Source: Rhabdobacter roseus
Lineage (GTDB): Bacteria > Bacteroidota > Bacteroidia > Cytophagales > Spirosomataceae
Reading direction: 5' to 3'
Length of the DNA: 64,000 nucleotides
NCBI RefSeq assembly: GCF_014202275.1
Contig: NZ_JACHGF010000011.1
Span: 124,001-188,000, forward strand
Shown here: positions 1 through 64,000 of the stretch, in pieces
Numbering within the stretch: position 1 is the first letter of the stretch
Layout: every line of letters begins with the position of its first letter
The notes under the pieces: model-generated
Seen by the model: the letters and a program-made list of their open reading frames with translations, nothing else
Told to the model about the DNA's origin: nothing
Databases searched by the model: none
Translations under genes and position numbers: made by a program

Positions 1-349
1 CCTGCAACCGTACCAGTACCACGGCTCGGTGTATGGTATCATCCCGGCCAAACGTGGTTTTCTAAAACCCGTGGGGGAATGGAATTCCGAAGAAGTAATG
101 GTGCAGGGGACAAAAATAAAGGTCATTTTGAACGGTACGACCATCGTGGATGGAGACCTGGCAGAAGCCACGAAAAAAGGCACCGCCGACCACAAGGACC
201 ACCCCGGCCTGACTAATCCCACGGGTCATATCGGTTTTTTGGGCCACGGAACGGTCGTGAAGTTTCGTAACGTGCGGATAAAGGATTTAACGGTGAAAGA
301 AGCCCTTGCTCCTATTGTGGAATCAAAGAAAAAACGGAAGAAAAAGTAG
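1..349 (+). CDS. DUF1080 (3-keto-disaccharide hydrolase-like) domain protein, 3' end only
   Basis: The window opens inside this gene; the frame is open from base 2 and ends at TAG 347-349. The readable part holds the typical end of a DUF1080 / 3-keto-disaccharide hydrolase domain: YGIIPAKRGFLKPVGEWN, then a VILNGTTIVDGDL strand and TGHIGFLGHGTVVKFRNVRI, the usual terminal beta strands of this concanavalin-like fold. The last residues are a lysine-rich tail (KKKRKKK). Family members are mostly exported and act on glycosides; signal peptide and active site lie outside the window, so the substrate cannot be judged. A GTG at 29 is an internal codon, not a start. Confidence 0.85.
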   Translation, partial: LQPYQYHGSVYGIIPAKRGFLKPVGEWNSEEVMVQGTKIKVILNGTTIVDGDLAEATKKGTADHKDHPGLTNPTGHIGFLGHGTVVKFRNVRIKDLTVKEALAPIVESKKKRKKK

Positions 350-652
350 TTTCAGCCTCAATAGAACATAGGCGTTGATCGGCATTGCCTTAGTAGACTA
401 CCGGGACCCTAACAATGAGCTAGTTTTATATACGCTTGAAAAGATTTATTATAGCTAATCCTGCACCCATCAGGCTTATAGTTCAGCTGGGATCCGAGCC
501 GGTAAAAGCTCAGTCGCCGGATTTGTGGTGTGCCGTTTTCGAATGCAGTTTTTTTTCGGCCGACCAAACCCCGGAGGAGCGTCTCCCAGCCAAAAGGGCC
601 AGGGTTTTACACTCCTATTTCATAATACATTAGCCTTTTAGCCTATATTTTG
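350..652. other. Intergenic region upstream of icd
   Basis: No convincing gene is seen. A 65-codon open frame at 436-633 starts with TTG, has no recognisable motif and looks accidental. The last 60 bases lead into the icd promoter. Confidence 0.5.
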
Positions 653-660
653 TACTTTTG
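653..660 (+). promoter_or_regulatory. Candidate -7 box of icd (TACTTTTG)
   Basis: TACTTTTG fits the Bacteroidota -7 consensus TAnnTTTG and lies 53 bases before the icd ATG. No good TTTG -33 element is visible at the right spacing. The palindrome TTTGTACAAA follows at 669-678, where a repressor could bind. Confidence 0.4.
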
Positions 661-668
661 CGCCGTCT

Positions 669-678
669 TTTGTACAAA
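669..678. promoter_or_regulatory. TTTGTACAAA palindrome in the icd leader
   Basis: Perfect 10-bp palindrome just downstream of the candidate icd -7 box. The same sequence occurs at 26049-26058 and, nine bases long, at 26031-26039, in the promoter of an AraC-type gene. A shared operator is an inference. Confidence 0.3.
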
Positions 679-713
679 TCTTGTTTGGCTATTTTACTAA
701 TTTATTTACGAAC

Positions 714-1940
714 ATGAACAAAATTAAGGTTGCAAACCCAGTCGTTGAGCTCGACGGCGACGAGATGACCCGCATCATCTGGAAATTCATCAAGGAAAAA
801 CTCATTCTACCCTACCTGGATGTCGATATTAAGTACTATGACCTGGGTATCGAATACCGCGACGAAACCAACGATCAGGTGACGATCGACGCCGCCCATG
901 CCATCAAAGAGTACGGCGTCGGGATCAAGTGCGCCACCATCACGCCCGACGAGGCGCGCGTGGAGGAGTTTGGTCTGAAGCAAATGTGGAAGTCGCCCAA
1001 CGGTACCATCCGGAACATCCTGGACGGAACAGTATTCCGCGAGCCGATCGTGATGAGCAACGTACCCCGCCTGGTGACGACCTGGACCTCCCCCATCATC
1101 GTGGGACGTCACGCCTTTGGCGACCAGTACCGTGCTACGGATTTTGTGGTACCTGGCAAGGGAAAACTAACCATGAAATTTGAGGGTGAAGACGGTACCG
1201 TGCAAGAGTTTGAGGTATTCAACTTCCCCGGTGGTGGCGTCGCGATGGGTATGTACAACCTCGACGAATCCATCCGTGGCTTTGCGCGTTCGTGTATGAA
1301 CATTGGCCTCCAGAAAGGCTGGCCGGTGTACCTTTCGACCAAAAATACCATCCTGAAAAAATACGACGGCCGCTTTAAGGACCTGTTCCAGGAAGTATTC
1401 GAAGCCGAATTCAAAACGAAGTTTGAAGAAGCGGGCATCGTATACGAGCACCGCCTGATCGACGACATGGTGGCCTCGGCCCTGAAATGGAGCGGTAGCT
1501 TCGTGTGGGCTTGTAAAAACTACGACGGCGACGTACAGTCTGACTCCGTAGCGCAGGGCTTTGGCTCGCTGGGCCTGATGACGTCGGTACTGGTAACGCC
1601 CGACGGAGGTACCATGGAAGCCGAAGCGGCCCACGGCACCGTAACGCGCCACTACCGCGAGCACCAAAAAGGCCGGCCTACGTCTACCAACCCCATCGCC
1701 TCCATTTTTGCCTGGACGCGCGGCCTAGCCTTCCGCGGCAAGCTTGACCAAAACCAGGAGCTGATTCACTTCGCCGACACGCTCGAGAAGGTGTGTATCG
1801 ATACCGTGGAAAGCGGAAAAATGACCAAAGACCTGGCCATCATCGTACACGGCAACGACGTGAAGCATGGCGATCACTACCTCTATACGGAGGAGTTCCT
1901 GGAAGCCATTAACGAAAACCTACAGGCAGCCCTGGCCTAG
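714..1940 (+). CDS. icd: NADP-dependent isocitrate dehydrogenase
   Basis: Oxidatively decarboxylates isocitrate to 2-oxoglutarate with NADP+ in the TCA cycle (cytosolic homodimer). The 408-residue protein belongs to the eukaryote-like class. With the ATG at 714 the substrate residues fall on human IDH1 numbering: Ser94, Asn96, Arg100, Arg109, Arg132 and Tyr139, in [13 protein letters not shown] and [26 protein letters not shown] is the NADP-binding stretch. An in-frame start at 681 would add 11 residues ([11 protein letters not shown]) that look like leader sequence, so 714 is preferred. The gene stands alone between its own promoter and a strong terminator. Confidence 0.97.
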
Positions 1941-1967
1941 TCGGGCTTCCGGTAAAGTACCTTTCAA

Positions 1968-2006
1968 CCGCCGCTAGTTTCGCAGGAAATCAGCGGCGGT
2001 TTTTTT
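1968..2006 (+). terminator. Rho-independent terminator after icd
   Basis: Perfect 8-bp stem CCGCCGCT/AGCGGCGG (1968-1975 with 1992-1999) followed by seven T (2000-2006), starting 27 bases after the icd stop. Confidence 0.85.
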
Positions 2007-2127
2007 GTGGGCTGGAAAGAAGATTGAAGCCATGGTAAGCTCCTAATAATGAGTGAATAGGACCGGAAAGTAAATTACAGTATTTCACTTTGCTGAGCTG
2101 AGGAGTCTAACTAAAGCTCCATAAGAG

Positions 2128-2153
2128 TTTACAAACTAGCTCACGAATCAATA
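2128..2153. repeat. Imperfect 26-bp direct repeat, copy 1
   Basis: Matches 4095-4120 at 22 of 26 positions, same orientation. On the minus strand both copies read LLIREL(V/A)CK, so they look like pieces of one gene rather than attachment sites. The reading frame of this copy ends soon after, at a stop. The rest of the gap 1941-2318 holds the icd terminator and AT-rich sequence without a visible gene. Confidence 0.5.
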
Positions 2154-2318
2154 AATTACAATACAAAAGAAGTGTTCTCAAATTATTCTGCTATTTATTA
2201 CAATAACACGGTAAATCTGCCACAAATTAATTAAGTACTGAAAAATACATAATAAATAACAGAGTCTGAGGAAGTTTTGTACATTTACAGTCCTATAGCA
2301 CCTTTAATGCGACCTAAT

Positions 2319-4016
2319 ATGACACTAAGACAACAAATCGTACAAGATCATATTGACAAGACAGCTGCAAAGTTGGGACTGACGCCTGACCAAGCTTTTC
2401 TCGTATTTGGGCACAGTCTATTTACTGACAAAAGCATTCATTCGTTTGATGCGAATGACAATGTTGATGGAGGACAAGATAAACAAATTGACGCTATAAC
2501 GATTGAGGATGATTCTGATGAGGCAACAATATATATCACTCAAATTAAGAACGAAGAAAGCTTTTCTTCAAATTGCATTATTCAAATAAGAAACGGCTTA
2601 AAATGGGTTTTTGAAAAGCGTCAGGCGGACGTTGATACATTATCTAATGTAAAATTCAAAGATCGAATTAAAGATTACCGAACAGTACAATCTAGTTTAG
2701 GCCCTTCTAATATCTATGTAAAGGCCGCCTACATCACTAAAGGTTTGAAATCTTAACTATCGGATGAAGCGAAGCAAGAAATTAAAACAATTACTGACAC
2801 ATATAATAATGAAACATTTGCAGGTTTTACTTTTGAAATAATTGGAGCTGATGAAATCGTAGATATATTAAATTCTCAGGAAAAAAATAACAAAAAAATT
2901 GACCGCGAAATAAAGATTATCTACGACACTAATAATCCTTCATTAATAAAATATCATAGCAAAGGCCTCAAAGGAATTATATGCTCTGCTACAGCTTCAG
3001 AGATAGCTCAGGTAGTAAATAGCGATAAAAGTGGGTTTGTTTTTGATTTGAATATCAGAAAGTACTTAGGGAAACTTGGAGGTGTAAACAAGGACATACT
3101 AAATACTTGCACTAGCAGTCATCTAAGTAACCTCTTTTGGTTTTTAAATAATGGAATAACTATTATATGTGATAAAGCTGACCCAGTTACAGATCCAGAT
3201 GATCCAAAGGTTAAAATAGAGAACATGCAAATTGTAAATGGATGTCAAACAGCGACAAGCTTAGCAAATGCACTAAAAGATGGACGCCTTCAACCGGACA
3301 CAAAAGTGCTGCTTAGAATCTACGAAACGAATGATTTGGAGCTAGTTGACAAAATTGTATTAACTACAAACAATCAAAATAAAATTACAGGCAGGAATTT
3401 AAGAGCCAATGATAAAACTCAGCTTGATTTAGAAACCGGATTTACACTGCATGGCTATTCTCTGGAAAGAAAGCCAAGACAATACGAATCGACAAATATT
3501 ATTAAAGAAAAAATAATACCTAATGAGGATGTTGCTGTGGCTTATTTAGGTGTAGTCTTGAAAAAGCCTTCAGATGCACGAAGTAGAAAATACAAAGTCT
3601 GGAATGAATACTATGATAAAGTATTCTCAGGAACAGACATTATAGAACCATACCTTATTTCAGTTCTAATACATAGAAAGGTTAATGAGTATTTGCTTTT
3701 AAAATATTCATCGTCCACTGATGACACTACTAGGTACCTGGCTAAGAATGCACCTTTCCATATTTCTAGAATTTGCGCCTTTTTGTGGCGTAATGGTGAT
3801 AATTGGACAAATACGATATCTTTGAAAAGTGATCTCGTCAATTTCACATCTAATAATAATTTACTAGAACCATATATAGACTCAGCAATGACGATCTTAA
3901 ATCATATTATAACTAGTAATTCAAAGTATTTAGCAGACTTGAACTCTGCTTTGAAATCTGCAGATTTGGACAATGAGCTAAACAAAGAGTTACATACAAA
4001 TCATAAATCATCATAG
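2319..4016 (+). pseudogene. AIPR family (abortive infection phage resistance) protein, interrupted by in-frame TAA
   Basis: Two open frames, 2277-2753 and 2757-4016, are in the same phase and separated only by TAA 2754-2756; no other stop occurs, so they form one 565-codon gene with a nonsense codon at about codon 146. The second part has the AIPR core: RKYLGKLGGVNKDI, FWFLNNGITIICDK and MQIVNGCQTATSLA. The N-terminal part (QIDAITIEDD, IYITQIKN) resembles the restriction-endonuclease-like region common in this family. AIPR proteins are linked to phage abortive infection; the biochemistry is poorly known. ATG 2319 is chosen; TTG 2277 and ATG 2307 are alternatives. One substitution, a sequencing error or readthrough could each explain the stop. 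Confidence 0.75.
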
Positions 4017-4151
4017 ACCCGTGAGTTGATCTGTAAAAGAACTAGGTGATGCAAAAGCCTTTTCATTACTCGTAATAAGAAAGCCATCAAACACTTTACA
4101 AGCTAATTCACGTATCAATAGTACTTTACTTCCTAATCTTTCAAAAATTAC
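4011..4151 (-). pseudogene. Gene fragment, possibly STAS-like/DUF4325
   Basis: On the minus strand this stretch is open and protein-like, including GSKVLLIRELACKVFDGF and AFASPSSFTDQL, and ends at TGA 4011-4013, overlapping the AIPR stop. The PSSFTDQL end recalls the SxSFADEL signature of STAS-like DUF4325 proteins, but this is weak. No ATG is found and the open frame runs on into the toxin gene in another phase. It includes direct-repeat copy 2 (4095-4120). Best read as a decayed remnant. Confidence 0.3.
4095..4120. repeat. Imperfect 26-bp direct repeat, copy 2
   Basis: Partner of 2128-2153 (22/26 identical). The two copies bracket the AIPR gene, one upstream and one just downstream. Confidence 0.5.
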
Positions 4152-4454
4152 TTTATAGAGGCATCCGTAACGGTTTCTTGATCTGATTTGTCATAAACAG
4201 AAAGAAGATAAATGCGTTTATTAACAATCTTGACATACGTTATCAGCCGCCCCCCACCGCTTTTCCCTTTTCCTTATGCTTTTAATGGCAAAGCGAATTT
4301 TATAGCAATTTTTAAATACTTCACTACCTTGAGTAGGATCTTCTTTTAATGATTTACTCAATGCTCCAAGATCAGATTTAAGGGAAGGGTACTTCTTACT
4401 AAGCTTCTTGAGTTCCCTTTCAAAATTCGGCGTTGAGATTAACTCATAGCTCAT
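4148..4454 (-). pseudogene. RelE/ParE-like toxin, frameshifted
   Basis: The first 59 or so codons (MSYELISTPNFERELKKLSK, then VFKNCYKIRFAIKS) are typical of RelE/ParE-superfamily toxins. After FAIKS the listed frame goes wrong and stops at 4221. In the next frame from about 4271 the usual end appears: GKGKSGGGRLITYVKIVNK, IYLLSVYDKSDQETV, stopping at TAA 4148-4150. The span of 307 bases is 102 codons plus one base, so a single-base insertion (or two-base loss) near 4272-4279, in an A/G-rich run, restores the family. The start overlaps the antitoxin end by 11 bases. Toxins of this group are mRNA interferases or gyrase poisons; this copy should be inactive unless frameshifting occurs. Confidence 0.7.
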
Positions 4455-4644
4455 TTAATAAATCCTCTAAGGTTTTAGCCGGAAGCTCGCCTTTTTCAAT
4501 CTGCTCCATGTCCTGATAGCCCTTTCTGATACTTTCGGCAATGGCCAAGGCTTCCAGTTTTTTTTCTATCTCCCGCCAGGCTTTTAATGGAAGTTGTACT
4601 GCCATGATCTCCCCCTTGGCATTGGATACATACTGTATGTTCAT
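4444..4644 (-). CDS. Antitoxin of the RelE/ParE-like pair
   Basis: A 66-residue protein directly upstream of the toxin and overlapping it by 11 bases, the usual antitoxin-first order. It starts with a short strand-rich segment (MNIQYVSNAKGEIMAVQLPL) and continues as charged helix (WREIEKKLEALAIAESIRKG), ending in a toxin-wrapping tail (KTLEDLLNEL). This fits a small type II antitoxin of Phd/RelB style, but the exact family cannot be fixed by eye. A palindrome 39 bases upstream (4683-4703) is a possible autoregulatory operator. The gene is intact although the toxin is not. Confidence 0.7.
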   Translation of the reverse strand: MNIQYVSNAKGEIMAVQLPLKAWREIEKKLEALAIAESIRKGYQDMEQIEKGELPAKTLEDLLNEL

Positions 4645-4682
4645 AAGCGCTGACGGTTTATAAAAAGCCCCATTTTTTTAAG

Positions 4683-4703
4683 CAGGTAGTTTCCAACTAC
4701 CTG
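4683..4703. promoter_or_regulatory. Palindrome upstream of the toxin-antitoxin pair (possible operator)
   Basis: CAGGTAGTT-TCC-AACTACCTG, perfect 9-bp arms, 39-59 bases before the antitoxin start. No T-run follows on the minus strand, arguing against a terminator for rtcB. Type II antitoxins usually bind such sites. Confidence 0.4.
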
Positions 4704-4771
4704 AGGGAGCTACTCAACAAAAATACAACGACTTCCAAAGATTTTCTATTTCTCTCACCATAACATATACC

Positions 4772-6295
4772 CTAATCTTCCCGCCGCTCCTTGCGGTTGG
4801 CGTCGGCCATGCGCACGATCTTGGGCGAGAATTTGGCCAGTACCGACACCAGCTCCGTCTGGGCCGCCATCACCGTGTCAATATCCTTGTACACCATCGG
4901 CGACTCGTCCAGGTCACCTCCTATGAGCTGAATACCCGCTTCTTCCAGGATTTTGTTCATCTGGTGGCGGGTCGTTTGGTTGAAAGCCTGGTTGCGCGAC
5001 ATGAGTCGCCCGGCCCCGTGCGAAGCCGAGTTGATGGCCTCAGGCTGTCCTTTCCCGCGCACCACGTAGCCCGGCTGGCTCATCGAGCCAGGAATAATGC
5101 CCAGGTCGTTGGTACCGGCGGGCGTAGCGCCTTTGCGGTGCACGATCACCTCCCGCCCGTCGGCCAGTACCTCCTTCCAGGCGAAGTTATGGTGGTTTTC
5201 GACCATCTGTAGCGGCTCCTGGCGCAGCGCGTGGGCTATTTTACGGTGGATCTCGTGGTGGTTGGCCGAGGCATACTCGCCCGCCAGGTTCATGGCGATC
5301 CAGTACTCCTGGCCCTCCTCGGTGTTGAGGTCGAGCCAGGCCAGGTGCGCGGCTTGCTTGGGTAGCTGGGTTTTCTGCATGGCCAATTTGGAATAATAGT
5401 TGGCGACGGTACCCCCAAAACCCCGCGAGCCCGAGTGAGACAGCAGGGCCAGGTACGCGCCGGGAGGTACTTGGAACCGATCGTCCTGGGCGAGTACCTC
5501 CACGATGCCCCACTCCACAAAGTGGTTGCCCGTACCCGAAGTACCCAGCTGGCGGTACGCTTTGTCTTTCAGTTCCCGGATCACCTTCGTAGCCGTCCAC
5601 TCCGGGCGGTCCATCACGCTTTCGTCAAACTTCCGTGCCACTTCCCCCCCCATGCCAAACTGCGTGTTTTCCAGCAGGGTACTTTTGAGCAAATGCGGCT
5701 CCCGCTTCAGAAAAGCGGGCGGTAAATCAAATACCGACAGGCACATGCGGCACGCGATGTCTACCCCTACGGCGTAAGGAATCACCTTGTCGGCCTCGGT
5801 GGCCAGTACGCCGCCAATGGGCAGGCCGTAGCCCTGGTGGGCGTCGGGCATGAGCGCTCCGGCCACCGCAATGGGCAGGCTCGCCGCCGTTTCCATCTGT
5901 TGCAAAGCCCCCGCTTCGATTTGTTCCCGCCCAAAAACGGCGTAAGGAAGGATACTTTCCCGCAGACTGAAGGTACCCGCCTCCTGCTTCCCTTTTTCGT
6001 CCAGGCCAAAGACCGGCTCCTGTGGCAAGTACCCCTGCCCTACGCTCGAAAGCATGATGACCGTTCCTTGCTTCTGCAAATCATACACGGCTCGGGCCAG
6101 GTTGGTGAGCTTATTTTTGGAATAGGCGTACTTTTTGGGGTTTTCCAAGAGCTGCGCAAAAAGCTGAAGTACCTTCTCCTTGGGGTACTTGGCGCGCTGG
6201 TGCAGGCCGTTGGCTACCCGCAAAAAGGTAGTTTGCAAGCTTTCGGGAATGTGTCCCAGTTGCAGGATTTCTTCCAGACTGAAAGTACTTTCCAT
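4772..6295 (-). CDS. rtcB: RtcB family RNA ligase
   Basis: Joins RNA 2',3'-cyclic phosphate or 3'-phosphate ends to 5'-OH ends using GTP and Mn2+. The 507-residue protein shows the RtcB signatures: MPDAHQGYGLPIGGV (about 149-163), VGVDIACRM with metal-binding Asp179 and Cys182, LGTSGTGNHFVEWG, SHSGSRGFG, ENHHNFAW, VHRKGATPAG, and SASHGAGR with His426 as the guanylylated histidine. It is somewhat longer at the N-terminus than E. coli RtcB. No archease or RtcA gene is adjacent. The antitoxin/toxin pair lies downstream on the same strand after 127 bases. Confidence 0.93.
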   Translation of the reverse strand: MESTFSLEEILQLGHIPESLQTTFLRVANGLHQRAKYPKEKVLQLFAQLLENPKKYAYSKNKLTNLARAVYDLQKQGTVIMLSSVGQGYLPQEPVFGLDEKGKQEAGTFSLRESILPYAVFGREQIEAGALQQMETAASLPIAVAGALMPDAHQGYGLPIGGVLATEADKVIPYAVGVDIACRMCLSVFDLPPAFLKREPHLLKSTLLENTQFGMGGEVARKFDESVMDRPEWTATKVIRELKDKAYRQLGTSGTGNHFVEWGIVEVLAQDDRFQVPPGAYLALLSHSGSRGFGGTVANYYSKLAMQKTQLPKQAAHLAWLDLNTEEGQEYWIAMNLAGEYASANHHEIHRKIAHALRQEPLQMVENHHNFAWKEVLADGREVIVHRKGATPAGTNDLGIIPGSMSQPGYVVRGKGQPEAINSASHGAGRLMSRNQAFNQTTRHQMNKILEEAGIQLIGGDLDESPMVYKDIDTVMAAQTELVSVLAKFSPKIVRMADANRKERRED

Positions 6296-6477
6296 GATAA
6301 AAAGCGTTGGGTTATGGGCAACTTGCTGCGTTGGTTCAGCGGATGCTTAGAAAACTATACCAGGTACCGGCGGGTATGGGGGTACTTTTCTCTTTTAATA
6401 GTAAAAAATAGCTACGGGATTCCCGCGAATTGGTAGCAATAATTATTCAATTCTCGCTACCTCACTAAAAAAACGCG

Positions 6478-6485
6478 TAACTTTG
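6478..6485 (+). promoter_or_regulatory. Candidate -7 box of the aminotransferase gene (TAACTTTG)
   Basis: Exact match to TAnnTTTG, 46 bases before the ATG at 6532; the -33 region is weak. Confidence 0.45.
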
Positions 6486-6531
6486 CGGCAATTTATTGAT
6501 ACCCTTTCAAATAACTTAATTAAACATTGCA

Positions 6532-7749
6532 ATGTCCGCAGTAGCAGAGCAAGCGCGGTTGTTGGCCGACCGCATCAACGCCCTCGAAGAATCTTCGACA
6601 CTGGCGATGACCAAAAAGGCCCGGGAACTGGCCGCCCAGGGCCATCAGGTAATTAGTTTGAGTGTAGGTGAGCCCGACTTCAAGACGCCCGCCCACATTT
6701 GCGAAGCGGCCAAAAAAGCCATCGACGATGGTTTCCACGGCTACTCACCCGTAGCGGGGTACCCCGACCTGCGCAAGGCCATTGCGGACAAGTTGAAACG
6801 CGACAATAACATTGACTGGAAACCCGAGAACATCGTGGTATCGACCGGAGCCAAGCACTCGCTAGCCAATGCGATTCAGGTACTGGTCAACCCCGGCGAC
6901 GAGGTGATCATTTTTGCGCCCTACTGGGTGAGCTACTCCGAAATGGTGAAGCTGGCCGAGGGAAAATCCGTAATACTGGAAGGCGCTTTTGAAAATGATT
7001 TTAAAGTAACCGCCGAGCAGCTCGAAGCCGCCATCACACCCCGCACGAAGGTAGTGATGTACGCTTCACCCAACAACCCTACCGGCTCGGTGTATACCGA
7101 GGCCGAGCTGCGGGCCGTGGCCGAGGTACTTGAAAAACACGAGAACATCTACGTCCTGGCCGACGAAATTTACGAATACATCAACTTCACGGAAGAAGGC
7201 CATTTTAGCATCGGGTCCATTCCGGCGCTGAAAGAGCGCGTCATTACCGTCAACGGCGTGGCCAAAGGATATGCCATGACCGGCTGGCGCATCGGGTTTA
7301 TCGCCGCCGCCAAATGGATCGCCGACGGCGTCGAAAAACTCCAGGGGCAGGTGACCTCCGGTACCAACTCCATCGCGCAGAAAGCCGCCGTGGCCGCCTT
7401 CAACGGTCCGCTGGATGCCACCCGCGAAATGAGCAAAGCTTACGCCCGCCGTCGCGACCTGGTCGTAGGGCTGCTCAAGGAGATACCGGGCTTTAAGGTC
7501 AATGTACCCCAGGGCGCGTTCTACGCCTTTCCGGACGTGAGCTACTATTTTGGAAAATCCGATGGCAAAACCAACATCAACGACTCGGATGATTTCTCGC
7601 TTTGGCTGCTGAACACGGCCTTTGTTTCTACCGTAGCTGGCTCGGGTTTTGGCGCGCCCAATTGCATCCGGATCTCGACGGCCGCCGCCGACGAAGCTCT
7701 GACCGAAGCCGTACAGCGGATCAAAACCGCCGTGGCAACGCTGCACTAA
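6532..7749 (+). CDS. Class I pyridoxal-phosphate aminotransferase, aspartate aminotransferase type
   Basis: Transfers amino groups between aspartate/glutamate and 2-oxo acids using PLP. The 405 residues follow the aspartate aminotransferase subgroup Ib pattern: SLSVGEPDFKTPAHI near 43-57, SPNNPTGSVY (Asn182), LADEIYEY with Asp211 and Tyr214, and NGVAKGYAMTGWRIG with the Schiff-base Lys245. A C-terminal FGAPNCIRIS holds the substrate carboxylate Arg. The gene is single, with its own promoter and terminator. Specificity for aspartate rather than another amino acid is inferred from subgroup only. Confidence 0.92.
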   Translation: MSAVAEQARLLADRINALEESSTLAMTKKARELAAQGHQVISLSVGEPDFKTPAHICEAAKKAIDDGFHGYSPVAGYPDLRKAIADKLKRDNNIDWKPENIVVSTGAKHSLANAIQVLVNPGDEVIIFAPYWVSYSEMVKLAEGKSVILEGAFENDFKVTAEQLEAAITPRTKVVMYASPNNPTGSVYTEAELRAVAEVLEKHENIYVLADEIYEYINFTEEGHFSIGSIPALKERVITVNGVAKGYAMTGWRIGFIAAAKWIADGVEKLQGQVTSGTNSIAQKAAVAAFNGPLDATREMSKAYARRRDLVVGLLKEIPGFKVNVPQGAFYAFPDVSYYFGKSDGKTNINDSDDFSLWLLNTAFVSTVAGSGFGAPNCIRISTAAADEALTEAVQRIKTAVATLH

Positions 7750-7789
7750 GGTACCTTTGAATACTAAATATACCTTCCTTTTTTGACCG

Positions 7790-7818
7790 AGCCCCGTAGC
7801 ATCTACTACGGGGCTTTT
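7790..7818 (+). terminator. Terminator after the aminotransferase gene
   Basis: Perfect 10-bp stem AGCCCCGTAG/CTACGGGGCT (7790-7799 with 7806-7815), 6-base loop, ending in TTTT. Confidence 0.8.
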
Positions 7819-7984
7819 GGCTGAAAGTACCCCGCAGACGTACTTTTGCGCACGATTTTATTCCCCAGCCCTCTTTATAGCAGGGTACTTGAAACTTTGG
7901 CGAAACGGACGGGTTTATACAAAAGTAGGAAAATGATTTCTACCCCAAGTAAAAAATAACGAGCGCTGGCCGCTGACAATTCTT

Positions 7985-9061
7985 ATGAGTAAATACTATT
8001 ACCTGAAAGTGAAAGACGTGGTGCGGGAAACGCCCGATACCGCCACGATTCACTTTTGGCACCCCCTCAACGAAGTTATTAAATACAAACCCGGTCAGTT
8101 TCTGACGCTGCTGATCCCCCAGGGTGATACGAAACTCCGGCGCTCCTACTCGATGTGCAGCTCACCCTACACGGACGTAGCGCTGGCCATTACCATCAAG
8201 CGGGTATCGGGCGGCTTTGCCTCCAACTACCTCATCGACAGCGTACAGGTGGGCGATAGCCTCGAGGTCATGGAGCCCATGGGTACTTTCACGCCCCAGC
8301 TCGACGCCGAGCAGCAGCGTACGGTGGTGCTGGTCGGGGCCGGTAGCGGCGTTACACCGCTGATTTCCATCGCCAAGTCGGTGCTGATCGTGGAGCCGGA
8401 AAGTACCGTGTACCTGCTCTACGGCAACCGGAACGAAGCCTCCATTCTTTTCAAGACCGTGATCGATCAGCTGCAGGCCAAGTACGGGGAGCGCTTCCGG
8501 GTGGTCCATACGCTCAGCCAGCCGTCGGGTACCTGGACGGGCGAAACGGGCCGTTTGAACAAAACGCACATGCTGAAAATGCTGGAAAAGCTTCCTCCCG
8601 TCGATCCGACTCGGGCCGAATACTACCTCTGCGGTCCCGATACGATGATGGAAGAAGCCCAGCGGGCGCTGGATATTCTGGGGGTACCTGCGCCGCAGGT
8701 ACGGCGCGAAAGCTTCCTGACGGCCACCACCGCTAAGGCCCACGGCGAGGTCACGGTGGGAGAGGAAGAAGACGAGGGCTCGCTCAAAACCCGCGAGATC
8801 ACGGTTATTTACGAAGGCAGTGAATATAAATTTCCGGTCGAGCCGCACCAAACGGTACTGGAAGCCGCCCTAGACCGCGACATCGACCTACCCTACTCGT
8901 GCCAGGCGGGCATGTGTACGGCCTGTCTGGGCCGCTGCGTATCCGGCCAGGTACAGCTCGACGAAGAGGATGCCCTTTCGGAAGCCGAACTCAAGGCGGG
9001 CTTCATCCTTACCTGCGTAACGCACCCGCTCAGCGACGACGTGGTGATCGAAGTAGAATAA
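7985..9061 (+). CDS. FAD/2Fe-2S oxidoreductase (PaaE-like ferredoxin-NADP reductase)
   Basis: A one-polypeptide electron-transfer chain: an FAD-binding ferredoxin-reductase domain (RRSYSMCSSP at about 52-61), an NAD(P)-binding half (VGAGSGVTPLISI, then YLCGPDTMMEEA), and a C-terminal plant-type [2Fe-2S] domain with Cys306, Cys311, Cys314 and Cys344 (CQAGMCTACLG, ILTC). This order matches PaaE/PaaK reductases, but no paaABCD genes are nearby, so the electron acceptor may be a desaturase or another oxygenase. An acidic linker (GEEEDEGS) joins the halves. The last 63 bases are repeated, with five differences, at 10061-10123. Confidence 0.88.
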   Translation: MSKYYYLKVKDVVRETPDTATIHFWHPLNEVIKYKPGQFLTLLIPQGDTKLRRSYSMCSSPYTDVALAITIKRVSGGFASNYLIDSVQVGDSLEVMEPMGTFTPQLDAEQQRTVVLVGAGSGVTPLISIAKSVLIVEPESTVYLLYGNRNEASILFKTVIDQLQAKYGERFRVVHTLSQPSGTWTGETGRLNKTHMLKMLEKLPPVDPTRAEYYLCGPDTMMEEAQRALDILGVPAPQVRRESFLTATTAKAHGEVTVGEEEDEGSLKTREITVIYEGSEYKFPVEPHQTVLEAALDRDIDLPYSCQAGMCTACLGRCVSGQVQLDEEDALSEAELKAGFILTCVTHPLSDDVVIEVE

Positions 9062-9071
9062 TTATAGGATC

Positions 9072-9101
9072 AAGTGCGAATGGGCTCGTTCATTCGCACT
9101 T
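9072..9101. terminator. Hairpin between convergent reductase and lipoprotein genes
   Basis: Perfect 11-bp stem AAGTGCGAATG/CATTCGCACTT (9072-9082 with 9091-9101) with an 8-base loop, spanning the stop codon of the minus-strand gene. There is no T-run, so Rho-independent action is uncertain. Confidence 0.45.
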
Positions 9102-9842
9102 AGCCAGTACTTCCTTTGCTAATTTCTTGGCCAGATCCAGGTTCTCGTCTTTATCCTTACTCACATTCGCTACGACCTGAAAAGTCATTGCGCCGACCAA
9201 CACCGTGAGGTAGTTTTCCTCCTTATTGAAAGAGGCAGCGTCGCCAATGCCTGGTATATTCTCGAACTTGTTTTTAGCGGCCATTCCTTTAGCCATGCCC
9301 GTCGCCGTTTCGGCCTGTTCCTTGGAGTACTTAGGGTCGTTTTTGATCCGTTCTTCGGCAGCCTTGAAGGCTTTATCCATTTCCTCCTGCGTAGGATTGC
9401 GGTAGAATGCCTTGAAGTTTTCGAGGGGCGTGGCTTTTTTGCTGATCATGAACAAATCGCTGCCTAACCACATCACGCCAATCTCGTTTTGGAGCGGAAT
9501 CTCCATCTTTGAATTGCCCATCTCCAGCGTGCGGGTGCGGTCGCTTTTCCAGGAAATAACGTACTTGTCCATGGAAGCCTTTTTGTCGGGAGCGCTTTTC
9601 TGGTATTTTACTTTGACATCGGGCATTTCACCCGTATAGTGCCGCTTGATCACTTCCAAGGGCAATAGCTCGTCCATTTTACGCTGGTAGCCCAGAATGC
9701 ATTCACCTTGATTCGAAGCAGGAGCGGATGTTACGGCCGAAAGGGCGGAAGTTGTGTGGCTGGTTCCTTCGGCCCCGCCCCCGCAGGAGCTAAAAAGGTG
9801 GGAAACGCCCAGCAGAGCAAGGAAAACTAGAGGCTTTTTCAT
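9090..9842 (-). CDS. Putative lipoprotein of unknown function
   Basis: 250 residues. MKKPLVFLALLGVSHLFSSC is a lipoprotein signal with the lipobox cysteine at residue 20, followed by a Ser/Thr/Ala linker. The mature part is mixed alpha/beta with a lysine-rich helix (about 150-185, KAFKAAEERIKNDPKYSKEQ) and a C-terminal AKKLAKEVLAKCE. It resembles uncharacterised Bacteroidota lipoproteins; I do not recognise a named domain. Convergent with the reductase gene. The remnant of a second reductase gene lies on its other side, so this gene sits between two copies of the same 63-base segment. Confidence 0.75.
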   Translation of the reverse strand: MKKPLVFLALLGVSHLFSSCGGGAEGTSHTTSALSAVTSAPASNQGECILGYQRKMDELLPLEVIKRHYTGEMPDVKVKYQKSAPDKKASMDKYVISWKSDRTRTLEMGNSKMEIPLQNEIGVMWLGSDLFMISKKATPLENFKAFYRNPTQEEMDKAFKAAEERIKNDPKYSKEQAETATGMAKGMAAKNKFENIPGIGDAASFNKEENYLTVLVGAMTFQVVANVSKDKDENLDLAKKLAKEVLAKCE

Positions 9843-10012
9843 AGGGAAAGAAAAGGGGGCTTTATGAGGGGAAAGTCCGTTGGGGATTTACCCCCGTAAA
9901 GAAGGGTTGTTTTACGATATGGGCCAACGATGGCCTAGCCGTCGGAGCCACCGGCAACGCGATTGGTCACAACAACCTAGCAATCGGATTCTCCCTCCAT
10001 ACCCACTGCTGA
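9843..10012. other. Intergenic, degenerate sequence
   Basis: No intact gene. One frame upstream of the TGA at 10010-10012 reads like protein (NDGLAVGATGNAIGHNNLAI) and may be decayed coding sequence joined to the reductase remnant that follows. The promoter of the lipoprotein gene should lie near 9845-9900, but no good -7 box was found. Confidence 0.35.
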
Positions 10013-10123
10013 AACCCCCTGGACAAGAAGCACCCGATTCGGGGCGATTTGACGGCCCGGGGCTTCATTCTTACCTGCGTAACGCACCCGCTCAGCGACG
10101 ACTTGGTCATTGAGGTAGAATAA
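10013..10123 (+). pseudogene. 3' remnant of a second 2Fe-2S reductase gene
   Basis: From 10061 to TAA 10121-10123 the sequence encodes GFILTCVTHPLSDDLVIEVE, nearly the same as the C-terminus of the reductase at 7985-9061 (one Val to Leu change). The DNA differs at five of 63 positions and four of those are silent, so it diverged under coding selection. Upstream the frame reads LDKKHPIRGDLTARG and meets a TGA at 10010. Only the last cluster cysteine is kept, so it cannot be functional. Confidence 0.65.
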
Positions 10124-10124
10124 C

Positions 10125-10170
10125 AAAGTACCCCTGACGCGGCTCTATTTCAGCACGTCAGGGGTACTTT
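10125..10170. terminator. Bidirectional hairpin terminator
   Basis: Perfect 15-bp stem AAAGTACCCCTGACG/CGTCAGGGGTACTTT (10125-10139 with 10156-10170) touching the stop codon of the minus-strand M56 gene. T-rich sequence follows on the plus strand. Confidence 0.6.
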
Positions 10171-12113
10171 TACTTCTTCGCCGGGCTCGCCGCTTTGGGC
10201 GAAGCCGCGGGCGCTACTTTGGCTTTTCCCTGGATGGAGGTAGCCTTCGCGGGTTTTTCTACCGGCGGAGGGGGCGGAGCCGGTGAGGCCGCCGGAGCCG
10301 GGGGTACCGTTTTTTTTCCCGTACCGTACACGTGTACCGGGGGAGGCGGTGGGGGGAGGTACTTTTCCATTTCGCGGGCTTCGCGGTTCATTTGGGAGGC
10401 GATTACCTCCATTTTTTGGCTAATCGTCTCCATTTCCTTCTGAATCGCGCGCGACGGCTCCTCGGCTTGGTGCGCTTCCTGGCGGCTTTGGGCCAGCTGC
10501 GCGTTCAGCTCCGTGATTTTCTGCTCCTGGTCTTTCACCTTTTGCTCCAGCTCCCCTAATTGCTTTTCCACTTCGCTTTCGCTGAGCTTCGCCGGAGCTT
10601 GCCCCTTGGCCGCCTGAGGATACAGCAACGCCGAGCGTTTTTCCATCAGCTTCTGGCGCCCGTCCATCAGCTGTTGTTTTTTCCACTCAATCTGCTCCTG
10701 AGCCCGGTGGTAGCGCTCCACGTCAAACTGCTGCTTTTCCATGGCCAGGTGCAGCTCTTCCATTCGGCGGTGCAGCGGCTCCATCTGCTCTTGCAGGGCC
10801 TCCATGTTGCGCTGGTACGCTTCCAGGCGCTTTTGAGTCGTGTCGCTGGCGCTTGCCTGGTATCTATAGATATCCCCTTCCATAACCTGGTATCGCGGCT
10901 GAGGAGCAGGATCGGCTAACTCTAACGACTCGGCGACTTCCACCAGCGAAGGTACTTCGGCCAGCTCTTCCAGGCTGACAGCAGCCATGATATCCATTGT
11001 TTCTGGGGCTTCCACCTTCCGATCCTTCTGCTCGCCGCGCTGAAGTACCTTTTTACGGTTTTCTTTCTGCGCTTCCTGCTGTCCTACAGCATAGACAGAA
11101 ACGCCCACCAGAAGTCCCGTCAGGATGAGTAGGGCCGGCACGGTACCGATCAGCCGCCGGGGAGCGGGAGCCACGCCTAATACCCGGCGTATCCGGCGCA
11201 GCAGCAATGGCTTGCGCGAGGCAAAGGCCATCGCCAGGCGCGGGTTCGCTTGCAGCTCTGCTACCCGCACCAGTGCCTGGGCCAGCGAGGTGCGGTCGCC
11301 GCAGGTAGCTACGGCCAGGTCGTCGCAGCAGTGCTCGCGCTCGGTACGTACCCGCTCGGAGAGCCACCACAATGCCGGGTGAAAGAAAAAAACAATTTCG
11401 ACGAGCGATTGCAGTAGGTTAACCAGGTAGTCGTGCCGACGAATGTGCGCCAGCTCATGCGCTAGGATGGCCTCGACCTCCGCCACCGAAAAGCCCGTCA
11501 GCAGGCCCACCGGCACCAGCACCACCGGCCGGAGCGCCCCAATCACCAGGGGCGATAGCACGCGGGCCGTTTGCCGCAGCTCCACCGACTGCGTAATGTT
11601 GAGCTTGGCGGTCAGCAGACCAAAGCGCGTGCGCCACTCCTGGTCCATCACCAGCCGCGCCCGGCTACGCAGTACTTCCAGATACACCCAACTACCCACA
11701 AACCGCAGCAGGAGCAGCCCCGCGCCCACCAGCCAGCATACTACCAGCTCTGGCAAATGGGTACTTAGCCAAAGCTGTACCCGCTCCAGGAAGGTCTGCT
11801 GCTGGTACACCTGCTGCCAGGCTTGCACCAGCGCTACCGCCGAAGTACCCCCGGTGGTGGGGGAAGTACCTACGGGAAGCGCGGCGGGGCGGGAAAGCCA
11901 GTAGTAGGCAAAAGTACCCAGCGAAGCCAGTACCTGACCGGCCAATACACTTACGCCCAGCGTATAGCGCCATGCGGCGGGACGGCGGCGGAACGCGTAG
12001 AACCCGGCACCGGCCACCAGCGCCAGCAAAGTACCCTGCCACAGCGCGTGCAGGAGCGTCCAGCCCAGGGTACTTACGGCGTACGGCGGAATCATGTCAA
12101 AAAGATTTTTCAT
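10170..12113 (-). CDS. BlaR1-like M56 family metallopeptidase (antirepressor)
   Basis: Membrane zinc peptidase that in the BlaR1/MecR1 family triggers loss of the BlaI repressor. N-terminal membrane segments (about 15-75 and 122-146) flank a cytoplasmic peptidase region with HELAH (His219, Glu220, His223) and the downstream zinc Glu in RTEREHCCDDLA (near 258-260). A further membrane span lies at about 321-343. No penicillin-binding sensor domain follows; residues 345-647 form a charged coiled coil (MEALQEQMEPLHRRMEELHL) and a Pro/Ala/Lys tail with PPPPPP runs. The signal sensed is therefore not a classical beta-lactam domain. Starts 2 bases after the blaI-like stop, clearly one operon. Confidence 0.88.
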   Translation of the reverse strand: MKNLFDMIPPYAVSTLGWTLLHALWQGTLLALVAGAGFYAFRRRPAAWRYTLGVSVLAGQVLASLGTFAYYWLSRPAALPVGTSPTTGGTSAVALVQAWQQVYQQQTFLERVQLWLSTHLPELVVCWLVGAGLLLLRFVGSWVYLEVLRSRARLVMDQEWRTRFGLLTAKLNITQSVELRQTARVLSPLVIGALRPVVLVPVGLLTGFSVAEVEAILAHELAHIRRHDYLVNLLQSLVEIVFFFHPALWWLSERVRTEREHCCDDLAVATCGDRTSLAQALVRVAELQANPRLAMAFASRKPLLLRRIRRVLGVAPAPRRLIGTVPALLILTGLLVGVSVYAVGQQEAQKENRKKVLQRGEQKDRKVEAPETMDIMAAVSLEELAEVPSLVEVAESLELADPAPQPRYQVMEGDIYRYQASASDTTQKRLEAYQRNMEALQEQMEPLHRRMEELHLAMEKQQFDVERYHRAQEQIEWKKQQLMDGRQKLMEKRSALLYPQAAKGQAPAKLSESEVEKQLGELEQKVKDQEQKITELNAQLAQSRQEAHQAEEPSRAIQKEMETISQKMEVIASQMNREAREMEKYLPPPPPPVHVYGTGKKTVPPAPAASPAPPPPPVEKPAKATSIQGKAKVAPAASPKAASPAKK

Positions 12114-12115
12114 GG

Positions 12116-12490
12116 CTAACGATCTTTTTCAAGGTTGTTTAGTAGGTTTCGGATTTCGTCCAGCTCTTCGGCGGAAGCCTGGTGGTTGCCCAGCGCCTGC
12201 ATCACCAGCCGCGCCGCCGAGCCCCCGAAGGCCGTTTCGACGAAGCGGTCCAGCAGGCCGCGCCGGGTTTCGGTTTCGCTCACTTTGGCGGCGTACACGT
12301 GCGAGCGGCTTTCTTCGCTGCGCTCCAGCAGCCCCTTCTCGTGCATGATCTGCATCAATTTCAGGGTGGTGGTGTAGCCCGCCTCCTTGGTGGTGGCCAG
12401 GTATTCGTGTACCTGCCGCACGGTACTGGGCCCTTCGGACCAGAGGTAGTTGAGAATTTCCAGTTCGGAATCGGTGGGTTTAAGGTTCAT
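12116..12490 (-). CDS. BlaI/MecI/CopY family transcriptional repressor
   Basis: 124-residue winged-helix repressor. PTDSELEILNYLWSEGPSTV opens the family domain, TTTLKLMQIMHEKGLL is the recognition-helix region, and the C-terminal helices (LLDRFVETAFGGSAARLVMQ) form the dimer part. First gene of a two-gene operon with the M56 peptidase. Two 16-bp palindromes of the TACGAAnnnnTTCGTA type lie upstream and are the likely autoregulatory operators. Family logic: the peptidase inactivates this repressor and frees its operon and distant targets. Confidence 0.93.
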   Translation of the reverse strand: MNLKPTDSELEILNYLWSEGPSTVRQVHEYLATTKEAGYTTTLKLMQIMHEKGLLERSEESRSHVYAAKVSETETRRGLLDRFVETAFGGSAARLVMQALGNHQASAEELDEIRNLLNNLEKDR

Positions 12491-12513
12491 GGCTTACGGG
12501 AAATAGCATATAG

Positions 12514-12529
12514 TACGAAGATCTTCGTA
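12514..12529. promoter_or_regulatory. BlaI-type operator 1
   Basis: TACGAAGATCTTCGTA is a perfect 16-bp palindrome, 24 bases upstream of the repressor start. It shares its TACGAA/TTCGTA half-sites with 12570-12585. Confidence 0.7.
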
Positions 12530-12569
12530 ACAAAGATGTACGATTGATTTCGTAGTTGCAAATTTTATC

Positions 12570-12585
12570 TACGAAATTTTTCGTA
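12570..12585. promoter_or_regulatory. BlaI-type operator 2
   Basis: TACGAAATTTTTCGTA is a 16-bp palindrome with the same outer half-sites as operator 1, 56 bases away. A further half-site pair, TTTCGTAG (12548-12555) and CTACGAAA (12569-12576), overlaps it. Confidence 0.65.
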
Positions 12586-12640
12586 ATTAAATAAAATGGT
12601 CTTTTTGAAACGCAGGCAGGCGTGTTTTCAAAGTACCTCA

Positions 12641-13303
12641 TCACGGCAAGTACCCCCGCCAGCGCAGCTCTTCAAGCGGATCTTGCAGCAGGACGGTACG
12701 CCCGACCGGTACCAGCAGGTACACCACATCGCTGAGGTTCAGCACGGGCCGGTAGGCGTGGTCCGACAGCAGAATGCCTTTGGTTTGGGCCTGCGCCCGG
12801 ATCACCTCTTCGAGCCGCTCTACCACCACCGGCGCCAGGTGCGAGAAGGGCTCGTCCAGCAGCACGAAGTCGACCGGCGAGAGCAGAATCAGCAGGGTCT
12901 CCACCAGCCGCTGCGCTCCGCCCGACAAATCGCCCAGGCGCTCGGTGTGGTACTTGCCTAGCTCCGGAAAGTACCCTTCCAGCGCGGCAAAGGGTACCTC
13001 GTAGGCGTGGCAAGCGGCCTCGACACGAAGGTTCGGCGGCACAAAGGGATGCTGGGGCAGGTACCTGAGCAGCGTTTTGTGCTGGTACGGATGGGAAAGG
13101 TACTTTTGATCCACCCGCACCGACTGGCTCTGCCCCCGCAGGGTACCAAACAGCATTCGCAGCAGGCTCGACTTACCGGTACCGTTGCGGCCCAGCAAGC
13201 CCACGGTTTGTCCGGTTTCGACCCGCAGGTAGATATTCTGCAAGATTTTCGTGGAGCCGTACTCCAGCCAGAAGCTGTCGGCTTCAAGTACCCGTTTGGT
13301 CAT
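12641..13303 (-). CDS. ABC transporter ATP-binding protein
   Basis: 220-residue ABC ATPase starting at ATG 13303; the longer open frame to 13600 runs back through the neighbouring gene and is not used. Walker A is GRNGTGKSS, signature LSGGAQR, Walker B VDFVLLDEPFSHLAP and H-loop LLSDHAYR. The ATG overlaps the stop of the 107-residue membrane protein upstream (ATGA), so the two are translationally coupled. No classical permease is nearby. Transport, or another ABC-driven membrane task with the small protein as partner, is inferred. The cargo is unknown. Confidence 0.88.
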   Translation of the reverse strand: MTKRVLEADSFWLEYGSTKILQNIYLRVETGQTVGLLGRNGTGKSSLLRMLFGTLRGQSQSVRVDQKYLSHPYQHKTLLRYLPQHPFVPPNLRVEAACHAYEVPFAALEGYFPELGKYHTERLGDLSGGAQRLVETLLILLSPVDFVLLDEPFSHLAPVVVERLEEVIRAQAQTKGILLSDHAYRPVLNLSDVVYLLVPVGRTVLLQDPLEELRWRGYLP

Positions 13304-13623
13304 ACAAAGTGCTTGGTGAGGTGAACCAACAAGACAAAAGCTAAAAAAAGCAGTAGGTCCAGCCCAAAAGCAATCAGGTACAAACGGCGCTCGGAAAGGC
13401 CCAGGTTGGCGTAGAAAAAGTAGGCATGCGGATAGAAGGTACGCTGGAGGTACCACACCAGGGCGCCGGTCGCTATTTTTAGTAGCAAAAAAAGCGGCAA
13501 GAACCGAACGAAGGCCACGCCCATGGGTAGTTCTACCACCCCCCACGCACCCAGGGAGATCAGGATGGTGAAGAGTCCGAACCGGCGGTAAAAACCCCAA
13601 ATCAGTAGGCCCTGCTGCTTCAT
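13300..13623 (-). CDS. Small polytopic membrane protein coupled to an ABC ATPase
   Basis: 107 residues with about three membrane spans (near 14-31, 38-58 and 83-103) and basic loops such as YRRF and SERRLY. No recognised domain. The stop TGA overlaps the ATG of the downstream ABC ATPase by four bases, so the proteins probably work together. It is far smaller than ordinary ABC permeases (usually 5-6 spans per subunit), so it may oligomerise or be an accessory subunit. Confidence 0.7.
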   Translation of the reverse strand: MKQQGLLIWGFYRRFGLFTILISLGAWGVVELPMGVAFVRFLPLFLLLKIATGALVWYLQRTFYPHAYFFYANLGLSERRLYLIAFGLDLLLFLAFVLLVHLTKHFV

Positions 13624-13684
13624 AGGAAAAGCTTTCCCGAAAGATAGCGCCCAGGTACCTTTCCTGCTGGGGCGTTAAGCTTTT

Positions 13685-13714
13685 TTAACAAAAAGAAGCC
13701 CCCGGTTGGGGGCT
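13685..13714 (-). terminator. Terminator of serS
   Basis: Stem AGCCCCC/GGGGGCT (13697-13703 with 13708-13714) with a GGTT loop; on the minus strand it is followed by CTTCTTTTTG. It lies 33 bases after the serS stop. Confidence 0.75.
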
Positions 13715-13747
13715 CTTCTTGTTGATTCAAAGTACCTTAAAGACGCT

Positions 13748-15037
13748 TTAATCGATCGTCTCAAAACCGCAGTAAGGTACCAATACGGCCGGGATGCGGA
13801 CGCTGCCGTCGGCCTGCTGGTTGTTTTCCAGCAGCGCGGCCAGGATGCGCGGCAGCGCCAGCGCCGAGCCGTTGAGCGTGTGCAGGAGCTGCGTTTTCCC
13901 CTCGGTTTTGTAGCGTAGCTTGAGGCGGTTGGCCTGGTAGCTTTCAAAGTTAGACACCGACGAGCACTCCAGCCAGCGCGCCTGCGCGCCGGACCACACC
14001 TCAAAGTCATACGTGAGGGCGGACGTAAAGCCCATATCGCCTCCGCAGAGCCGCAGAATCCGGAAGGGTAGTTCGAGTTTTTCGAGTAGGCTCTTCACGT
14101 GTTCCACCATGGCATCGAGGGCGGCGTAGGACGCTTCGGGCTTGCAGATCTGCACGATCTCGACCTTATCGAACTGGTGCAGGCGGTTGAGGCCCCGCAC
14201 GTGCGCGCCCCAGCTACCCGCTTCACGCCGGAAGCAGGGCGTGTAGCCCACGTGCTTTACGGGCAGGTCGTTTTCGGTCAGGATGACGTCACGGTAGAGG
14301 TTGGTGATGGGTACTTCGGCCGTCGGGATCAGGTACAGGTCGTCGGCGGTGGCGTAGTACATTTGTCCCTCTTTGTCGGGAAGCTGCCCCGTGCCGAAGC
14401 CCGAGTCGGCATTGACCAGGATCGGCGGCTGCACCTCCACGTAGCCCGCCCGGGCGGCTTCGTCCAGAAAAAACGAAATCATGGCCCGCTGCAGGCGCGC
14501 GCCTTTGCCTTTATACACCGGAAAGCCCGCACCCGTGATTTTAGTACCCAGCTCAAAGTCGATCATGGCCCCGGAAGTACCTCCCAGGCTCTGGATCAGC
14601 TCCCAGTGGGGCTTGGCTCCGGCGGGTAGCTCGGGCTTTTCGCCCTGCTCAAGTACCGTGACGTTATCCTCGGCGCTGCGGCCTTCGGGCACGCTTTCGT
14701 GCGGCAGGTTGGGGAGCTTCACCAGCTCTTCAAACAGGGCCGACTCGGCTTGCTTGAGCTGCTCGTCAAGTACCTTGGAGCGCTCCTTCAGGGCGCTGGT
14801 TTCGGCTTTGGCGGCCTCGGCTTCCTCTTTTTTGCCCTGCTTCATCAACCCGCCGATCTCCTTGGCCTTAGCGTTGGACTGCGCCAGCACCGTATCCAGC
14901 TCCTGCTGGGTTTCGCGGCGCAGGCGGTCGAGTTTGAGCAGGAGCTCTACGGTACTTTCGGCCTCTCGGAAGTGTTTCTTGCGCAGGCCCGCCACGGTGA
15001 GCTCCTGGTTATCACGAATAAAATTTGTTTGTAACAT
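13748..15037 (-). CDS. serS: Seryl-tRNA synthetase
   Basis: Charges tRNA-Ser with serine. The 429-residue protein begins with MLQTNFIRDN at ATG 15037; the open frame up to 15100 adds 21 residues unlike the family and is dropped. The N-terminal long antiparallel coiled-coil arm spans about 25-105 (KKEEAEAAKAETSALKERSK). The class II core has motif 2 in YTPCFRREAGSWG and motif 3 in NGSALALPRILAALLEN; TAEVPITNLYRD is the serine-binding TxE region. Normal length for a bacterial SerRS. Same strand as lysC but separated by 79 bases. Confidence 0.96.
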   Translation of the reverse strand: MLQTNFIRDNQELTVAGLRKKHFREAESTVELLLKLDRLRRETQQELDTVLAQSNAKAKEIGGLMKQGKKEEAEAAKAETSALKERSKVLDEQLKQAESALFEELVKLPNLPHESVPEGRSAEDNVTVLEQGEKPELPAGAKPHWELIQSLGGTSGAMIDFELGTKITGAGFPVYKGKGARLQRAMISFFLDEAARAGYVEVQPPILVNADSGFGTGQLPDKEGQMYYATADDLYLIPTAEVPITNLYRDVILTENDLPVKHVGYTPCFRREAGSWGAHVRGLNRLHQFDKVEIVQICKPEASYAALDAMVEHVKSLLEKLELPFRILRLCGGDMGFTSALTYDFEVWSGAQARWLECSSVSNFESYQANRLKLRYKTEGKTQLLHTLNGSALALPRILAALLENNQQADGSVRIPAVLVPYCGFETID

Positions 15038-15116
15038 GAATCGCTTTTTCTCTCGGTAAAAAGTACCTTTAAAATCGTTGTAAGTACCTCTAGTGGTCAA
15101 GGTACCCTAAACTACC

Positions 15117-16475
15117 TCAGTGAGCTGAGGGTACTTCAGATGCCTCCTGCTCGTAAAAAAAGAGCCGCTCGTTGAGCGCGTTCAGGGCGTCGGCCTTGTG
15201 CTTGGAATGGATCAGCAGCGACAGGTTGTGCTCCGAGGCCCCGTAGGAAATCATCCGGATCGGGATGTCTTTCATGGCTTCAAGTACCTTCAGGGCAATG
15301 CCTTCCTTGTCGGCACTGAAATTACCCACCACGCACACGATGGTCTGATCCAGGTCGTGCTCTTCGAGATCGGCAAACTCCCGGAGCTCGGCCGTAATGG
15401 CCGCTAGGTGCTCGGAGTTATCGATCGTCACCGACACCGATACCTCCGAGGTCGTGATCATGTCCACGGGCGTTTTGTATTTTTCAAAAATCTCAAATAC
15501 CCGCCGCAGGAAGCCGTAGGCATTCAGCATACGGGTCGAGTGAATGTAAATGGCCGTGATGTTATCCTTGGCCGCAATGGCCTTGATGTCACGCTGGGTA
15601 CTTTGGTTAGCAATGAGCGTACCGGGGGCGTCGGGCTGCATGGTGTTCTTGAGTCGCACGGGTACGTTCTGCATTTTGGCCGGTGTGATGGTACTGGGAT
15701 GCAAAATCTTGGCCCCGAAGTAGGCCAGCTCGGCGGCTTCCTCGAAGGTAAGCTCCCGGATGGGGAAGGTACGCTTCACGATGCGCGGATCGTTGTTGTG
15801 CATGCCGTCGATGTCGGTCCAGATCTGGATTTCCTCGGCGCGGATCGCCCCTCCGATGAGCGAGGCCGTATAGTCCGAGCCGCCGCGCTTCAGGTTATCA
15901 ACTTCCCCGCGCGGATTCCGGCAGATAAAGCCTTGCGTAATGATAAGCTGCTTGTCGGTATGCTGGCCCAGAATCGTCGCGATCTTTTCTTCAATCACCG
16001 CCAGCTCCGGCTCACCGTCGGCGTCGATCTGCATGAATTCCAGCGCGGGCAAGAGCACGGCGTTTTCGCCCTGCTCTTGCAGGTAGGCCGCGAACATTTC
16101 GGTACTGAGCAGTTCGCCCTGAGCCACAAGTTCCTTTTCCTGCTTGATGGTAAAGGGTTTGATCCCCACCAGCGAACGAAGGAAGGAAAACTCCTTTTCC
16201 ACGATCTGCTGCCCCTGGGCCAGCCCGGCTTCGGTTTGGTAGAGCTCTTTCAGGAAAAGATCATAATGCGTTTTAAGATCGTCGGTTTGCCGGGCGGCTT
16301 CGGCATCGTTGTTGGCCTTGGCCGCTTCCCCGATGGCGATCAGGGCATTGGTGGTACCCGACAGGGCCGACAGGACCACAATCTTGCGCGTATCGGTGGT
16401 GGTGATGAGGTTGCGAATTGAGTGCATGCGCTCGGGCTTCCCGACCGAGGTGCCGCCAAATTTCCAGACTTGCAT
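15117..16475 (-). CDS. lysC: Aspartate kinase (aspartokinase)
   Basis: Phosphorylates aspartate, the first step to lysine, threonine and methionine. 452 residues: KFGGTSVG (5-12) is the kinase N-terminal signature, RGGSDYTASLIGGAI and WTDIDGMHNNDPRIV are substrate and ATP motifs, and tandem ACT domains occupy about 300-440 (MLNAYGFLRRVFEIF and GIALKVLEAMKDIPIRMIS), suggesting amino-acid feedback control. Not fused to homoserine dehydrogenase. Size and ACT layout fit the monofunctional LysC/ThrA-kinase-like class common in Bacteroidota. Confidence 0.94.
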   Translation of the reverse strand: MQVWKFGGTSVGKPERMHSIRNLITTTDTRKIVVLSALSGTTNALIAIGEAAKANNDAEAARQTDDLKTHYDLFLKELYQTEAGLAQGQQIVEKEFSFLRSLVGIKPFTIKQEKELVAQGELLSTEMFAAYLQEQGENAVLLPALEFMQIDADGEPELAVIEEKIATILGQHTDKQLIITQGFICRNPRGEVDNLKRGGSDYTASLIGGAIRAEEIQIWTDIDGMHNNDPRIVKRTFPIRELTFEEAAELAYFGAKILHPSTITPAKMQNVPVRLKNTMQPDAPGTLIANQSTQRDIKAIAAKDNITAIYIHSTRMLNAYGFLRRVFEIFEKYKTPVDMITTSEVSVSVTIDNSEHLAAITAELREFADLEEHDLDQTIVCVVGNFSADKEGIALKVLEAMKDIPIRMISYGASEHNLSLLIHSKHKADALNALNERLFFYEQEASEVPSAH

Positions 16476-16547
16476 GGTACTAAAAGCGATGATGGATTAA
16501 GATGGATAAACTTGATATACGGATGAACTTGGAAAGTACCTTCTCGC

Positions 16548-16823
16548 TCACGAACGATCGGTCTTAATCCGTTTGAATAAAACGCGACGTTGTTTGGTGA
16601 TTCCCCACACCCCAATAACAACCCAGATGACATTGACGCAGGCCGAAGGGTAAGCCCCCACGTAAGCCGTGTTAATAATGAGCCCGATGCTCCCCACAAT
16701 ATTAGCCCACAGGTAGAAAGGCGCGTCGGCCCGGAGGCGACCCATGATGTTCAGGGCGTAGGCCGCTACGACCAGCAGCGAGCCCAACCAGCCCACTACC
16801 TCTACCCAGATCGGATTGCTCAT
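16548..16823 (-). CDS. CBU_0592-like small membrane protein
   Basis: 91 residues with three predicted spans (about 9-28, 36-56, 60-76). VEVVGWLGSLLVVAAYALNI followed by IVGSIGLIINTAYVGAYPSA matches the CBU_0592-like membrane domain, whose function is unknown. Its ATG overlaps the ribH stop (ATGA), so it is translated from the ribH message. A role in flavin supply is only a guess from context. Confidence 0.7.
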   Translation of the reverse strand: MSNPIWVEVVGWLGSLLVVAAYALNIMGRLRADAPFYLWANIVGSIGLIINTAYVGAYPSACVNVIWVVIGVWGITKQRRVLFKRIKTDRS

Positions 16824-17314
16824 ACACGTACCTGATTTTTTAGTCCTAGCATTTTGATGGCCGTCATGGCGGCCTCGTCGCCTTTGTTACCGTGCTTGCC
16901 GCCCGCCCGGTCCAGGGCTTGCTCCAGCGTGTTGGGCGTAAGTACCCCAAAAATAACGGGCTTGCCGTACTTCAACCCCAGGTGGGTAAGCCCCTGCGCC
17001 ACGGCGTGGTTGATGTAATCGTTGTGCTTGGTTTCTCCCTGAATCACCGCCCCCAGGGCTATGACGGCGTCGACGTCGGAGCGCTCGGCAAACCACTGGG
17101 CCCCCAGCGTGAGCTCAAAACTACCCGGTACGTTGCCCCGCAGCACGCGTTCAGGCGCGGCTCCGTGGGCCAGCAGCGTCTGGTAGGCCCCTTCGTAGAG
17201 CTTTTCGGTAACCTGCTCATTCCATTCGGCCACCACGATGGCAAAGGTACTTTGGCTAATATCGGGCAGGGCTTCGGTGGAAAAAACGCTTAAATTTTTA
17301 TCGACGGATGACAT
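16820..17314 (-). CDS. ribH: 6,7-dimethyl-8-ribityllumazine synthase
   Basis: Penultimate step of riboflavin synthesis: condenses 5-amino-6-ribitylaminouracil with 3,4-dihydroxy-2-butanone 4-phosphate. The 164-residue protein has FAIVVAEWNEQVTE near the start, GSFELT, GAVIQGETKHNDYI with the catalytic His region, and PVIFGVLTPNTLEQALDRAG. ATG 17314 (MSSVDKN) is preferred over 17344, which adds an unlikely decapeptide. Other rib genes are not in the window. A run of nine C on the coding strand lies 38 bases upstream. Confidence 0.95.
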   Translation of the reverse strand: MSSVDKNLSVFSTEALPDISQSTFAIVVAEWNEQVTEKLYEGAYQTLLAHGAAPERVLRGNVPGSFELTLGAQWFAERSDVDAVIALGAVIQGETKHNDYINHAVAQGLTHLGLKYGKPVIFGVLTPNTLEQALDRAGGKHGNKGDEAAMTAIKMLGLKNQVRV

Positions 17315-17351
17315 GGTTGGTGCAACGTTTGGTCTATGAATCAATGCAGTT

Positions 17352-17360
17352 GGGGGGGGG
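17352..17360. repeat. G9 homopolymer tract upstream of ribH
   Basis: Nine consecutive G on the plus strand (nine C in the ribH leader), between the TPR gene terminator and the ribH start. Such tracts are prone to slippage, but this one lies outside a coding region. Confidence 0.5.
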
Positions 17361-17386
17361 TACTTTGGCGTACTCCCAAAGGGTAC

Positions 17387-17420
17387 AAAAAAAGGATAAA
17401 ACCGCGTCGGCTTTATCCTT
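17387..17420 (-). terminator. Terminator of the TPR protein gene
   Basis: Stem AAGGATAAA/TTTATCCTT (17392-17400 with 17412-17420), extended by CCG/CGG inside. On the minus strand a run of T follows. It lies 25 bases after the stop of the TPR gene. Confidence 0.75.
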
Positions 17421-17444
17421 GATGGAAAGGGCTGCGCTATTACA

Positions 17445-18146
17445 TTATTCGCCGACTTGCCCTTCGAGCATTCCCATGTACTTCTTGGCGTTTACGACTT
17501 CGGCCGAGAGCGGGAATTCATCAATAATACGTTTGTAGGAGGATATAGCATCCTTGGGTTGCTGCGCTTTCTCTTGCGCAATGCCCAGCTTCATCAGGTA
17601 GATGGGCGTAAAAAACTGATTGGCCTTATAGTCTGCGGCCTTTTTGTAGAAGCTAATGGCTTCGGCCGGTTGATTCTTTTCCATGTAGGCGTCGCCAATG
17701 AGCGATTTGGCCCGGGCTTCTACCAGCAGATCCGACGAGCTGAAAGACTTCAGGCGGTCAATCGCTTCGTCAAACTTCCCCTGCTTCAAAAGGGATACGC
17801 CCGCGTAAAAGCTGGCCAGATTTGCCGCGTCGGTACCTCCGTAGTTGTCAGCGATGCCCAGTAAGCCTTCGTTTCCGCCGCTGCCGTTCAGGGCGCGCTG
17901 CAGGGAGTCGGCCTCAAAATCATACACCGCATTGGAAAGTGCTACCTGAGCTGTAGATTCCTGCCCGTCGATATAAAAACGATAGCCCGCAAAAGCCACA
18001 AGTGCCAACACAATAGCGGCTCCTGCGCCAATGAGTAGCTTCTGGTTTTTACGAAAAAAGGTCTCGGCCTTGCTAATTTGACCGGCCAACGCCTCAGGAC
18101 TTTCTATGAAATCCAAGCCCGCACCCTCGGAATTTTTCTTGCTCAT
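17445..18146 (-). CDS. Tetratricopeptide-repeat inner-membrane protein
   Basis: 233 residues from ATG 18146; the open frame back to 18311 would add 55 residues unlike the family. One membrane anchor at about 37-60 (LLIGAGAAIVLALVAFAGYR) follows a cytosolic segment; the periplasmic part carries TPR-like helices (LASFYAGVSLLKQGKFDEAI, AEAISFYKKAAD, PKDAISSYKRIIDEFP). The layout recalls YfgM-type envelope proteins, probably a scaffold for other envelope proteins. A good -7 box TAACTTTG lies just upstream on the minus strand. Confidence 0.82.
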   Translation of the reverse strand: MSKKNSEGAGLDFIESPEALAGQISKAETFFRKNQKLLIGAGAAIVLALVAFAGYRFYIDGQESTAQVALSNAVYDFEADSLQRALNGSGGNEGLLGIADNYGGTDAANLASFYAGVSLLKQGKFDEAIDRLKSFSSSDLLVEARAKSLIGDAYMEKNQPAEAISFYKKAADYKANQFFTPIYLMKLGIAQEKAQQPKDAISSYKRIIDEFPLSAEVVNAKKYMGMLEGQVGE

Positions 18147-18172
18147 GCGATTAGGTAATGAATTTTGGAGTG

Positions 18173-18201
18173 CAAAGTTATGAAAAGTTCTTAATGTCAA
18201 A
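18173..18201 (-). promoter_or_regulatory. Promoter of the TPR protein gene
   Basis: On the minus strand TAACTTTG (18173-18180) fits TAnnTTTG, with a TTTG at 18198-18201 (17-base spacer, slightly short). The -7 box is 26 bases from the ATG. Confidence 0.5.
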
Positions 18202-18336
18202 CAAGTAGCGTTCCATTTCTTTAGGGTACTTGTACAAGTTTTGGGAACAGGCGGACAAAATACGCGGCTGTTTGAAGCAGAAGCGGCCCACCGGATGTAC
18301 CAGCGGGCCACTTTTGCGCTTAGCGTAAGGTACCTT

Positions 18337-19365
18337 CTAGTCCGTTATGAAGGGATAATCTTCCTGTACGTATACGTCCGTATAGGCTTCCTTCGGATCG
18401 GGGTAGTTGGACTCTTCGGCAAACTGCACCGACTCCGCCACGATTTCTTTTATTTTTTTGTCAATCTCCGCCAGCTCTTCCTCAGTCAGGAGCTTATGCT
18501 CCAGGATAGTAGCCTTTATCTGCTCGATAGGATCCCGCATTTTGTACTCTTCCACCTCTTCCTTAGTGCGGTACTTCTGCGGATCGGACATGGAGTGGCC
18601 GCGGTAGCGGTACGTCCGGAATTCCAGGTAGGTAGGGCCGTCGCCTTTGCGGGCGCGGTCGGCGGCGCGGGCTACGGCGTCGTGGATGGCTTCCACGCTC
18701 ATGCCGTCTACGGGTTCCGAGGGCATGTCGTAGGCCTCACCCAGGGTATACAGCTCGGTCACGTTGGAGCTCCGTTTTACGGAAGTACCCATGGCGTAGC
18801 CGTTGTTCTCCACCACAAAAATAACGGGTAGTTTCCAGGTCATAGCCATGTTGAATGCCTCGTGAAACGCGCCCTGACGCACCGCGCCGTCCCCAAAGAA
18901 ACAGATGCACACGTTGCCGGTCTCGTTGTACTTTTCGGCAAAAGCAATGCCTGCTCCCAGCGGAATCTGGGCACCTACAATCCCGTGGCCTCCCATGAAG
19001 TTGCGCTCTTTGTCGAAGATGTGCATGGAGCCTCCCTTGCCTTTGGTGGTGCCGGTCTCTTTTCCAAAGAGCTCCGCCATGATGGCCTTAGGGTCGGTAC
19101 CCAGGGCCAGCGGCATACCGTGGTCGCGGTAGGCGGTAATGTACTTGTCGTCCGGCGTGAGCGCCGTGGCCGTTCCGGAGGAGCAAGCCTCCTGGCCAAT
19201 GTACAAGTGGCAAAACCCCCGGATCTTCTGCTGACCGTACAGCTGGCCGGCTTTTTCTTCGAAGCGACGTTGCAGGAGCATATTCTCGTACCAGAACAGG
19301 TAGCGCTCTTTGGGGTGCTGCAACTTTTTGGCAGTGTCTTTCTTTTTCTCCTTAACGGTAGCCAT
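18337..19365 (-). CDS. pdhA: Pyruvate dehydrogenase E1 component, alpha subunit
   Basis: Thiamine-diphosphate-dependent decarboxylation of pyruvate in the pyruvate dehydrogenase complex, as an alpha2beta2 E1. 342 residues: a Lys-rich start, MLLQRRFEEKAGQLYGQQKI, the channel residues in YRDHG, KGKGGSMHIFD, and the TPP motif GDGAVRQGAFHEAFNMA ending in ENNGYAMGT. The phosphorylation-loop-like RYRGHSMSDPQKYRT is present, as in mitochondrial E1alpha. The pdhB partner is not in the window. Divergent from recF over 131 bases; the imperfect palindrome GACAGA-ACTTTG-TCTGTC at 19392-19409 lies between. Confidence 0.95.
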   Translation of the reverse strand: MATVKEKKKDTAKKLQHPKERYLFWYENMLLQRRFEEKAGQLYGQQKIRGFCHLYIGQEACSSGTATALTPDDKYITAYRDHGMPLALGTDPKAIMAELFGKETGTTKGKGGSMHIFDKERNFMGGHGIVGAQIPLGAGIAFAEKYNETGNVCICFFGDGAVRQGAFHEAFNMAMTWKLPVIFVVENNGYAMGTSVKRSSNVTELYTLGEAYDMPSEPVDGMSVEAIHDAVARAADRARKGDGPTYLEFRTYRYRGHSMSDPQKYRTKEEVEEYKMRDPIEQIKATILEHKLLTEEELAEIDKKIKEIVAESVQFAEESNYPDPKEAYTDVYVQEDYPFITD

Positions 19366-19496
19366 GTAGTTAGTGGTTCTCGTTTATTTAAGACAGAACT
19401 TTGTCTGTCCGTTGTTGGTTTGAATAGGGTCTTGCTTTTCTTTAAATAAGGTAAAGAGCTGCGAAATTAAGCATAAACTCCCTAACAAAGAAGTTC

Positions 19497-20591
19497 ATGT
19501 GGCTTGAAAAACTCCATCTGACTCATTTTAAAAACTACGAAGCGGGGAGTTATACCTTTGGGGAGCGGGTAAATTGCCTCGTAGGCCAGAACGGAAGTGG
19601 CAAAACCAACCTGCTGGACGCTATTTATTTCCTGGCACTCACTAAAAGTGCCTTTCAAAATCAGGATGCGCTTACCATTCAGCACGAAGCGGATTTCCTG
19701 GTCCTGGATGGCATCTTTCGGGACGGTACGCGGCGTACGCAGATCACGGGTAGCCTCCAGCGAGGCCAGCGGAAGGTCATGATGGCCGACAAGAAAGCCT
19801 ACGACCGCCTGAGCGACCACATCGGACGGTTTCCGGTGGTGCTCATCGCCCCCGACGATACCGATCTGGTACGGGATGGCAGCGAGGAGCGGCGGCGTTT
19901 TTTTGATGGGGTACTGGCCCAGCTTACCCCTGCCTACCTCGACGATTTCCTGCAGTACAACAAAATCCTCAGCCAACGCAACAGCCTGCTCAAGATCTTC
20001 GCCGAGCGCAACTACCTCGACGAAGACATGCTCGAAACCTACAATGAGCCGCTCATCGCCCTGGCCCAGCGTATCTACGAGCATCGGCGTCGATTCATGG
20101 AACACTTTCTGCCGCTGGTAGGCCGGTACTACGCTTACCTGAGCAACGAGCGTGAGCGCGTGGACCTCATCTACGAGAGTGAGGTAGCCCGGCCCGATTT
20201 CCCGACGGAGTTTCGGAAGCATCGCTCCCGTGACCTCCACGCCCAGCGAACCAGCAAGGGTATCCATAAGGATGACTACGTATTTGAGATCGACGGACGG
20301 GCCCTGCGGAAATTTGGCTCGCAGGGTCAGCAAAAGTCGTTTGTAATCGCCCTCAAACTAGCGCAGTACGAGCTACTGGCGCTTGAGAAAGAAACGCAGC
20401 CTATCTTGCTGCTGGACGATATTTTTGACAAACTCGATGACCTTCGCATTCATAAACTAATCGAAATGATCGACAGCGGCTCCCTGGGGCAGGTATTTAT
20501 TACCGACGCCCGTCCCGAGCGCTCTCACCGTATTCTCGATCAGGTCGCCGCTGATGTCCGCTTCTTTGAGATTGGGAAATCATACGAGTAA
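19497..20591 (+). CDS. recF: DNA replication and repair protein RecF
   Basis: ABC-type ATPase that loads RecA at single-strand gaps with RecO and RecR. 364 residues. MWLEKLHLTHFKNYEAGSYT is the usual RecF opening, Walker A GQNGSGKT lies at 30-37, the signature-like FGSQGQQKSFVIALKLAQ near 273-290, and Walker B PILLLDDIFDKLD near 300-312. Not next to dnaA/dnaN, as often in Bacteroidota. A GTAC motif follows the TAA directly. Confidence 0.95.
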   Translation: MWLEKLHLTHFKNYEAGSYTFGERVNCLVGQNGSGKTNLLDAIYFLALTKSAFQNQDALTIQHEADFLVLDGIFRDGTRRTQITGSLQRGQRKVMMADKKAYDRLSDHIGRFPVVLIAPDDTDLVRDGSEERRRFFDGVLAQLTPAYLDDFLQYNKILSQRNSLLKIFAERNYLDEDMLETYNEPLIALAQRIYEHRRRFMEHFLPLVGRYYAYLSNERERVDLIYESEVARPDFPTEFRKHRSRDLHAQRTSKGIHKDDYVFEIDGRALRKFGSQGQQKSFVIALKLAQYELLALEKETQPILLLDDIFDKLDDLRIHKLIEMIDSGSLGQVFITDARPERSHRILDQVAADVRFFEIGKSYE

Positions 20592-20645
20592 GGTACCCGG
20601 GTGAGGTACCTGTCGGCCCCTTAGGACGCGTTTTAAGCCTTAAAA

Positions 20646-21890
20646 CTACCTACGTACCGTCGGTGCTTTCGGAAAGGATAGCACGATGAAGTAGCCCGTC
20701 AGTAGTACAATGCCCAGCTGCATGAGGTAGTCAGTCACCGAAGCCGACGAAGCCCAAATGTCCGAGGGGCGCAGGTACCGGGGCATATCCAACCGCCACC
20801 AGTACGACGGATGCACCACGCACAGCAGGTTGTAAAGCAGTAGTAATACTACTTGTGTCCGGTTGCTCCAGTCGATGATGTACAGGGCCAGGGGAAGCAG
20901 AAACATAAAAATATAATTGCTGTAGGCGCTCTGCTGGGCAATCATCATGGTGGCGTAGGTTACTATAAATACCCTTGATACCGCCCCGTGGTACTCGGCT
21001 TCTCGGGAACGCCAGGCTGCCAGCGCACCCACTCCTACGGTCAGTAGCAGTCCGATCCAGTTCCAGAATTTTTCACCCACTCCAATGCTATTAAGTACCC
21101 AGGGATTAAGCACTGATAGTACGTTGGGTGACCGAAGCGTATCTGCCTCTCCCAGCGGCTGCATGAATTCCAGCCCGACCAGCGTGTACAATATACCCAG
21201 TACCAGAAGCCCCCATCCGGCGAGTACCGCGGCCAGTCTAAAAGGTGCCTTAGCCAAAAGCAGTAAGGCCGGTAAAACAAGTACAAAGGTAGCTTTGGTA
21301 CTAAGTAACCCCAGCACCAGCAAGCTTCCATAAAGCAGATAGCTGGACTTCCGGTACCAAGCAAAGGCCGCCAGGGCTACAAATAGCCATGTCCAGACAT
21401 CCTCCTGCCCACCAATGACGCAGAGTACTAAGGAGGCCGGCAAGCACATGTATACCAAAAGACGTACTACGAGCGCCAAACAGGGTACTTTAGGTTCGTA
21501 ATAGGTAAAGGAAATCCAAATGGCAATGGCTTCCATCACCAGCATCAAGAAAACAATGGAGCGGGCGCTATCCCATAAGGCCAGAGAAAGGCCAATCAGG
21601 TACGGAAAGAATGGCGAATAGGTACAGACGAAGTCGCGGTAAATAAGCTCTCCATTTTTAGCGTGCGTCCCCCAGCCTACCAGAAAGCCGGTTATATCGG
21701 AGCGGGGCTCCATATTGAGGAAGTGGTAGATCAGCAGAAACGGCAGTAGACGCAATACTACCCAACCTATCCCCAGGAGCAGATGACTGTTAATTTTTTG
21801 TCTGGCTATTTTTTTCTCTGAAAAAAGAACGAGAATCGCTAGTAGACTTAATAATACACTCAACCCTGTTTTGAACCAGACAATTTCCAT
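20646..21890 (-). CDS. Polytopic membrane protein, GT-C/GT87-like (paralogue A)
   Basis: 414 residues with roughly ten or more hydrophobic spans. An acidic pair after the first spans (MEPRSDITGF, Asp near 66), the loop GELIYRDFVCTYSPFFPYLI and GGQEDVWTW fit the layout of GT-C mannosyltransferase/DUF2029-like enzymes, which use lipid-phosphate sugars at the outer face of the inner membrane; assignment to that group is inference. Aligned by eye to the next gene (EPRNDV, VYRDFWSYHAPLF, NGQEDIWFW), it is a tandem paralogue. No glycan cluster surrounds it. Confidence 0.65.
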   Translation of the reverse strand: MEIVWFKTGLSVLLSLLAILVLFSEKKIARQKINSHLLLGIGWVVLRLLPFLLIYHFLNMEPRSDITGFLVGWGTHAKNGELIYRDFVCTYSPFFPYLIGLSLALWDSARSIVFLMLVMEAIAIWISFTYYEPKVPCLALVVRLLVYMCLPASLVLCVIGGQEDVWTWLFVALAAFAWYRKSSYLLYGSLLVLGLLSTKATFVLVLPALLLLAKAPFRLAAVLAGWGLLVLGILYTLVGLEFMQPLGEADTLRSPNVLSVLNPWVLNSIGVGEKFWNWIGLLLTVGVGALAAWRSREAEYHGAVSRVFIVTYATMMIAQQSAYSNYIFMFLLPLALYIIDWSNRTQVVLLLLYNLLCVVHPSYWWRLDMPRYLRPSDIWASSASVTDYLMQLGIVLLTGYFIVLSFPKAPTVRR

Positions 21891-21924
21891 GCATGAAGTA
21901 GTATAATTTCTAATCTAACCCATC

Positions 21925-21958
21925 AAGTACCCCACTTTACTTTGGGGAAGGGGTACTT
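21925..21958 (-). terminator. GTAC-arm hairpin at the end of paralogue B
   Basis: AAGTACCCC/GGGGTACTT (21925-21933 with 21950-21958), spanning the stop codon of the upstream minus-strand gene. No long T-run, so a weak terminator at best. Confidence 0.35.
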
Positions 21959-23208
21959 CGTTGGATTGACCGGATCGCTAAAAAAAATATCCCCACGTAA
22001 CACCCTACATTAAGTACCTGTAGTGTGTATTCAAACAGGTAGGTGGGGTTGCCTAACATCGACCAGGCCTCATAGGAGGGAGATCCGTTGTATACGTACA
22101 CAAATGGCTGCACCACCAGCAACCAGCTGAATAGTAGTACCAGTACCAAGTGCCTCGGCCGCAAGGGGTCAATCAAGGCGAACAGCATTATCAAAAGGTA
22201 AGAAGTGGCATAGCCCCCCGGCGCACTGGGCTGAAAGATCATCATCGAAACAAAAGATACCAGAAAAAGCGATGGAAGTACCTCTCGAAGCGATCGTGAG
22301 CGAAACCGCCATGCTACCAGTACGGAAGTACCCAGTGTCAGCAGCAGGCCAATCCAGTTGGCCATGGTATAGCTACTTTCCGGCACATGAACAATACTTT
22401 CAATAAAGGGTCTGGCAATCGAAAATAGGTTGGGGGTCAATAATACACTTGTGTGCTGGATGGGCATCAAAAATTTTTCTCCAACCTGAGAATAGAGTAT
22501 TGCCAGCGCGATCAAACCCGGAATCGCCATTGCGATTAGCATGCGCAGGGGTCGGCGCACGAAGACCAGCAACGGAAATAGAAAGAAGATGTAGGTTACC
22601 TTGATACACAGCAATCCGGCCGCGTACAGTAGTCCGGCTCGTCGCTCATAATTTTCGGGCCGGGCTACTACTTGGCGCCAGATGAGTAAGGTAATCAGCC
22701 AGAACCAGATGTCTTCCTGGCCATTTAGTAATACAAATACAAAAGAAGCGGGTAACATCCAGTACAGACAGGCTAGCAGAAGCGCTTCTGGTCGTTGTTT
22801 TTTATAGGATAAGTAAGTCAGAACAACCGTCAGGGCTTCCATCAAAACCATCAATAATACGATCGCGCGGGGATTGTTCCATATCCAAAGAGGCAGACTG
22901 ATTAGGTAGGAAAACAACGGAGCGTGGTAAGACCAAAAATCACGGTATACCATTAGTCCCCGGAAGGCCGATTCTGCTTTATAGTAAAAGAAAGGAACGT
23001 CGTTTCGGGGTTCTTGGCCCAGAAGTACATAGACTCCTACAAAGGGTAGTAGCCTTAGCAGCAAAAAGGAAACCAGCAACACAACTTGGTCTTGCTGATT
23101 TTGCTGCCATTTTTCAAAAAGTGCCCTTTTCCACACCGCCCCTATAAAAAGAAGCGTAAGCAAAGTACTGATGATTAATTTAATATAAAATACAGTAATT
23201 ATTGGCAT
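21937..23208 (-). CDS. Polytopic membrane protein, GT-C/GT87-like (paralogue B)
   Basis: 423 residues, many membrane spans. It keeps, in the same order, the motifs of the neighbour at 20646: LLRLLPF, EPRNDV, YRDFWSYHAPLFSYLISL, LMEA, NGQEDIWFW, and an isolated Lys in CIKVTY. Conservation of the acidic and RD residues at predicted outer loops suggests the active site of a lipid-linked sugar transferase, but no family could be confirmed. The two genes are 46 bases apart and probably co-transcribed with the next gene upstream. Confidence 0.65.
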   Translation of the reverse strand: MPIITVFYIKLIISTLLTLLFIGAVWKRALFEKWQQNQQDQVVLLVSFLLLRLLPFVGVYVLLGQEPRNDVPFFYYKAESAFRGLMVYRDFWSYHAPLFSYLISLPLWIWNNPRAIVLLMVLMEALTVVLTYLSYKKQRPEALLLACLYWMLPASFVFVLLNGQEDIWFWLITLLIWRQVVARPENYERRAGLLYAAGLLCIKVTYIFFLFPLLVFVRRPLRMLIAMAIPGLIALAILYSQVGEKFLMPIQHTSVLLTPNLFSIARPFIESIVHVPESSYTMANWIGLLLTLGTSVLVAWRFRSRSLREVLPSLFLVSFVSMMIFQPSAPGGYATSYLLIMLFALIDPLRPRHLVLVLLFSWLLVVQPFVYVYNGSPSYEAWSMLGNPTYLFEYTLQVLNVGCYVGIFFLAIRSIQRSTPSPK

Positions 23209-23274
23209 CGTATACGTATTTCTAAAATTTTAGTAGCCTCCGGACTAGCGCACGTAGGTCTTTCCAACTGTCCT

Positions 23275-24474
23275 TTAGTCAAACCAGCCCCAGCCTAGCA
23301 TTCGGTCCAGCGCCATGGCTGCTTTCACAGGCAGTGGCTCCGCCCAAATTACTTTATTATAACCCAATGTATAACACAGAGGATGGATAACGCAAATAAT
23401 TGCCATGACAAAGATGATCTTCCGAAATTCGGGAAGTGGAATGCTTCGCGACAGTATTAAAGTACTAATGAGTAGGAAGGGAAAGCCATAACCCAGCGCA
23501 CGGTCAATATCGTGCACTAAAATGCCCGTCGTTATCAAAACGCCTATGCCCACGAGCAAGAGCAGCAACAGCCAGCGCCGATGGGTACTGTATAGTACGT
23601 ATCCTGCCGCTCCCAGCAACAGCCAGGTTCCTTCGAAAGAGGTCCACAAGCTATTTCCTAGCCCCCAGCGGTGTGCATCGGCAAAAAGTACGGGCGATCC
23701 CATGGTGCTATACGAGTGGCCGTAAAAATAAGTACTCATGATATACCTTCTAAATACCAGATAAACGCCCCAGGCAAGCAATACAATCCAGGTAGGAAGA
23801 GCCAAGGTACTTTTGACGACCGACGAAAAGCTAAAACTTTCGCCCTGCTCCACCAACCGACGGGTTATCCACCACAAAATGACGTACCCTCCGGCTATAA
23901 TGGCTCGCTCGTCGGTAAAAAATGCACACTGTAGACATATAAATAACAAAACAGGATTGCGTACAAACAACGCCAGCAGCAAAAAAAAGTAGGCGAAACT
24001 GTCGCCGTAACCCGCCGTATCCACAAAAAACCAGGAAAAGACAAACAGGTTCGAAAGGCCTAGTGCAAAAAATGCCGTAAGTACCTTATCGTGGGTTTGC
24101 CGGAAAACCTCCCTGGAACACAGATACAAAAATAAGCACCCTAATAGGGCTTGAATGATCAGTATTAGTACCAAGTTATGACCCGTCAGAAACGACATCA
24201 GGGGAAGCATCCAGCGCATCACCATGTTTTCCCGGCGAATATAATACCCCAAATCGCCAGGATGCAGTAGGTCCTGGGATTGCATTTTTATGAAAGTCCA
24301 GGCATCGGAGCTTTGCATGACGGTATACGGCGGCACCGCCAGGCACCAGGAGAGCACAGCACAAAACAGCGTGAGTTGCCAGAGCCACTGCTTTCCTGTT
24401 AGTCTTTGTTCAATAAAGCGTGAAAGATGCGCATACTTTTCCGACAAGGACAAGTTTGTAGTTAAGTAACTCAT
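23275..24474 (-). CDS. Polytopic membrane protein of unknown function
   Basis: 399 residues from ATG 24474; a TTG at 24489 would add five. About ten spans. The first periplasmic loop has VMQSSDAWTFIKMQSQDLLH with an acidic residue after the first span, again reminiscent of GT-C enzymes, but the sequence is not visibly related to the two downstream paralogues. FFVDTAGYGDSFAYF and FFTDERAIIAGGY are notable loops. The 66-base gap to paralogue B suggests one operon of three membrane enzymes or transporters. Confidence 0.6.
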   Translation of the reverse strand: MSYLTTNLSLSEKYAHLSRFIEQRLTGKQWLWQLTLFCAVLSWCLAVPPYTVMQSSDAWTFIKMQSQDLLHPGDLGYYIRRENMVMRWMLPLMSFLTGHNLVLILIIQALLGCLFLYLCSREVFRQTHDKVLTAFFALGLSNLFVFSWFFVDTAGYGDSFAYFFLLLALFVRNPVLLFICLQCAFFTDERAIIAGGYVILWWITRRLVEQGESFSFSSVVKSTLALPTWIVLLAWGVYLVFRRYIMSTYFYGHSYSTMGSPVLFADAHRWGLGNSLWTSFEGTWLLLGAAGYVLYSTHRRWLLLLLLVGIGVLITTGILVHDIDRALGYGFPFLLISTLILSRSIPLPEFRKIIFVMAIICVIHPLCYTLGYNKVIWAEPLPVKAAMALDRMLGWGWFD

Positions 24475-24787
24475 TTTTAGTTGATACAAGGAGGGATATA
24501 TTTCTTAAAGTAAAGATTCTGTAAAACTAAGTACCTCTTCCAAATTATCAACGTTTCTTTGTTGAGATATTTATTTTACGTAATTCTTACTTGCTTTCCT
24601 ACAGCGGCAGAAGGAGAGTACCCTCTTTCAGGCGCTTCGGGGACTTCTTTGCCGCAGCCTATTCTTAGTAGTTTTGATAGTCCGTATGCTTGCATACCTT
24701 CCTGAATTGATTTAATTTTGAACATCAACTTCATCCTACGTTAGTAAACAATACCCACTTATGGCCACCGCATCAGAACTGATAGGA

Positions 24788-25927
24788 ATGGATTTTAATC
24801 TTAGTGAAGAACACGAAGCGGTGCAGCTAGCCGCCCGTGATTTTGCCCAAAATGAACTACTCCCCGGTGTCATCGAGCGCGATAACGCGCAAACGTTTGA
24901 CCCGTCTCTCCGCCAACGCATGGGCGAATTAGGCTTTCTAGGCATGATGGTGCCTCCTGAATACGGCGGAGGCGGCATGGATACGCTTGCCTACGTTATT
25001 GCGATGGAGGAAATTTCGAAAGTAGATGCCTCCGCCTCCGTGATGATGTCCGTAAATAATTCGTTGGTATGCTGGGGGCTGGAAGCTTTCGGAAACGAAT
25101 CACAAAAGCAAAAGTACCTTACCCGCCTGGCCAGCGGAGAGATACTGGGTGCCTTCTGCCTTTCAGAGCCTGAGGCCGGCTCGGACGCTACTTCCCAACA
25201 AACGCTGGCCGAAGATAAAGGCGATTACTACCTGCTGAATGGTACCAAAAACTGGATCACCAACGGTGCCACCGCTTCGGTGTGCCTGGTTATAGCCCAA
25301 ACCTACCCTGAAAAACGGCACAAGGGGATCAACTGCCTCATCGTGGAAAAAGGAATGCCTGGCTTTTCGGTGGGTAAAAAAGAAGATAAGATGGGGATTC
25401 GGGCTTCTGATACGCACTCCCTGATGTTCTCGGATGTGCAGGTACCTAAGGAAAACCGCATCGGCCCGGATGGTTTCGGCTTTTCGTTTGCCATGAGTAC
25501 CCTCAACGGCGGCCGTATCGGCATTGCTGCCCAGGCGCTGGGTATTGCCGCTGGCGCTTACGAGCTGGCCCTGCAATATGCTCAGGAACGGAAAGCCTTT
25601 GGTAAGGCTATTTTCGACCACCAGGCTATCCAGTTTAAACTTGCCGACATGGCTACTCGCCTGGAGGCCGCCCGGTTACTGGTTTATAAAGCGGCTCGTC
25701 TCAAAGACCAGGGCAAAGATTACGTACAAGCTGCGGCCATGGCCAAGCTATATGCTTCCGACATCGCCATGTGGGTCACTACCGAAGCCGTTCAGATTCA
25801 CGGAGGTTATGGCTACGTAAAGGAATATCATGTGGAGCGCCTCATGCGGGACGCCAAAATTACACAGATCTACGAAGGTACTTCAGAAATACAAAAACTT
25901 GTTATCGCCAGGGGGTTGACAAAATAG
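24788..25927 (+). CDS. Acyl-CoA dehydrogenase (short-chain type)
   Basis: FAD enzyme oxidising acyl-CoA to enoyl-CoA in beta-oxidation or amino-acid breakdown. About 379 residues: MDFNLSEEHEAVQ is the usual start (ATG 24788; ATG 24761 would add nine residues), AFCLSEPEAGSD and WITNG are FAD/substrate motifs, RKAFGK lies in the third domain, and the catalytic base is the Glu in ITQIYEGTSEIQ. VQIHGGYGY precedes it. This matches butyryl-CoA dehydrogenase-like proteins; chain-length preference is not certain. No ETF genes are adjacent. Confidence 0.93.
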   Translation: MDFNLSEEHEAVQLAARDFAQNELLPGVIERDNAQTFDPSLRQRMGELGFLGMMVPPEYGGGGMDTLAYVIAMEEISKVDASASVMMSVNNSLVCWGLEAFGNESQKQKYLTRLASGEILGAFCLSEPEAGSDATSQQTLAEDKGDYYLLNGTKNWITNGATASVCLVIAQTYPEKRHKGINCLIVEKGMPGFSVGKKEDKMGIRASDTHSLMFSDVQVPKENRIGPDGFGFSFAMSTLNGGRIGIAAQALGIAAGAYELALQYAQERKAFGKAIFDHQAIQFKLADMATRLEAARLLVYKAARLKDQGKDYVQAAAMAKLYASDIAMWVTTEAVQIHGGYGYVKEYHVERLMRDAKITQIYEGTSEIQKLVIARGLTK

Positions 25928-25956
25928 GGTTCAGGGTACTTCAAGCGGAATTTTGT

Positions 25957-26000
25957 AAAAAAAGTGGACGTTATACGACTATAATCGTCCACTTTTTTTT
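25957..26000. terminator. Terminator after acyl-CoA dehydrogenase
   Basis: AAAAAAAGTGGACG pairs with CGTCCACTTTTTTT (25957-25970 with 25986-25999); 15-base loop and a T8 tail on the plus strand. Confidence 0.8.
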
Positions 26001-26019
26001 TATTTTCCTTAGGTTTATA

Positions 26020-26058
26020 CTTGTATTAGTTTTGTACAATTTATTAGATTTGTACAAA
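26020..26058 (+). promoter_or_regulatory. Promoter and paired TTGTACAA operators of the AraC-type gene
   Basis: CTTG (26020-26023), a 21-base spacer and TAGATTTG (26045-26052) make a good Bacteroidota promoter. TTTGTACAA (26031-26039) sits in the spacer and TTTGTACAAA (26049-26058) overlaps the -7 box; their centres are 18 bp apart. This geometry suits repression, probably autoregulation. Confidence 0.5.
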
Positions 26059-26102
26059 ATTAGAATTTTCAAGGCCGTTACCCGCCAAAAACATATCCCC
26101 TT

Positions 26103-27032
26103 ATGGAAGATTACAACAAAATTATCGAGTCGCTCGGGGTTAAATTCGTGAAAGCACGCCACATTCGCATTTTGCAGCCCATCACGATCAAGAACTTTTA
26201 TGATGTCCAGAACTCCCTTACTATTCTGTACGACGGGGAGGTATCTTTTGGCGGCGAAGAACCACAACGCGTAGAGGTAGGCGATATGCTGTTTATTCCG
26301 GGTGGCAAGCACGCTACGGTTACGTACGGAAATGCGGCGCTATCGAAAACAGTGTCTAACGAGGAATTTATGACCAACCGCGACAACTACATCGAGGCCG
26401 GTCATGATCCAGCCCTGGTTGGTAAGCTTCCCAATTCCTTCGGCCTTATTTCGTTTGAAGCCAAGGTGTTCGACACCGTTAATTTTTTCACCTCGCTGGA
26501 TGTACCTCCTTTCCTGATCAAGCGCGACGATCAGATTGCAGCCACGATCAACCAGATCCTGGTAGAAGACATGATCGACACGCCTGGTAAAGGCCGAATC
26601 ATCAAGATCAAGACCGAGGAAGTCGTCATTGAAATAATTCGGTATATTTTGAAAAACAAGCTGTTTGTGGAGCAGCTCGTGACCAACAGTACGTATTTCA
26701 AAGATCCTCGCCTGATCGACATCTTTGCCTATATTAAAGATAACCTCGGCGGCGACCTGTCCAACAAAGTTCTGGCCAACGTTGCGAACGTTTCCGAAGA
26801 TTACGTAGGGCAGTACTTCAAGATGCTGACGGGTATCAACCCGCAGGACTACATTGAATACCAACGTATGGAGAAGGCCGTTGATCTACTACGTACGTCG
26901 AAGAAAAGCATCCGTGCCATTGGCTCTGACGTGGGCTACAAGGATACCGCCTACTTTTGCCGCCGGTTCAAGATGATGTTTGGCATTCCGGCGGGTAAGA
27001 TGCGCCGTCGTGAGTCACTCATGAACGTGTAA
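26103..27032 (+). CDS. AraC family transcriptional regulator with cupin-like sensor
   Basis: 309 residues. The N-terminal part (about 20-105: LTILYDGEVSFGGEEPQRVE, GDMLFIPGGKHATVTYG) is a beta-barrel cupin-like sensor. The C-terminal 100 residues carry two helix-turn-helix units: LSNKVLANVANVSEDYVGQY with FKMLTGINPQDYIEYQRM, then SIRAIGSDVGYKDTAYFCRR with FKMMFGIPAG. Effector unknown. Two TTGTACAA palindromes in its own promoter suggest autocontrol. A 26-bp perfect-stem terminator follows. Confidence 0.88.
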   Translation: MEDYNKIIESLGVKFVKARHIRILQPITIKNFYDVQNSLTILYDGEVSFGGEEPQRVEVGDMLFIPGGKHATVTYGNAALSKTVSNEEFMTNRDNYIEAGHDPALVGKLPNSFGLISFEAKVFDTVNFFTSLDVPPFLIKRDDQIAATINQILVEDMIDTPGKGRIIKIKTEEVVIEIIRYILKNKLFVEQLVTNSTYFKDPRLIDIFAYIKDNLGGDLSNKVLANVANVSEDYVGQYFKMLTGINPQDYIEYQRMEKAVDLLRTSKKSIRAIGSDVGYKDTAYFCRRFKMMFGIPAGKMRRRESLMNV

Positions 27033-27051
27033 GTACCTCGGCTATTTTCAT

Positions 27052-27108
27052 AGTACCTATTACCAAAAAAGCCCGGCGAAGTGCCGGGCTTTTTTGGTAA
27101 TAGGTACT
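27052..27108. terminator. Bidirectional terminator with 26-bp perfect stem
   Basis: Arms 27052-27077 and 27083-27108 pair without mismatch around the loop GAAGT; core GCCCGGC/GCCGGGC with A6 and T6. It serves the convergent AraC-type gene and nuoN, and its outer ends are the AGTACC/GGTACT motif. Confidence 0.85.
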
Positions 27109-27115
27109 TGCGTAC

Positions 27116-28510
27116 TTATAAAAGCTTCTCGAAAATACCCGGCGCTAAGCCGAATAGAATCGTCATGGCCGTAGCTACTACCAGGATAATCCGGTAAAAA
27201 GGGGCTATTCGAATTTTGCCAATATCCCCTTCTTTTAGGTAGGCGGCTATAATGGCCCGGAAGTAATAGTAAATACCGACGGCTGACATCAGGACCGCTA
27301 CCACCAGCATCCACACCAGCCCGCGCTCTACCGCGCTGCCAAACACGAAGAATTTACCCCAGAAACCGGCCGTAAGGGGAATACCCGCCAAGGATAGCAT
27401 CGAAACCGCCAACACAAAGGCCAGCAGCGGGTTTTGTGCCGCTAATCCGTTAAAGGCTGCGTAGCTCTCGTCCACTTGTCCTTCCAGCGCTTTTTTCTTC
27501 GAGACCAGCATCAGTACCCCGAAGGCACTAATGGTAGCTATGGAGTAGGCCAGGGAGTAAAACAGAATCGCATTTTCGGTTTGGGGACTGAGCGAAGTAA
27601 CCGCGATGAGCAGGTACCCGGCGTGAGAAATGCTGGAATAGGCCAACATGCGCTTGAAGCTGTTCTGATACACCGCTATGATATTTCCTACCAGCAACGT
27701 CAGTACCGTAATAGCCGCCAGGGTTATCCACCAAAAGCTATAAATAGGGGTAAACGAATGGGAGAGCAAGCGAAAAATCGCCGCAAAGCCCGCGGTTTTG
27801 ACGATGGTAGACATAAAGGTGGTGAAGATGGTGGGCGCACCATCGTACACGTCCGGGGTCCAGAAATGGAAAGGCGCCGCCGATACTTTGAAGAGCATTC
27901 CGATGAGCAGCAACAGTAGTCCGGCGTACAGGATATAGGACACGCCTCGCCCCTGTATACTCACGTAAGACTGGATGTCCGTCAGGTTGAAAGAACCCGT
28001 AGCTCCGTACAGCAAGGCAATCCCAAAGAGCATAATACCCGTAGCAAAGGCCCCCATCAGAAAATACTTAAGGGCGGCTTCGTTGGAGCGTAAATTGCTT
28101 TTATCACTCCCCGTCAGAATATACATGGACACGGACAGGATCTCAATTCCTACAAAAAGCATGATCAGATGCTCGTACCCAATAATCATAAAGGCACCTA
28201 CCAGGGAGAAAAGCATAATGCCGTAATACTCCGCGGGCTGGGCTTCCTCCTGATCCTGAAAACCCCGCGTCATGGCCACAATCATGAAGGCCGATACCAA
28301 CACAATGGCGTTGAAAGCCAGGGTGAGGTTATTAACGGCTAGCATCTCGTAAAAATAGAGCACCTTACCCTGGTTCCAGTCAATGAAATTACTAGCCAGC
28401 GCCAAAACCAGAAACAGCAACGTGGCTGGCAAAAGCACGCTCTTTGACTTCATAAATCCTAAAAAAAGGACTACGATTCCAAGAACGGACAACAATACAA
28501 TAGGGTACAT
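27116..28510 (-). CDS. nuoN: NADH-quinone oxidoreductase subunit N
   Basis: Antiporter-like proton-pumping membrane subunit of complex I. 464 residues, about 14 spans. Key polar residues are the Glu in LFVGIEILSVSMY (Glu123), Lys148 in AALKYFLMGAF, and LFKVSAAPFHFWTPDVYDGAP near 207-227. Last gene of the K-L-M-N run, ending eight bases from the shared terminator. Confidence 0.95.
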   Translation of the reverse strand: MYPIVLLSVLGIVVLFLGFMKSKSVLLPATLLFLVLALASNFIDWNQGKVLYFYEMLAVNNLTLAFNAIVLVSAFMIVAMTRGFQDQEEAQPAEYYGIMLFSLVGAFMIIGYEHLIMLFVGIEILSVSMYILTGSDKSNLRSNEAALKYFLMGAFATGIMLFGIALLYGATGSFNLTDIQSYVSIQGRGVSYILYAGLLLLLIGMLFKVSAAPFHFWTPDVYDGAPTIFTTFMSTIVKTAGFAAIFRLLSHSFTPIYSFWWITLAAITVLTLLVGNIIAVYQNSFKRMLAYSSISHAGYLLIAVTSLSPQTENAILFYSLAYSIATISAFGVLMLVSKKKALEGQVDESYAAFNGLAAQNPLLAFVLAVSMLSLAGIPLTAGFWGKFFVFGSAVERGLVWMLVVAVLMSAVGIYYYFRAIIAAYLKEGDIGKIRIAPFYRIILVVATAMTILFGLAPGIFEKLL

Positions 28511-28552
28511 AATTAGTTAGGTCGTCAGTTAACAGACTTTTTATAGGTTCCG

Positions 28553-30007
28553 CTAGCCGTTCACGATGCGCAACAGCTGGCTCACGGCGGGTTCAGTAAG
28601 TTTTAAAAAGGTAGCTGGATAAAGCCCGATCCAGAATACCATAATTACCAACGGAACCAGTACGGCCCGCTCACTCAGGCTAAGATCCCGGAAGGTCTCT
28701 GCGGCCTGGCTTCGGGGTCCAAACATGGCTTTCTGAAACATACGCAGCATGTATACCGCACCCAAGATGATCGTTAGGCCGGCCACCGCTCCGAGCCAGG
28801 GGTTGTGCTCAAATACACCCGCCAGCAGCAAGAACTCTCCCACAAAACCGCTGGTCAGCGGCAGCGCAACGCTACCCAGTAGCAGTATCATGAAGTAAAC
28901 CGTCAGATGTGGAGTACGTTGGGTAATGCCACCCAGGTGATCCAGGTAGCGGGTTTTGGTGCGGGAGAAGATGATTTCCACGATAAAAAACAAGCCAACT
29001 ACGTTGATGCCGTGCGCCAGCATTTGGATCAGTGCGCCCTGCAACCCGTTAAGGGTATTGGAAAATACCCCTGCGGCCATCAGGCCGACGTGCGCAAAGG
29101 AAGAGTAGGCAATGAGCCGTTTCATGTCGCGCTGCTGAATGGCAATGATGGAGCCGTATACAATACCCGTAACCGACAGCACGATCGCGACCCATCCCCA
29201 CTCGGCCAGGCCCACCGGTGCAATGGGGAGCAGCAAGCGAATGAGGCCGTATACCCCCATCTTGAGCATAATACCGGCGAGCAGCATGGTAGCAGGCGTA
29301 GGGGATTCGGTGTAGGTGTCGGGCTGCCAGGTATGAAACGGAAATACGGGCATCTTGATGGCAAAGGCTAGAAAGAACGCCCAAAATACCCAGCCCTGGG
29401 CCGCCGGACTCAGATTCAAAGCGTAGAGCGCGGTGAGGGCGGACGAATGCTGGCCCGGGGTTTGGAAGTAGAGGTACACCAGCGCAACCAGCATGAATAA
29501 GCTGCCAAACAAGGTGTAGAGAAAGAATTTGAAGGTAATCCGGATTCGGTTCTCCCCGCCCCATATCGCCGCCAGGAAGTACACCGGGATAAGCGCTGCT
29601 TCAAAGAAAAGGTAGAAAAGGAAAGCGTCCGTTGCCACAAAAACGCCCACCAGGGCACTTTCCATGAACAGGATCAGCGCGTAGAAGGAGGCCTCTTTGG
29701 AATAGCTATGCCCAAACGTGGAAAGTACGATCAGGGGTACCAGAAAAGTGGTTAATACGATGAGCAACATGCTAATACCGTCGATACCCGCACTGAACGA
29801 GATGCCCGCAGAGGCAATCCAATCAAAAGCAAAGCCGAATTGAAAACCCTGCGCTGGATCAAACTGGGTCCAGACGACCACCGCCACGATGAGCTCGGCC
29901 AGAGCACCCGCCAGGGCAATCTGCCGGGCGTGGCCGGGGCGTCCACCGAGGCCCAATGTAAGTAAAGCCGCCAGGGCCGGAAGTACTATCAAAAGAAGAG
30001 TATACAT
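28553..30007 (-). CDS. nuoM: NADH-quinone oxidoreductase subunit M
   Basis: Second antiporter-like subunit of complex I, 484 residues and about 14 spans. YLFFEAALIPVYFLAAIWGG carries the conserved transmembrane Glu, FKFFLYTLFGS the Lys region, and AIKMPVFPFHTWQPDTYTES the broken-helix channel segment; LLAGIMLKMGVYGLIRLL follows. ERAVLVPLVIMVFWIGLYP is the usual C-terminal span. Lies between nuoL and nuoN with gaps of 22 and 42 bases. Confidence 0.95.
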   Translation of the reverse strand: MYTLLLIVLPALAALLTLGLGGRPGHARQIALAGALAELIVAVVVWTQFDPAQGFQFGFAFDWIASAGISFSAGIDGISMLLIVLTTFLVPLIVLSTFGHSYSKEASFYALILFMESALVGVFVATDAFLFYLFFEAALIPVYFLAAIWGGENRIRITFKFFLYTLFGSLFMLVALVYLYFQTPGQHSSALTALYALNLSPAAQGWVFWAFFLAFAIKMPVFPFHTWQPDTYTESPTPATMLLAGIMLKMGVYGLIRLLLPIAPVGLAEWGWVAIVLSVTGIVYGSIIAIQQRDMKRLIAYSSFAHVGLMAAGVFSNTLNGLQGALIQMLAHGINVVGLFFIVEIIFSRTKTRYLDHLGGITQRTPHLTVYFMILLLGSVALPLTSGFVGEFLLLAGVFEHNPWLGAVAGLTIILGAVYMLRMFQKAMFGPRSQAAETFRDLSLSERAVLVPLVIMVFWIGLYPATFLKLTEPAVSQLLRIVNG

Positions 30008-30029
30008 ACCAATGAGTCAACGGTTCAAT

Positions 30030-31949
30030 TTAACGAAGCAGCAGATTCCAGAATAAAATCAACACAATACCAACTACCATAGCAAAAATATAGTAACCCG
30101 TGGAGCCCGTTTGGGTACGGCGCAGCTGCCCCGAAAGTACCTTCACCAAAGTACCCGTACCATTCACGACCAGGTCGATGAAGAATTCGCCGAAGCTAAA
30201 CAGCAGCGCCGACAGCGTCCGGATGGGCTTCACAAAGACGGCGTCATACAGTTCGTCGATGTAGTACTTGTGATAGATCACCCGCTGTAGGGCTGGACGC
30301 TCCTGTGTTTCCGGGGCAGGAACTGAATCCCGGCGCACGTACACTACGTAAGCCGCCAGGGCTGCCACCAGCGCCGCTACTACCGAAATACCCATCAACA
30401 GGTACTCCTCGGAGTGGCTCAGCGTAGTAGCCGCGAAAGCCGCCGGGTTGACCTGCCGGGCTCCTTCATAAAGCGGACTCATAAACGTGGCCAATTGGTG
30501 CGTCCCGCCTAATACTTCAGGTACCCCCATAAAGCCACCCAGCGCAGAAAACACCGCTAGGACGATCAGGGGGAGGGTCATGGAGGTGGGCGACTCGTGC
30601 AGGTGGTGGGCTTGCTCGTGAGTGCCCCGGAAAGAGCCAAAGAACGTCAGGAACAGCAACCTGAACATGTAAAAGGAGGTCATGATCGAGCCCAGCAGCC
30701 CCAGCACCCAAAGTACCTTGTTGTGCTCGAAGGCGTGCGCCAGAATCTCGTCTTTGGAGAAAAAGCCGGCAAAAGGCGGAATCCCCGCAATGGCAATGGT
30801 ACCGATCAGAAAGGTAATGAAGGTAATGGGTAGTTTCTTGCGCAGCCCCCCCATGAAGCGGATGTCCTGCTCGCCGGACATGGCGTGGATCACGCTACCG
30901 GCTCCCAAGAACAGCAACGCCTTGAAGAATGCGTGCGTAATGACATGAAACATGGACGCCGAGTAGGCCATCACGCCCAGCGCCAGGAACATGTAGCCTA
31001 GCTGACTTACCGTCGAGTAGGCCAGTACTTTCTTGATGTCGTTTTGCAGAAGCCCGATGGAAGCCGCCAGCAGCGCGGTGGCCGTACCGATGATGGCCAC
31101 TACTTCGAGCGTAGCCGGAGCGAGCGTAAAAAGTACGTTGGAGCGGATCACCATGTAGATACCCGCCGTCACCATCGTAGCGGCGTGGATGAGTGCCGAA
31201 ACGGGCGTAGGCCCCGCCATGGCGTCGGGTAGCCAGGTAAATAAGGGTATTTGGGCGGATTTTCCGGTGGCTCCGACAAAGAGCAGCAGCGTAATCACCA
31301 CCACCACCGGGTCCCCCACGGGTAGGCCCGTGGCTTGTCGGAATACCTCCGTGAACTCCACCGAACCAAAGGTACCTATGATGGTAAAAATCCCCAGCAA
31401 GAAGCCCAGATCCCCGATGCGGTTCATGATGAAGGCCTTGCGCGCGGCGTTGTTGTAGTCGGTATTTTTGTTCCAGAAGCCGATCAGAAGGTACGAGCAC
31501 AGCCCCACGCCTTCCCAGCCAATGAACATGATGACGTAGTTGGAGCCCATCACGAGCAGCAGCATGAAGAATAAGAAGAGATTCAGGAAGGCGAAAAACT
31601 TCCCAAAGCCTTCGTCCTCTTTCATGTAGCCCGCCGAGTACACATGGATCAGCGAGCCCACGCCGGTGACGATCATCAGCATCAGTAACGACAGCTGATC
31701 GATCTGAAACGAGAAGGGAATGGAAAGCTCTCCTACCGAAATCCAGTCGAAGAGGGATACCACCTGGGGGGTACTTCCCGCTTCCTTGAAGGCCATAAGT
31801 ACCACCACCGACACGGCAAAACTTCCCAAAGCCGCCAGCGAACCAATGATACCCACGGCCCCTCTGGGAATACGGCGGAACCCAATTCCATTGATGAGGA
31901 ACCCTATCAACGGAAGCAGCGGTATCAGAACGAGTAATGAAGCAGACAT
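30030..31949 (-). CDS. nuoL: NADH-quinone oxidoreductase subunit L
   Basis: Distal pump subunit of complex I, 639 residues. MFIGWEGVGLCSYLLIGFW holds the conserved Glu; KSAQIPLFTWLPDAMAGPTP and ALIHAATMVTAGIYMV form the channel. The C-terminal part (about 520-639) provides the long lateral helix and final span, including VIYHKYYIDELYDAVFVKPI. Length is typical. Downstream of nuoK by 54 bases. Confidence 0.95.
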   Translation of the reverse strand: MSASLLVLIPLLPLIGFLINGIGFRRIPRGAVGIIGSLAALGSFAVSVVVLMAFKEAGSTPQVVSLFDWISVGELSIPFSFQIDQLSLLMLMIVTGVGSLIHVYSAGYMKEDEGFGKFFAFLNLFLFFMLLLVMGSNYVIMFIGWEGVGLCSYLLIGFWNKNTDYNNAARKAFIMNRIGDLGFLLGIFTIIGTFGSVEFTEVFRQATGLPVGDPVVVVITLLLFVGATGKSAQIPLFTWLPDAMAGPTPVSALIHAATMVTAGIYMVIRSNVLFTLAPATLEVVAIIGTATALLAASIGLLQNDIKKVLAYSTVSQLGYMFLALGVMAYSASMFHVITHAFFKALLFLGAGSVIHAMSGEQDIRFMGGLRKKLPITFITFLIGTIAIAGIPPFAGFFSKDEILAHAFEHNKVLWVLGLLGSIMTSFYMFRLLFLTFFGSFRGTHEQAHHLHESPTSMTLPLIVLAVFSALGGFMGVPEVLGGTHQLATFMSPLYEGARQVNPAAFAATTLSHSEEYLLMGISVVAALVAALAAYVVYVRRDSVPAPETQERPALQRVIYHKYYIDELYDAVFVKPIRTLSALLFSFGEFFIDLVVNGTGTLVKVLSGQLRRTQTGSTGYYIFAMVVGIVLILFWNLLLR

Positions 31950-32003
31950 ACAGTTATTTCACTAGTTGAAAATCCAGGAACGAAGCCACCAAAAGGTACT
32001 TGG

Positions 32004-32345
32004 TTACCACTTGAGTTTGTTAAGAAAACCGACATCAATGGTGCGGGTATTGCGGTAGATCATGACAATGATGGCGAGCCCCACGGCTACCTCGGCCGCG
32101 GCTACGGCCATGATGAAGAAAACGAACACCTGCCCAGACGCGTCGGATTTGTAGGAAGAAAAAGCGATGAGAAGCAAATTGGCCGCGTTCAGCATGAGCT
32201 CAATGGACATAAAAATGACGATGGCATTGCGACGGGTCAAAACGCCAATAATGCCAATGACAAACAACGCCGTACTTAGAATCAGGTAGCTTTGAAGCGG
32301 AATTGCCTGGATGATCTCCGGGATCGGAGGGGTCTGCTGCATCAT
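32004..32345 (-). CDS. nuoK: NADH-quinone oxidoreductase subunit K
   Basis: Small membrane subunit of complex I linking the quinone module to the pumps. 113 residues, three spans; [19 protein letters not shown] carries the conserved Glu in the second span and [18 protein letters not shown] the Glu of the third. First gene of the run and preceded by its own strong promoter. nuoJ, its usual upstream neighbour, is absent here. Confidence 0.93.
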
Positions 32346-32400
32346 AGCGGGTTATCTATAACTCTAGATGGTTAGTTGGGGGTACTTAAAAAAATTTGGG

Positions 32401-32432
32401 CAAAAATACGGATAAATCCTCCTTAACTCAAA
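32401..32432 (-). promoter_or_regulatory. Promoter of nuoKLMN
   Basis: On the minus strand TTTG (32429-32432), a 20-base spacer, and TATTTTTG (32401-32408). Both boxes fit the Bacteroidota consensus and spacing; the -7 box is 55 bases from the nuoK ATG. Best promoter seen in the window. Confidence 0.65.
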
Positions 32433-32451
32433 CGCCCGTGCTGGTATTATT

Positions 32452-33261
32452 CTAGCGCTGGGTCAGGGCTCGTAATTTGATTTCGGTCAGCTTTCGTTTC
32501 GTATCCAGCGGAAATTCCCCCTTCATGATCCAGTCGTAGAAGGCGGGCTCCTTTTGAAGTACCTCCACCACGCGCTTGCCATTGTGTTTACCAAAATTAA
32601 AAACTTCCTCGCCCTGCTCATTGAAGACCATCCGGCCCGCAAAATCCACCGAGCGGGTGGCCGTGAGCTCGTGCAGGGCGTCCATGTCATTTTTGACCGG
32701 CTCAAATTCGTTCCCCTGCTCGTCCTTGATGGTCCGACCCGCGTAGTGGCTGATCTGGGCGTTAAGTACCTCGTAGGTAGCCAGGGCGTCTGCCTCCGCT
32801 CCGTGTGCCCCAATGAGCTCCTTGCCGCAATAAAACTTATAAGCGGCGGCCAGGTTCCTTGGCTCCATGAGGTGAAAAATACGCTGGGCATCCACCAGGC
32901 GGCGGTTTTTTACGTCAAAGTCAACCCCTACTCGCAGAAATTCCTCCACCAGCATGGGTACATCGAAGCGGTTGCTGTTGAAGCCCGCCAGGTCGCAGCC
33001 CGACAAAAACGTCGCCATCGACTTGGCAATGCCCTTAAACGTAGGACAATCTTTCACATCCTCGTCGTAGATCCCGTGGATCAGGCTCGACTCCAGTGGA
33101 ATGGGCATCTCGGGATTAACCCGCTGCGTACGCACTTCTGTTTCGCCATTCGGCAGGGCCTTCACTACGGATATTTCCACGATCCGGTCGCGCGAAATAG
33201 TAACACCCGTGGTTTCCAGGTCAAAAATAGCGAGTGGTTTCTTGAGATGTAGCGTATGCAT
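32452..33261 (-). CDS. DnaQ-like 3'-5' exonuclease
   Basis: 269 residues. DEDDh exonuclease core: Exo I AIFDLETTGVTISRDRIVEI (Asp and Glu), Exo II GFNSNRFDVPML, Exo III HGAEADALATYEVL with the catalytic His. The C-terminal part (VFNFGKHNGKRVVEVLQKEP, FYDWIMKGEFPLDTKRKL) is a DUF3820-like domain often attached to such exonucleases. It may proofread DNA or trim RNA; it is not clearly the replicative epsilon subunit. Single gene. Confidence 0.88.
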   Translation of the reverse strand: MHTLHLKKPLAIFDLETTGVTISRDRIVEISVVKALPNGETEVRTQRVNPEMPIPLESSLIHGIYDEDVKDCPTFKGIAKSMATFLSGCDLAGFNSNRFDVPMLVEEFLRVGVDFDVKNRRLVDAQRIFHLMEPRNLAAAYKFYCGKELIGAHGAEADALATYEVLNAQISHYAGRTIKDEQGNEFEPVKNDMDALHELTATRSVDFAGRMVFNEQGEEVFNFGKHNGKRVVEVLQKEPAFYDWIMKGEFPLDTKRKLTEIKLRALTQR

Positions 33262-33384
33262 AGCTGGGGTAGGCTTGGAGTATAAGCGCTGCGAAGTTAG
33301 GGTTTAACACCATATAAGCCCAAAAAAGCCCCAGTTTCCTGCGAAAAACCGGGGCTATTAGTACAAATCGAATACCATATATAA

Positions 33385-34884
33385 CTACTCCATCCAGCCG
33401 TAGGATTTGGTGACGGCTTTTTGCCAACCCGCGTAGAATTCGTCGCGGCGAAGGGCGGCCTGATCGGGCTCCCAGCTGCGGGCCACGGCCCAGTTTTTCC
33501 GCAGATCTTCTTTGTCGGCCCAGTATCCTACGGCCAGTCCGGCGGCGTAGGCGGCACCCAGGGCGGTCGTCTCGGCTACGGCGGGTGCTACGACGGGCAC
33601 CCCCAGCATATCGGCCTGAAACTGCATGAGCAACTCATTGGCTACCATGCCGCCGTCTACCCGCAGCGCCACCAGATCTATGCCCGAGTCCTGCGCCATG
33701 GCGTTCACCACGTCTACGGTTTGGTAGGCTGTGGCTTCCAGCACCGCCCGCGCAATGTGCCCCTTGTTGACGTAGCGGGTCAAGCCCGCGATAACGCCCC
33801 GGGCGTCGTTGCGCCAGTAGGGAGCGTACAGGCCCGAGAAGGCCGGCACCACGTAAGCTCCGCCGTTGTCCTCGACGGTCCGGGCCAGGCTCTCAATGTC
33901 TTCGCTCCGCTGGATAAGCCCCAGGTTGTCCCGCACCCACTGCACCAACGCCCCCGCAATGGCAATACTACCCTCCAGCGCGTACTGCACCGGCTCCTGG
34001 CCAAACTGGTAGGCAATGGTCGTGAGCAGCCCGTTTTCGGACATTTTTAGTTCATCGCCCGTATTCATCACCAGAAAACAACCCGTACCGTAGGTATTTT
34101 TAGCCATGCCCGGATCAAAGCAGGCCTGCCCTACCAGCGCTGCGTGCTGGTCGCCCAGGGCCCCCGCGATGGGTACCCCCGGAAGTACCTCCGAAGCCAC
34201 TGTACCGTAGACTTCGCTGCTGCTGCGGATCGTCGGTAGCATGGTTTTGGGAATGCGGTAGGCCTCGAGCATGGCGTCGTCCCAGGCTAGGGTGCGCAAG
34301 TTCATGAGCTGTGTACGGCTGGCGTTGGTGACGTCCGTGACGTGGATGCCGCCCTGGGTACCTCCCGTCAGGTGCCAGATCAGAAAGGTATCTATAGTAC
34401 CAAACAGCGCCGTGCCGTTTTCGGCGTCTTCCCGCAGTCCCTCCACGTTTTCGAGCAGCCACTGCAACTTCAGACCACTGAAGTAGGTCGATACGGGTAG
34501 TCCCGTCCGTTCCCGAAACTGGTCCAACCCGCCCTGCTGCTCGTATTGCGCTACCTGCTCGCTGGTGCGGGTATCCTGCCACACCAGGGCGTTGTAGTAG
34601 GGGCGGCCCGTCCGGCGATTCCAGACCACGGTGGTCTCGCGTTGGTTGGTAATGCCGATGGCCGCAATGTCGCGGGCCGTGGCGGAGACTTTGATGCGCG
34701 CCAGCGCAACGACCTCCAGGGTATTTTTCCAGATTTCGTCCGGATTGTGCTCTACCCAGCCGGGTTTCGGATAAATTTGCGCGTGCTCCTTCTGCGCTAC
34801 CGACACGATGGTACCGGTACGGTCAAAAAATATACAGCGGGTGCTGGTGGTACCCTGGTCAATGGCGGCCACGTATTTAGCCAT
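33385..34884 (-). CDS. glpK: Glycerol kinase
   Basis: ATP-dependent phosphorylation of glycerol to glycerol 3-phosphate. 499 residues from ATG 34884 ([20 protein letters not shown]); the open frame to 35001 adds 39 unlikely residues. FGGY-kinase motifs are present: [44 protein letters not shown] and [18 protein letters not shown]. No glpF or glpD is adjacent. Divergent from pbpC, with 187 bases between start codons. Confidence 0.96.
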
Positions 34885-35071
34885 AGTAGTATTTCGTTTA
34901 GCTTTTTTAGGAAGAAAAGGGGGAAATAGCGGAATTTTTACCAGAAGCACAAACGCCAAAATTGAAAGGCCAGCTGCTGGGTGCGCTACAGCCGCTGCCA
35001 AGCACCTGATCCAGGCGTTGGGGTACTTGCCTGACTTATGCTATTTTTACGCTATTAAAAGACCAAAGCCC

Positions 35072-37411
35072 TTGCGTCGCCCTCGCCTACTCGCTGATCA
35101 AAAACTAAAGAAGGTACTTAGTACTACCCTACTCGGGCTGGCGGGGGTACTTCTAGCCTTTTTTATCGGGGACTGGTGGTTCCCGTTCCGGCCGGCAGTA
35201 CGGTATTCTACCCAGATATTGGCCGAAGATGGTACCGTGCTGCACGCTTTCCTGAGCCCGGACGACAAGTGGCGACTCTACACGGAGCTTTCGGAAATAA
35301 CCCCGCTGCTGCGCCAGACCCTCATGCACAAAGAAGACCGGTACTTTTACTGGCATCCGGGCGTGAATCCGCTGGCGCTGATACGGGCTACGGCCCGCAA
35401 CCTGCTGGCGGGCCGCCGCACGTCCGGGGCGTCTACCATCACGATGCAGGTAGTGCGGCTGCTGGAGCCGCGCCCGCGTACCTACCGCAGCAAGGCCATC
35501 GAGCTCTTCCGGGCGCTACAGCTGGAATGGCACTTTTCCAAAGACGAAATCCTGCAGCTGTACCTCAACTTGGTACCTTACGGCGGCAACATCGAGGGCA
35601 TCAAGGCGGCCTCGCTGCTGTACTTCGGCAAGCCGCCCCAGCTGCTAAGCCTGGCCGAAATCACGGCATTGACTATAGTACCCAACCGGCCCTCCAGCCT
35701 GCGGCCCGGTCGGCGCAACGACGCCCTGCACCGCGAGCGCAACCGTTGGCTGGAACGCTTCCGAAAAGAAAATCTATTTGCGCCCGGCGTTATCCACGAC
35801 GCCCTCAACGAGCCGCTGAACGCACAGCGACTCCCGCCCCCGCGCCTGGCCCCACACCTGGCCCTGCGGCTCCGGAACGAGTACCCCCAGCAGCCAACGA
35901 TCCGCACCAGTCTGCGGCCCCCACGCCAGGCGCAGGCCGAAACGCTGGTCAAAAACTACGTCAACCGGCTGCGGGCGCTCAACATCCATAACGCCGCGGT
36001 GCTGGTGGTGAACAACGAAACGATGGCCGTGGAAGCCTACGTGGGCTCGGCGGATTTTCACAACCCCTACGACGGCGGGCAGGTGGATGGCATCCGGGCC
36101 GTGCGCTCGCCGGGAAGTACCCTCAAGCCGCTGCTGTACGCCACGGCTTTTGATAAGGGCCTGCTTACGCCCAAGATGGTACTGAACGACGTACCTACTA
36201 ACTTCGGTGGCTACGAACCCGAGAACTTCGACCAGCGCTTCAACGGCCCCGTGACGGTGGCTTTTGCCCTAGCCAACTCCCTAAACGTACCCTCCGTGAA
36301 GGTACTTAAAGACCTCGGTACGGCTACGCTGGTGGAGCAGTTGAAAAAAGCGCATTTCAAAACCGTCGAGAAGCAGGCCCCGGAGCTGGGGCTGTCGCTG
36401 ATCCTGGGCGGTTGCGGCGTGACGCTCGAGGAATTAACGCGGCTGTTTGCGGCCTTTGCCCGGCAGGGGAAATGGCAGCCGCTGGGGTACCTGGCTTCCC
36501 AAAGTACACCCACGAAGCCGGTAACCGACGTCGCGCTGATCTCGCCCGAAGCGGCCTTTCTCATTCATGAAGTACTGACGCAAGTCACGCGCCCCGACCT
36601 GCCCAACCAGTTTGAAAGTACCTACCGCCTGCCGCGTATTGCCTGGAAAACGGGTACTTCCTACGGCAAGCGCGACGCCTGGAGCATCGGCTACAACCGC
36701 CGCTATACCGTGGGCGTGTGGGTTGGGAATTTTTCGGGTGAAGGGGTACCTGAGCTCAGCGGGGCCAATATCGCCACGCCGCTGCTTTTTGATATTTTCA
36801 ACGCGCTGGACTACAACGCCCCGCGCGACGGGTACCCACCCCCGGCCAACCTGCACCTGCGGAAAGTATGCGCCGAAAGCGGAGCGCTACCGGAGGCTTT
36901 TTGTACGAATCAAATCACCGACTACGCCATCATGGGCGTATCGCCCTACCGCCGGTGCCAGCACCGCCGCTGGGTATTTACCGACGAGAAGGCGCGGGTG
37001 TCGTACTGTACGCAGTGCCTGCCCGAGCGGGGGTACCTCAAGCGCTCCTACCCCAACCTGGCCCCGGAGCTGATTGCCTACTACGAATTGAAGAAACTAC
37101 CCTACGAGAAAATACCGCCGCACAACCCCGCCTGCGAGCGGGTATTTCGGGAAGGAGCACCGCTGATCGTGAGCCCCAACGACGGCAGCGAGTACTACCT
37201 GCCCGCCGGGGAGCCAGCGCAGCTCCAGCTCAGCTGCCAGGCCGCCAACGACGTACGGGAGGTGTTCTGGTACCTCAACGACCGCCTCTACCAGCGGGCC
37301 GCGCCCACCGAAGCCGTCTTTGTGAGCCCGCCACCGGGCCGCGTCAAGATTTCGTGCAGCGACGACAAGGGCCGCAACGCCGACATCTGGATTCAGGTAA
37401 AAAATTTATGA
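35072..37411 (+). CDS. pbpC: Penicillin-binding protein 1C (bifunctional glycosyltransferase/transpeptidase)
   Basis: Class A PBP building and cross-linking peptidoglycan in the periplasm. No in-frame ATG exists near the true start; TTG 35072 gives MRRPRLLADQKLKKVL and a membrane anchor at about 18-37, total 779 residues, normal for PbpC. The open frame to 34808 overlaps glpK and is rejected. The GT51 domain shows HKEDRYFYWHPGVNPLA and SGASTITMQVVR. The transpeptidase has SPGSTLKPLLY (SxxK), ANSLNVPSVKVL (SxN) and KTGTSYGKRDAW (KTG). The last 90 residues are the BiPBP_C domain. The usual alpha-2-macroglobulin partner gene is absent. Confidence 0.9.
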   Translation: MRRPRLLADQKLKKVLSTTLLGLAGVLLAFFIGDWWFPFRPAVRYSTQILAEDGTVLHAFLSPDDKWRLYTELSEITPLLRQTLMHKEDRYFYWHPGVNPLALIRATARNLLAGRRTSGASTITMQVVRLLEPRPRTYRSKAIELFRALQLEWHFSKDEILQLYLNLVPYGGNIEGIKAASLLYFGKPPQLLSLAEITALTIVPNRPSSLRPGRRNDALHRERNRWLERFRKENLFAPGVIHDALNEPLNAQRLPPPRLAPHLALRLRNEYPQQPTIRTSLRPPRQAQAETLVKNYVNRLRALNIHNAAVLVVNNETMAVEAYVGSADFHNPYDGGQVDGIRAVRSPGSTLKPLLYATAFDKGLLTPKMVLNDVPTNFGGYEPENFDQRFNGPVTVAFALANSLNVPSVKVLKDLGTATLVEQLKKAHFKTVEKQAPELGLSLILGGCGVTLEELTRLFAAFARQGKWQPLGYLASQSTPTKPVTDVALISPEAAFLIHEVLTQVTRPDLPNQFESTYRLPRIAWKTGTSYGKRDAWSIGYNRRYTVGVWVGNFSGEGVPELSGANIATPLLFDIFNALDYNAPRDGYPPPANLHLRKVCAESGALPEAFCTNQITDYAIMGVSPYRRCQHRRWVFTDEKARVSYCTQCLPERGYLKRSYPNLAPELIAYYELKKLPYEKIPPHNPACERVFREGAPLIVSPNDGSEYYLPAGEPAQLQLSCQAANDVREVFWYLNDRLYQRAAPTEAVFVSPPPGRVKISCSDDKGRNADIWIQVKNL

Positions 37412-37417
37412 ACATGA

Positions 37418-37449
37418 GGGGTACTTTGGAAGAAAAGTAAAAGTACCCC
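37418..37449. terminator. GTAC-arm hairpin between convergent pbpC and fRMsr genes
   Basis: GGGGTACTTT/AAAGTACCCC (37418-37427 with 37440-37449), 12-base loop, between two convergent genes. Similar arms occur at 10125-10170 and 21925-21958. Confidence 0.4.
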
Positions 37450-37461
37450 CTGCAAAGGTAC

Positions 37462-37947
37462 CTAGAGCTTCCGCTCGATGAGCTTCATGAGCTTTTCCAG
37501 GCCGTGGGCGTCGGCCGGGCCAAAGTCGTCGAGCTGGTCGCTGTCTACATCCAGCACCAGGGCCACGGTCCCGTTGCGGTGAAAAACGGGCACGACGATC
37601 TCGGAGCGGGAGGCGGAGCTGCACGCAATGTGCCCCGGAAAGGCGTCTACGTCGGGCACCACGATGGTCTCGGCGCGGGTGTAACAGGCCCCGCAGACGC
37701 CCTTGTGAAACGGAATTCGCGTGCAGGCGATGGGCCCCTGGAAAGGCCCCAGTACCAGTTGTCCTTCTTTGGCTACATAAAAACCTACCCAGAAGAACCC
37801 AAAAGCCTCTTTCAGCGCCGCCGCTACGTTGGCCAGGTTGGCCGTCAGGTCACTTTCGGTTTCTAGCAGGGCGGCTAGTTGGGGATACAGCGCCTCGTAG
37901 CGCTCGGCGCGGTTGGTGATGGTGGGAAGAAGGAGCGTTTCGGCCAT
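37462..37947 (-). CDS. Free methionine-(R)-sulfoxide reductase (GAF-domain fRMsr)
   Basis: Reduces free methionine-R-sulfoxide. 161 residues, one GAF domain: FGFFWVGFYVAKEGQLVLGP, then the three conserved cysteines in GPIACTRIPFHKGVCGACYT and DVDAFPGHIACSSASRSEIV. Start at ATG 37947 (MAETLLLPT); the extension to 37998 is dropped. Convergent with pbpC. Confidence 0.9.
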   Translation of the reverse strand: MAETLLLPTITNRAERYEALYPQLAALLETESDLTANLANVAAALKEAFGFFWVGFYVAKEGQLVLGPFQGPIACTRIPFHKGVCGACYTRAETIVVPDVDAFPGHIACSSASRSEIVVPVFHRNGTVALVLDVDSDQLDDFGPADAHGLEKLMKLIERKL

Positions 37948-38022
37948 GAGGTACCTGGAGTTTTTCTTATTAAAAAAGCAGTGCTCTTTTAACGACAAAC
38001 GCCGCCGCGGAAGTTCCGGTAC

Positions 38023-38448
38023 CTAGCGCGGCCTGGGGCTATGCTTTTTGAAAACGTACTCGCCCGAGCCCCACGGATTGAGTACTAGTTGCTGGCTCGT
38101 GAGCGATACTATAGGATACGTATTTCCATAAGTACTGGACATACACATCGCCCGAATCCGAAGTTGGTTATCCTCCATGGCATAACTACCTCTGCCGCAG
38201 CCCAGGAAACCATATTCGACGGGAATAGTATTCTCGTAGCTTTCGTTAAAGGTCAAATCGTTGGAAAACGAAATATAAACGTGCTTGTTGGCAGGTACCT
38301 TCACTTCGTTGCAGGTACTTTGTCCGCTGGGTTTACAGTAGGTAGTTAGTCGCCAGGTACCTACCAGGGCATTGGCAGGGTCTACGGCCTCTTTGCTTCG
38401 GCAGGCGGCCATACTGAAGATCAACAGTAGCGTAGCGATTCGTCTCAT
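38023..38448 (-). CDS. Putative lipocalin-like lipoprotein
   Basis: 141 residues. MRRIATLLLIFSMAACRSKE is a lipoprotein signal with Cys16. LVGTWRLTTYCKPSGQSTCN, a mid strand ISFSNDLTFNE, and LRIRAMCMSS then IVSLTSQQLVLNP follow the pattern of short lipocalin-like/META-like beta-barrels common in Bacteroidota. Four cysteines in the mature part may form disulfides. Function unknown. Confidence 0.65.
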   Translation of the reverse strand: MRRIATLLLIFSMAACRSKEAVDPANALVGTWRLTTYCKPSGQSTCNEVKVPANKHVYISFSNDLTFNESYENTIPVEYGFLGCGRGSYAMEDNQLRIRAMCMSSTYGNTYPIVSLTSQQLVLNPWGSGEYVFKKHSPRPR

Positions 38449-38599
38449 AGCGGGGCGTTTTGTGGGTGCAGGAAGAAGACCGCCGTTGGCTGAAATTGGT
38501 TGGAAACCGTTTTTCTTTTTTTGAAAATAAAGTACATAACCTTCTCATTGCTACGATTTCCTGGAAAATGGTCTTTCGGGTACACGCGTCGGAGACGCT

Positions 38600-38639
38600 A
38601 GAAGAGGCCACCCCCATAGCAAATGGGGGTGAGCCTTCT
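38600..38639 (-). terminator. Hairpin after the isomerase-like gene
   Basis: AGAAG-GGC-ACCCCCAT pairs with ATGGGGGT-GCC-CTTCT (38600-38617 with 38623-38639, one bulge and one mismatch), right after the stop at 38642. T-tail is poor. Confidence 0.45.
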
Positions 38640-38641
38640 GC

Positions 38642-39511
38642 CTACTCCCGCAGGCCTGTCAGGTAGGCGATGCTTTTGGGTACGTACTCCAGCTCCCGGT
38701 CGCTTTCGTCCTCGATGAAGTAGTGTTTTATGCCTGCTTTCTTGGCGGCTTTAAGCACCGCCGGGAAGTCAATTTGTCCCGTGCCCAGGGGTACATCGTT
38801 TTCGGCGGGGGTACCTCCGGTCAAATCACCCACGACGCCTTTTTTGAGGTCTTTGAGGTGCATGAGCTTGAAGCGGTTGCCGTACTTGTTGAGCAAGGCC
38901 ACGGGATCAGCGCCGCCGTGCTTGGTCCAGAGCACGTCCATCTCGAAGGAAACGTACTTCGGGTCGGTATTTTCCACCATGTAGTCAAACAAAGTACCCT
39001 GGCCGTAGGGCTGAAACTCGTAGCCGTGGTTGTGGTAGCAGAAGGTAATGCCCTGCTCCTGAAGTACCTTCCCGACGCGGTTAAAATCTTCGACGGCCTG
39101 CTTGGCGTTTTCCAGCGTGAAGTTGCCCTTTTGGTGCGGAATCCAGGCTACCATCACGTAGGAGGCCCCCAGGGCTTTGGCCAGCTGGGCTACGTCCTGC
39201 GGATCTTTCACGATTTGCTCGTAGCCCGCGCCCGTGGAGGGTATCTTGATGCCCCGCGCATCGCACATTTTCTTGAATTCCTCGGGCGTCAGGCCACGCG
39301 GTGCGCCGCCTTCCAGCTCCTTGAAACCCAGCTTCTGGATGATGTCGAGAGTAGCCGCCACGTCCTTAGGGAAGTGGTTGCGGTAGGTATAGGCCTGTAC
39401 GCCCAGCGGGAAACTATAGACCGGTTTGCCCTTTTTTTGGGCCAGGGCGTCGGTCATCGCGCCCGCCAGGAGCCCGGCGGCACAAGCCAGCAGGAAAGTA
39501 AGTCGTTTCAT
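38642..39511 (-). CDS. Exported sugar phosphate isomerase/epimerase-like protein
   Basis: 289 residues from ATG 39511. A Sec signal (MKRLTFLLACAAGLLAGAMT, DALAQ) precedes a xylose-isomerase-like TIM barrel: FPLGVQAYTYRNHFPKDVAA, FCYHNHGYEF with metal His, SFEMDVLWTKHGGADP, LMHLKDLKKG, and GTGQIDFPAVLKAAKKAGI. Metal-dependent sugar isomerase or epimerase acting in the periplasm is inferred; substrate unknown. Such proteins are common in Cytophagales sugar-scavenging loci together with DUF1080 proteins like the one at position 1. Confidence 0.82.
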   Translation of the reverse strand: MKRLTFLLACAAGLLAGAMTDALAQKKGKPVYSFPLGVQAYTYRNHFPKDVAATLDIIQKLGFKELEGGAPRGLTPEEFKKMCDARGIKIPSTGAGYEQIVKDPQDVAQLAKALGASYVMVAWIPHQKGNFTLENAKQAVEDFNRVGKVLQEQGITFCYHNHGYEFQPYGQGTLFDYMVENTDPKYVSFEMDVLWTKHGGADPVALLNKYGNRFKLMHLKDLKKGVVGDLTGGTPAENDVPLGTGQIDFPAVLKAAKKAGIKHYFIEDESDRELEYVPKSIAYLTGLRE

Positions 39512-39661
39512 CAGTAGGTAGTTAGTGGTTCGTATCATAGCAGATGCTCTTCTTATTTCTAATAATAAGTACCTTTCGGGGCACACCTACTTTACCAATC
39601 CCTGTTTTCCTTAACCCAATCCGTAACCGGGGGCTGCAAGATGAAAAATTGTTTGTACACC

Positions 39662-40642
39662 CTACTTCATCCAGTAGTCGGCCTCGACCACCCGGTTTTG
39701 GCCATCCTGCCATAAGGCGAAGTTGAAGCCCTTCTGAATGCTATAGGCGCCGTACTCCCCTTTTTTATTCACGGCCAGGTACCCTACTTGAAAATCTTTA
39801 AAGTCAGCCTTGGTTTTTCCTTTTACAATGCGGCCAATGGCTTCTTCGCAGGCCTGCTGCGGGCTACGCCCCTGACGCATGAGCTCTACCAGCAGAAACG
39901 ACCCGAGCGTCCGCATCACAAACTCACCCACGCCCGTTGCGCAGGCCCCACCTACCTCATTATCCACGTAGAGTCCGGCTCCGATGATGGGCGAGTCGCC
40001 CACGCGGCCATGGAGCTTGTAGGCCATGCCGCTGGTGGTGCAGGCTCCGGCCATATCACCCTTGGCGTCCAGGGTTAGCATTCCGATGGTGTCGTGGCGC
40101 TCCACGTTCACGATGGGTTGGTACTTGGCCGTCTTGAGCCATTCTTTCCAGGCTTTCTCCGAGCGGGGCGTCAGCAGGTTTTGTTTTTTAAAGCCATTTT
40201 CGAGCGCAAATTGCAGGGCTCCCGCCCCGCTGAGCATCACGTGCGGGGTTTTTTCCATCACCAGCCGGGCCACCGAGATGGGGTGCATGATGTGCTCGAG
40301 GTAGGTCACGGCCCCGGCGTTGCCTTTCTCGTCCATGATGCAGGCGTCCAGCGTCACGTGGCCGTCGCGGTCGGGCAGGCCCCCCAGGCCCACGCTGGTG
40401 TCGTTGGGGTCGGCTTCCTGTACTTTTACTCCCGCTTCGACGGCATCCAGGGCGCGTCCGTTTTTTTCGAGAATGGCCCGGGCGGCTTCGTTGGCCTTGA
40501 GGCGATCCCAGGTACAGATAGCCATCGGAAAGCCTCCCGCCGTCGGGGCAGGAGCGGGAGTAGCTTCGGCCTGAGTAGCCATTAGGGGCGCCGACAGCAA
40601 GGCTGCGCCTCCGGTTTGCAGGAATTTACGCCGGTTTAGCAT
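39662..40642 (-). CDS. N4-(beta-N-acetylglucosaminyl)-L-asparaginase, Tat-exported
   Basis: Ntn-hydrolase that cleaves the GlcNAc-Asn link of glycoasparagines. 326 residues. The N-terminus MLNRRKFLQTGGAALLSAPL is a twin-arginine signal. VGLGGLPDRDGHVTLDA, the autocleavage/nucleophile site NVERHDTIGML (Thr), GRVGDSPIIGAGLYVDNEVG and ATGVGEFVMR are glycosylasparaginase hallmarks. It should be cleaved into alpha and beta chains before the Thr. Confidence 0.9.
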   Translation of the reverse strand: MLNRRKFLQTGGAALLSAPLMATQAEATPAPAPTAGGFPMAICTWDRLKANEAARAILEKNGRALDAVEAGVKVQEADPNDTSVGLGGLPDRDGHVTLDACIMDEKGNAGAVTYLEHIMHPISVARLVMEKTPHVMLSGAGALQFALENGFKKQNLLTPRSEKAWKEWLKTAKYQPIVNVERHDTIGMLTLDAKGDMAGACTTSGMAYKLHGRVGDSPIIGAGLYVDNEVGGACATGVGEFVMRTLGSFLLVELMRQGRSPQQACEEAIGRIVKGKTKADFKDFQVGYLAVNKKGEYGAYSIQKGFNFALWQDGQNRVVEADYWMK

Positions 40643-40748
40643 AGAAAAAAGGAGTGATGAGGTAAAATTGCGTTACTTTGAACTCTCCGCCGAGCAAAGG
40701 CCTCAGACAAAGGAGTCTCGAAGATACGAGCAATTATTAAAAAAATTT

Positions 40749-41582
40749 ATGAATTACCGGCATATCTTACTCATGGATGGCCCCGACCATAAGGGGCTCA
40801 TCTACCAGGTAACCCGCGTGCTCTTTGAGCATAACCAAAATATCATCCGGAATAACGAGTACGTGAGCCCCTCGGGCTACTTCTTCATGCGGACCGAATT
40901 TGAGGGTGAGGCCGACGCCTCGCAACTGCTGGAGGTACTTCGCCGGGAGCTCCCGGAAGGGATTAATCTGCGCCTTAACCCCAAAAAAAAGAAGGACATT
41001 GTGCTGCTGGTGACCAAGGAGCACCACTGCCTGGGCGAGTTGCTGATCCGCTACGCCTTTGATGAGCTGGACGCCACCATCCAGGCCGTCATTAGCAACT
41101 ACAACGTGCTGCAGCCGCTCGTCAGTAAGTTCGGGATTCCTTTCCATTACATCTCCCACGAGCATAAGACGCGCCCGGAGCACGAGGAGGCCATCCTGCG
41201 CACGCTGGACATTTACCAGCCCGAGTACCTGGTGCTGGCCAAGTACATGCGGGTACTTACGGCCGACTTTGTTCAGCACTTCCCGGATCGCATCGTCAAC
41301 ATCCACCACTCGTTTTTGCCCGCGTTTATCGGGGCCAATCCCTACCGCCAGGCCTACGAGCGGGGCGTCAAGATCATCGGGGCTACGGCGCATTTTGTCA
41401 ATAATAACCTCGACGAAGGGCCCATCATTGCGCAGGACGTGAAAAGCGTAGACCACCGCCAAACCGCCACCGACATGGCTACGCTGGGCCGGGATACAGA
41501 AAAACAGGTACTTTCCAAAGCCCTGAAGCTGGTCTTCAACGACCGCGTATTCATCCATCACAACCGGACCATTATTTTGTAA
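40749..41582 (+). CDS. purU: Formyltetrahydrofolate deformylase
   Basis: Hydrolyses 10-formyl-THF to formate and THF, balancing one-carbon pools. 277 residues from ATG 40749 (MNYRHILLMDGPDHKG); the frame to 40668 lacks family similarity. An N-terminal ACT domain (1-85, GLIYQVTRVLFEHNQNIIRN) is followed by the formyltransferase fold with VNIHHSFLPAF (catalytic Asn/His) and GATAHFVNNNLDEGPIIAQD (catalytic Asp). Followed by a perfect hairpin terminator. Confidence 0.94.
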   Translation: MNYRHILLMDGPDHKGLIYQVTRVLFEHNQNIIRNNEYVSPSGYFFMRTEFEGEADASQLLEVLRRELPEGINLRLNPKKKKDIVLLVTKEHHCLGELLIRYAFDELDATIQAVISNYNVLQPLVSKFGIPFHYISHEHKTRPEHEEAILRTLDIYQPEYLVLAKYMRVLTADFVQHFPDRIVNIHHSFLPAFIGANPYRQAYERGVKIIGATAHFVNNNLDEGPIIAQDVKSVDHRQTATDMATLGRDTEKQVLSKALKLVFNDRVFIHHNRTIIL

Positions 41583-41584
41583 AA

Positions 41585-41614
41585 AAATCAGCCCGACGAG
41601 GGCCGGGCTGATTT
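41585..41614. terminator. Terminator between purU and the DUF4097-like gene
   Basis: AAATCAGCCCG/CGGGCTGATTT (41585-41595 with 41604-41614), perfect 11-bp stem, between convergent genes. Confidence 0.7.
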
Positions 41615-41648
41615 CAACTACGTGGTCTGAGGAAAATCGGGAAAAAGG

Positions 41649-42707
41649 CTACTCCTTGAGCCGGACGTTGCCGTAGGTCGAAACTACCTTGATGCGCGTA
41701 CCCGTGCCGTTGCCCACCTGGCCCTCGTACTGCCGGGTACTTTGGCTGGGCTGGCTCCCGCGCACGGCGGGTGGCGAGACGAAGTTAACCTTCACGCCCT
41801 CGGGGTAGCTGAAGTTGCCGTGGCTGACCGTGACGTTGAACTGGCTCGACTCGGCGGGAAGTACCACCGGTGAGTACGTAGCCCGGATGTCGACGTTGGC
41901 GGCAGACTGGGGTAGTTGCCCGATACTGAAGCCATCGGAAAAGCTCAGCTTGATGATGCCCGACTCGCGCAAGGTACCTATCTTGGCCTCGGAGTAGTCG
42001 ATGTTGGCGTTGAGGCAGCTGACGTCTTTGATGGATAAATTACCCAGCTTATTGATCAGCTGAAGTACCCCCGCCCGATCCAGCTGTAGGTTACAGTTGC
42101 GCACGTTGAAATTACCGCCCACCACTTCCCCAATGTTGATGTTGCCGTCTACGATCTCCAGGATGTTGCTTTCGTTTTGCAGCTTCGTGGCGTAAAAATT
42201 CCCGTAGCGAGACTCCACCGTGAGCGGGGCCAGGAAGGCCGGTATGGTGGTATCACCAAAGCGGTTGCGGATGCTAAGCGCATTTTCCTTTGGCATCGTG
42301 ACGGTGTAGTCGATCTGGATGGCGTTTTTATCTTCCTTGGTACTTTTCCACGAATTCCAGCTGCTGGAGCCGTAGGCGGCCCGGTCGATGCTCGTGCGCA
42401 GCATGATCTGCTTGCCCTCGCGTTTTTCTTCGATCAGCACCGATCGCAGGTAGCTCAGCGCGCGCTCGTCGGTAGAGGCATTGGCCGTCACGACTACCTC
42501 CACCCGAATCTCCTTCTTATCCCAGAGGTGAATTTTTACATGCCCGTACTGGTTGTCGATCAGGAGTTGGTCTTTGGTACTTACTTCAAATACCTTCACC
42601 AGCGTTTTTCGCTTTTCGATGAGGGACTCTCCTTCGGCCCAGGCCGATCCGTTCATGACCATGAGCAGCGCAAGAAGACTAAATATACGTGGCGTTACTT
42701 TTTTCAT
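41649..42707 (-). CDS. Exported DUF4097-like beta-helical protein
   Basis: 352 residues with a Sec signal (MKKVTPRIFSLLALLMVMNG, SAWA). The rest is short beta repeats: LLIDNQYGHVKIHLWDKKEI, LSIRNRFGDTTI, VESRYGNFYATKL, GNINIGEVVGGNFNVRNC, VVSTYGNVRLKE, typical of DUF4097/DUF2807-style adhesin-like domains. Its start overlaps the end of the putative anti-sigma gene by 29 bases, so it belongs to the sigma factor operon and may be an envelope-stress or surface effector. Confidence 0.75.
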   Translation of the reverse strand: MKKVTPRIFSLLALLMVMNGSAWAEGESLIEKRKTLVKVFEVSTKDQLLIDNQYGHVKIHLWDKKEIRVEVVVTANASTDERALSYLRSVLIEEKREGKQIMLRTSIDRAAYGSSSWNSWKSTKEDKNAIQIDYTVTMPKENALSIRNRFGDTTIPAFLAPLTVESRYGNFYATKLQNESNILEIVDGNINIGEVVGGNFNVRNCNLQLDRAGVLQLINKLGNLSIKDVSCLNANIDYSEAKIGTLRESGIIKLSFSDGFSIGQLPQSAANVDIRATYSPVVLPAESSQFNVTVSHGNFSYPEGVKVNFVSPPAVRGSQPSQSTRQYEGQVGNGTGTRIKVVSTYGNVRLKE

Positions 42708-43275
42708 GGCGTTTGTCGGCCTGTTTGATGCGTTGAAGAATGGTTAATTGCTGATTGAGCAGGTCAATCTGCCACTGTAGGTTCTGGATCATGGCTTGGA
42801 TCAGCGCCTCCTGATTGGGAGCCTGGGGTAGTTCGGAGCGGAGGTTTTTATAGCTGTGCTCCAGGTGCTCCAGGTCCGTGGCAAACTCGTTGTAGAGCGC
42901 CGGGTTGTCGCTGGTAAGTCGAATGAGCTCGTTTCGTTTTTCCTCAATGGCCTGGTTGTATTGGGTAAATTCCCGGGCGTAGGTAGGGGCCGTGAGGGCT
43001 ACCTTGGGGTCCCGGGTGACGCCGTACTCTTTGTTTAGGTAAGAAAGGTAGGAAAGGCCAATGGCTAGCACTAGCCCGGCCGCAATGCGCCAGTCGAAGT
43101 AGGCTTTGCCCCACCAGGCCGGACGACTTTTCTTTGGTACTACGGGAGCCGCTTCACCCAATTGCTCCTCAATGCGCTCCCACAAAGCATCGCTCGGCTC
43201 GAAGGCATCAAAGCCTTCTCGGTTGTCGCGGACAAAGCGCTCAAGCCGATCTTTTTTGTCAGAAGACTTTTTCAT
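42679..43275 (-). CDS. Putative membrane anti-sigma factor
   Basis: 198 residues. A charged cytosolic part (KKDRLERFVRDNREGFDAFE, DALWERIEEQL), one span at about 63-81 (WRIAAGLVLAIGLSYLSYLN), and a periplasmic helical part (YNQAIEEKRNELIRLTSDNP, IQAMIQNLQWQIDLLNQQLT). No clear zinc anti-sigma motif. Position directly after an ECF sigma gene and topology suggest an anti-sigma factor. Confidence 0.65.
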   Translation of the reverse strand: MKKSSDKKDRLERFVRDNREGFDAFEPSDALWERIEEQLGEAAPVVPKKSRPAWWGKAYFDWRIAAGLVLAIGLSYLSYLNKEYGVTRDPKVALTAPTYAREFTQYNQAIEEKRNELIRLTSDNPALYNEFATDLEHLEHSYKNLRSELPQAPNQEALIQAMIQNLQWQIDLLNQQLTILQRIKQADKRHEKSNATYI

Positions 43276-43404
43276 TGTTCACTTCCTGTTAAATTAGTAA
43301 ATACTGTTTCAATAGTTGCTTGTATAGGGTTGGAGGATTCTTATTTATTCTAAAAAAATACGGCCCGTCGGTCGCCGGTTATTTTCTTTCGCCTCTACCC
43401 TACT

Positions 43405-43962
43405 TCACTTCATCATTTCCAGCAGCCGCCGCTTGGCCCGCATGTACTGGGTGCGCGAGGTCGTCTCGCTGATACCCAGTACTTCACTTATCTCTTCGTG
43501 GTCGTAGCCTTCAAAAAGGTACAGGCTCAGCACCACACGGTAGCCCTCGGGCAGTTGCTGCATGGTACTTCGTACCCGCTCAATCTCGTACGGAAAATCG
43601 TCTTCCCCGTAAGGTACCTCTTCCGCAGGCTCCCCGTTGCCGTCGGTTTTCTGCCATTCATCAATATCGATCCATTGTACCTTCCGGCTTCGCAGCTGAT
43701 TGATGGCCTTGTTGACCACGATCTGCTTGAGCCACGCCCCAAACGTAGACTGCTGCCGAAACTGGTGCAGATGGGTAAACGCGTCCACAAAAGCCTCCTG
43801 CAAAGCATCTTCTGCTTCTCCGACGTGGTTGAGCATCCGCATACACACGTTGAACATGGCTTTGGAGTAGTGCTTGTATAGCTCATACTGGGCTTTGCGC
43901 TCGCCCCGCTTACAACGCTCCACCAGGTCGACGTGTCGGTCGGTGTACAATTTTGTTTCCAA
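43405..43962 (-). CDS. ECF-type RNA polymerase sigma factor
   Basis: 185 residues. Region 2: YELYKHYSKAMFNVCMRMLN with EDALQEAFVDAFTHLHQF; region 4: LPEGYRVVLSLYLFEGYDHE and ISEVLGISETTSRTQYMRAK. The frame has only a TTG at the expected start (43962); no ATG fits without losing region 2. Gene order sigma / membrane protein / DUF4097-like protein on one strand suggests control by the second protein through an envelope signal. Confidence 0.88.
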   Translation of the reverse strand: METKLYTDRHVDLVERCKRGERKAQYELYKHYSKAMFNVCMRMLNHVGEAEDALQEAFVDAFTHLHQFRQQSTFGAWLKQIVVNKAINQLRSRKVQWIDIDEWQKTDGNGEPAEEVPYGEDDFPYEIERVRSTMQQLPEGYRVVLSLYLFEGYDHEEISEVLGISETTSRTQYMRAKRRLLEMMK

Positions 43963-44114
43963 ACAGAAGGTTTAGTTTTGAACGTTCTGAACCAAAGACT
44001 CCCTCCCAAGAGCGTACGTTGCACGGCCCGCTACAATTTATCATAAAAGTACCTGGCTAGCGCACAGCGCGCACCCGAACAAAGCACGACGGCTGGTTGT
44101 TTTTAAAAAGCAAG

Positions 44115-44122
44115 TACCTTTG
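44115..44122 (+). promoter_or_regulatory. Candidate -7 box of ispH (TACCTTTG)
   Basis: Exact TAnnTTTG match 34 bases before the ATG; it merges with an AAGTACCTT motif of the type spread over the window. No -33 box at standard spacing. Confidence 0.45.
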
Positions 44123-44156
44123 TACTCTCTACTAGCTGTTATTCGCGTACGATCCG

Positions 44157-45383
44157 ATGAAGACTTTCAATATACCCGATTTTTACCGAAGCCGCATTAT
44201 CTCGCCCATCAAAGAGTTTCGCCGCCGCCACGACAAGCTCAAGCGCGACTTTACGCCCACGGTGCTGGATTTCGGGCCGGTGCGGTTCCTGATCGCCCGG
44301 CACTTTGGCTTTTGCTACGGCGTCGAGAATGCCATCGACATTGCCTACAAAGCCCTTTCTGAAAATCCTGACAAGCGTATTTTTCTGTTGAGCGAAATGA
44401 TTCATAACCCGGACGTCAACCGCGACCTGCAGGAGCGCGGCGTGCGGTTTATCATGGATACCAAGGGAAAATCGCTGATTCCGTGGGAAGCGATTCATCA
44501 GGATGACATCGTGATCGTACCGGCCTTTGGTACCACGGTGGAGATCCAGGCCAAACTGGCCGAAATCGGCATTGACGCCTACCAGTACGATACTACCTGC
44601 CCCTTTGTGGAGAAAGTCTGGAACCGGGCGGCGCAGATCGGCCAAAAGCAGTATACCATCGTGGTGCACGGCAAACCCACGCACGAAGAAACCCGCGCTA
44701 CCTTTTCGCACAGCCAGCAGTCGGCCCCCACGGTGGTGGTCAGGGACCTGCAGCAGGCCCAGCGCCTGGCTACCTACATTACGGGTGAAACGCCCGCCGA
44801 ACGATTTTACGAAGAATTTCAAGGACAGTACTCCGAAGGCTTCAACCCCGCCCGCGACTTGGAGCGCATCGGTGTGGTGAACCAAACTACCATGCTGGCA
44901 TCGGATACGCAGGGCATCGCCGACTACCTCAAACAAACGATGATCCGGCATTTTCGGCTGGCTCCGCCCGAGGTAGAAGACCGCTTCGCCAACACCCGCG
45001 ACACGCTCTGCTACGCCACCAACGACAACCAGGACGCTACCTACGCGCTGCTGAAGTACCCCGCCGACCTGGCCCTGGTAGCGGGCGGCTACAACAGCTC
45101 GAATACCTCGCACCTGGTGGAGCTTTGCGAGGAAAAACTACCTACGTACTTTATTTCGTCGGCCGATAAGCTCCTGGACCAAACGCTGATCCGGCACTTT
45201 GATGGCGCTACCAAAGAGGAAATCACGACGCCCAACTACCTCCCCGACCATACCCCGCTCACGATCATGCTCACCTGCGGCGCCTCCTGCCCCGACGCCA
45301 TCGTGGAGGGGATTCTGCTGCGGCTGCTTTCGTTTTATGAAGGTACCCGGCCCGTGGAGGAAGTAATGGAGGCGTTTGGGTAA
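44157..45383 (+). CDS. ispH: 4-hydroxy-3-methylbut-2-enyl diphosphate reductase, long form
   Basis: Last step of the MEP isoprenoid pathway, a 4Fe-4S reductase making IPP and DMAPP. 408 residues, about 90 more than E. coli IspH, with an N-terminal extension (IISPIKEFRRRHDKLKRDFT) and inserts as in plant/cyanobacterial forms. Cluster cysteines: Cys53 in RHFGFCYGVENA, Cys in YDTTCPFVEKVW, and the third in GASCPDAIVEG; NTRDTLCYATNDNQDA and GGYNSSNTSHLVE are further family motifs. A GTAC motif follows the stop at once. Confidence 0.94.
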   Translation: MKTFNIPDFYRSRIISPIKEFRRRHDKLKRDFTPTVLDFGPVRFLIARHFGFCYGVENAIDIAYKALSENPDKRIFLLSEMIHNPDVNRDLQERGVRFIMDTKGKSLIPWEAIHQDDIVIVPAFGTTVEIQAKLAEIGIDAYQYDTTCPFVEKVWNRAAQIGQKQYTIVVHGKPTHEETRATFSHSQQSAPTVVVRDLQQAQRLATYITGETPAERFYEEFQGQYSEGFNPARDLERIGVVNQTTMLASDTQGIADYLKQTMIRHFRLAPPEVEDRFANTRDTLCYATNDNQDATYALLKYPADLALVAGGYNSSNTSHLVELCEEKLPTYFISSADKLLDQTLIRHFDGATKEEITTPNYLPDHTPLTIMLTCGASCPDAIVEGILLRLLSFYEGTRPVEEVMEAFG

Positions 45384-45415
45384 GGTACTTCACAAGGTAC
45401 CAACCAAAGTACCTT
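45382..45415. terminator. GTAC-arm hairpin between convergent ispH and DinB-like genes
   Basis: AAGGTACTT/AAGTACCTT (45382-45390 with 45407-45415), with a further GGTACC inside the loop. Weak as a terminator; noted for its composition. Confidence 0.3.
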
Positions 45416-45416
45416 C

Positions 45417-45935
45417 TTACAGACCCAGCCACGCCTCCCGCTCCTGCTGCTGGCGCAGGTGGTGCCGGGTGTGCATTCCACAAACGCGCAGCCATTCTTC
45501 GGCGTTTAGCCAGCCAAAGGTTGGGTTGGGGGTTTTGTAAAGGCCGGGGTCGGTACCTACTTCCTGCGCAAGTACCTCTACCTGCCGGACCATGACTTCC
45601 CATAGCGGCCGGTACTCCGCCCGCGAGCGGGCCACCGGCTCCGGTCCTTGCAGCGCCTCGGGTACCTTAAGCTTGATGGGCGGAAAGCTGTTGTACTGAA
45701 GTACCTTCCGGCCCGAGTCGTTCATTTCGCCCCCCTCCTGCCCTTTCCGCTTTTCCAGACAACGCTTTACGTTTGCCATAAAAAAGAATGTCGTAGCCAC
45801 ATACAGGTGCTCGTACATCTGGCCCAGCGACCAGGCTTCTTCGGAAGGTTTGGCCGCAAACTGCTCATCACTGTAGCGGTCCAGCGAGTAGTGGTAGTGC
45901 ATCAGGGGGCTGATCAGATCCGTCTGTATGTCCAT
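45417..45935 (-). CDS. DinB-like superfamily protein
   Basis: 172 residues, a four-helix metal-binding bundle of the DinB/YfiT superfamily. EEAWSLGQMYEHLYVATTFF gives the first His, and CGMHTRHHLRQQQER the last pair of the usual three-His nickel/zinc site. Members act in thiol-transfer or detoxification; specific role unknown. Confidence 0.75.
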   Translation of the reverse strand: MDIQTDLISPLMHYHYSLDRYSDEQFAAKPSEEAWSLGQMYEHLYVATTFFFMANVKRCLEKRKGQEGGEMNDSGRKVLQYNSFPPIKLKVPEALQGPEPVARSRAEYRPLWEVMVRQVEVLAQEVGTDPGLYKTPNPTFGWLNAEEWLRVCGMHTRHHLRQQQEREAWLGL

Positions 45936-46000
45936 CAGATAGGTAGTAAAGGTACTTTTGGTTAATAAAGAACGGGAAAAGTACCCCTCAAGTACCCCCT

Positions 46001-47575
46001 TTACTCAAACTGCTGCAAGCGACTATCGTTGAAGTACACCCGCAACGGCCCGGCGGGGCGGCCTTCGTTGTGCAGGCGGTCCACGGCCGTGACGTAGTAG
46101 AGGTACTTGCGGCCCGGCTCCATGGTTTTGTCCACGAAGCGCTCGCCCTCATGGCACAGCCCGATGATCCGGCGCGCATCGCGGGCGCTGGGTTTTTCTT
46201 CCGAGTCGAAGCGGTACACCACGTAGTAGCGGGCCGTGTCGCCGTCTTCGGCGGGCTCGGGTTGTTCCCAGAGTAGCTCCAGGCCTTCGGGAGCCAGGGT
46301 TGCTTTGAGGTTTTGGGGGGCTAGCGGCGGTACGTTGTCTTTCCAGGGCATGGTAGGTACCAGCGCCGGGTACTGGTAGAGGTGAGTACGCAGCGAATCC
46401 ACAAAGCCCAGGCTGTTGCCCCGCAACGAACGGGAGCTAAAAAAAACGCTGCCGTCGGCCCCCTGCGCGCGCAGGTACCTTACCTGGTTGGGGATTTCGG
46501 CCGCATTTTGCCAGGTTTTGTCGGTATCCTGGTACCCCACGCGGTAGGCACTCTGCCCAATGTACAGGTGCCGGTCAAACTGGTTTTCGGCCCACCAGTC
46601 CACCAGATTCCGGAAGGGTACTTTCTTGAACCCCGACGAAAAATAAACCTGCGGGGCGATGTAGTCTACCCAGCCTTCCATGAGCCACTTGCGGGTATCG
46701 GCGTAGAGGTGGTCGTAGGAGGCCAGCCCCCCGAAGGTTTCGGAGCCGTTGGCATCTTCGCGGTGATTCCTCCACACCCCAAAGGGGCTAATACCAAACT
46801 TGAGGCGTGGATTCAACGCTTCGAGCGCCTCGTGGATTTGTTGGATCAGGAGATTGATGTTGTGCCGTCGCCAGTCGTTTTTGTTGGCAAAACCCTGCCC
46901 GTACTGCCGGTAGGTGGCGTCGTCCTGCAGGACTTGCCCCGGGGCGGCGTAGGGATAAAAATAATCGTCGAAGTGAATGCCGTCTACGTCGTAGTGGCGG
47001 GCCACGTTGACCGTCATGTCAGTGATAAACTGCCGTACTTCGGGCAAGCCGAAGTTGAAGAGCTTATAGCCGTCGTAGCTGAGGATCCAGTTGGGCTTGG
47101 TGCGGCTGATATTCTGAGCCGACACACTCGTAGACGACTTGTGTACCAGGCGGTTCAGGTTGAGCCAGGCGTGGAATTCAAGCCCCCGGCGGTGGGCTTC
47201 TTTTACCATAAATTCCAAAGGATCGTAGAAAGGCTCCGGAGCCCGCCCCTGCTCGCCCGTGAGCCACTCAGACCAGGGCTCGGGGCTTTTGGCATAGAAA
47301 GCATCACCGGCGGCCCTTACCTGCACAAAAACGGCATTCATCCCTACTCCTTTATGAAAGTTCAGCAGCTCGGCAAACTCCTGCCGTTGCTGGGCCGGGG
47401 TCATGTTCTTGCGGCTCGGCCAGTCGATGTTGTCCACGGTAGCGATCCAGACGGCCCTAAACTCCCGTTTGGGGGGCAAGATAGGTTGTATATCAGAAGA
47501 TTGGGCCTGGCAGGCAGTCAATACTACGGAAAACAGAAAGGAAAGGAAGAAAGCCGTAATACAGAAACTTTTCAC
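46001..47575 (-). CDS. GHL10-family glycosidase-like lipoprotein
   Basis: 524 residues starting with GTG. Lipoprotein signal ends in VVLTACQAQ. The catalytic-like domain starts FRAVWIATVDNIDWPS, passes FVQVRAAGDAFYAKSPEPWS, FHAWLNLNRL, YDVDGIHFDDYFYP and KFGISPFGVWR, as in GHL10 (DUF187) glycosyl-hydrolase-like proteins of the YngK type. From about residue 415 a fibronectin-III-like domain follows (PPLAPQNLKATLAPEGLELL). Probably degrades peptidoglycan-related or other glycans at the cell surface; substrate unproven. Confidence 0.87.
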   Translation of the reverse strand: MKSFCITAFFLSFLFSVVLTACQAQSSDIQPILPPKREFRAVWIATVDNIDWPSRKNMTPAQQRQEFAELLNFHKGVGMNAVFVQVRAAGDAFYAKSPEPWSEWLTGEQGRAPEPFYDPLEFMVKEAHRRGLEFHAWLNLNRLVHKSSTSVSAQNISRTKPNWILSYDGYKLFNFGLPEVRQFITDMTVNVARHYDVDGIHFDDYFYPYAAPGQVLQDDATYRQYGQGFANKNDWRRHNINLLIQQIHEALEALNPRLKFGISPFGVWRNHREDANGSETFGGLASYDHLYADTRKWLMEGWVDYIAPQVYFSSGFKKVPFRNLVDWWAENQFDRHLYIGQSAYRVGYQDTDKTWQNAAEIPNQVRYLRAQGADGSVFFSSRSLRGNSLGFVDSLRTHLYQYPALVPTMPWKDNVPPLAPQNLKATLAPEGLELLWEQPEPAEDGDTARYYVVYRFDSEEKPSARDARRIIGLCHEGERFVDKTMEPGRKYLYYVTAVDRLHNEGRPAGPLRVYFNDSRLQQFE

Positions 47576-47747
47576 TCGGAGATCTGGGGGATTAGTTTGG
47601 ACTCGTCAAAGTAACGTATTTTGAAACAAAATTCAGTTGCTACGGTCTATAAACTTAGCGGGCAGGCCAAAGCCAAAGCGTAGGGATCGGAGCGGGGTGT
47701 ACGCTTTTTGGACGGGCTCATTTTTTTAATTATTTTTAAAACAGTAC

Positions 47748-47769
47748 GGAGGACATCCTCCAATTTTTT
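47748..47769 (+). terminator. Hairpin plus T-run in the glycogen synthase leader
   Basis: GGAGGA-CA-TCCTCC (47748-47761) followed by AATTTTTT. Because both flanking genes point away, it could act only as an attenuator of the glycogen synthase message, or be accidental. The rest of the 280-base gap holds A/T runs and no gene. Confidence 0.3.
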
Positions 47770-47855
47770 AGGTACATAGTGCTATTTTTTGTGATTTTGA
47801 CGAAAAATAGTACCTTTCCTTCCAAACCTCAATTAAGCTTAAACGCATACCCATT

Positions 47856-49670
47856 TTGGAACCATTCGTAAAAACGCCTAAAAATAATACGCTGATTGAA
47901 ATAGCCTGGGAAGTTTGTAATCAGGTAGGGGGGATCTATACTGTCATACGAACCAAAGTACCAGCTATGGTAGAAAAGTGGGGCGAGGACTACTTTCTGC
48001 TCGGACCCTATTTTCCCCAAAAAGCGGCTTCCGAATTTGAGCCCATCCTTGATCTGGACGACTCCCCCGCCGGACGCACGGTACGGCGCATGCGCGAAAT
48101 GGGGTACTCGGTACAGTACGGCTACTGGCTCGTCACGGGCAAGCCCCGCGTGGTCCTTTTTGATGTGGCCAGCATGTACCCCCTCCTGGACCGCATCAAG
48201 TTCAACCTCTGGGAAAGCCAGCGGATTTCCACGATCAACACCGAGGATCTGGTCAATCAGACCCTCCTTTTTGGGGAAGCCGTGCGCGTGTACCTGACAG
48301 CCTACGCCGACGAACACGCCAAGAAATCGGACGTCACCGCGCAGTTTCACGAGTGGATGTCCAGCAGCGGACTGTCCGACCTGCGCAAGGATAACGTAAA
48401 AATAGCGCTTTCCTTCACTACCCACGCGACGATGCTCGGCCGGTACCTAGCCCAGAACGTAACGGATTTCTACGGTAAACTACCCTTTTTTGATTGGGAG
48501 CAGGAAGCCCGGCATTACAACATTGTGACGCAGGCTACCATTGAGCGCCTGTCGGCTCAGAATGCGCACGTGCTCACCACCGTCAGTGACGTCACGGCCC
48601 GGGAGTGTGAGGTGTTTCTGGGCCGAATGCCCGACCTGGTGACCCCCAACGGCCTCAACGTGGTTCGTTTTCAGGCCGTGCACGAGTTTCAGAACCTGCA
48701 CGTCAAGTACAAGGAGCGCATTCAGGAGTTTGTGCTGGGTCATTTTTTCCCGAGCTACTCTTTCGACCTGGACAAAACGCTGTACTTTTTTACCTCGGGC
48801 CGGTACGAATACAGCAACAAAGGCTACGACCTGACCCTGGAAGCCCTGGCGCGCCTCAACTGGAAAATGGTCCAGGCTAACATGGACATGACCGTTGTGA
48901 TGTTCATCGTGACCAAGCAGCCCTACCACTCCATCACGCCGCATGTGCTACAGTCCAGGGCGGTGCTGGATGAATTACAGGAAACCTGTACGGCCATTGA
49001 GAAGCAGGTCGGGGAGCGGCTCTTTCTGGCTACGGCCGCTGGCAGCGATCACAAAATGCCCGACCTCAATAACTTCGTGGACGAATACTGGCGCCTGAGG
49101 CTGCGCCGCACCATTCAAACCTGGAAAACGGACGAATTACCCGCTTTTGTAACGCATGACCTCGTCGAGAGTGACGGGATCGTGGAGTTTTGCCGACAGG
49201 CCAACCTGGTCAACAACGAGCGCGACCGCGTCAAGATCGTCTACCACCCCGATTTTATTTCTTCTACCAATCCGCTTTTTGGTCTCGACTACGGGCAGTT
49301 TGTGCGGGGTTGCCACTTGGGGGTATTTCCCAGCTACTACGAGCCCTGGGGCTACACGCCGCTCGAATGCGTGGTGCGCGGGGTACCTACCGTCACCAGC
49401 GACCTATCCGGCTTCGGGGATTACATCATGCAGATCATGCGCGATTACGAAAACCGGGGCATTTACGTCATTAACCGTAAGTCCCAAACCTTCACCCAGG
49501 CGGCCGACCAAATGGCGGACATTCTGTTTAAGTTTGTGAAGATGCAGCGCCGCGACCGCATCATGCAGCGCAATCGGGTAGAGAATATTTCGGATGTTTT
49601 TGACTGGACCAACCTGCGCTCCTACTACGACACCGCCCATGACCTGGCCAACAAGCGCCGAAAGCCCTGA
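47856..49670 (+). CDS. Glycogen (starch) synthase, GT3 family
   Basis: Adds glucose to glycogen from a nucleotide-sugar. 604 residues, like animal and yeast glycogen synthase rather than GlgA: IEIAWEVCNQVGGIYTVIRT near the start, WGEDYFLLGPYFPQ, VTPNGLNVVRFQAVHEFQNL, FFTSGRYEYSNKGYDLTLEA, and the retaining-GT motif PSYYEPWGYTPLECVVRGVP with both conserved Glu. Only TTG 47856 serves as start; no in-frame ATG lies nearby. Stand-alone gene with its own terminator; branching and degrading enzymes are not in the window. Confidence 0.93.
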   Translation: MEPFVKTPKNNTLIEIAWEVCNQVGGIYTVIRTKVPAMVEKWGEDYFLLGPYFPQKAASEFEPILDLDDSPAGRTVRRMREMGYSVQYGYWLVTGKPRVVLFDVASMYPLLDRIKFNLWESQRISTINTEDLVNQTLLFGEAVRVYLTAYADEHAKKSDVTAQFHEWMSSSGLSDLRKDNVKIALSFTTHATMLGRYLAQNVTDFYGKLPFFDWEQEARHYNIVTQATIERLSAQNAHVLTTVSDVTARECEVFLGRMPDLVTPNGLNVVRFQAVHEFQNLHVKYKERIQEFVLGHFFPSYSFDLDKTLYFFTSGRYEYSNKGYDLTLEALARLNWKMVQANMDMTVVMFIVTKQPYHSITPHVLQSRAVLDELQETCTAIEKQVGERLFLATAAGSDHKMPDLNNFVDEYWRLRLRRTIQTWKTDELPAFVTHDLVESDGIVEFCRQANLVNNERDRVKIVYHPDFISSTNPLFGLDYGQFVRGCHLGVFPSYYEPWGYTPLECVVRGVPTVTSDLSGFGDYIMQIMRDYENRGIYVINRKSQTFTQAADQMADILFKFVKMQRRDRIMQRNRVENISDVFDWTNLRSYYDTAHDLANKRRKP

Positions 49671-49699
49671 TAAGTACCTTTTCATAGATACCTAAAGGA

Positions 49700-49743
49700 A
49701 AAAATGCCGCCGGTAGCGATGTACTGCTACCGGCGGCATTTTT
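49700..49743. terminator. Bidirectional terminator between glycogen synthase and gdhA
   Basis: Perfect 18-bp stem (49700-49717 with 49726-49743), core TGCCGCCGGTAGC, 8-base loop, A-run and T-run on the two sides. Confidence 0.85.
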
Positions 49744-49764
49744 AGTTCATGGAGGGGTACTTGC

Positions 49765-51042
49765 TCAGTATCCGCCCCGGTACTTGTAGGTACTGGCTAC
49801 CTTGTCGATGGCCACAATGTAGGCGGCGATCCGGAGGGGTACCTGGTACTGCTGCGATGTTTCGTATACTTTGTTAAAGGCCTCTTTCATGATCCGGTCG
49901 GTACGGCGGTTGATCCGCTCGAGCGTCCACTTATAACCAATCCGGTTTTGCACCCACTCAAAGTACGATACCGTCACGCCGCCCGCATTGGCCAGAATAT
50001 CGGGTACCACCATAATGCCCTTCTCATTGATGATGTCGTCGGCCCGGGCCGAGGTAGGGCCATTAGCTCCTTCCACGATCATCTTGGCCCGAATGGACGA
50101 CGCGTTCCGAAACGTAATGACATCTTCCGTGGCGGCCGGTACCAGCACATCCACGGGCAGGCTCAACAGCTCCTCGGCGGGAATGAACTCCGCCTCCTGG
50201 TAGCCATCCAGGGAGCCATTGTTCCGATTGCGGTAGGAGATGGCCGCTTCTACGTCGATGCCGCCTTCGTTATAGTACGCCCCCGACAGGTCACTGACCG
50301 CCTGCACGCTCACGCCCCGCTCACGCAGGAGCGCCGCCGCGTGGGAGCCCACATTTCCGAAGCCCTGCACGGCTGCCGTAGCGCGGTAAGGGTTCAGTCT
50401 CAACTTTTCCATGCCCGCCAGTGCCGACACCATTACGCCGCGGCCCGTGGCTTCGGTACGCCCCAGCGAGCCCCCCAACACCAGGGGCTTGCCAGTTACG
50501 ACGGCCTGTACCGTCATGCCCTTAGACTTGGAGTATTCGTCCATCAGCCAGGCCATTTCCCGGGGGCCGGTACCCATGTCGGGAGCCGGAATATCCTGGT
50601 CGGGCCCGAAGACATCCAGCATGGAGGTGGTGTAGGCGCGCATGAGTCGCTCCATTTCGCCCGCTGACATCTGCCGGGGGTTACAGGCAATGCCCCCCTT
50701 GGCTCCGCCGTAGGGAATGTCTACCACGGCGCATTTCCAGGTCATCCAGGCGGCCAGGGCCCGTACTTCGTCCAGGTTGACGCCGGGGTCAAAACGAATA
50801 CCTCCCTTGCTGGGCCCCAGGATGGTGGAGTGAATTACGCGGTAGCCTTCAAAGGTCCGGATCTCGCCGCTGTCCATCGTGACGGGCAAGCCCACAATCA
50901 CCTGCTTGCGGGGTACTTTGAGTATATGGTACATCTCCTCGGATATTCCCAACAGCTGCACCGCCTTGTCAAAACGTTGCATCATGGACTCCAGCGGGTT
51001 CTCTTTATCCGTAATGGGCGCCGGTTCTATATAAGACATCAT
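49765..51042 (-). CDS. gdhA: Glutamate dehydrogenase (Glu/Leu/Phe/Val family)
   Basis: Interconverts glutamate and 2-oxoglutarate plus ammonia. 425 residues of the short hexameric class: TFEGYRVIHSTILGPSKGGI, CAVVDIPYGGAKGGI with catalytic Lys, PAPDMGTGPREMAWL, and the NAD(P) fold AAVQGFGNVGSHAA. EGANGPTSARAD and DILANAGGVTVSYFEWVQN end the domain. ATG 51042 or 51039 (Met-Met). A good promoter lies upstream. Confidence 0.93.
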   Translation of the reverse strand: MMSYIEPAPITDKENPLESMMQRFDKAVQLLGISEEMYHILKVPRKQVIVGLPVTMDSGEIRTFEGYRVIHSTILGPSKGGIRFDPGVNLDEVRALAAWMTWKCAVVDIPYGGAKGGIACNPRQMSAGEMERLMRAYTTSMLDVFGPDQDIPAPDMGTGPREMAWLMDEYSKSKGMTVQAVVTGKPLVLGGSLGRTEATGRGVMVSALAGMEKLRLNPYRATAAVQGFGNVGSHAAALLRERGVSVQAVSDLSGAYYNEGGIDVEAAISYRNRNNGSLDGYQEAEFIPAEELLSLPVDVLVPAATEDVITFRNASSIRAKMIVEGANGPTSARADDIINEKGIMVVPDILANAGGVTVSYFEWVQNRIGYKWTLERINRRTDRIMKEAFNKVYETSQQYQVPLRIAAYIVAIDKVASTYKYRGGY

Positions 51043-51099
51043 ATTAATATTTAATCTGTTGATTTTTAGAAAGTTAGTGTAATTTGACTTTTTATACTA

Positions 51100-51132
51100 C
51101 AAACATACTGCTTTTGAAACGACAAAATCAAA
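51100..51132 (-). promoter_or_regulatory. Promoter of gdhA
   Basis: Minus strand TTTG (51129-51132), 21-base spacer, TATGTTTG (51100-51107); 58 bases to the ATG. Fits both Bacteroidota boxes. Confidence 0.55.
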
Positions 51133-51332
51133 AATCTATTTTTTCTTGAAATTATCGTATTATTTATCGGCTAATTTTCTTTCTTACTTCTTGAAAAAAG
51201 GGAAAAATACGTTAGTTATATCCAAAACAACCCAAATAAAAAACCGGGTTTTGCCCTAAATTTAGAATGATAAAAATTTTGCTATTTTTCGATTTAGAAA
51301 AATATAATAGACAAAAAGTGCGGATTAACTGT

Positions 51333-51340
51333 TAATTTTG
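51333..51340 (+). promoter_or_regulatory. Candidate -7 box of the dksA-like gene (TAATTTTG)
   Basis: Exact TAnnTTTG match 52 bases before the ATG; -33 box not evident. Confidence 0.4.
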
Positions 51341-51392
51341 TTGTTAAGCTAACCACGCTGACCGATACGCTTACTCCAAAACTAGTACAATT

Positions 51393-51776
51393 ATGCAAGA
51401 AGATAGGACCAGGTATTCGGAAGAAGAACTGAAAGAATTTGAAGATCTGATCCGGGAGAAATTAGAGGGCACACGCAACGAACTAAACTACATCAAGGAA
51501 GGCCTTAGCAAAAAGAACGACAGCGGTACTGACAATACGGCGGGTACTGCCAAGCTGCTGGAAGATGGAGCTGATGCCAGTGAGCGCGAAAACCTGAGCC
51601 AACTAGCCGCCCGGTTACAGAAGTACGCTACCCAGCTTGAAAACGCGCTGGTGCGGATTAAGAATGGTACTTACGGAGTCTGTATCGACACCGGCAAGCT
51701 TATTCCGAAGGAGCGCCTGCGGGTAGTACCCCACACGCAGCAGACCATCGAGGCAAAGCTCAAGCGCGTTAGCTAG
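51393..51776 (+). CDS. TraR/DksA family protein with a reduced zinc site
   Basis: 127 residues. Charged coiled coil (about 8-40 and 64-90: YSEEELKEFEDLIREKLEGT, LAARLQKYATQLENALVRI) followed by the DksA-type knuckle YGVCIDTGKLIPKERLRVVP. Classical DksA has four zinc cysteines; here only one Cys remains and the position of the second pair is HTQQTIEAKL. DksA binds the RNA polymerase secondary channel to modify the stringent response; this protein probably does the same without zinc. Bacteroidota relatives often look alike. Confidence 0.85.
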   Translation: MQEDRTRYSEEELKEFEDLIREKLEGTRNELNYIKEGLSKKNDSGTDNTAGTAKLLEDGADASERENLSQLAARLQKYATQLENALVRIKNGTYGVCIDTGKLIPKERLRVVPHTQQTIEAKLKRVS

Positions 51777-51838
51777 CGGCGGATGGCTTTTACGTAACCA
51801 GTGCCTCACTGGGCAAATCCAGTGTGGTAATCCATACG

Positions 51839-51894
51839 CGTTGGGCCCTAAAAAAGACAACCTCTGGAGAGGTTGTCTTTTTTAGGGCCCAACG
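51839..51894 (+). terminator. Terminator with 27-bp perfect stem and 2-base loop
   Basis: Arms 51839-51865 and 51868-51894 pair completely around GG. The core is AAAAAAGACAACCTCT with its complement ending in T6; GGGCCC extends it outward. It lies 62 bases after the dksA-like stop. Confidence 0.8.
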
Positions 51895-51952
51895 GCTAAA
51901 CAGTAGGGATGGCGCGGGCGTTCTAGCTTTGGTTATAAACCCCATCCAATTC

Positions 51953-52417
51953 ATGAAAAAAATAGCCTGGCTGCTTTTGTTGCTGCCCTTAGGAATGAGT
52001 CATTGCCAATCGCTGCGCAAAACGGCCCAAGTACCTGCTGACGCTCGGGGGTCTTCGGGAGAAGTACCTCTGGAAGGTACTTACTGGCGGCTAACCGAAC
52101 TGCACGGAAAGCCGGTAGATCCCGCTCCTACCGACCGGCGGGAGGTGTATGTGCGGCTCCGGAAAGAAGAAAATCGACTGGAAGGCTTCGCGGGTTGTAA
52201 CAGCCTGATGGGCCGTTATACGCTTTCCAACCGGAATCGCCTCCGGTTTCAGTCGGTTGGAAGTACCCGCATGGCCTGCCCCGAGAATACCACCGAAAGT
52301 GAATTTCTGAACGTGCTGGAAACGGCCGATAGCTACACGCTTAGCGGCCGACAACTAGTACTTACCAAAGCCCGGATGGCTCCACTGGCGCGGTTTGAGG
52401 CTCGGGATTTGGACTAA
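51953..52417 (+). CDS. META-domain (HslJ-like) lipoprotein
   Basis: 154 residues from ATG 51953; the longer open frame runs through the upstream terminator. Signal MKKIAWLLLLLPLGMSHCQS carries the lipobox Cys. META-domain features: LEGTYWRLTELHGKPV, FAGCNSLMGRYTL, and ACPENTTESEFLNVLETADS with YTLSGRQLVL. Proteins of this type are linked to heat-shock or novobiocin tolerance in E. coli (HslJ); role here unknown. Confidence 0.82.
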   Translation: MKKIAWLLLLLPLGMSHCQSLRKTAQVPADARGSSGEVPLEGTYWRLTELHGKPVDPAPTDRREVYVRLRKEENRLEGFAGCNSLMGRYTLSNRNRLRFQSVGSTRMACPENTTESEFLNVLETADSYTLSGRQLVLTKARMAPLARFEARDLD

Positions 52418-52475
52418 CTAAGGTACCTTCCCGTAGCGGAGGGGTACTTAGCCGTTGCTCAGGTACCTTGCGTAG

Positions 52476-53153
52476 TTATAAACGAACGGCCCGCACCACT
52501 TCCCGCTTGGTGCCGGGGCCGGGGTGTTTCTCCACCGCAAAACCCGCCGCCTGGAGGGCTCGCCGTACGCTGCCCTTGGACGAATACGTCACCAGGTACC
52601 CCCCAGGCCGCGTAAAAGCCGCTACCTGCGCGAAAGTAGCTTCACTCCAGAGCTCTGGCTGCGCGCCGGGGGCGAACGCATCGTAGAAGATGACGTCGTA
52701 AAGTACCTCCGGGCGGAACGCCTGCAAGGTGGTGTGCTGCTTTTGAAAGGTAAAGTAGTCGGAAAGTACCTGCGAAGTACCCCAGGCGGCCCGGTGCAGC
52801 TGGCTCAGGCCCGCTTGTCCGGTTTGCTCGCCAAAGTTGAGTTGGGCCGCTTCGGCCTCCGAAATCGGGAAGGCTTCTACCCCCAGGTACGTTACGGGCT
52901 GCCGAAGCCGGTCGGCCAGTTGCCAGGCCAGCAGCGCGTTGAGACCCGTCCCGAAGCCCATCTCAAAAATTTGGATTGGGGTACTTGGCGCGTTAGCCTG
53001 GAGTAGAGGCTCCAGGCCCAGGCCTATGAAGATATGCCGCGACTCCTGCAGGGCTCCGTGCAGGGAGTGGTAGTGTTGATTAAAAACCGGGCTGTACAAA
53101 GAATGAGTACCGTCGGCCGTCAGGACCAAACGCTCGGAAGACGGATTGTTCAT
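52476..53153 (-). CDS. mnmD: tRNA (5-methylaminomethyl-2-thiouridine) methyltransferase
   Basis: Last methylation of mnm5s2U34 in tRNA, as a stand-alone MnmD instead of the MnmC fusion. 225 residues: LTADGTHSLYSPVFNQHYHS then HGALQESRHIFIGLGL is the family N-terminus; SAM site IFEMGFGTGLNALLAWQLA; IFYDAFAPGAQPELWS contains the catalytic-site Asp region; GYLVTYSSKGSVRRALQAAG ends it. Confidence 0.92.
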   Translation of the reverse strand: MNNPSSERLVLTADGTHSLYSPVFNQHYHSLHGALQESRHIFIGLGLEPLLQANAPSTPIQIFEMGFGTGLNALLAWQLADRLRQPVTYLGVEAFPISEAEAAQLNFGEQTGQAGLSQLHRAAWGTSQVLSDYFTFQKQHTTLQAFRPEVLYDVIFYDAFAPGAQPELWSEATFAQVAAFTRPGGYLVTYSSKGSVRRALQAAGFAVEKHPGPGTKREVVRAVRL

Positions 53154-53170
53154 ACCGCAAAGAAACGGGA

Positions 53171-54442
53171 TTAAATCATCCGGCGCAGGGTTAATTTGGT
53201 AAAAAAGAGTTGCCCCTGGCGCCGCACCAGCAGCTCAAGTACCCGGCCGTCGCCTTTTTGCATGAGCTTGTACAGCTCGCTAATGTTCATTTCTTCGACG
53301 GAGCGGTCGTTGACAAAGAGCAGCTGATCTCCCTCCACCAGGCCTGCCAAGGCGGCGGGCGAGCTGTCCAGGACATTGCTTACGTAGTAGTTTCGAAAAC
53401 CCTCGCCAAAGGCGCGTAGCTCAAGGCCGCTCATGTCGTGCTCGAAGCTTTCGCGCAGGCGTCGTTTCACGGGCTTCAACACCATGTACCCTTCCTGGTA
53501 GTTCATCGTCACCCGGAACCGCCGCAGCAGCTCACAACCAATGTTGCCCTGCCGGGCGTCCCGGTCGGGTAGTTTCGACCCAAAAGCCAGGCTATCCGGG
53601 AAAGACGCCACCACGTTTTCCAGCTCAAAGCGCCCGAAGCGAATCCGCTCCACGCGCCCCAAACTACCATTGACAACGCCATTGAGTCCGCGCCCCAGCT
53701 GGGCCCGGATGGCTTTCTCGGGTAGCTGTATGCGGTCGTCGGTTGATTTGTCCAACAACAGCGCGTGGCCCGCCCCCGTGTCGATCACGACCCGGATTGG
53801 GTGCTCTCGGCCATCCGCAAACAGCGCCACAGCATCGGTGAAGGGCTTGGTATCTTCAATGGTGATGGGATAGCGATCGCCCTTACGCCGGTGGTACTGG
53901 TAGGTATCCGACCGCCGCAGGATGAGCTCCCGGGTAGAAAAATCAATCGTGACCACAAAGTGATTAAACACATCGTAGCCAAAAATGCCGTGGATAGGTA
54001 CCCCTACGTATTCGGAAAGGTGAAGTACATCCTGATCCAGCACCACCACATTCACGTGATTGGCCCGCATGTGCCCCATGGCCAGCGAGTTGTCGATCGC
54101 GACGTGCGCCGCCAGGGCGTTTCCTTCCCCAGCGCCGGTAAGCACCACTTGTCTGACCAGCTGTAGGCTTTGGGGGCGTAGCACGGTAGGGTCCGTGATG
54201 ATGATCGAGCCTACGCCCGTGTCGAGGATAAAACGCAAGGTATCGTGCTCATTGAGCCGAACCGGAACGATGATTAAATTGGAATGAAGTTCAAAGGGAA
54301 TGCGGGTCGTTTTACGATTGTTTTCTAGAAAAAAACCGTATTTATCCTTGGGTGGGATAAAGCGCTGCGCCTGTACGCTGTGGGCTACGATCAACCCCAA
54401 CGCACACACCAAAAGGCCTATTTTCCAGGTACATTTTCTCAT
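53171..54442 (-). CDS. Exported aspartyl protease with PDZ domain
   Basis: 423 residues. Sec signal (MRKCTWKIGLLVCALGLIVA, HSVQAQ). Two retropepsin-like halves with LRFILDTGVGSIIIT and IRVVIDTGAGHALLL, each giving one active-site Asp of a pepsin-like pair within a single chain. FGYDVFNHFVVTIDFSTREL and GNIGCELLRRFRVTMNY are family strands. A PDZ domain follows (about 340-423: SPAALAGLVEGDQLLFVNDR). Likely a periplasmic or surface protease; targets unknown. Confidence 0.87.
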   Translation of the reverse strand: MRKCTWKIGLLVCALGLIVAHSVQAQRFIPPKDKYGFFLENNRKTTRIPFELHSNLIIVPVRLNEHDTLRFILDTGVGSIIITDPTVLRPQSLQLVRQVVLTGAGEGNALAAHVAIDNSLAMGHMRANHVNVVVLDQDVLHLSEYVGVPIHGIFGYDVFNHFVVTIDFSTRELILRRSDTYQYHRRKGDRYPITIEDTKPFTDAVALFADGREHPIRVVIDTGAGHALLLDKSTDDRIQLPEKAIRAQLGRGLNGVVNGSLGRVERIRFGRFELENVVASFPDSLAFGSKLPDRDARQGNIGCELLRRFRVTMNYQEGYMVLKPVKRRLRESFEHDMSGLELRAFGEGFRNYYVSNVLDSSPAALAGLVEGDQLLFVNDRSVEEMNISELYKLMQKGDGRVLELLVRRQGQLFFTKLTLRRMI

Positions 54443-54641
54443 GGCTTTCTACTCCGTACTACTACTTTGCCCTCACAAAGGTAGTTATAAATCCTTCTTT
54501 GCTAAACACAAAAAAAACCCGATAAGTGTCAAAATGTTAGAAAAAAACTACATCATTTTCAGAAAATCGGGCAAGTAGGGAAAAAGTGGTAATTTCACGG
54601 CGACAAAACCTAGTAGCAGTCTTTTATTTACTACCTAACCT

Positions 54642-55403
54642 ATGCGAAAAAAAATAGTTGCCGGTAACTGGAAAATGAACAAAACCCTGGACGAAGCCCT
54701 GGCGCTTACGTCGGAGGTAGTGAATATGGTTAATGACGAAGTAACGCGGGATGTGCAGGTGATTCTGTGCCCCCCGGCCCTGTACCTGACGGCGCTTAAC
54801 AAGTACGTCGAAAACAGCCCGCGTGTAGCCCTCGGCGCTCAAAACTGCCACCAGAAGGCATCGGGTGCTTTTACGGGCGAGATAGCCGCGCCCATGCTCC
54901 AATCGATTGGTATTCAGTACGTACTAGTGGGGCACAGCGAGCGTCGGCAGTACTTCGGCGAAACCAACGCACAACTGGCGGAGAAGGTGGACTTGAGCCT
55001 GGCCCACGGCCTGACGCCGATCTTCTGCTGTGGCGAATCGCTGGATCAGCGCCAAAACGAAGATTTCATCGGCTTCGTAAAAAATCAGCTTACGGAAAGC
55101 CTTTTCCACCTAACGGCCGAAGATTTCAGCAAAATCGTGATTGCCTACGAACCCATCTGGGCCATCGGCACCGGGCTTACGGCCAGCTCGGCGCAGGCCC
55201 AGGACATGCACGCCGCCCTGCGAGGGCACATTGCTGACCAGTACGGCGCGGAGGTAGCCGAGGGTACTTCGATTTTGTACGGGGGTAGTGTGAGTGCCGC
55301 CAGCGCCGAGGAGCTCTTTGCTTGTCCGGACGTAGACGGCGGATTGGTAGGAGGCGCTTCGCTCAAATCGCGCGAGTTTACTAACATTATCAAAGCGCGC
55401 TAA
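54642..55403 (+). CDS. tpiA: Triose-phosphate isomerase
   Basis: Interconverts dihydroxyacetone phosphate and glyceraldehyde 3-phosphate. 253 residues; catalytic Asn9 and Lys11 (VAGNWKMNK), His98 (YVLVGHSERRQYFGE), Glu170 (VIAYEPIWAIGTG), phosphate loop ILYGGSVSA and GGLVGGASL. Stand-alone gene divergent from the protease gene. Confidence 0.97.
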   Translation: MRKKIVAGNWKMNKTLDEALALTSEVVNMVNDEVTRDVQVILCPPALYLTALNKYVENSPRVALGAQNCHQKASGAFTGEIAAPMLQSIGIQYVLVGHSERRQYFGETNAQLAEKVDLSLAHGLTPIFCCGESLDQRQNEDFIGFVKNQLTESLFHLTAEDFSKIVIAYEPIWAIGTGLTASSAQAQDMHAALRGHIADQYGAEVAEGTSILYGGSVSAASAEELFACPDVDGGLVGGASLKSREFTNIIKAR

Positions 55404-55455
55404 GTAGGGTACTTGGCGGGTCAGGTACTTTTCAGGAGGTACCTACCGCCAGGGG

Positions 55456-55971
55456 TTATTCATATACTTTTTGTCCTTTGCGGAGCCAGATGCCCCAGGC
55501 CGGGGAGTAGGCGTGTACTTTTTGGGTGGGTTGGCCCTGGGCATTCACGATGGGCTTGTCCTGATTGACCCACTCAAAAAGACTTCCGTTGAGGTTATAA
55601 ACCTGGGTATAGCCCGCTTCCCGCATTTTTTTGCCTACGCGCTCACTCCGTACGCCCACCGAGCAGTATACCACCACGGGCGTTTGGAACGAAATATCCC
55701 GGACCTTAGGGAGTGAAAATTCTTCGTAACCCACCCAGCGTGCGCCAGGGATATGGCTGACGTCGTATTCGGGCCGGGCGCGGGTATCCAAAAAAACCGC
55801 TTTGGCTAGTGCCTGCGCGCTGTCGCAGCTGATGAGGGGTACTTCGTTCTTGTACAAAGTACCTAGCAGCACTTTGTAGGCAGGGTTTGTGATTTGCCCA
55901 TTTGCCCAATAACTATGAAAAAAAACCATGATTAAAATCATTTGTAGAGAATTCAACTGCTTTTTCATCAT
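55456..55971 (-). CDS. Exported rhodanese-like domain protein
   Basis: 171 residues with a signal peptide (LNSLQMILIMVFFHSYWANG). One rhodanese domain: AVFLDTRARPEYDVSHIPGA, then the active loop VVYCSVGVRSERVGKKM with the persulfide Cys, and YNLNGSLFEWVNQDKPI. Probably periplasmic sulfur or redox chemistry; exact partner unknown. Confidence 0.87.
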   Translation of the reverse strand: MMKKQLNSLQMILIMVFFHSYWANGQITNPAYKVLLGTLYKNEVPLISCDSAQALAKAVFLDTRARPEYDVSHIPGARWVGYEEFSLPKVRDISFQTPVVVYCSVGVRSERVGKKMREAGYTQVYNLNGSLFEWVNQDKPIVNAQGQPTQKVHAYSPAWGIWLRKGQKVYE

Positions 55972-56061
55972 TTCACGTTATATTGTCAAGGAAACTACTT
56001 TTCTCTAAAAGGCGTTTCATTTTTAGTATTAACCTCCTTTACTAAGTCGTTAACGGGTAGC

Positions 56062-59000
56062 ATGAGAAAATGGTTTGTCCGCCCCGCCGGGGTGAACGTG
56101 GTTCGGGTAGCTTTGGTGATGATGCTTGCTTTGGTGATTAGTTCGGTAGTAGCTACTGCCTGGAAAATCCATGAAAGGATCTTACCTCCTCCCGTTTCGA
56201 TACCCGCAAAAACAACGCCTAAGAAACTCCCCAAAAAGCCGGTCAAGAAACAGGTACCTACGGGACCCGTGCAGGTACTTCCCGAAAGTGCCTGGGTGGA
56301 TAGTACCTTAAGTACGATGTCCCTCGACGAAAAGATCGGGCAGTTTTTCATGGTCGCGACTTTCTCGAACCGCGACGAACCCCACCACCGCTACATCGAG
56401 AAGCTCATCCGGGACTACCACCTGGGCGGCCTAATTTTCTTCCAGGGTGGCCCCTACCGGCAAGCCGTACTCACCAACCGCTACCAGGCGCAGTCACGCG
56501 TGCCGCTTTTTATTGGCATCGATGGCGAATGGGGCCTGGGTATGCGGCTCGACAGTACCGTCGAATTCCCGCGGCAAATGGCCCTGGGGGCCATCCGCGA
56601 CGATAAGCTGATCTACCGCATGGGCCACGAAATAGGCCAGCAGTGCCGCCGGATGGGTATTCACATCAATTTTGCGCCGGTGTCGGACATTAATAGCAAT
56701 CCCAATAATCCGGTGATTGGCATCCGTTCCTTCGGTGAGGACCGCGATAACGTGAGCAGCAAGGCTTCGGCCTACATGAAAGGCCTCCAGCACCACCGCG
56801 TCATTGCCACGGCCAAGCACTTTCCCGGCCACGGCGATACCGACGCCGACTCCCATTTTACGCTTCCGGTGCTAAACCACTCGCTCGACCGGCTGAAAAA
56901 CAGCGACCTCTACCCGTACCGTCGGCTCATTGCCGACAGCCTGATGGGGGTACTTAGCGGGCATCTGTACGTACCCGCGCTGGACAATACGCCCCAACTA
57001 CCCAGCTCGCTTTCCGAAAAAGTAATTACGCAGCTGCTGCGCCAGGAAATGGGCTTCCGTGGCCTGGTGTTTACTGATGCGATGAACATGCGGGGGGTAC
57101 TTAAAAACGGGAAAGCCGCGGACGTAAACCTGAAAGCCCTGCTGGCGGGTAACGATATTTTGTTGTACCCTGAAAACGTGGGCGAAACAGTGCGGCGCAT
57201 CAAAGAAGCGTTGTTTCAGGGGACGATCAGTGAGCGCTTTATTGACGAAAAAGTAAAACGTATTTTGCAGGGCAAGTACTGGGCCGGTCTGGATCGCTAC
57301 CAGCCCATTGAGCTAACTAATCTCTACCAAGACCTTAACAATGAGCGAAGCCGGGAGCTCAAGAGCGAATTGAGCGCAGCCGCCGTTACGGTAGTTCGCA
57401 ACCAAAACGACCTGATTCCTTTTCGCAACCTGGAAGGGCTCCAAGTGGCGGCAGTCACCATTGGCGAAGGAAACGGGACGGCATTTCAGAAAATGCTAAA
57501 CCACTACGCGCCCGTCCGGCAGCACCTCTTTTACGACAAACCCAATGCCGAAGCCGAAATAGCCGAAATGCTTAACTACCTGACGCCCTACGACGTAGTG
57601 GTGGTGGCGGTGCACGGCATCAGCTCCTCGGCCCGTCGTAACCACGGCATTAGTACAGGTACCGTTCATTTTGTAAGCCGCCTCAAGCAGCAGGGCAAGC
57701 GCGTGGTACTATGCTTGTTCGGCTCTCCCTACAGCATCTCCTTTTTTCCCGAAACCGACGTGCTCATCTGCGGAAATCAGGATTCTGAACCCACCCAGCA
57801 AGTAACCGCCCAAATCCTGTTCGGGGCCTTGCCATCGCGGGGCTTGCTGCCGGTTTCGGTGGCGGCTTACCGGCCCGGCGACGGAGTCGAGACCTCCGTG
57901 GTGGGCCGCATCAGCTACGGCACGGCCGAAAGCGTGGGTATGGACTCCTACGTACTTAATAAGATCAATGGCGTCGTCAGTGAGGCCATCAACCAGCACG
58001 TTTTTCCTGGTTGCCAAATCGTGGTGGCCCGCCAGGGGAAAGTCGTCTTTGAGAAATCGTTTGGTACGCTCGACTACCGCACGCCCAGCCGCGTCACCAG
58101 CGAAACGCTTTATGACCTGGCCTCGGTAACCAAGGTAGCCGCTACCTTGCAGGCCGTGATGCTACTCTACGACCGCAAGCAGATCGACCTGGACCAAAAG
58201 GCCTCGCACTACCTGCCCGAGCTACGCAATACCAACAAGCAGTACTTTACCGTACGCGATCTGCTCCTGCACCGCTCGGGGCTGGTTTCGTTTTACCCCC
58301 GGCTCTGGCAACGTACCATGACGGGCGGCGGCGGACTACTCCCCGAGTATTACAGCGCCAGTGCCGATAGTGCCTATCAGTTGCAGGTGGCTCCCCGCCT
58401 CTATGCCAAGCCCGCCCTGCGCGACTCGGTGTGGAAAGGGGTCGTTCAGTCGGCGTTGCATACCAAAAAAGACAAGTCGGGCCGGTACGCCTACGTATAC
58501 AGCGATTTGGGCTTTCTGACGCTCCAGAAAATTGTGGAACGGGTGACGGCCCAGCCCCTGGATGCGTTTGTGTACCAGAATATCTACGGGCCCATGGGGC
58601 TCTCCCAGTTGGTATTCAATCCGCTGCGCCGTTTTCCCGAAGACCGGATTGCCCCCACGGAGCAAGACTACCGTTTCAGGAGCCAGCTTATCCGCGGTAC
58701 CGTCCATGATCAGATGGCGGCTATCCAGGGCGGAGTATCTGGCCACGCCGGGCTGTTTGGTACCGCCACGGACGTAGCTACTCTACTTCAAATGAACCTT
58801 TGGAAAGGTACTTACGGCGGCAAACAATTCTTTCAACCTACTACCATTCCAGCCTTTGCGCGCCTCCAGGACGAAGCCCACCACCGGGGCTTAGGCTGGG
58901 ATAAAGCGCCGGGCAGTGGTAGTAGTTCGTACGTTTCGGGCCGGGCCTCGGCCAACTCCTTTGGCCACACGGGCTTTACGGGTGCCGTAGCCTGGGTAGA

Positions 59001-59133
59001 TCCCGACGCCGACCTGGTTTACGTATTTCTTTCCAACCGCGTTCACCCCGACCCCGAAAACAACAGCATCAATAGCCATCACACCCGTCGTAAAGTACAC
59101 GACCTGATTTACCAGTCTCTCCTGCTGCAATAA
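56062..59133 (+). CDS. GH3 glycosidase fused to a beta-lactamase-fold serine hydrolase
   Basis: 1023 residues. An N-terminal membrane anchor (about 14-34) and a Lys/Pro linker precede a GH3 domain: GQFFMVATFSN, FIGIDGEWGLGMRLD, KHFPGHGDTDADSHF (about 252-266, NagZ-like His/Asp pair) and GLVFTDAMNMRG. From about residue 630 a class C beta-lactamase/DD-peptidase-like domain follows: GCQIVVARQGKVVFEKSFGT, LASVTKVAATLQAV (SxxK near 687), YVYSDLGF (YxD/N) and FGHTGFTGAVAWVDP (HxG). Together this suggests peptidoglycan remodelling or recycling at the envelope. The same fusion is known in Bacteroidota. Confidence 0.88.
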   Translation: MRKWFVRPAGVNVVRVALVMMLALVISSVVATAWKIHERILPPPVSIPAKTTPKKLPKKPVKKQVPTGPVQVLPESAWVDSTLSTMSLDEKIGQFFMVATFSNRDEPHHRYIEKLIRDYHLGGLIFFQGGPYRQAVLTNRYQAQSRVPLFIGIDGEWGLGMRLDSTVEFPRQMALGAIRDDKLIYRMGHEIGQQCRRMGIHINFAPVSDINSNPNNPVIGIRSFGEDRDNVSSKASAYMKGLQHHRVIATAKHFPGHGDTDADSHFTLPVLNHSLDRLKNSDLYPYRRLIADSLMGVLSGHLYVPALDNTPQLPSSLSEKVITQLLRQEMGFRGLVFTDAMNMRGVLKNGKAADVNLKALLAGNDILLYPENVGETVRRIKEALFQGTISERFIDEKVKRILQGKYWAGLDRYQPIELTNLYQDLNNERSRELKSELSAAAVTVVRNQNDLIPFRNLEGLQVAAVTIGEGNGTAFQKMLNHYAPVRQHLFYDKPNAEAEIAEMLNYLTPYDVVVVAVHGISSSARRNHGISTGTVHFVSRLKQQGKRVVLCLFGSPYSISFFPETDVLICGNQDSEPTQQVTAQILFGALPSRGLLPVSVAAYRPGDGVETSVVGRISYGTAESVGMDSYVLNKINGVVSEAINQHVFPGCQIVVARQGKVVFEKSFGTLDYRTPSRVTSETLYDLASVTKVAATLQAVMLLYDRKQIDLDQKASHYLPELRNTNKQYFTVRDLLLHRSGLVSFYPRLWQRTMTGGGGLLPEYYSASADSAYQLQVAPRLYAKPALRDSVWKGVVQSALHTKKDKSGRYAYVYSDLGFLTLQKIVERVTAQPLDAFVYQNIYGPMGLSQLVFNPLRRFPEDRIAPTEQDYRFRSQLIRGTVHDQMAAIQGGVSGHAGLFGTATDVATLLQMNLWKGTYGGKQFFQPTTIPAFARLQDEAHHRGLGWDKAPGSGSSSYVSGRASANSFGHTGFTGAVAWVDPDADLVYVFLSNRVHPDPENNSINSHHTRRKVHDLIYQSLLLQ

Positions 59134-59251
59134 GCGAAGGTTACTACTTACTAAGTGGGTACCTTCCATTTTGAAAAATATACCTAACTTTAACGCGGTT
59201 TTTTGTAAACTCGCGTAGCATCAACTTTTTATCAACACTTAGGTATATAGT

Positions 59252-62200
59252 ATGCAGACAAAACGTTTTACTCACTGGATGATCATATGGCTTGTAGGCA
59301 CGTTGTGGGTAAGTAATTCAATGGCCCAAAGCATTACTACGGGTACCCTCACCTCCGATAAAATCTGTACAGGAAGCGCCATACAGGTACCTTACGGCAC
59401 ATCGGGTGCTTTCGGGGCAGGAAATAATTTCACCGTTCAGCTTTCCGATGCCTCGGGTAGTTTTGCTAGCCCAACCAACCTCGCGCCCTCCGCTACTACC
59501 AACCCGCTGGCCGTTATTGTTCCCGTAGGTACCCCCAACGGAACGGCTTATAAAGTACGAGTGGTATCGAGCAATCCCGTCATCGTAGGTACGGCCAGCG
59601 GTACGGTACTTACCATTCAGAATACTCCCACGGCTCCCACGGTACCCCAACCCAGCGTAAGTTACTGCGTGGGTGAAACCGCCGCTACCCTGACGGCGAC
59701 CGCCGCAGGCGGTAATACGCTCAAATGGTATAACTCCGCCGATGCGCCTTTGGCTTCCGCTCCTACGCCTAGTACGGCTTCGGCAGGTGCTCAGCTTTAC
59801 AAAGTATCCCAGATTACGTCCGCCGGTTGTGAAAGCCCCAAGACAAACATTACCGTGGTGGTTAACGCTACGCCCGCCGCTCCCACCGCTACCAGTCCGG
59901 TGGCTATTTGCGAAGGTGCTCCCGCCTCACCCCTCACCGCATCGGGTAGTAATCTGAAATGGTACAGCAGCTCGAATACCCTTCTACCTGGAGCACCCAC
60001 GCCCAGCAATACCACCGCTTCGACTTACCTCGTAAGCCAAACGGTTAATAACTGCGAAAGCCCTAAAAGAACGGTAGAAGTAACCATTACGTCCAAGCCC
60101 ACGCCTCCGGGCGTTACCTCGCCCCTCACCTACTGCTACGGGGCTACCGTCCCGGTGCTTACGGCCACGGGCTCCGGCCTGAAATGGTACGATGCGAGTA
60201 ACAACGCCCTGGCGGGTGCCCCTACGCCCAGCAACACCAGCTCTTCGAGCTACGGCGTAACGCGTACCACCGCCGGTTGCGAAAGCGATAAGGCTACGAT
60301 CAATGTGAATATCACCCGCACGGCCGCTCCGACCGTCACTTCGCCGGTTACCTACTGTATTTCTGAAACTCCCTCGGCGCTGACGGCCACGGGCACGGCC
60401 CTTAAATGGTATAATGCCGCGAACAATCCTTTGGCCAGCGCCCCTACCCCTAGCACAGCCAGCGCCGGTACCACGACTTACTACGTAACACAAACCCTGA
60501 ACGGCTGCGAAAGCGACCAAAAAGCGCAGATCAACGTGGTGGTAAATGCCCGCCCCGCGGCCCCCGGTGTTTCTAACGTTACCTACTGCCAGAATGCAAC
60601 GCCTTCCGCCCTGACGGCTACGGGCTCGAATCTCCGGTGGTATACGGCGGCCTCGGGAGGGTCCGGTAGCGCTACAGCTCCTACCCCCAGTACAGCCACG
60701 GCTGGCACCACTTCTTACTACGTGAGCCAAACGAACGGCTCGGGCTGTGAAAGTACTACCCGCTCTCAACTAAACGTGATCGTCAATCCGAAGCCAGTAG
60801 CTCCGGCCGTAGCAGCTGCCCTGATCGAGTACTGCCGTACGGCCTCGGGGGCCACGGCGCTCAGCGCAACGGCCACCGCGGGTCATACCCTGAAGTGGTA
60901 CTTACCCAATGGTTCTACTACGGCTACTGCTCCTACCCCTTCCACGGCGACCGCCGGAGATCTGAACTATAAAGTAAGCCAGACCAACGCCTCCGGCTGT
61001 GAAAGTGATCTGGTGGACATCAAGGTTACCATTTACGCCTTACCGGCCAGTCCGGGGGTTTCGAATCTGGAAGTATGCCAAACCAAAGAGTCAACCACGC
61101 TGACGCTTACGGCTACGGGCTCCAACCTGAAATGGTACGCGGCCGCCAGCGGGGGCACGGGAGAACCTACCGCACCTACCATTGACCGCAAGGACGTCTT
61201 GGCTACCAAATCGTACTTTGTGAGCCAAACCAGCGCCAATGGTTGTGAAGGTCCACGGGCGGAACTAAAAGTTCGGGTAAAACCCCTTCCTGGCCTGCCC
61301 GCGGTGATTGCCGCCGCGGCCTACTGCCAGGCGGACTCTCCCCAGGCCCTTAGCGCCAGCCCCTCTACGGGAGGTTCGCTCCGCTGGTACGGCACCAGCG
61401 CCACGGGCGGAACCGGCTCGCTTACGGCCCCCAGCCCTTCGACGGGCACGGCGGGCGTAACAACCTACTACGTAAGCCAAGTAGTAGAAGGTTGTGAAAG
61501 TGATCGCGCTCCCATTACCGTAACGATCCGGGCAACGCCCGCTCCAACCGCCGACCCACTGGTAGAATACTGTCGCCAGGCCACGGCCTCTCCTCTAACC
61601 GCCCAGGGTACCAACCTGAAGTGGTATACGGTTGCTACCGGCGGTACTTCGTCTACGGCTGCTCCTACGCCCTCCACGGCCAACGTCACTACTACCTCCT
61701 ACTACGTCACCCAAACCCAGGGCTTCGCCGTAGGGGCTATTAATCTCAGCTGCGAAAGTACCCGTACAAAAATCGACGTAACCATTAACCCACTGCCTGG
61801 TTTACCGAGCGTGACCAACGCCGTAGAGTGCCAAACCCGTCAGCCGCAGAATTTAGCCCTCCAGGCAAACGGCTCAAACCTACAGTGGTACACGGCCGCT
61901 ACCGGCGGTACCGCCAGCACGAATACCCCCCAGGTCAACCTGGCTAATGCGGGTGAGACCTCTTACTTCGTGAGCCAGGTAACGGCCAAGGGCTGCGAAG
62001 GAAGCCGGGCCGAGCTGAAAGTGCGCATCAAACGCTTACCCACCCTGCCGGGCGTGTCTCCTGTAGAGTATTGCCAATTTGACAACGCCAGTCCGTTAAC
62101 GGCTACCTTGGAAAATCAGGCCTCGGTCAACTGGTACGGTACCAGCTCCGAGGGGGGGAATCGCTCCGACAACGCGCCCGTACCCTCTACGCAAAACGGG

Positions 62201-63604
62201 GGCGAAACGTTCTTCTACGTAAGCCAAACCCTGGAAGGCTGCGAGGGGGACCGCTCGTCCATTCGGGTATTTATCAAAACGACCCCTAAGCCCGGTGTTA
62301 CGCCTTCCCTGGCCTATTGCCAAAACGTAACGGCACCTCCGCTGGCAGCTCAGGGTGAGAATCTGAAATGGTACCGGGCTTCAAACACCGGCGAATTTCA
62401 GACAACCCCCTTCACGCCCTTCACGGCCAACGTAGGGGAGTTTTCCTTCTTCGTAACCCAAACGGGAAGCAACGGGTGCGAAAGCCCCAAAGAAGAAATC
62501 AAGGTGCGGGTCAAACCGTTACCTTCTGCTACCATCACCGGCGACAACTCCATCAGCCTGGGCGGATCAACCCAGATCACGGTTACCTTTACCGGCGACG
62601 GCCCCTGGACCTATGTACTTTCCAACGGCCTACAGGCCACGACCAGTGATAATCCCATTAGAATCACCGTCAGCCCGGAACGGACTACCACCTACCTGGT
62701 CACGGAAGTAGCCAACGAATGCGGCAAGGGTAGCCCTAACGGCAGCGCCCTGGTTACGGTACTGATCCCGACCATCAGCACCGGAAACCCTACCGTAGCC
62801 AGCCTCTGCGCGGGTACTGCTTTTACCCTGCCCTTCCAGCAGTCGGGTGAGTTTGTGCCCGAAAATAAATTTAACGTCCAGGTTTCGCGCGATACCGTAG
62901 ATCGGAATTTCTACTCCATTCCTTCGGTACAAAACGGCAATGAAGTCGTAGCTACCATTCCGGACACGACCCGGGGCGGCAACTATTTTGTGCGGGTAGT
63001 AGGTGAAAGTCCTTTGTTCACGATCAAGGGTAGTACCAGCCCGGTAAATGTGACCATCCGACCGCTGCCTACCGCTACCCTGACCGGCGAGAAAACCATT
63101 CTGATCGGGGAATCAACCGACCTGAGCGTGGCCCTGACGGGTGACGGCCCCTGGACGTTTACGTTCAACAACGGCCAGCGCGATACGTTGATCACCACCA
63201 GTGTCTCGACTTATATCCTTACAGTGAAGCCCGAAACAACGACCGTCTACCGCGTTATTTCCGTCACCAACCCTTGCGGTACCAGCGTTGCTTCCGGGAC
63301 GGTCCGCATCCAGGTAGATCCCATCCTGGGTACTGAGCCCGTAGTTACCACCCAGTGGCTACAGGTATATCCCAATCCGGTAAGTACCCTGCATCAAACC
63401 TGCACCCTGGACATTACGGTTCCGCTGGTAGCGGGCCAGGCGCAGCTTCAGATCTTTGATATGAACGGCCGTAGGGTCATGACAAAAACCCTCCGTACCG
63501 CCCGCTCAGAGATTGATTTTTCCACGCAGCCCGCGGGGATGTACCTCTTGCGCGTCGAGAACGGGGGAAGAACCGCCGTACAGCGTATTTTTAAGCAACA
63601 CTAA
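59252..63604 (+). CDS. Large secreted Ig-like repeat protein with T9SS C-terminal sorting domain
   Basis: 1450 residues. Signal peptide 1-26 (ends SNSMAQ). Residues 27-128 form one domain that returns at about 1150-1250 (ICTGSAIQVPYGTSGAFG against LCAGTAFTLPFQQSGEF). Between them are twelve Ig-like repeats of 75-86 residues (Ig_7 type), each with xYCxx, LKWY, APTPST and GCES, so one Cys pair per repeat. Two related beta-sandwich units (FTGDGPWTYVLSNG, LTGDGPWTFTFNNG) flank the second terminal-type domain. The last 80 residues (LQVYPNPVSTLH, MNGRRVMTKTL, GMYLLRVENGG) are the type A T9SS sorting domain. Probably a surface or matrix adhesin exported by the gliding/T9SS machine. Confidence 0.9.
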   Translation: MQTKRFTHWMIIWLVGTLWVSNSMAQSITTGTLTSDKICTGSAIQVPYGTSGAFGAGNNFTVQLSDASGSFASPTNLAPSATTNPLAVIVPVGTPNGTAYKVRVVSSNPVIVGTASGTVLTIQNTPTAPTVPQPSVSYCVGETAATLTATAAGGNTLKWYNSADAPLASAPTPSTASAGAQLYKVSQITSAGCESPKTNITVVVNATPAAPTATSPVAICEGAPASPLTASGSNLKWYSSSNTLLPGAPTPSNTTASTYLVSQTVNNCESPKRTVEVTITSKPTPPGVTSPLTYCYGATVPVLTATGSGLKWYDASNNALAGAPTPSNTSSSSYGVTRTTAGCESDKATINVNITRTAAPTVTSPVTYCISETPSALTATGTALKWYNAANNPLASAPTPSTASAGTTTYYVTQTLNGCESDQKAQINVVVNARPAAPGVSNVTYCQNATPSALTATGSNLRWYTAASGGSGSATAPTPSTATAGTTSYYVSQTNGSGCESTTRSQLNVIVNPKPVAPAVAAALIEYCRTASGATALSATATAGHTLKWYLPNGSTTATAPTPSTATAGDLNYKVSQTNASGCESDLVDIKVTIYALPASPGVSNLEVCQTKESTTLTLTATGSNLKWYAAASGGTGEPTAPTIDRKDVLATKSYFVSQTSANGCEGPRAELKVRVKPLPGLPAVIAAAAYCQADSPQALSASPSTGGSLRWYGTSATGGTGSLTAPSPSTGTAGVTTYYVSQVVEGCESDRAPITVTIRATPAPTADPLVEYCRQATASPLTAQGTNLKWYTVATGGTSSTAAPTPSTANVTTTSYYVTQTQGFAVGAINLSCESTRTKIDVTINPLPGLPSVTNAVECQTRQPQNLALQANGSNLQWYTAATGGTASTNTPQVNLANAGETSYFVSQVTAKGCEGSRAELKVRIKRLPTLPGVSPVEYCQFDNASPLTATLENQASVNWYGTSSEGGNRSDNAPVPSTQNGGETFFYVSQTLEGCEGDRSSIRVFIKTTPKPGVTPSLAYCQNVTAPPLAAQGENLKWYRASNTGEFQTTPFTPFTANVGEFSFFVTQTGSNGCESPKEEIKVRVKPLPSATITGDNSISLGGSTQITVTFTGDGPWTYVLSNGLQATTSDNPIRITVSPERTTTYLVTEVANECGKGSPNGSALVTVLIPTISTGNPTVASLCAGTAFTLPFQQSGEFVPENKFNVQVSRDTVDRNFYSIPSVQNGNEVVATIPDTTRGGNYFVRVVGESPLFTIKGSTSPVNVTIRPLPTATLTGEKTILIGESTDLSVALTGDGPWTFTFNNGQRDTLITTSVSTYILTVKPETTTVYRVISVTNPCGTSVASGTVRIQVDPILGTEPVVTTQWLQVYPNPVSTLHQTCTLDITVPLVAGQAQLQIFDMNGRRVMTKTLRTARSEIDFSTQPAGMYLLRVENGGRTAVQRIFKQH

Positions 63605-63626
63605 CGCCGTACGTAAGTCCTACATC

Positions 63627-63664
63627 GGAAAAGCGAGGAGCCTGCTTCTCGCTTTTCCTTTTTT
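63627..63664 (+). terminator. Terminator after the Ig-repeat gene
   Basis: GGAAAAGCGAG/CTCGCTTTTCC (63627-63637 with 63648-63658), loop of 10, then T6. Confidence 0.8.
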
Positions 63665-63681
63665 AAAAGTACCTATAGACC

Positions 63682-64000
63682 ATGCTGGATCTTTTCAACG
63701 ACACCTACTTTATGAACGAGGCGCTGCGTCTGGCCCATCGAGCCGCGGAGGAAGGAGAAATTCCCGTGGGAGCCGTGGTGGTATGCCAGCGGCGGATCAT
63801 AGCCCGGGCCTATAATCAAACCGAAAAACTACATGACGTCACGGCCCACGCCGAAATACTGGCCGTTACGGCTGCGGCTCACTACCTGGGTTCCAAGTAC
63901 CTCCCGGACTGTACGCTGTACGTCACCCTCGAGCCCTGCGTGATGTGCGCCGGGGCGCTTTCCTGGGCGCAGCTTGGCGGCCTGGTGTACGGAGCGGCCG
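63682..64000 (+). CDS. tadA: tRNA-specific adenosine deaminase TadA, 5' part
   Basis: Converts A34 to inosine in tRNA-Arg(ACG). The first 106 codons are in the window, ending at the edge. FMNEALRLAHRAAEEGEIPV opens the cytidine-deaminase fold, HAEILAV is the zinc His/Glu motif, and LEPCVMCAGALSWAQL the zinc Cys pair. Start ATG 63682 follows a GTAC motif. Confidence 0.93.
   Translation, partial: MLDLFNDTYFMNEALRLAHRAAEEGEIPVGAVVVCQRRIIARAYNQTEKLHDVTAHAEILAVTAAAHYLGSKYLPDCTLYVTLEPCVMCAGALSWAQLGGLVYGAA

Follow-up and report, generated by a model that had tools for sequence, protein, structure and literature searches.

Introduction

Bacterial genomes can harbour short words that are repeated far beyond expectation. 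HIP1 (GCGATCGC) of cyanobacteria is present at 300-2700 copies per Mb with an observed/expected ratio (O/E) of 55-228, and in some cyanobacterial strains it is replaced by alternate HIPs (Elhai 2015, PMC4390886). The DUS of the Neisseriaceae comprise eight dialects built around a fixed core, and the kingDUS occurs 5918 times in 2.4 Mb (PMC3630211). The origin and upkeep of highly iterated words such as HIP1 are still debated, and the word ARGTACCY described here represents an independent case from another phylum.

The word was recognized in a stretch of 64 kb, termed the window, from the 6.9-Mb genome of Rhabdobacter roseus (Spirosomaceae, Bacteroidota). An earlier note on the window had pointed out a frequent GTAC palindrome and likened it to HIP1. 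The analysis was extended to a 464-kb sample, which comprises the window and 20 further stretches, and the codon-level statistics rest on 282 genes therein. Literature searches found no report of an ARGTACCY word.

Identity and abundance of the iterated word

The seven GTAC tetramers that the earlier note had counted in 11821-12120 are located at 11845, 11866, 11914, 11930, 12031, 12070 and 12081. Throughout the window GTAC occurs 589 times, versus 246 expected on the basis of nucleotide composition and 200 under an order-1 model. An order-2 model predicts 561, a value inflated by the contribution of the motif to the trimers counted. The reported excess of GTAC is real and was even understated, but the over-represented unit is a different one. 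Extension of the GTAC core yielded ARGTACCY, a mostly non-palindromic 8-mer (AAGTACCT, AAGTACCC, AGGTACCT), which accounts for five of the seven tetramers: AAGTACCC at 11843..11850 (+), within an M56/BlaR1-like peptidase gene (10170-12113, -), AAGTACCT at 11864..11871 (+), AAGTACCC at 11912..11919 (+) and again at 12029..12036 (+), and a minus-strand site at 12068..12075, which reads GGGTACTT on the plus strand. Another minus-strand site (GGGTACTT, 11759..11766) lies just beyond this interval. In total, the window contains 166 ARGTACCY sites (2.59 per kb), and its longest site-free stretch (46615-49380) spans 2.8 kb.

The 464-kb sample harbours 1,220 sites, which corresponds to 2,629 per Mb; the density rises to 3,091 per Mb once site-free stretches >3 kb are set aside. 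Compared to an order-1 model, the three main 8-mers reach an O/E of 30-43 (AAGTACCT 43-fold, AGGTACCT 36-fold, AAGTACCC 30-fold), while AGGTACCC is enriched 11-fold and the symmetric AAGTACTT only 4.7-fold, with 25 sites versus 887 for AAGTACCY. The forms AAGTACCC/T dominate, and the sole palindrome of the set, AGGTACCT, makes up 181 of the 1220 sites. Against a masked order-2 background the ARGTACCY set is enriched 13.4-fold and the three main 8-mers 14- to 21-fold, whereas words with a single mismatch average 1.4-fold, which indicates a sharp 8-bp definition. Words close to ARGTACCY show no systematic depletion, and the flanks of the sites carry little signal except for a mild preference for A at position -1. 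Genome-wide, AAGTACCY occurs 13,622 times, and the complete genome contains approximately 18,000 ARGTACCY sites, if the share of AGGTACCY is extrapolated from the 464-kb sample. The heptamer AAGTACC is found 8091 + 7891 times on the two strands, versus 649 + 674 for the reversed control word.

Shuffling of synonymous codons in the 282 genes gave a 1.43-fold excess of GTAC (z 28), compared to 4.2-fold for AAGTACC and 10.7-fold for GGTACTT. A GTAC ratio near 1 after codon correction had been named as the outcome that would speak against an iterated GTAC; such correction leaves 1.43-fold overall, but merely 1.10-fold outside ARGTACCY, and the GTAC palindrome was rejected as the unit. Beyond ARGTACCY, GTAC thus stays at the background level of the family. 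ARGTACCY is a highly iterated, DNA-level oligonucleotide.

Placement in genes, gaps and islands

ARGTACCY sites are found in both orientations, in all reading frames and in the gaps between genes. The view of the earlier note that protein sequence does not account for such a pattern is borne out, and a codon or amino-acid artefact was rejected on the basis of synonymous shuffling, intergenic density and occupancy. The reported accumulation after stop codons was also confirmed: site numbers are highest within 30 bp downstream of a stop codon, at 25-40 per 10-bp bin versus about 7 expected. TAAGGTAC directly follows the aminotransferase (7747), recF (20589) and ispH (45381) genes, as had been described. 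At recF a site overlaps the stop codon (taAGGTACCC, 20591..20598, +) and a second one, AGGTACCT, lies in the same convergent gap (20604-20611). At ispH the overlapping site is on the minus strand (taAGGTACTT, 45383..45390), followed by AAGTACCT in the convergent gap (45407-45414, +). Downstream of the triose-phosphate isomerase gene, a convergent gap accommodates three sites in 38 bp (55407-55414, 55423-55430, 55437-55444).

Overall, convergent gaps hold the most sites (12.8 per kb), followed by tandem (6.5 per kb) and divergent gaps (2.3 per kb). A promoter element was rejected, since divergent gaps are the poorest in sites, and so was an RNA-level signal, given that sense and antisense sites after genes are balanced (89 versus 92). 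A function as terminator or inverted repeat was rejected as well, because among intergenic pairs less than 45 nt apart inverted pairs are not in excess (36 inverted versus 39 direct); true terminator hairpins often have sites at their flanks, yet are not built from them. Finally, the whole-genome strand totals, which are balanced at 8091 versus 7891, give no indication of a replication-polar word with a KOPS- or Chi-like skew. The sites are clustered, with a median spacing of 168 bp versus a mean of 343 bp, and no helical phasing of the spacing is visible.

The genome also contains motif-poor islands with sharp edges, the identifiable genes of which belong to type VI secretion systems (T6SS), RHS, surface-polysaccharide and type I CRISPR loci. 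Two regions with T6SS (ClpV-like, TssF) and RHS genes (L008 and L017:1-9500) are almost motif-free. Incoming foreign DNA that initially lacks the word and gains it slowly would be expected to form such islands. In practical terms, motif density separates resident from foreign DNA in these genomes.

Occupancy and protein cost

Coding positions that allow the word synonymously carry it in 820 of 1,316 cases (62%), while shuffling predicts about 8%. To avoid circularity of this figure, occupancy was also restricted to positions where the amino acids are identical to those of a relative; there, the R. roseus genome reaches 51-58% and the relatives 13-41%. With no more than about 45 kb aligned and 55-78 sites available per relative, effect sizes are approximate. 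The comparisons with five relatives agree, but are not fully independent, since the same R. roseus sites are reused.

The word has also altered proteins. At 58-65% of the coding sites the protein of the relative could not encode the word; the corresponding share was 0-41% for those control words that occurred at a few sites or more. Likewise, amino-acid identity to the five relatives is 0.63-0.68 for codons under the word versus 0.72-0.74 for flanking codons. In the relatives, deviations from the word affect each of its positions, include transitions as well as transversions and often amount to two to four changes. Gains thus involve substitutions at every position, often several together, and no single mutation type explains them. 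Only 7-29% of the sites are common to the relatives, and most are not shared; the relatives, at about 75% identity, do not allow the substitutions to be placed in order. ARGTACCY has recently multiplied in resident DNA by point substitution, in genes and gaps alike and at some cost to proteins.

Distribution and dialects

Among 291 genomes of the order, none comes near the R. roseus level of AAGTACC-type words. The 221 other genomes of the family contain 19-3,238 copies of AAGTACCY each, versus 13,622 in R. roseus. The next counts among the 222 family genomes are 3,238 (G414), 2,435 and 2,268 (G465 and G464), 1,978 (G430) and 1,174 (G334, incomplete), and each remaining genome contains between 19 and about 830. 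G414 very likely represents Persicitalea jodogahamensis; enrichment was also seen at a locus with the name Persicitalea. In an rpoB tree R. roseus, genus g140, G414, G430, G334 and the unenriched G333 fall into one clade together with the unenriched genus g5.

Sister genera have multiplied related words. The Persicitalea dialect reads AASTACCY (AAGTACCY 17-fold, AACTACCY 13-fold enriched), and G430 uses AGGTACCY (26-fold) and ACCTACCY (11-fold). Enrichment is weak in g140 (about 6-fold), and the nested genus G333 lacks the word. The dialects have the common frame A-V-S-TACC-Y, and therefore, the constant part is TACCY rather than GTAC. AACTACCY, the Persicitalea form without GTAC, again contradicts the earlier proposal of a GTAC palindrome as the unit.

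Several genomes deviate in other ways. AAGTACCY is strongly depleted in g5, a Dyadobacter-like genus (G358 with loci L253 and L152, G278, G342, G127, G263, G338, G184); G358 has 19 AAGTACCY versus 437 copies of the reversed word, and a 20-kb stretch of it (L253) has only 0.3 GTAC per kb. This depletion possibly reflects a GTAC-type restriction history. Genomes from other families of the order (G047 and G102 of family f14, genus g46, as well as G097 and G177) show a mild excess of AAGTACC, with about 1,600-2,200 copies versus 300-700 of the reversed word. In Larkinella (L025, L030, L031, L039), AAACCGGT occurs about 9-fold above order-1 expectation and is perhaps another iterated word.

Possible origins of the word

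The best explanation for these patterns, which we put forward tentatively, is motif-biased fixation through a putative sequence-specific DNA-processing host protein. Such a protein, handling DNA in recombination or repair, would favour the word-bearing allele, and biased gene conversion would spread the word to all places where constraints on proteins and promoters permit. The density of the word would then maintain whatever the protein uses it for, such as a mark of self or resident DNA, and dialects would arise as the specificity of the protein changes. The lineage dialects and the limitation to a clade fit a protein with evolving specificity. Telling biased conversion from strong selection requires population data. 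More speculatively, ARGTACCY might represent a new self-DNA recognition or motif-biased gene-conversion system of the Bacteroidota, which is pilus-independent, forms dialects and rewrites proteins.

The graded occurrence, the dialects and the motif-free sister genera render the responsible protein searchable by comparative genomics, and the strength of the drive can be measured by simple occupancy statistics. If the word served for DNA uptake or self-recognition, it would provide a new route that biases bacterial recombination towards a bacterium's own kind; in case of a repair bias, it would reveal a mutational or conversion force able to alter proteins genome-wide.

Alternatively, ARGTACCY might be a DUS-like word, preferred by a DNA receptor in natural transformation and accumulated by biased uptake and recombination. 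We consider this rather unlikely, even though the density matches that of the densest DUS, the core is sharp, the dialects are phylogenetically ordered around the conserved TACCY, and the word is missing from foreign islands, enriched after stops and costly in amino acids. An uptake sequence fits every pattern except the machinery and the terminator-like inverted pairs typical of DUS, which are not favoured here. A T2SSE/PilB/PilT-type ATPase has no match in the R. roseus genome and no more than sub-cut-off hits in the relatives, and hence, ComP-type pilus uptake is not expected.

A HIP1-type ratchet, in which a word-recognising orphan methyltransferase and methyl-directed mismatch repair create and keep the word, appears improbable. 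HIPs have been linked to orphan methyltransferases by Elhai's model and data (PMC4390886), and the methyltransferase search, which covered four families including N6_N4, D12, C5 and PF02384, yielded a candidate. The PF02384 search retrieved an orphan CamA/Eco57I-like gamma-class N6-adenine methyltransferase (L248:9381-10898), the nearest solved structures of which are a site-specific adenine DNA-methyltransferase (8cxz, 7lni) and M.BseCI. A MutS-like gene (L248:6985-8826) is located two genes upstream, and the region that spans both genes (L248:6985-10898) lies on contig C2 at about 875-879 kb. The orphan enzyme is vertically conserved in 7 of 7 genomes checked (53-64% identical), enriched, unenriched (G333) and depleted (G358) alike, and therefore, possession of this enzyme is not enough to account for the word. 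Among the other classes tested, none was at once common to the enriched genomes and correlated with the motif: a Type II/III or D12 methyltransferase common to the enriched genomes was not found, Persicitalea is devoid of both N6_N4 and D12 enzymes, and the C5 enzymes, for which proper proteins were recovered at some loci only, are not convincingly orthologous (24-28% identity). The lack of systematically depleted near neighbours also argues against a ratchet, as does the absence of Vsr from the R. roseus genome; with substitutions at all positions, Vsr-type patch repair was rejected. The idea that the motif marks methylation or mismatch-repair sites has so far gained no support. An N6_N4 methyltransferase gene in a motif-poor region (G000:C13:81886-82878; L208, L256) is 98.7% identical to one of G334 and is a putative recently transferred restriction-modification-type gene.

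It seems improbable as well that the word was selected as the binding site of an abundant protein that organises the nucleoid or chromosome. An even spread over resident DNA, both orientations and lineage dialects would suit such a protein, but the filling of more than half of the synonymous options and the replacement of amino acids go far beyond what individually weak sites would lead one to expect, and the clustering of sites without visible helical phasing speaks against it, too. An origin as a side effect of codon, dinucleotide or amino-acid usage, or of past restriction at GTAC, might be suggested by the modest family-wide excess of GTAC (order-1 O/E 1.4-2.4). Such an origin can be dismissed in view of the synonymous shuffling, the density in non-coding DNA, the occurrence in all frames and the lack of the word in relatives with a similar GC content.

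Comparison with known systems

Similar to ARGTACCY, the Chi sites of RecBCD/AddAB are non-palindromic words over-represented in resident DNA. Yet, Chi enrichment is several-fold rather than 20- to 40-fold, gaps are not saturated and amino acids are not replaced.

ARGTACCY shares with HIP1 the short length, a similar density with an O/E far above 10, the genome-wide occurrence in genes and gaps, the lineage-specific replacement words and the spread by substitution. The likeness to HIP1 drawn in the earlier note thus holds for density and spread, but not for a palindromic unit: AAGTACTT is rare, and ARGTACCY is palindromic solely as AGGTACCT. Moreover, ARGTACCY belongs to another phylum, close relatives lack it, its methyltransferase partner is only a candidate, and amino-acid replacement is observed. 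The DUS and the USS of Pasteurellaceae are non-palindromic 8-12-mers that reach up to about 2,500 copies per Mb and are absent from foreign DNA, and DUS dialects follow phylogeny around a fixed core. Absence from islands and dialects are found for ARGTACCY as well, while the Rhabdobacter genome lacks the type IV pilus ATPase and an excess of inverted terminator pairs. Lacking the palindrome of the HIPs and the machinery of the DUS, ARGTACCY is filed under neither; it resembles HIPs in its density and spread, and DUS in its dialects and asymmetry.
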